DNA from: Verrucomicrobiia bacterium
GTDB taxonomy: Bacteria > Verrucomicrobiota > Verrucomicrobiia > Opitutales > Opitutaceae
DNA: 11,769 nt
Assembly: GCA_030424825.1 (NCBI GenBank)
Contig: JAUHWE010000076.1
Coordinates: forward strand, 1 to 11,769
Direction of reading: 5' to 3'
The stretch's first letter is position 1, and each line of letters begins with the position of its first letter. A program made the position numbers and the translations under genes. The notes beneath the pieces are model-generated. The model saw only the letters and a list, made by a program, of their open reading frames with translations, was not told the DNA's origin and searched no databases. Shown here piece after piece: positions 1-11,769 of this stretch.

Positions 1-309
1 GTTGGTGACAGAGAAAGTGATGACCGTGCGTTACAACGGTTGTTTAAAATACGCAACTTAGGCAGCAGCGCGATTCAACTCGCCTACGTCGCAGTGGGCT
101 GGCTGGATGGCGTAGTCGCTCATCGTGTGAATTCCTGGGATATTGCTGCAGGAGTGGCGATGGTCCAGGAGGCAAAGGGGGGTATTGCGTATTTTGATGC
201 GGATCCATTTCCGCTGCAGCGATTCGATGTGAAGAATCCGTCTTTTGGATACGCGTCAGGGTCGCCTGCTATTTTGAAGCAGATGCTTGGCGCCATGGGC
301 CGAGAGTAA
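1..309 (+). CDS. Inositol monophosphatase family protein, 3' end (partial)
   Basis: The reading frame is open from the first base and ends with TAA at 307-309, so only about the last 102 residues are present. The family removes phosphate from inositol monophosphates or related sugar or nucleotide phosphates, using Mg2+, in the cytoplasm. The fragment shows the C-terminal signature of the family: a LGSSAIQLAYVAVGWLDG segment followed by WDIAAG (codons from about 136). The Asp of that motif is a metal ligand in known family members. The EAKGG segment that follows fits the usual EAGG turn. The TTG at 40 is not the real start, because the homology continues upstream of it. The exact substrate (inositol phosphate, histidinol phosphate, fructose bisphosphate or PAP) cannot be told from this end. 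The gene converges on the permease gene with only 13 bp between the stop codons. Confidence 0.9.
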   Translation, partial: VGDRESDDRALQRLFKIRNLGSSAIQLAYVAVGWLDGVVAHRVNSWDIAAGVAMVQEAKGGIAYFDADPFPLQRFDVKNPSFGYASGSPAILKQMLGAMGRE

Positions 310-315
310 CCGGAG

Positions 316-342
316 CCCTGATCTAGAATTCCCAAATCAGGG
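316..342. terminator. Hairpin between convergent genes, possible bidirectional terminator
   Basis: A perfect 7-bp inverted repeat, CCCTGAT (316-322) and ATCAGGG (336-342), with a 13-nt loop, sits where the two convergent genes end. The loop carries the TAG stop of the permease gene. There is no T-run on either side, so this is a weak candidate for an intrinsic terminator. Confidence 0.25.
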
Positions 343-2119
343 GAATCAGGCAAACGGAAGTAATGAAGCAGATGATGTTGAGGGGTAGCCCCGCTTTCGT
401 GAAATCGGAAAACCGATACCCGCCTGCGCCGTAGACGTAGGTATTGGTCTGGTAGCCAATCGGTGTCGCGAAACTTGCCGAAGCGGCAATTGCTACCGCG
501 AAGAGAAACGGCCGCATACTGACCCCCAGCGTTTCCGCAATTCCGATGGCAAGGGTCGCCATGAGGACGGCAGCCGCATTGTTCGAGAGGGATTCTGTAA
601 GCATATTGGTCAGGAGATAGACGCAGGCCAGCATGACGTAGGGTTGCCATTCTGGGGCGACAAATCCGGTGACCGCTCCAATCAGATTGTTGGCGAGCCA
701 AAGAGAGGCTCCAGTTTCCTCCATGGCGACCCCCATGCCCAGCATGCCGTAGATGATAAAGAGCAGATTCCATTGGATCGCTCCGTAGCCGTCTTTAGGC
801 CGGATACAGTCCGTTACGAAGAGCACGACGCAGGCAACAATTGCCGCGACCGCAATCGGCGCCATTCCGGTAGCGGCTGCGACAACGACTCCAATTACGG
901 CGGTGAGAACGAGGCCGATTTTCAGTTTGGAAGTCTTAGACTGAATGGCGTTGTCGGACATGAGAATGATGTCTTCGCTGGCCCGCAGGTTCTGGATCGC
1001 ATTGTCCGTTCCCAACAATAGCAAGGTGTCCCCGAATTCCAGTCTCAAGGAGCCGATCTTTTCCCGCAGGTTTTTTCCCTTCCGATGTACCGCCAAAACC
1101 ACCATGCGGAAATGCTGGCGAAAATTCACTTCCTCGATCGTTTTGCCTAGTACATCAGAATTGGGTCCCAAGATCGCTTCAACCATCATTCCTTCGTGGG
1201 CCGCGATCTGCTCAAGTCCGAGCTTCTTTTCGCTTTCCAAATCCAGTCCGGAAATGCTGCGGGCTTTGGCGATTCCGGATGCCCGGCAAGCGAGAACGAG
1301 ACGATCTCCTTCCTTGAGGATGACTTTGTCCAGGCGGGTTTGCAAAGAAGAGCCAGATCTCACGATATCAATGACCCGGATTCCATTGACATTCTGGATG
1401 CCGGATTCCTTTAGGCTCTTGCCGATGACGTTTGATTCATGGTTAACAAAGGCTTCCGTGATGTATTCCCGTCGCTCTTCTTCAGTCAGAATCGAAGTAA
1501 GCGTTTCCCGAACCGGGAGGACCTTATTCCCAAAAATCGTCAGATAGACGAGACCTGCGATGAAAAGCGGGAGGCCGACCAAGGCAAATTCAAACATCCC
1601 CATCGGCGCCTCGCCAGCGGCCTCGGCTACGCCGCTCACGATGATATTGGTACTCGTTCCGAGCAGGGTGCAAGTGCCTCCTAGAATAGAGGCGTAGGAA
1701 AGGGGTATCAGTACTTTGGATCCGGATACTCCTATTTTCTTTGCCAAGGTCAGGACTACAGGAAGCAGGACCACCACAACGGGAGTATTGTTGATAAAGG
1801 CGGAGACCAGTCCCGCGAGGAACATAATGACGAGAAGAAACGGGCGATAGGTCAGTTTGGAAAGGCCTTGCAGGCTAATCGCTAGTCGGTCGATGACACC
1901 GCACTTGTCGAGGGCGGCGCTAATGACAAACATGGCCCCGACCGTAAGCGGCGCGGGATTTGAGAAAACGCTGAAAGCCTTCTCCGTCGGAAGAATTCCC
2001 GAAACCATCAAAATCGCGAAAAGGGAAAGGGCGGTGACGTCGGGAGGCAGCTTTTCCCAGACGAAGCTAGCCAACGCGAGGACGAGCAGCGTAAATACGA
2101 AGAAGATTTCCCAGGTCAT
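323..2119 (-). CDS. SLC13/DASS-type permease with two RCK_C (TrkA-C) domains
   Basis: This 598-residue inner-membrane protein is a probable Na+-coupled or H+-coupled anion transporter. Members of this family move dicarboxylates, sulfate or other anions; the substrate here cannot be assigned. Membrane segments fill residues 1-200 and 400-598. The first half carries the NNTPVVVVLLPV stretch (about 110-121) and a TSTN turn (155-158). The second half carries the matching SLSNNAAAV and ATPIGYQTNTYVYGAGGY stretches, the paired re-entrant-loop signature of the family. Between the halves lie two cytoplasmic RCK_C domains (about 223-285 and 311-378), which bind small regulatory ligands in related proteins. 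The ATG start is supported by the immediate membrane helix, though no Shine-Dalgarno sequence is visible. The gene begins 27 bp after the DUF420 gene and probably ends the heme A operon, with no obvious functional tie to it. Confidence 0.92.
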   Translation of the reverse strand: MTWEIFFVFTLLVLALASFVWEKLPPDVTALSLFAILMVSGILPTEKAFSVFSNPAPLTVGAMFVISAALDKCGVIDRLAISLQGLSKLTYRPFLLVIMFLAGLVSAFINNTPVVVVLLPVVLTLAKKIGVSGSKVLIPLSYASILGGTCTLLGTSTNIIVSGVAEAAGEAPMGMFEFALVGLPLFIAGLVYLTIFGNKVLPVRETLTSILTEEERREYITEAFVNHESNVIGKSLKESGIQNVNGIRVIDIVRSGSSLQTRLDKVILKEGDRLVLACRASGIAKARSISGLDLESEKKLGLEQIAAHEGMMVEAILGPNSDVLGKTIEEVNFRQHFRMVVLAVHRKGKNLREKIGSLRLEFGDTLLLLGTDNAIQNLRASEDIILMSDNAIQSKTSKLKIGLVLTAVIGVVVAAATGMAPIAVAAIVACVVLFVTDCIRPKDGYGAIQWNLLFIIYGMLGMGVAMEETGASLWLANNLIGAVTGFVAPEWQPYVMLACVYLLTNMLTESLSNNAAAVLMATLAIGIAETLGVSMRPFLFAVAIAASASFATPIGYQTNTYVYGAGGYRFSDFTKAGLPLNIICFITSVCLIPLIWEF

Positions 2120-2146
2120 GTGGTGTTGTTGGAGAGAAAGGCGACT

Positions 2147-2587
2147 TTAGACACTTTCCAACATAGGAAACCAAACATATATGGAAAAGTAAACCAATAC
2201 TCCTGTGACGGAGACATAAAGCCATATCGGATAGGTCCATCGGGCCCATTTTTTGTGGGATTCGTACCGCCCTTTGATCGCGAGAAAAAAGGTCCTTAAG
2301 ACGAGGGGGACAATCGCCATGGCGAGAAGGACGTGCGTCAGCAACATCAGCAAGTAGATCGCCTTGACGACCCCGTCCGCTCCGATGGGCCGGTTTTGCC
2401 AGTTAACCGACCATTTGTGAAATACGTACCCGGCCAGAAAAAACACTGAGACGATCAACGCAGCGGTCATGAATGAGCGATGCGCTTTTTCGTTTCCTTT
2501 TTTGATGCATATCAGTCCGCTGACAATGAGCACGGTCGCGATGGAGTTCAGAATCGCGTTGAGGGCAGGGATTTGATGGATGTCCAT
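2147..2587 (-). CDS. DUF420 (CtaM/YozB-like) membrane protein
   Basis: This 146-residue protein has four predicted membrane helices (about residues 10-25, 38-58, 75-98, 120-142). It matches the DUF420 family in length and in the pattern of a conserved His-Lys near HKWSVNW, a LLTHVLLA helix, and a KWARWTYPIWLYVSVTGVLVY-like last helix. In Staphylococcus the DUF420 protein CtaM is needed for activity of an aa3-type oxidase, so an assembly role for heme-copper oxidase is likely here too. I chose the ATG at 2587 over an in-frame ATG at 2788. The upstream 67 codons lie inside ctaB, are rich in Arg and Ser, and do not resemble the family. This start gives a 17-bp gap after the ctaB stop. The position directly behind ctaA and ctaB supports the assignment. 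Confidence 0.88.
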   Translation of the reverse strand: MDIHQIPALNAILNSIATVLIVSGLICIKKGNEKAHRSFMTAALIVSVFFLAGYVFHKWSVNWQNRPIGADGVVKAIYLLMLLTHVLLAMAIVPLVLRTFFLAIKGRYESHKKWARWTYPIWLYVSVTGVLVYFSIYVWFPMLESV

Positions 2588-2604
2588 GGGCGTCTCGTTA
2601 TTCT

Positions 2605-3537
2605 TTACCAGCCTTGTATCCAGCGATCGATCACGAGACTGAAAAGCACGGCGGGAAGATAGAGGATCGAGTTGAGAAACAGGCTTTTGGCAGAGGCGTC
2701 CCGGTTCTCCGAACGCATGAACGCGAGCGCGTACTTGAGGAACCACAATCCGAAAATCGTGGCGACTACACCGTAGATCCACTGGCAATAGCCCAGAAAA
2801 ACAGGAAGCAAACTCACTGGAATCAATGCCACCGTGTTGATCACGGCCCAGCGGGCCACGCGGTCACCGCCTTGGTCGATAACGGAAAGCATGGGGAATC
2901 CTCCCTTCCGGTAGTCGTCGCGAAAGAGCCAGGCGATGGCCATGAAATGAGGAATCTGCCAAATCGCGAGTATCCCGAAGAGAATCCAGCCGAGCGTGGT
3001 AATCGTTCCTTCTGCAGCGGCCCAGCCAATCAAGGGTGGGATCGCGCCGGGAATGGCGCCAAACTCGGTCGCCCAGCGGGTCGCCTTTTTCATGGGCGTG
3101 TAGATGACCACGTAGCTGATAATCGTTGCCGCGCCCAAGAGCCCGGCGAGTGGATTGGCTCCGTAGTAAAGTTGCAGAGACCCGATCACTGACAGCGCCA
3201 GACCAAAAATCAATGCCGCTTGCGGTGTGATCAGCTGAGCCGGTATGGGGCGGTCGCGAGTCCGTTCCATGACGGAATCCGGACCGCGTTCGAGCCATTG
3301 GTTCAGTGTTGCCGCACCCGCCGCGCACAGGGCCGTTCCGCAAACGAAATTGAGCAAAGACGTTAAATCGCGTTGCGGCAGGGCGGCCAAATAGCCAACC
3401 AGCGCGGTGATCACTGAGAGCAGGCTCAAGCGCGGCTTGGTAAGTTCGTAGAATCCAGACCACGGAAAGGCTTTCCTGCTCGTTTGATCGATCAATTCGC
3501 TGGCGGTTAAAAGATGGTTACTCTGCTTGAGGCTCAT
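2605..3537 (-). CDS. ctaB: Protoheme IX farnesyltransferase (heme O synthase)
   Basis: This 310-residue polytopic membrane protein is of the UbiA prenyltransferase superfamily. It attaches the farnesyl group to heme B to form heme O, the substrate of the CtaA encoded upstream. The first Asp-rich active-site loop is seen in modified form as NQWLERGPDSVMERTRDRP (about residues 80-98), with the family's RTRxRP. The second conserved loop is YTPMKKATRWATEFGAIPGA (about 146-165), followed by PPLIGWAA. The segment IPHFMAIAWLFRDDYRKGGFPML matches the third conserved loop. The ATG overlaps the TGA of ctaA in an ATGA arrangement, which suggests translational coupling. Length and number of helices are normal for CtaB/CyoE. 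An N-terminal extension of about 25 polar residues precedes the first helix. Confidence 0.97.
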   Translation of the reverse strand: MSLKQSNHLLTASELIDQTSRKAFPWSGFYELTKPRLSLLSVITALVGYLAALPQRDLTSLLNFVCGTALCAAGAATLNQWLERGPDSVMERTRDRPIPAQLITPQAALIFGLALSVIGSLQLYYGANPLAGLLGAATIISYVVIYTPMKKATRWATEFGAIPGAIPPLIGWAAAEGTITTLGWILFGILAIWQIPHFMAIAWLFRDDYRKGGFPMLSVIDQGGDRVARWAVINTVALIPVSLLPVFLGYCQWIYGVVATIFGLWFLKYALAFMRSENRDASAKSLFLNSILYLPAVLFSLVIDRWIQGW

Positions 3538-4583
3538 GCGTGACCAGTTTTTTCCAATTCGCCGAGCGGAGCGTCCGTTTCCGGCGCGCGTTCAGACAGG
3601 TGTGGGGCTTCCAATCGAAATTTCAAGCTTCGTAGAGTCATCATCCAACAAATTGAGAGAAGAAAGGCCCCATTCAGCATGTGAAACGTGGCCGAATGTG
3701 GATTCCGTACGGTCCAAATGACCATGGCGCCGAGATAGATTTGAATTCCCAGCAGGGCAATCAGCGCCATGGCGGACTTGCCTAAGGCTTTGCGGCTCTG
3801 CGCTTCCCGCCAGATTTTCACTACGAACGCGATAATCGCGATGCTCACCACGATGGCCCCGACCCTGTGGGCGAAATGGATGGCGACTTTGAAATTAAAT
3901 GCGGGTGGGATCCAGTAGCCGTCGGGGTGACTGTAGGGGAAGCTGGTAATGGCCAGACCGGCATAGCTGTGCCGCATCACGGCTCCGATGATCAGCTGAA
4001 GAATAATCGTCAGACAGGCGATCAGGCCGAAAAGGCCCACGCTGCGAGAGGGGGCCGCGGCGAATCCCGCTTGCCGCTGGATCCACGACTTGCTGTTCAT
4101 CACGGCGAAAGCGACGAGTAGGCAGAGAAAAATCTGGGCCAAAGTGGCGTGAGCGACGGCAAAGGTTTGGGCGTAGAGATTGTGGTCGATCTCGAGATTC
4201 AGCGCGTCGAGCTTGACGCGGAGGCCGCCGAGCAACCCTTGGGTCACGACGAGGATTACCAGCCAGACCCCCAGTTTCCGGATTGGCTGGCCCGCTTTCA
4301 GTATGAAAGCACTGACGCAAAGCGCGATAGACAGCAGTCCCATGACCGCGCCGAGGAGGCGATGGCTGTGCTCTGCCATCATATCTTCATTCTCCAGCCA
4401 CCCTTCGGGATTGATCGAGCCGTTGGAGAGCGGCCAGTCAAGGAAGGCCATCCCTGCCCGGATGCTGGTGGTGAATCCGCCCGCGTAGAGGAGAAAGGTG
4501 ATCCAAATGAGCGCGCAAAAGCCAAACCAAAATAAGAATGGCTTGTAAGCCGCATTATGGAACGCTTCTGGTTTTGTCGTCAT
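3534..4583 (-). CDS. ctaA: Heme A synthase (COX15/CtaA family)
   Basis: This 349-residue inner-membrane protein has about eight helices. It oxidises the C8 methyl of heme O to the formyl group of heme A for aa3-type cytochrome oxidase. Conserved His residues that bind heme in the family are visible in all four expected places: MAEHSHRLLG (His72, His74), FAVAHATLAQ (His145), HFAHRVGA (His236, His239) and FHMLNGAFL (His301). The early TSIRAGMAFLDWP stretch matches the 'TRSGLAxxDWP' region. The ATG at 4583 is preferred to a TTG at 4637, because the latter adds 18 polar residues and would overlap the divergent gene's leader. No Shine-Dalgarno sequence precedes it. It is the first gene of a leftward set with ctaB, the DUF420 gene and probably the permease. 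Confidence 0.95.
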   Translation of the reverse strand: MTTKPEAFHNAAYKPFLFWFGFCALIWITFLLYAGGFTTSIRAGMAFLDWPLSNGSINPEGWLENEDMMAEHSHRLLGAVMGLLSIALCVSAFILKAGQPIRKLGVWLVILVVTQGLLGGLRVKLDALNLEIDHNLYAQTFAVAHATLAQIFLCLLVAFAVMNSKSWIQRQAGFAAAPSRSVGLFGLIACLTIILQLIIGAVMRHSYAGLAITSFPYSHPDGYWIPPAFNFKVAIHFAHRVGAIVVSIAIIAFVVKIWREAQSRKALGKSAMALIALLGIQIYLGAMVIWTVRNPHSATFHMLNGAFLLSICWMMTLRSLKFRLEAPHLSERAPETDAPLGELEKTGHA

Positions 4584-4636
4584 CGGAAAGTTGATTGCAT
4601 TAGGTGAGTAGTGATAGTTTATACGATTTCCAGACA

Positions 4637-5545
4637 ATGAAGGGGAAACTGAAAAATATTAGTTGGGTGAATAAGCAGTTTAAGCAGGCCTCGATCGGAA
4701 TCTTGCTGGTTGGATTTTTGCTTGGGTGCAGTCAAAGGGAGGAATCTCTCGGGGAAGGGGACACCGAAGGGCACTTGCTGATCGGTACGATTACTGACGT
4801 CAATGAGGCGGCGGGTCTGCTCGAAGTGGCTCATGAAGATATTCCTGATCTGATGCCGGCCATGACCATGAAGTTCGAAGTCTCCGCTGGCGACTTGAAG
4901 AATGCGAAGGTCGGGCAGAAAATTCGGGCCCGGCTTGTTAGGGATGAAAACGGGGCGTTCCAGCTAATCAAGATCTGGCCCCTCGACGAACAGCTTTCGA
5001 GTGACTTGAAACGCGTTAATAAACGTCTGCAAGAACAGGCCAAGGCGCTTCCTTCTGGTTACTACTATGGAGAAGGAGACGATTCGCCCGACTTCGCCTT
5101 GCTTGACCAGTTTGGTGAGGTCGTGACCAGCGATCAGCTTGAGGGGAAGCCGTTGATGCTGAATTTCATTTTTACTCGCTGCACGGATGCCAACATGTGC
5201 CCGCTCTCCACGTCGAAGATGGCGCAACTGCAGAAATTGGCCCGAGCGGAAGAGCTGGATGTGAACTTTGTTTCCATCACGTTGGACCCGCAGTTCGATA
5301 CGCCCGGTGTGCTTCGCCAATACGCAGAAGCTTACGGGATCGAAGGAAGTAACTTCAAGTTTGTCACCGGCCCGAAGTCCGCCGTGCGTAATCTAGTCAA
5401 GTCCTACGGAGTCACCTCGATCGACAAAGTGGATACGATCATGCACAGCTTGGCCACGGTCTTGATCGACGAAAGCGGATCTATAGCCAAGCGGTCCGAT
5501 AAAAGCGCCTGGACCCCCGAGGAGTTTCTGGAAGCGCTCAGGTAA
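4637..5545 (+). CDS. SCO-family copper chaperone lipoprotein with N-terminal CusF-like domain
   Basis: This 302-residue exported lipoprotein probably loads copper into the CuA site of cytochrome c oxidase. The signal peptide ends in a lipobox LLGC with Cys31. Residues about 45-115 form a CusF-like copper-binding domain with the motif MPAMTMKF (73-80), whose Met residues are typical Cu(I) ligands. A short helical linker follows. Residues about 150-302 are a SCO1/SenC thioredoxin fold: PDFALLDQFG, the copper site Cys182 and Cys188 in FTRCTDANMCPL (CX5C spacing), the VSITLDPQFDTP strand, and the third ligand His270 in TIMHSLATVLID. The ATG at 4637 is favoured over a GTG at 4604 because it gives a normal lipoprotein signal. 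The gene is divergent from ctaA across 53 bp, which fits shared control of oxidase assembly. The fusion of both copper domains in one chain is the notable point. Confidence 0.93.
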   Translation: MKGKLKNISWVNKQFKQASIGILLVGFLLGCSQREESLGEGDTEGHLLIGTITDVNEAAGLLEVAHEDIPDLMPAMTMKFEVSAGDLKNAKVGQKIRARLVRDENGAFQLIKIWPLDEQLSSDLKRVNKRLQEQAKALPSGYYYGEGDDSPDFALLDQFGEVVTSDQLEGKPLMLNFIFTRCTDANMCPLSTSKMAQLQKLARAEELDVNFVSITLDPQFDTPGVLRQYAEAYGIEGSNFKFVTGPKSAVRNLVKSYGVTSIDKVDTIMHSLATVLIDESGSIAKRSDKSAWTPEEFLEALR

Positions 5546-5614
5546 GCGTTTTTCGAATCTTATCGATCTGTAACAAATCCAAACGCTTGCCTCTCGATTC
5601 GGAATCCCAGCGGG

Positions 5615-5976
5615 GGCACTTCCGCCCGGGTCGTCGGCCCCTACCTAAACTTCCGTAGGGCTGGCGCTTGCGCCATGCCGCGTCGGTTCGGATAACCTTG
5701 AGGATAAACTAACGCGGCACAGCGCGAGCGCTGGCCCTACAATCGCTACGCTTCCTATGGGAATGGTCCTGCCGAGGGCGTCGGCCCCTACCTTATCTTC
5801 CGTAGGGCTGGCGCTTGCGCCATGCCGCGTCGGTTCGGATAACCTTGAGGATGAACTAACGCGGCACAGCGCAAGCGCTGGCCCTACAATCGCTACGCTT
5901 CCTATAGGAGTGGTCCTGCCCGGGGCTTCGGTCCCTACCTAAACTTCCGTAGGGCTGGCGCTTGCGCCTTGCCGCG
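5615..5976. repeat. 147-bp tandem repeat with internal palindromes (2 full + 1 truncated copy)
   Basis: The unit recurs with an exact 147-bp period: the anchor GTAGGGCTGGCGCTTGCG begins at 5655, 5802 and 5949. Copies 1 (about 5632-5778) and 2 (5779-5925) are nearly identical. Copy 3 (5926-5976) stops after its left palindrome arm. Within each full unit two 28-bp arms form an imperfect inverted repeat: 5655-5682 with 5713-5740, and 5802-5829 with 5860-5887. The mismatches between arms are all transitions. A smaller GCCGA...TCGGC hairpin precedes each GGCCCCTACC. It resembles dispersed REP/MITE-like intergenic repeats. No transposase or RAYT gene is in the window. Confidence 0.9.
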
Positions 5977-6272
5977 AATGCGACTCAAAATTCAACCAAA
6001 CAGGGCACTTGGCAACAGAGGTGGTGAATCGGAACCATTGACACTCTCTGGGACAGAGTTCATTTAGTTGGAGGTAAATCGATCCCATTGTAGTACCTTC
6101 GCTCTCGAAGTGACGTGCCGTGTCTGAGCCCTACGATTTTGAATTGTGAGACCCCTCGCTCTGAGCCAAGCTAATGATAGACCGCCGGAATGAATCAACG
6201 AGTGAAACGCAGACCTTCCGAAAGTGCGCCGAAAGTAAATATATTAAAAAGCCTAACCATTATTTTGAGTCG
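5977..6272. other. Gene-free stretch upstream of the lipoprotein gene
   Basis: No convincing gene, RNA or repeat was seen here. Small features include a CTTCG-ctct-CGAAG hairpin near 6098-6112 and an AT-rich patch at 6236-6250. An open frame from an ATG at 6174 runs in phase into the lipoprotein gene, but it places 33 polar residues ahead of the signal peptide and is not believed to be the start. Confidence 0.5.
6216..6245 (+). promoter_or_regulatory. Weak candidate promoter for the lipoprotein gene
   Basis: TATATT at 6240-6245 could serve as a -10 box, 27 bases ahead of the ATG at 6273. The best -35 with 18-nt spacing is TTCCGA (6216-6221), which is a poor match. The call rests mainly on the AT-rich -10 in an otherwise GC-rich stretch. 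Confidence 0.2.
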
Positions 6273-7280
6273 ATGAAGAAAAGGAATGTATTAGCTAGTT
6301 TAGCGGCCTCTGCAGTCGCATTGGTTTTAGTCGGTTGTTCTGGTTCGGCAAACGGTCAATCAGGTAGGGTGGGCCCGGGCCCGGGCGGGTTTGAGGACGG
6401 TCATATTATAGGCCAGCTTGCCAAGTGGGACCGGAAAGCGACTCCTATGCTGACACTTAGAGTCCATGGTGCCGGCATGCTGCAGACGTTCGCCCCGATT
6501 TCTAGTGATGGTTCGTTCAAATTGCCGCTGCCTGAAGTTCCGGTCAAAGGGAACTTTGGAACGATGAATTGCGGTGGCCAAGGCAAGGGTAATATCGTCG
6601 TTGCCTATGATGTTTCTCTACTGACGAAGTTGCCAGGTTTCAATACACCCGGGAGATGGGATCGGGAGCATAGCGTCATTGGGGGTGCCTTATTTTCTGA
6701 CGAATACTATAGCAAGAATATTGGCAAGGAAGGTGGGAAGCGAGCCCAGTGGCTTCACAGTCATGTGGAGCGAATGGTCGAAGCGGGCGAATGCAACAAC
6801 GTCAACGCCTTCCCGTTGGAGGAAGGATGGAACGCGTTCACCGTTGTCACGGGTCCCAGTGGTGGGCCCCACACCTATAACGTAGGTCTGGATAGTGATC
6901 TCGGTTGGTATTGGTACGGTTTTCCGGAAGATATCAGCAAAGCCAATACATCCAAACCGGTTGCGGAAACCGACTCTAAGCCGTCAATGGGAGGATCGAA
7001 AGTATCGTCAGAATGGCTCGCCGGAGAATGGGAGGGCACTCAAGTCGATGTCACCATGAAACTGCGTCTGCAACCTTCCGGTAATGTTTGGTTGGAGAGC
7101 ATCGAAGGTGGGAGTAAAAAGACTATGGAAGGAACGTGGTCGCTTAGTGATGACGCGTTTGTTCTGGAAATCCCAGAGGGTAGGCTTCCTTTCAACATAG
7201 AGCAAATCTCTCGTACCAGTTTTCGACTCTTTGGCCCAACTTCGGGCGGTAGCGACATCGTATTTTCCCGAAACAACTGA
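6273..7280 (+). CDS. Lipoprotein of unknown function with C-terminal lipocalin-like region
   Basis: This 335-residue protein was not recognised. The ATG at 6273 starts a clear lipoprotein signal peptide (MKKRNVLASLAAS, lipobox LVGC with Cys22), so it should be anchored in a membrane facing the periplasm or outside. A short Gly-Pro-rich linker (GPGPGG, encoded by repeated gggccc) follows. Residues about 40-235 form an unassigned region with many aromatic residues and two Cys. Residues about 245-335 (beginning SSEWLAGEWEG, with TMEGTWSL further on) have the WxGxW pattern and alternating strands of small lipocalin-like beta barrels, which is suggestive only. The upstream ATG at 6174 is rejected because it hides the signal peptide. 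The gene converges with the LTxxQ-motif gene across 29 bp. It has no recognisable operon partner. Confidence 0.75.
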   Translation: MKKRNVLASLAASAVALVLVGCSGSANGQSGRVGPGPGGFEDGHIIGQLAKWDRKATPMLTLRVHGAGMLQTFAPISSDGSFKLPLPEVPVKGNFGTMNCGGQGKGNIVVAYDVSLLTKLPGFNTPGRWDREHSVIGGALFSDEYYSKNIGKEGGKRAQWLHSHVERMVEAGECNNVNAFPLEEGWNAFTVVTGPSGGPHTYNVGLDSDLGWYWYGFPEDISKANTSKPVAETDSKPSMGGSKVSSEWLAGEWEGTQVDVTMKLRLQPSGNVWLESIEGGSKKTMEGTWSLSDDAFVLEIPEGRLPFNIEQISRTSFRLFGPTSGGSDIVFSRNN

Positions 7281-7309
7281 CCTTGCAGTGAATGATCGAG
7301 GACTTCCGG

Positions 7310-8125
7310 TTAGTAGCGTTTTAGATGATTTTCTATGTAAGCGATCAGCTGGCTTTCCGTGAGGACTTTACTAGCCAATGAAATCTCAGCCTTAACGACG
7401 TCTGCTACCTGTAGATCTTCGAATTCTGGAGCGATGTATTTTGCGTATTCACTCGAGGGCCCCAAATGAATGTCTAGGTATTGTTCAATCAACTGGTTTT
7501 CTTGATTTCCGTCGATATTGATATTCTTCGTTAAGCGTTCTACAGTGGTGGTTGCTCTACTCTTTTGGTTCTTCCTCTGTTCAAGGTATTGAGCTTCTTG
7601 ATAAAGAACCATTTGATTTTCATTCAAAATGTCTGGAAGTGCCCGCAAAAAATGTTGAAAAGGTGGTAGATCTGCTAGCAATTTGTCTGCTTCCTCCTCC
7701 GTTATCAGAGCCATGGCTTTTTTACTCCTGATGTAGGAATGTTCTTCACTCAATTGAAAGACTTGCTTTAGAGATTCGACCTGTTGCGGTTCTAGAAAAA
7801 CGATGCTATCTATCTTTTTTAGTTCCGCCTCATGAGATCTTCTAATCCCTAACATGTTGTTGCGATGCTGCATCTCTAGATTATCCTGCAGCGGTATTAG
7901 TTCATTTAGGCGCTTTTCGAGGTCTTCTATTTTCTGAATATAATTAGAGACCTCGTTTTCAGGAAAACCTGCTTCGCGGTTCAATGCATCATGCTTTTTT
8001 TCGATTGATGAATTCAGAGTTTGCTCCTCATGATTTGGGTTTCCCTCCTTCTGTGGTTTTATTAGCCAGCCTAACACAAAGCCAGCGACCAATGCGAACA
8101 CGAGTCCTGCAAGTCTCTTTTTCAT
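7310..8125 (-). CDS. Membrane-anchored coiled-coil protein with four LTxxQ-like motifs
   Basis: This 271-residue protein has unknown function. Residues 1-22 form a single signal-anchor helix (MKKRLAGLVFALVAGFVLGW), and the rest is predicted to be periplasmic and mostly helical. A charged coiled coil covers about 55-105. Four motifs of the LTxxQ type follow: LEPQQ (111-115), LNENQ (167-171), IDGNQ (204-208) and LTESQ (255-259). They are spaced 56, 37 and 51 residues apart, so the distal part looks like two copies of a two-motif helical unit. LTxxQ motifs mark the Spy/CpxP family of envelope-stress chaperones and metal-sensing repressors, so an envelope-stress role is possible but unproven. The start is well supported by TGAGG five bases ahead of ATG. 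A TATAAA on the minus strand (8164-8159) could be its -10 box. Its base composition is more AT-rich than its neighbours. Confidence 0.75.
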   Translation of the reverse strand: MKKRLAGLVFALVAGFVLGWLIKPQKEGNPNHEEQTLNSSIEKKHDALNREAGFPENEVSNYIQKIEDLEKRLNELIPLQDNLEMQHRNNMLGIRRSHEAELKKIDSIVFLEPQQVESLKQVFQLSEEHSYIRSKKAMALITEEEADKLLADLPPFQHFLRALPDILNENQMVLYQEAQYLEQRKNQKSRATTTVERLTKNINIDGNQENQLIEQYLDIHLGPSSEYAKYIAPEFEDLQVADVVKAEISLASKVLTESQLIAYIENHLKRY

Positions 8126-8170
8126 GAGTGCCTCACAACTTTGTCTTCCGGTCTCGTATTTATAGAATCC

Positions 8171-8908
8171 CTACCGGCTCCGTAGTTTAGAAAGGAGTCG
8201 CAGCATTTCGATGTAGAGCCAGATGAGCGTGACCAGTAGGCCGAAGGCCGCATACCATTCCATGTATTTTGGGGCTCTGCGTTCGGCGCCGCTTTCGATG
8301 AAATCGAAGTCGAGCACCAGATTGAGCGCGGCGATTACCACGACAAAGAGGCTGAATAGTATGCCGATTGTTCCACTGCCATGAATGTAGGGGATCGATA
8401 TGCCGAAAAAGCTGAGGATAAACGTCGCCAAGTAGATAAGACCGATGCCCCCGGTAGCGGCGAACACGCCGAGCTTGAAATTCTCCGTCGCTTTAATGAT
8501 CCCCGAGCGGTAGGCCATTAGGAGGGCGAAGAGCGTTCCGAATGTCAGAAGAATCGCTTGAAAGACGAGTCCCGGAAACTGCATCTCGTAAAAGGCTGAC
8601 AGGATGCCGAGTAATACGCCTTCGATTGCCGCATAGATGGGGGCCGTAATGGGGGCGGCGGTTTTCTTGAAAACAGTGATGATCGCTACCACGAATCCGG
8701 CGATGGCGCTTCCGATCAGCCACGGATAGAGCTCTCCCGGGTTAACGGCACTGTAGGCCCGGTCCCAACTGAAGACGGCGGTGAACATGAGCAGGCAAAG
8801 CAGGATGCCCGTACGGTTCACCGTTCCGTTGATAGTCATTACGTCCCCAGTAGCGGAGCGTTCGAGATCGAAGACCTTGTCGTTAAGTGCGGGATTGGAT
8901 GTTCTCAT
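8171..8908 (-). CDS. Bax inhibitor-1 / YccA family membrane protein
   Basis: This 245-residue protein has seven predicted helices and belongs to the Bax1-I branch of the BI-1/TMBIM superfamily, whose bacterial members include pH-sensitive Ca2+ leak channels. Diagnostic stretches are the N-terminal MRTSNPALNDKVF, the PIYAAIEGVLLGILSAFYE helix (about 94-112), the LNLVLDFDFIESGA acidic segment (about 195-208) and the final PKYMEWYAAFGLLVTLIWLY. The acidic DFDF pair lies where Asp residues form the pH sensor in characterised homologues. The ATG at 8908 begins the conserved N-terminus. The preceding bases are AT-rich with no Shine-Dalgarno sequence. The physiological role in this organism is not known. 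The gene sits next to the cassette cluster and probably marks its chromosomal border. Confidence 0.93.
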   Translation of the reverse strand: MRTSNPALNDKVFDLERSATGDVMTINGTVNRTGILLCLLMFTAVFSWDRAYSAVNPGELYPWLIGSAIAGFVVAIITVFKKTAAPITAPIYAAIEGVLLGILSAFYEMQFPGLVFQAILLTFGTLFALLMAYRSGIIKATENFKLGVFAATGGIGLIYLATFILSFFGISIPYIHGSGTIGILFSLFVVVIAALNLVLDFDFIESGAERRAPKYMEWYAAFGLLVTLIWLYIEMLRLLSKLRSR

Positions 8909-9035
8909 AATAAAAATTGATAGTGAATTTAGGAAAGGAGCAATGCAATGCTGAGAATGTGCGAGGAGGTCCCCTTAGTCGGATCTGCTGGAATTGTACG
9001 ACACGGCTTGTTTTCTACCTTTTGTATACTTCTCT

Positions 9036-9275
9036 TCAATGTGCTACCCTGACTACTGCAATCGTGATCGCTTCATCGTAGATTTGGTAGAGAATTCGGT
9101 AGTCACCTTGTCTGATTCGGTACTTTTCCTCTCCCGAGAGTTTCTTGGAATGCGGGGGTCGGGGATCTGTGGACAAAGTTCGAATTCTTTCGATGATCCG
9201 ATCTCCATCCTTCTTTTGGATCTTTTCTAGCTCTTTGGCGGCCGATCGTTTGATCTCGATCTTAAAGTCGGCCAT
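9036..9275 (-). CDS. RelE/ParE-family toxin, truncated by a TGA in the C-terminal motif
   Basis: This 79-residue protein has the RelE/ParE fold, a small basic toxin family that cleaves mRNA in the ribosome or poisons gyrase. The visible pattern is KIEIKRSAAKELEKIQKK (about 5-22), DPRPPHSKKLSG (38-49), YRIRQGDYRILYQI (52-65) and VVRVAH (74-79). The family normally continues HRREVYR. Here the codon after His79 is TGA, and the same frame then reads REVYKR before a TAG at 9015-9017. One change from CGA to TGA therefore explains the truncation. The lost tail includes the Tyr that is catalytic in RelE-type toxins, so the product may be inactive. The ATG at 9275 follows AGGAG by only two bases; a GTG at 9278 is the alternative. 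It overlaps the antitoxin gene by 14 bp, the usual arrangement. Confidence 0.88.
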   Translation of the reverse strand: MADFKIEIKRSAAKELEKIQKKDGDRIIERIRTLSTDPRPPHSKKLSGEEKYRIRQGDYRILYQIYDEAITIAVVRVAH

Positions 9276-9822
9276 CACTCCTCATGCGTTTCAGGAAGGA
9301 TTCGAAATCCATCGTGGGTTCGCTTTCACGATCCCTGAATGCTTGGAGATCATCGAGATCTTCGGACAGTGCTTCCCTGATTGCTTGGTTCACGCGCTCT
9401 GAGACCGATGACGAGGCTTCAGCGGCTTCATTTCCGAATTCGCTGAGCAGCTCCTTCACGCTTCTTTGATTTCCTCTGTAATGCTCCAAGACCAAATCCT
9501 GAATTTCTTCGGAGGGATAATCGGTAACAGATATCGCTTCGTCCCTGACTGTAGGAAATAGACCTAAAAACCTACCTGCTTTGCGAAAATGGTAGTGAAC
9601 CATAGCACCGGTACTCGTCGGGACTAGATGGAGGATTGAATGATCATCAGAAACAAAGCCCATTCCAGGATCGCAGCATTCTATTCCTTCAGCGTTTGCG
9701 TTTTCCTCTTTGAGTATTTCACTATCCCAATCAAACTCATTGTAGAGTTTCAATGCATTCTCGGACGAAGGATCCTTTAGATCCTCGCTGGAAAAATCAT
9801 GCAGCTGTATCCATACATTCAT
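9262..9822 (-). CDS. Antitoxin tail fused to an unknown N-terminal domain
   Basis: This 186-residue protein is encoded directly upstream of, and overlapping, the toxin. Residues about 140-186 (VSERVNQAIREALSEDL, then DLQAFRDRESEPTMDFESFL) resemble the C-terminal half of RelB/Phd-type antitoxins, where a helix and an EPT..S/FE..L strand wrap around the toxin. Most antitoxins of this sort are 70-90 residues and start with a DNA-binding domain. Here that is replaced by about 128 residues that I do not recognise, with motifs CCDPGMGFVSDDHSILHLV (49-67), MVHYHF (74-79) and LGLFPTVRDEA (86-96). I chose the ATG at 9822, six bases past the attC end. An in-frame ATG at 9933 would encode attC sequence and part of the Sel1 gene in another frame. 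Both the antitoxin role and the border of the fusion are inference. Confidence 0.72.
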   Translation of the reverse strand: MNVWIQLHDFSSEDLKDPSSENALKLYNEFDWDSEILKEENANAEGIECCDPGMGFVSDDHSILHLVPTSTGAMVHYHFRKAGRFLGLFPTVRDEAISVTDYPSEEIQDLVLEHYRGNQRSVKELLSEFGNEAAEASSSVSERVNQAIREALSEDLDDLQAFRDRESEPTMDFESFLKRMRSDGRL

Positions 9823-9827
9823 TTTAT

Positions 9828-9887
9828 ACTTAACGCCGAACTCAGTCGACGGAGCTTGTCTCCGTTGACTGGAGTGATTTGTTAGAT
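9828..9887 (-). other. Integron attC recombination site behind the Sel1-repeat gene
   Basis: This 60-bp site has every structural part of an attC. Read on the plus strand it has core ACTTAAC (9828-9834) and core GTTAGAT (9881-9887), matching RYYYAAC and GTTRRRY. Five-nt unpaired spacers follow: GCCGA (9835-9839) and GATTT (9876-9880). The L boxes are ACTCAGTC (9840-9847) and GACTGGAGT (9867-9875), which pair with one extrahelical base. A terminal hairpin GACGGAG-CTTGT-CTCCGTT closes the site. The extra base lies on the left arm when read on the minus strand, which fits an attC downstream of a leftward gene. The Sel1 gene's stop codon lies inside it. Confidence 0.9.
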
Positions 9888-10459
9888 TCTTGTTCAAACT
9901 GTTGGACCAAGCGTTCTGCTTCCGAGATCTCATCGACTGTCATTTCACTCTTTGCTCCATCAAAGGCGTCTCTCGTAAACTTGTCGTTATCAATACCTCC
10001 GATCATTAACCAAAAATAGGCCCTTACATTGTCCTTGGGCAAGCCCTGCCCAAGGTGATGCAATATTCCTAATTTTCGCTGGGCCGCAGGTGCTCCTTGT
10101 TCCCCTACTCTTAGGTAGTATTCAGCTGACTTTTTAAAATCCACTTCAACACCATGCCCAAATTCGAACATACCACCCAATGCGTATAACGCCATTGGAT
10201 GATTCTGTTTCTCCGCTAACTCATACCAATACTTGGCTTTCTGGAGGTCCAACGAAACCCCAGACTTTCCGACATGGTAATAGTAGCCTAGTTTGGCTTG
10301 AGAATTAGAATCTCCTTTTTCGGCATTTAAGCGTACTCCATCAATATACTCTTTTTCCTCTTTGCTGGTAGTTTCCTCAGCAATAGAAGGCATCATCAAT
10401 ATTGATGCTATAAAAAGTGTGTATCTTGCGAGCGTCATCGAGATTTGTTTCCGATCTAA
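9834..10459 (-). mobile_element. Integron gene cassette carrying the Sel1-repeat gene
   Basis: The predicted cassette runs between the G^TT cleavage points of the attC at 10454-10521 and the attC at 9828-9887, 626 bp in all. It holds one gene that starts 15 bases after the core site and ends inside its own attC, the compact layout typical of integron cassettes. The borders are inferred from the known integrase cleavage position, not from an observed excision. Confidence 0.8.
9842..10438 (-). CDS. Secreted Sel1-repeat (SLR) protein
   Basis: This 198-residue protein has a signal peptide (MTLARYTLFIASILMMPSIA, about 1-20) and three Sel1-like TPR-related repeats of about 36 residues at 43-79, 80-115 and 116-151. 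They show the AxxxLGxxYxxGxGVxxDxxKAxxWYxxAAxxG pattern in segments such as AKLGYYYHVGKSGV, YALGGMFEFGHGV and RKLGILHHLGQGL. Sel1 proteins act as scaffolds for protein-protein contact, and the partner here is unknown. The last 14 residues (SNKSLQSTETSSVD, 185-198) are encoded by the attC site. 'NKSL' tails of this kind are often seen in integron cassette proteins. No strong ribosome site precedes the ATG, and expression probably depends on read-through from upstream. A periplasmic location is inferred from the signal peptide. Confidence 0.88.
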   Translation of the reverse strand: MTLARYTLFIASILMMPSIAEETTSKEEKEYIDGVRLNAEKGDSNSQAKLGYYYHVGKSGVSLDLQKAKYWYELAEKQNHPMALYALGGMFEFGHGVEVDFKKSAEYYLRVGEQGAPAAQRKLGILHHLGQGLPKDNVRAYFWLMIGGIDNDKFTRDAFDGAKSEMTVDEISEAERLVQQFEQESNKSLQSTETSSVD

Positions 10460-10521
10460 CGCTAAGGTGTCACGATGGAGGGGGCGCAGCCCCCGGAATT
10501 GTGACCACCGATTAGTTGTGC
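10454..10521 (-). other. Integron attC recombination site behind the thioredoxin-like gene
   Basis: This 68-bp site is built like the one at 9828-9887. On the plus strand it has core ATCTAAC (10454-10460, RYYYAAC) and GTTGTGC (10515-10521, one mismatch to GTTRRRY). Five-nt spacers are GCTAA (10461-10465) and GATTA (10510-10514). The L boxes are GGTGTCAC (10466-10473) and GTGACCACC (10501-10509), pairing with one extrahelical base. The terminal structure has GAT/ATT pairs, GGA/GGA bulges and a GGGGGC-gca-GCCCCC hairpin. The extrahelical base is again on the left arm in minus-strand reading. The thioredoxin-like gene's TAG lies in the spacer. Confidence 0.88.
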
Positions 10522-11098
10522 TTTTTGATTTATTGCGATTACTGATCTAACTCTTTTCAGACCTTCGTCAGAATTTGCATACACGCCTTCACTTTTGATG
10601 ACCTGCTTATCTGAGTCTAAAACTATCCAGCGACAGTTTTCGAGAGGATCGTTCTCAGGAATTAATTCTTTGGAATCTGGATCGGTGCTAGGCACAAGAG
10701 CAGTAACGAAGTGATCTTCTACTAGTTGCTTGGTTGTGAAGTAGTCCATGAAGCATCCGAGAGAGTAGAACAGCTTGCTTTTACTTGGGTGTCTTTCGTT
10801 GTAGATGACGATGAACAGTAGTTTGTCTTCAGTCTTTGCTTTGGTTAATCCTTCTTTTATCGAATAAGACGGTTCGTTTATAAAAAACGGGTGCCTTCCT
10901 GATTGGCTAGCCCCGTATACTTTGGGATCAATCGTGCTACTTGTCGTTTTGTGCTGTGATGACTGGACATCGGAAGTCAGTGCCTCCTTGGCTTTCCGCT
11001 TCGGCTTGTAGATTTTCTCGACGAGAAACCAAACTGCGGTGATGCCACCTAAGATCGTGCAAACTACTAAAACTAATTCCATTTCTTTTTCTACCTAA
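10460..11098 (-). mobile_element. Integron gene cassette carrying the thioredoxin-like gene
   Basis: The predicted cassette lies between the lone core site GTTAGGT (minus strand, 11099-11093) and the attC at 10454-10521, giving 639 bp. The gene starts 11 bases after the core site and ends inside the attC. It is the first cassette in the transcribed direction. The site upstream of it is not a full attC, so it could be an attI relic or a secondary integration site. Confidence 0.75.
10462..11082 (-). CDS. Membrane-anchored thioredoxin-fold-like protein without a CXXC site
   Basis: This 206-residue protein has an N-terminal helix (MELVLVVCTILGGITAVWFL, 1-20), a basic and polar linker (to about 65), then a globular domain at about 70-183. 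The domain pattern of a helix (SIKEGLTKAKTEDK), a hydrophobic strand (LLFIVIY, 88-94), a helix with SLGCFMDYFTTKQLVEDHF (107-125), and strands FVTALV and CRWIVLDSDKQVI resembles thioredoxin-like proteins of the DUF255/thioredoxin-7 kind. The usual CXXC after the first strand is replaced by NERHPSKS, so redox activity of the normal kind is unlikely. The fold assignment is by eye. Residues 188-206 are encoded by the attC. The stretch AGGT of the upstream core site lies ten bases before the ATG and could act as a weak ribosome site. Confidence 0.68.
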   Translation of the reverse strand: MELVLVVCTILGGITAVWFLVEKIYKPKRKAKEALTSDVQSSQHKTTSSTIDPKVYGASQSGRHPFFINEPSYSIKEGLTKAKTEDKLLFIVIYNERHPSKSKLFYSLGCFMDYFTTKQLVEDHFVTALVPSTDPDSKELIPENDPLENCRWIVLDSDKQVIKSEGVYANSDEGLKRVRSVIAINQKAQLIGGHNSGGCAPSIVTP

Positions 11099-11099
11099 C
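11093..11099 (-). other. Lone integron core site (GTTAGGT) upstream of the first cassette
   Basis: The minus-strand heptamer GTTAGGT fits GTTRRRY and sits at the same place relative to the next gene as the core sites of the two attC sites. I found no matching L boxes or inverse core at a proper distance. The minus-strand bases before it contain two further GTTA boxes (GTTATCG, GTTACAA), reminiscent of integrase-binding repeats of attI sites. That comparison is loose. Confidence 0.5.
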
Positions 11100-11120
11100 A
11101 ACTTTTTGTAACATTTTCCG

Positions 11121-11149
11121 ATAACACCCCAGGATTTCGGGGGATTCAA
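11121..11149 (-). promoter_or_regulatory. Candidate promoter driving the cassette genes
   Basis: On the minus strand, TTGAAT (11149-11144) and TGTTAT (11126-11121) are separated by exactly 17 bases, each matching four of six consensus positions. The predicted transcript would start near 11114, about 30 bases ahead of the first cassette gene. That is where an integron's cassette promoter would be expected. The -10 box lies in one of the repeated ATAACACCCC elements. Confidence 0.35.
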
Positions 11150-11220
11150 CTCGAAACTAGGTGAATACTCTAATTTTTCACGTCGTTCTAATGCGATAAC
11201 ACCCCGAAATGGGGTGTTAT
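11121..11220. repeat. 100-bp nested inverted repeat with three ATAACACCCC elements
   Basis: The decamer ATAACACCCC occurs directly at 11121-11130 and 11196-11205, and inverted at 11211-11220. The last two form a perfect 10-bp hairpin with loop GAAAT. Alternatively, 11121-11142 pairs with 11202-11220 over 19 bp with a 3-nt AGG bulge, so two exclusive folds compete. Inner bases (GTGAA/TTCAC near 11162-11182) extend the long fold weakly. A direct repeat AATGCGATAA flanks the perfect hairpin (11190-11199, 11226-11235). It lies just downstream of the dehydratase gene and could end its transcript, but no T-run follows. Confidence 0.7.
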
Positions 11221-11258
11221 GAGAAAATGCGATAATTCCGAGCGGGACCGGCTGCGGC

Positions 11259-11769
11259 TTACGGTCGGACCGGTGTGCCGTCTGGGCGGCGGACGATGGG
11301 GCGGTACCAAGGGTCCTCGGGGAGCGGGTACTTGGCGGCGAGCGCCTCGTCGATGTCGATGCCGAATCCGGGAGCCTCGTTGACGTGCATATAGCCGTTT
11401 TCAATTGTCGGCGTCCCGGGGAAGACTTCCAAAGTCTCCGGACCGAAATCCGTCTGTTCCTGAATCCCGAAATTCCAGATGGATAGATCGATGTGAGCAT
11501 TGCCCGCATGGCCCACTGGCGAAGTATTCCCCGGCCCGTGCCAGGCAGTGCGCACATTGAACCATTCAGCTAAGCGGGCAACCTTGAGCGCTGGAGTGAT
11601 TCCGCCGATCTGGGAAATATGGATACGGACGAAGTCGATGAGCCGCTCCGTGATCAGGTTGACCCATTCGTGCGGATTGTTGAAGAGCTCACCCATGGCG
11701 ATGGCGCAAGAGGTTTGCTCCCGCAGCATTTTGAAGTAGCCATTATCTTCGGGGGCAAAGGGGTCTTCA
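11259..11769 (-). CDS. Enolase-superfamily D-mannonate dehydratase-like protein (ManD/RspA), partial
   Basis: Only the last 170 or so residues are in the window; the frame stays open through the right edge. The family (mandelate racemase/muconate lactonizing enzymes) abstracts a proton alpha to a carboxylate with Mg2+. ManD/RspA members dehydrate D-mannonate or D-gluconate to 2-keto-3-deoxygluconate. The fragment begins EDPFAPEDNGYF, continues LREQTSCAIAMGELFNNPHEW (the Glu residues of EDP and MGEL are the second and third metal ligands in the family), then FVRIHISQIGGITPALKVARLAEWF, TAWHGPGNTSPVGHA and NFGIQEQTD. It closes with GYMHVNEAPGFGIDIDEALAAKYP and DGTPVRP. These are family-specific markers. 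The ATG at 11729 lies inside conserved sequence and is not the start. Whether it truly acts on mannonate or is one of the low-activity homologues cannot be decided here. Confidence 0.93.
   Translation of the reverse strand, partial: EDPFAPEDNGYFKMLREQTSCAIAMGELFNNPHEWVNLITERLIDFVRIHISQIGGITPALKVARLAEWFNVRTAWHGPGNTSPVGHAGNAHIDLSIWNFGIQEQTDFGPETLEVFPGTPTIENGYMHVNEAPGFGIDIDEALAAKYPLPEDPWYRPIVRRPDGTPVRP

Follow-up and report, generated by a model that had tools for sequence, protein, structure and literature searches.

Two one-gene units, each ending in a hairpin that resembles an integron attC site, lie side by side on a contig from an Opitutales genome, raising the questions of whether they are true cassettes, where the array ends, how it came to stand apart from an integrase (IntI) and what it carries. 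We refer to the whole stretch of DNA analysed, the 11,769-bp contig C519, as the window; its source genome is a 5.04-Mb draft split into 811 contigs, with a completeness of 89% and a contamination of 5.5%. An earlier note, made from the letters alone, had described the locus as a CALIN-like cluster (attC sites with no integrase nearby) on a probable verrucomicrobial chromosome.

We compared the genes around the array with those of related genomes. The nearest named-genome relatives of the window's BaxI belong to MAGs labelled Opitutaceae or Opitutales (88%) and to Verrucomicrobiae bacterium DG1235 (71%). On the low-coordinate side of the array, the gene order IMPase, CitMHS, DUF420, CtaB, CtaA, Sco1 and BaxI is conserved in three genomes of the same genus (G003, G005 and G010) at 77–84% DNA identity. 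This synteny argues against mis-binning of the contig and, together with the presence of attCs and the lack of IntI described below, bears out the chromosomal CALIN proposed at the outset. The G+C content of the cassette DNA is 43–44%, compared with 54% for positions 1–5545 of the window. Within the contig, a ManD-like gene flanks the array on one side, and a ParE-type toxin gene followed by BaxI flanks it on the other; the description of a cluster between housekeeping genes therefore needs qualifying, as its low-coordinate neighbours are first the toxin gene and only then BaxI. No relative compared at its ManD or BaxI locus retains the order from ManD to BaxI, and neither an empty site nor a cassette-precise gain or loss was seen. 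In the five genomes of the genus whose BaxI is nearest to that of the window (88–95%), no attC match at E ≤ 0.01 was found among the candidates scored, at most 103 per genome. One protein of the operon preceding BaxI in G010 was not found in the source genome at E ≤ 1e-20.

Several other features of this region were recorded. A stretch of 2.6 kb between Sco1 and BaxI (5558–8167), which includes two genes without a confident family, is missing in G003, G005 and G010; at 5624–5976 there are three copies of a repeat with 147-bp spacing, and the same repeat occurs on contigs C563, C715 and C631. The interval separating the ManD-like gene from the first cassette contains a 20-nt inverted repeat (11112–11131 and 11210–11229, 90% complementary), an 11-base part of which was found in only three of 227 loci, all of them copies of the window region. 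The source genome also has part of another ManD-like dehydratase gene, 93% identical over 84 aa, at positions 1–1080 of L211 (contig C631), where the contig end truncates it. Scanning for promoters and terminators returned 2 and 3, respectively, compared with 2.7 and 2.7 in shuffles.

We searched for attC sites using two covariance models. The first, R1, was trained on 6 attCs from arrays next to IntI in G022 and G029, two further genomes of the family, and was run on the window with filters off, while the second, R2, is a broader model of 51 sites from which the source genome was excluded. Both sites named in the earlier note passed with R1 and with R2, and the next R1 match in the window after these two was at E = 0.18. 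The features of the array and of its low-coordinate end are:

11093–11102, minus strand: left boundary core, a weak sequence match, either GTTAGGT (G at 11099) or the overlapping GTTGTTA (G at 11102)
10462–11082, minus strand: gene of cassette A, 206 aa, an N-terminal helix and a domain of thioredoxin fold that lacks CxxC and is related to the C terminus of PD-T4-6
10454–10521, minus strand: attC1, end of cassette A, R' core GTTAGAT with G at 10460; R1 54.3 bits, E = 5.6e-13; R2 35.9 bits, E = 3.6e-7
9842–10438, minus strand: gene of cassette B, 198 aa, Sel1 repeats (PF08238, E = 3.3e-21)
9828–9887, minus strand: attC2, end of cassette B, R' core GTTAAGT with G at 9834; R1 32.5 bits, E = 3.8e-7; R2 35.6 bits
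9430–9822, minus strand: third cassette gene, residues 1–131 of an apparent chimera, own attC missing; 52% over 130 aa to P0064 (134 aa)
9262–9429, minus strand: antitoxin remnant, fused in frame, first ~19 residues absent; 71% over 52 aa to P0065
9036–9278, minus strand: ParE-type toxin gene (PF05016, 45.8 bits against a cut-off of 23), 70% identical to ParE of G007

By eye, attC1 and attC2 share the layout R''(7)-5-L''(9)-loop-L'(8)-5-R'(7), and both carry an extra base in L'' that corresponds to an unpaired column of the model. Folding of the window's plus strand, the bottom strand of the sites, gave lower energies than folding of the top strand (−13.7 versus −11.8 and −12.6 versus −10.1 kcal/mol). 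A crude pattern scanner, whose top score in 20 shuffles was 12.82, placed attC2 above that value (14.05) and attC1 below it (12.75), and an Rfam search of five loci yielded no match at the gathering score. In the R2 training alignment of 51 sites, 93.0% of cells were paired, covariation was 0.485 versus 0.134 when shuffled and 12 of 15 pairs showed changes on both sides, with a weak excess of pair types (a count that 38 of 500 shuffles also attained); for 20 source-genome sites outside the training set, 87.3% of cells were paired, covariation was 0.645 versus 0.204 and both-side changes occurred in 13 of 15 pairs, both alignments having been produced by fitting to the model, a procedure that works in its favour. 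Shifting the pair partners by 1–3 columns lowered the paired cells to 22–40%. The window thus contains two neighbouring attCs in the same orientation, both on the minus strand, with conserved structure, compensatory changes and the L'' extra base.

If a circular cassette is inserted at G^TT, the R'' of its attC should fit the core that stands at the 5′ end of that cassette, not the adjacent one. We scored this by eye in 13 adjacent attC pairs from five arrays of the source genome (C164, C563, C171, C715 and the window) and found that R'' matched the 5′ core perfectly (4/4 variable bases) in 10 pairs and the adjacent downstream core in none. The summed scores were 44 for the 5′ core and 18 for the adjacent core, and none of 200,000 shuffles reached 44. 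The first count and shuffle had been made on 6 own-genome pairs, and widening to 13 brought two failures (C171, 0/4; C715, 1/4); in addition, C563-2 scored 3/4, and one C164 site pairs an ATC box with a GAT-type core. Cassette B is among the ten, the attC2 R'' (ATCTAAC) being perfectly complementary to GTTAGAT, the 5′ core of this cassette. Three more own-genome pairs outside the 13, with weak sites and degraded cores, scored 2/4 (C752), 4/4 (C545) and 4/4 (C590). Arrays of relatives contain 61 possible pairs, and among the 49 that were scored the 5′ core was the better match in 26, the adjacent core in 7, and 16 were ties; these pairs derive from 70 hits, with six at E ≤ 0.01 omitted (one cut by a contig end, two in L048 and one each in L057, L061 and L065). 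This pairing offers a simple way to recognise real cassettes without an empty site, one that proved effective here in Opitutales. A reading of the hairpins as transcription terminators or other attC-lookalike repeats, to which the flagging of attC2 on the plus strand by a simple terminator scan and the lack of separation of attC1 from shuffles by the pattern scanner might point, is in effect refuted, with almost no probability left to it, by the covariance-model E-values of 5.6e-13 and 3.8e-7, by the covariation in the 51 and 20 sites and by an R'' that fits the distant and not the adjacent core, a pattern that terminators do not predict.

Insertion of units at G^TT is therefore borne out by cassette B and by 10 of the 13 own-genome pairs. 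For cassette A, the left core is a bare 7-base match, and the R'' of the cassette (GCAC) fits GTTAGGT at 1/4 variable bases and the overlapping GTTGTTA at 2/4; this poor fit makes the left boundary of cassette A uncertain. Accordingly, of the two attCs and third core in one orientation that had been proposed, the attCs stand and the third core is weak, and the proposed cassette lengths of 639 and 626 bp hold if the left core is GTTAGGT with its G at 11099. The coincidence of cassette borders with gene ends was correctly placed, the stop codons of gene A (10462) and gene B (9842) falling inside the attC sites.

We next consider the integrase and other arrays of the genome. In agreement with the earlier note, no integrase was found in the 11.8-kb contig, and no IntI exceeded the TIGR02249 cut-off in the assembled source genome (89% complete). 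The same attC type does recur elsewhere in the genome, with R1 and R2 matches on further contigs: 22 sites at E ≤ 0.01 lie on eight contigs, window included, that were chosen because R1 hit them, and no IntI was found there. The window array is one of several CALINs in the source genome. As a check of specificity among same-genus genomes, with no more than 103 candidates scored in each, the attC matches at E ≤ 0.01 numbered at least 2 in G002, 3 in G004, 10 in G006, 6 in G007 and 10 in G009, with at least 10 in the source genome; G001, G003, G005, G008 and G010 had none among the candidates scored.

Recombinases on C164, C718 and C230 were tried as the genome's IntI and rejected. The C164 tyrosine recombinase, at a contig end beside an array of seven attC hits, gave a partial match of 96 bits (TIGR02249 positions 2–174); its best plasmid matches are annotated as recombinase or unannotated, and the one inspected (Sinorhizobium) adjoins an IS91 transposase. 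Against ten IntI, its main blastp rows were at 28–42% identity, compared with 39.5–58% for a family IntI against nine others (first 180 residues). The recombinases on C718 and C230, which we take to be XerC/D-like, matched the model in two separate stretches with the middle part missing. The seven-attC array of C164 (L067) lies between a DUF772-domain transposase (2–835) and an IS91-type recombinase (3911–4485), a context that suggests IS activity at array ends; C171, which also has attC hits, terminates in an IS91-type transposase. On C715 (L186), a reverse transcriptase gene (6027–7385, with PF00078 in 6717–7385) lies ~1–2 kb from two attC hits. We presume that it is group II intron-like, and no intron was found at this locus in Rfam at the gathering score.

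Both ends of the window array lie inside the contig, with the ManD-like gene at one and ParE and BaxI at the other, which argues against a complete integron that appears as a CALIN by assembly only, its integrase being on an unassembled stretch or another contig; furthermore, the best own-genome match to the IntI model resembles a recombinase beside an IS91 transposase. We regard such a hidden integron as very improbable, even though an IntI could sit in a gap of a genome that is 89% complete and in 811 contigs, same-genus G006 has two IntI over the cut-off and G004 a partial one below the cut-off at a contig edge, and draft genomes tend towards overestimation of CALINs, according to PMC9024848.

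The earlier note had called integrons best known in Proteobacteria and the cluster worth describing in this kind of organism for that reason. A wider survey showed integrons to be common in the phylum: IntI over the TIGR02249 cut-off was found in 107 of 387 Verrucomicrobiota genomes searched and in 15 of the 57 genomes covered by the search of relatives, the source genome being included in both. As a separate observation, the reading frame of Opitutales IntI loci, measured from the first possible start, runs 88–219 aa upstream of the TIGR02249 match in 11 of 12 cases (L007–L017; in L006 it runs 15 aa), and 10 of these 11 extensions are similar to each other. Outside the order (L018, L022, L023, L030, L033 and L034), the frame runs 0–50 aa upstream.

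The array also extends further than the two cassettes first described, comprising at least three, the last of which seems to be a chimera. An ATG at 9822, directly after the core GTTAAGT, opens a third cassette gene that runs to about 9430–9455, and in the junction region, between 9430 and 9455, resemblance to the G007 DNA fades out. G700 has a homologue of this third gene (31% to P0064) that is flanked by an attC on either side; its start follows an identical GTTAAGT, and its stop falls inside an attC whose R'' matches GTTAAGT at 4/4. The window's third gene is thus a cassette gene whose attC is gone. No attC was found at E ≤ 1 near third-gene homologues in G518 and G429, and a scan of viral contigs with P0064 gave no match.

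In the gene at 9262–9822, which overlaps the ParE gene, residues 132–183 are the part that matches P0065; the RHH hits of P0065, weak and below the Pfam cut-off, are the basis of its label as an RHH antitoxin. Relatives of ParE occur in 8 other genomes, and in all four that were inspected (G007, G044, G043 and G026) an intact antitoxin overlaps ParE, with a length of 73 aa from an MKRAT- or MSKAT-type start (85 aa as listed for G026). Compared with G007 and the three other relatives, the N-terminal RHH region in the window is incomplete, the first ~19 residues being missing. On the basis of these observations, made in one fragmented assembly, the gene at 9262–9822 seems to be a chimera of the third cassette gene and an antitoxin gene. 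A long-standing two-domain antitoxin family, as opposed to a deletion chimera, is an unlikely alternative: it would agree with a frame that stays open through the join and with an overlap with ParE that is typical of antitoxin genes, but a protein search gave, apart from the query, 2 relatives that each match a single half, and the intact short antitoxin precedes ParE in 4/4 inspected relatives. In a search of the open-licence PMC literature for a cassette–antitoxin fusion, none of the three papers listed seemed, from title and abstract, to deal with one.

We then examined the cargo. The cassette A protein matched PADLOC PD-T4-6 at E = 1.1e-22 over profile positions 438–556 of 564 only, and the same C-terminal match was obtained for 8/8 tested proteins of its group, itself included. 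AlphaFold gave a model with a mean pLDDT of 81.9 and a pTM of 0.66, for which the best Foldseek matches in the PDB were thioredoxins (best E = 1.7e-5); the N-terminal helix, we infer, is a membrane anchor. No Pfam family matched the cassette A domain. The protein has 61 relatives besides itself, and among ten of these, Pfam identified a CAP12-type TIR in one, TIR_2 in one and an Mrr nuclease in three, with nothing above cut-off in the remaining five. Among 387 genomes of the phylum (up to 8 candidates scored per genome), the cassette A gene was found in its own genome only, while elsewhere it was found at one viral-contig locus and on one plasmid. The cassette B gene was likewise found in its own genome only among 372 genomes of the order at E ≤ 1e-35 (again up to 8 candidates per genome). 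As cargo, cassette A is defence-like, and it indicates that several defence architectures have a thioredoxin-fold domain in common. Phage-defence genes as integron cassette cargo have already been published (PMC12444791, which cites 2025 papers in Science and Nature Microbiology), and the resistance that a Streptococcus PD-T4-6 gene gave in Lactococcus was very mild (PMC11514479).

Taken together, it is highly probable that the window holds a CALIN on an Opitutales chromosome whose cassettes were inserted by an IntI acting in trans or since lost, and whose end has decayed by fusion. Each cassette would have come in as a circle holding a single gene with its attC; the attC bottom strand (the window's plus strand) would fold into a hairpin with the extra base, and recombination would take place at G^TT. 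Probably, either the first cassette came in at a simple genomic GTT of the attG-like kind or an original platform has been deleted; work on non-classical attG sites is cited in PMC12444791. A deletion may then have taken the attC of the third cassette and the start of the resident antitoxin gene, joining the cassette gene in frame to the antitoxin remainder just upstream of ParE. At the sequence level, the chimera shows decay of an array end and capture of a cassette gene by a resident gene.

We also put forward, as a tentative and on balance doubtful reading, that the chimera is a working antitoxin that anchors the dead array by addiction to ParE, and that cassette A is a compact defence gene with a shared sensor domain. 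If the chimera works, its C terminus would neutralise the toxin under the start of the cassette gene, and loss of the array end would expose cells to ParE; the array would then be held by gene-fusion addiction and not by an intact toxin–antitoxin cassette. On the same reading, the thioredoxin-fold domain of cassette A would be a sensor common to PD-T4-6 and the TIR- or Mrr-fused relatives.

Finally, we compared the locus with known systems. In line with the definition of a CALIN in PMC9024848 (at least two attCs) and PMC9668308 (less than 4 kb apart), the window has its attCs close together and no IntI nearby; it differs in its doubtful left core and in a downstream end where a cassette gene has fused with an antitoxin gene. 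Complete integrons of the family, for example those of G022 (L052) and G030 (L056), are alike in attC architecture and cassette arrays, but theirs adjoin IntI, whereas the window has only two attCs and a third cassette without attC, and no intI was found on the contig or, above the cut-off, anywhere in the assembled genome. The RHH-type antitoxin/ParE pair of G007 (L218) shares with the window a ParE that is 70% identical and a conserved C-terminal part of the antitoxin, while in the window a 131-residue cassette protein replaces the first ~19 antitoxin residues. PD-T4-6 (PADLOC PDLC04063) resembles the cassette A domain in its last ~120 profile positions; cassette A lacks positions 1–437 and has a short N-terminal helix instead, and in some cassette A homologues the related domain is fused to TIR or an Mrr nuclease. 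The kind of locus is not new, as CALINs are known and Verrucomicrobiota are listed among integron-bearing phyla (PMC8618304); it is the chimeric end and the defence-like cargo that are worth following.
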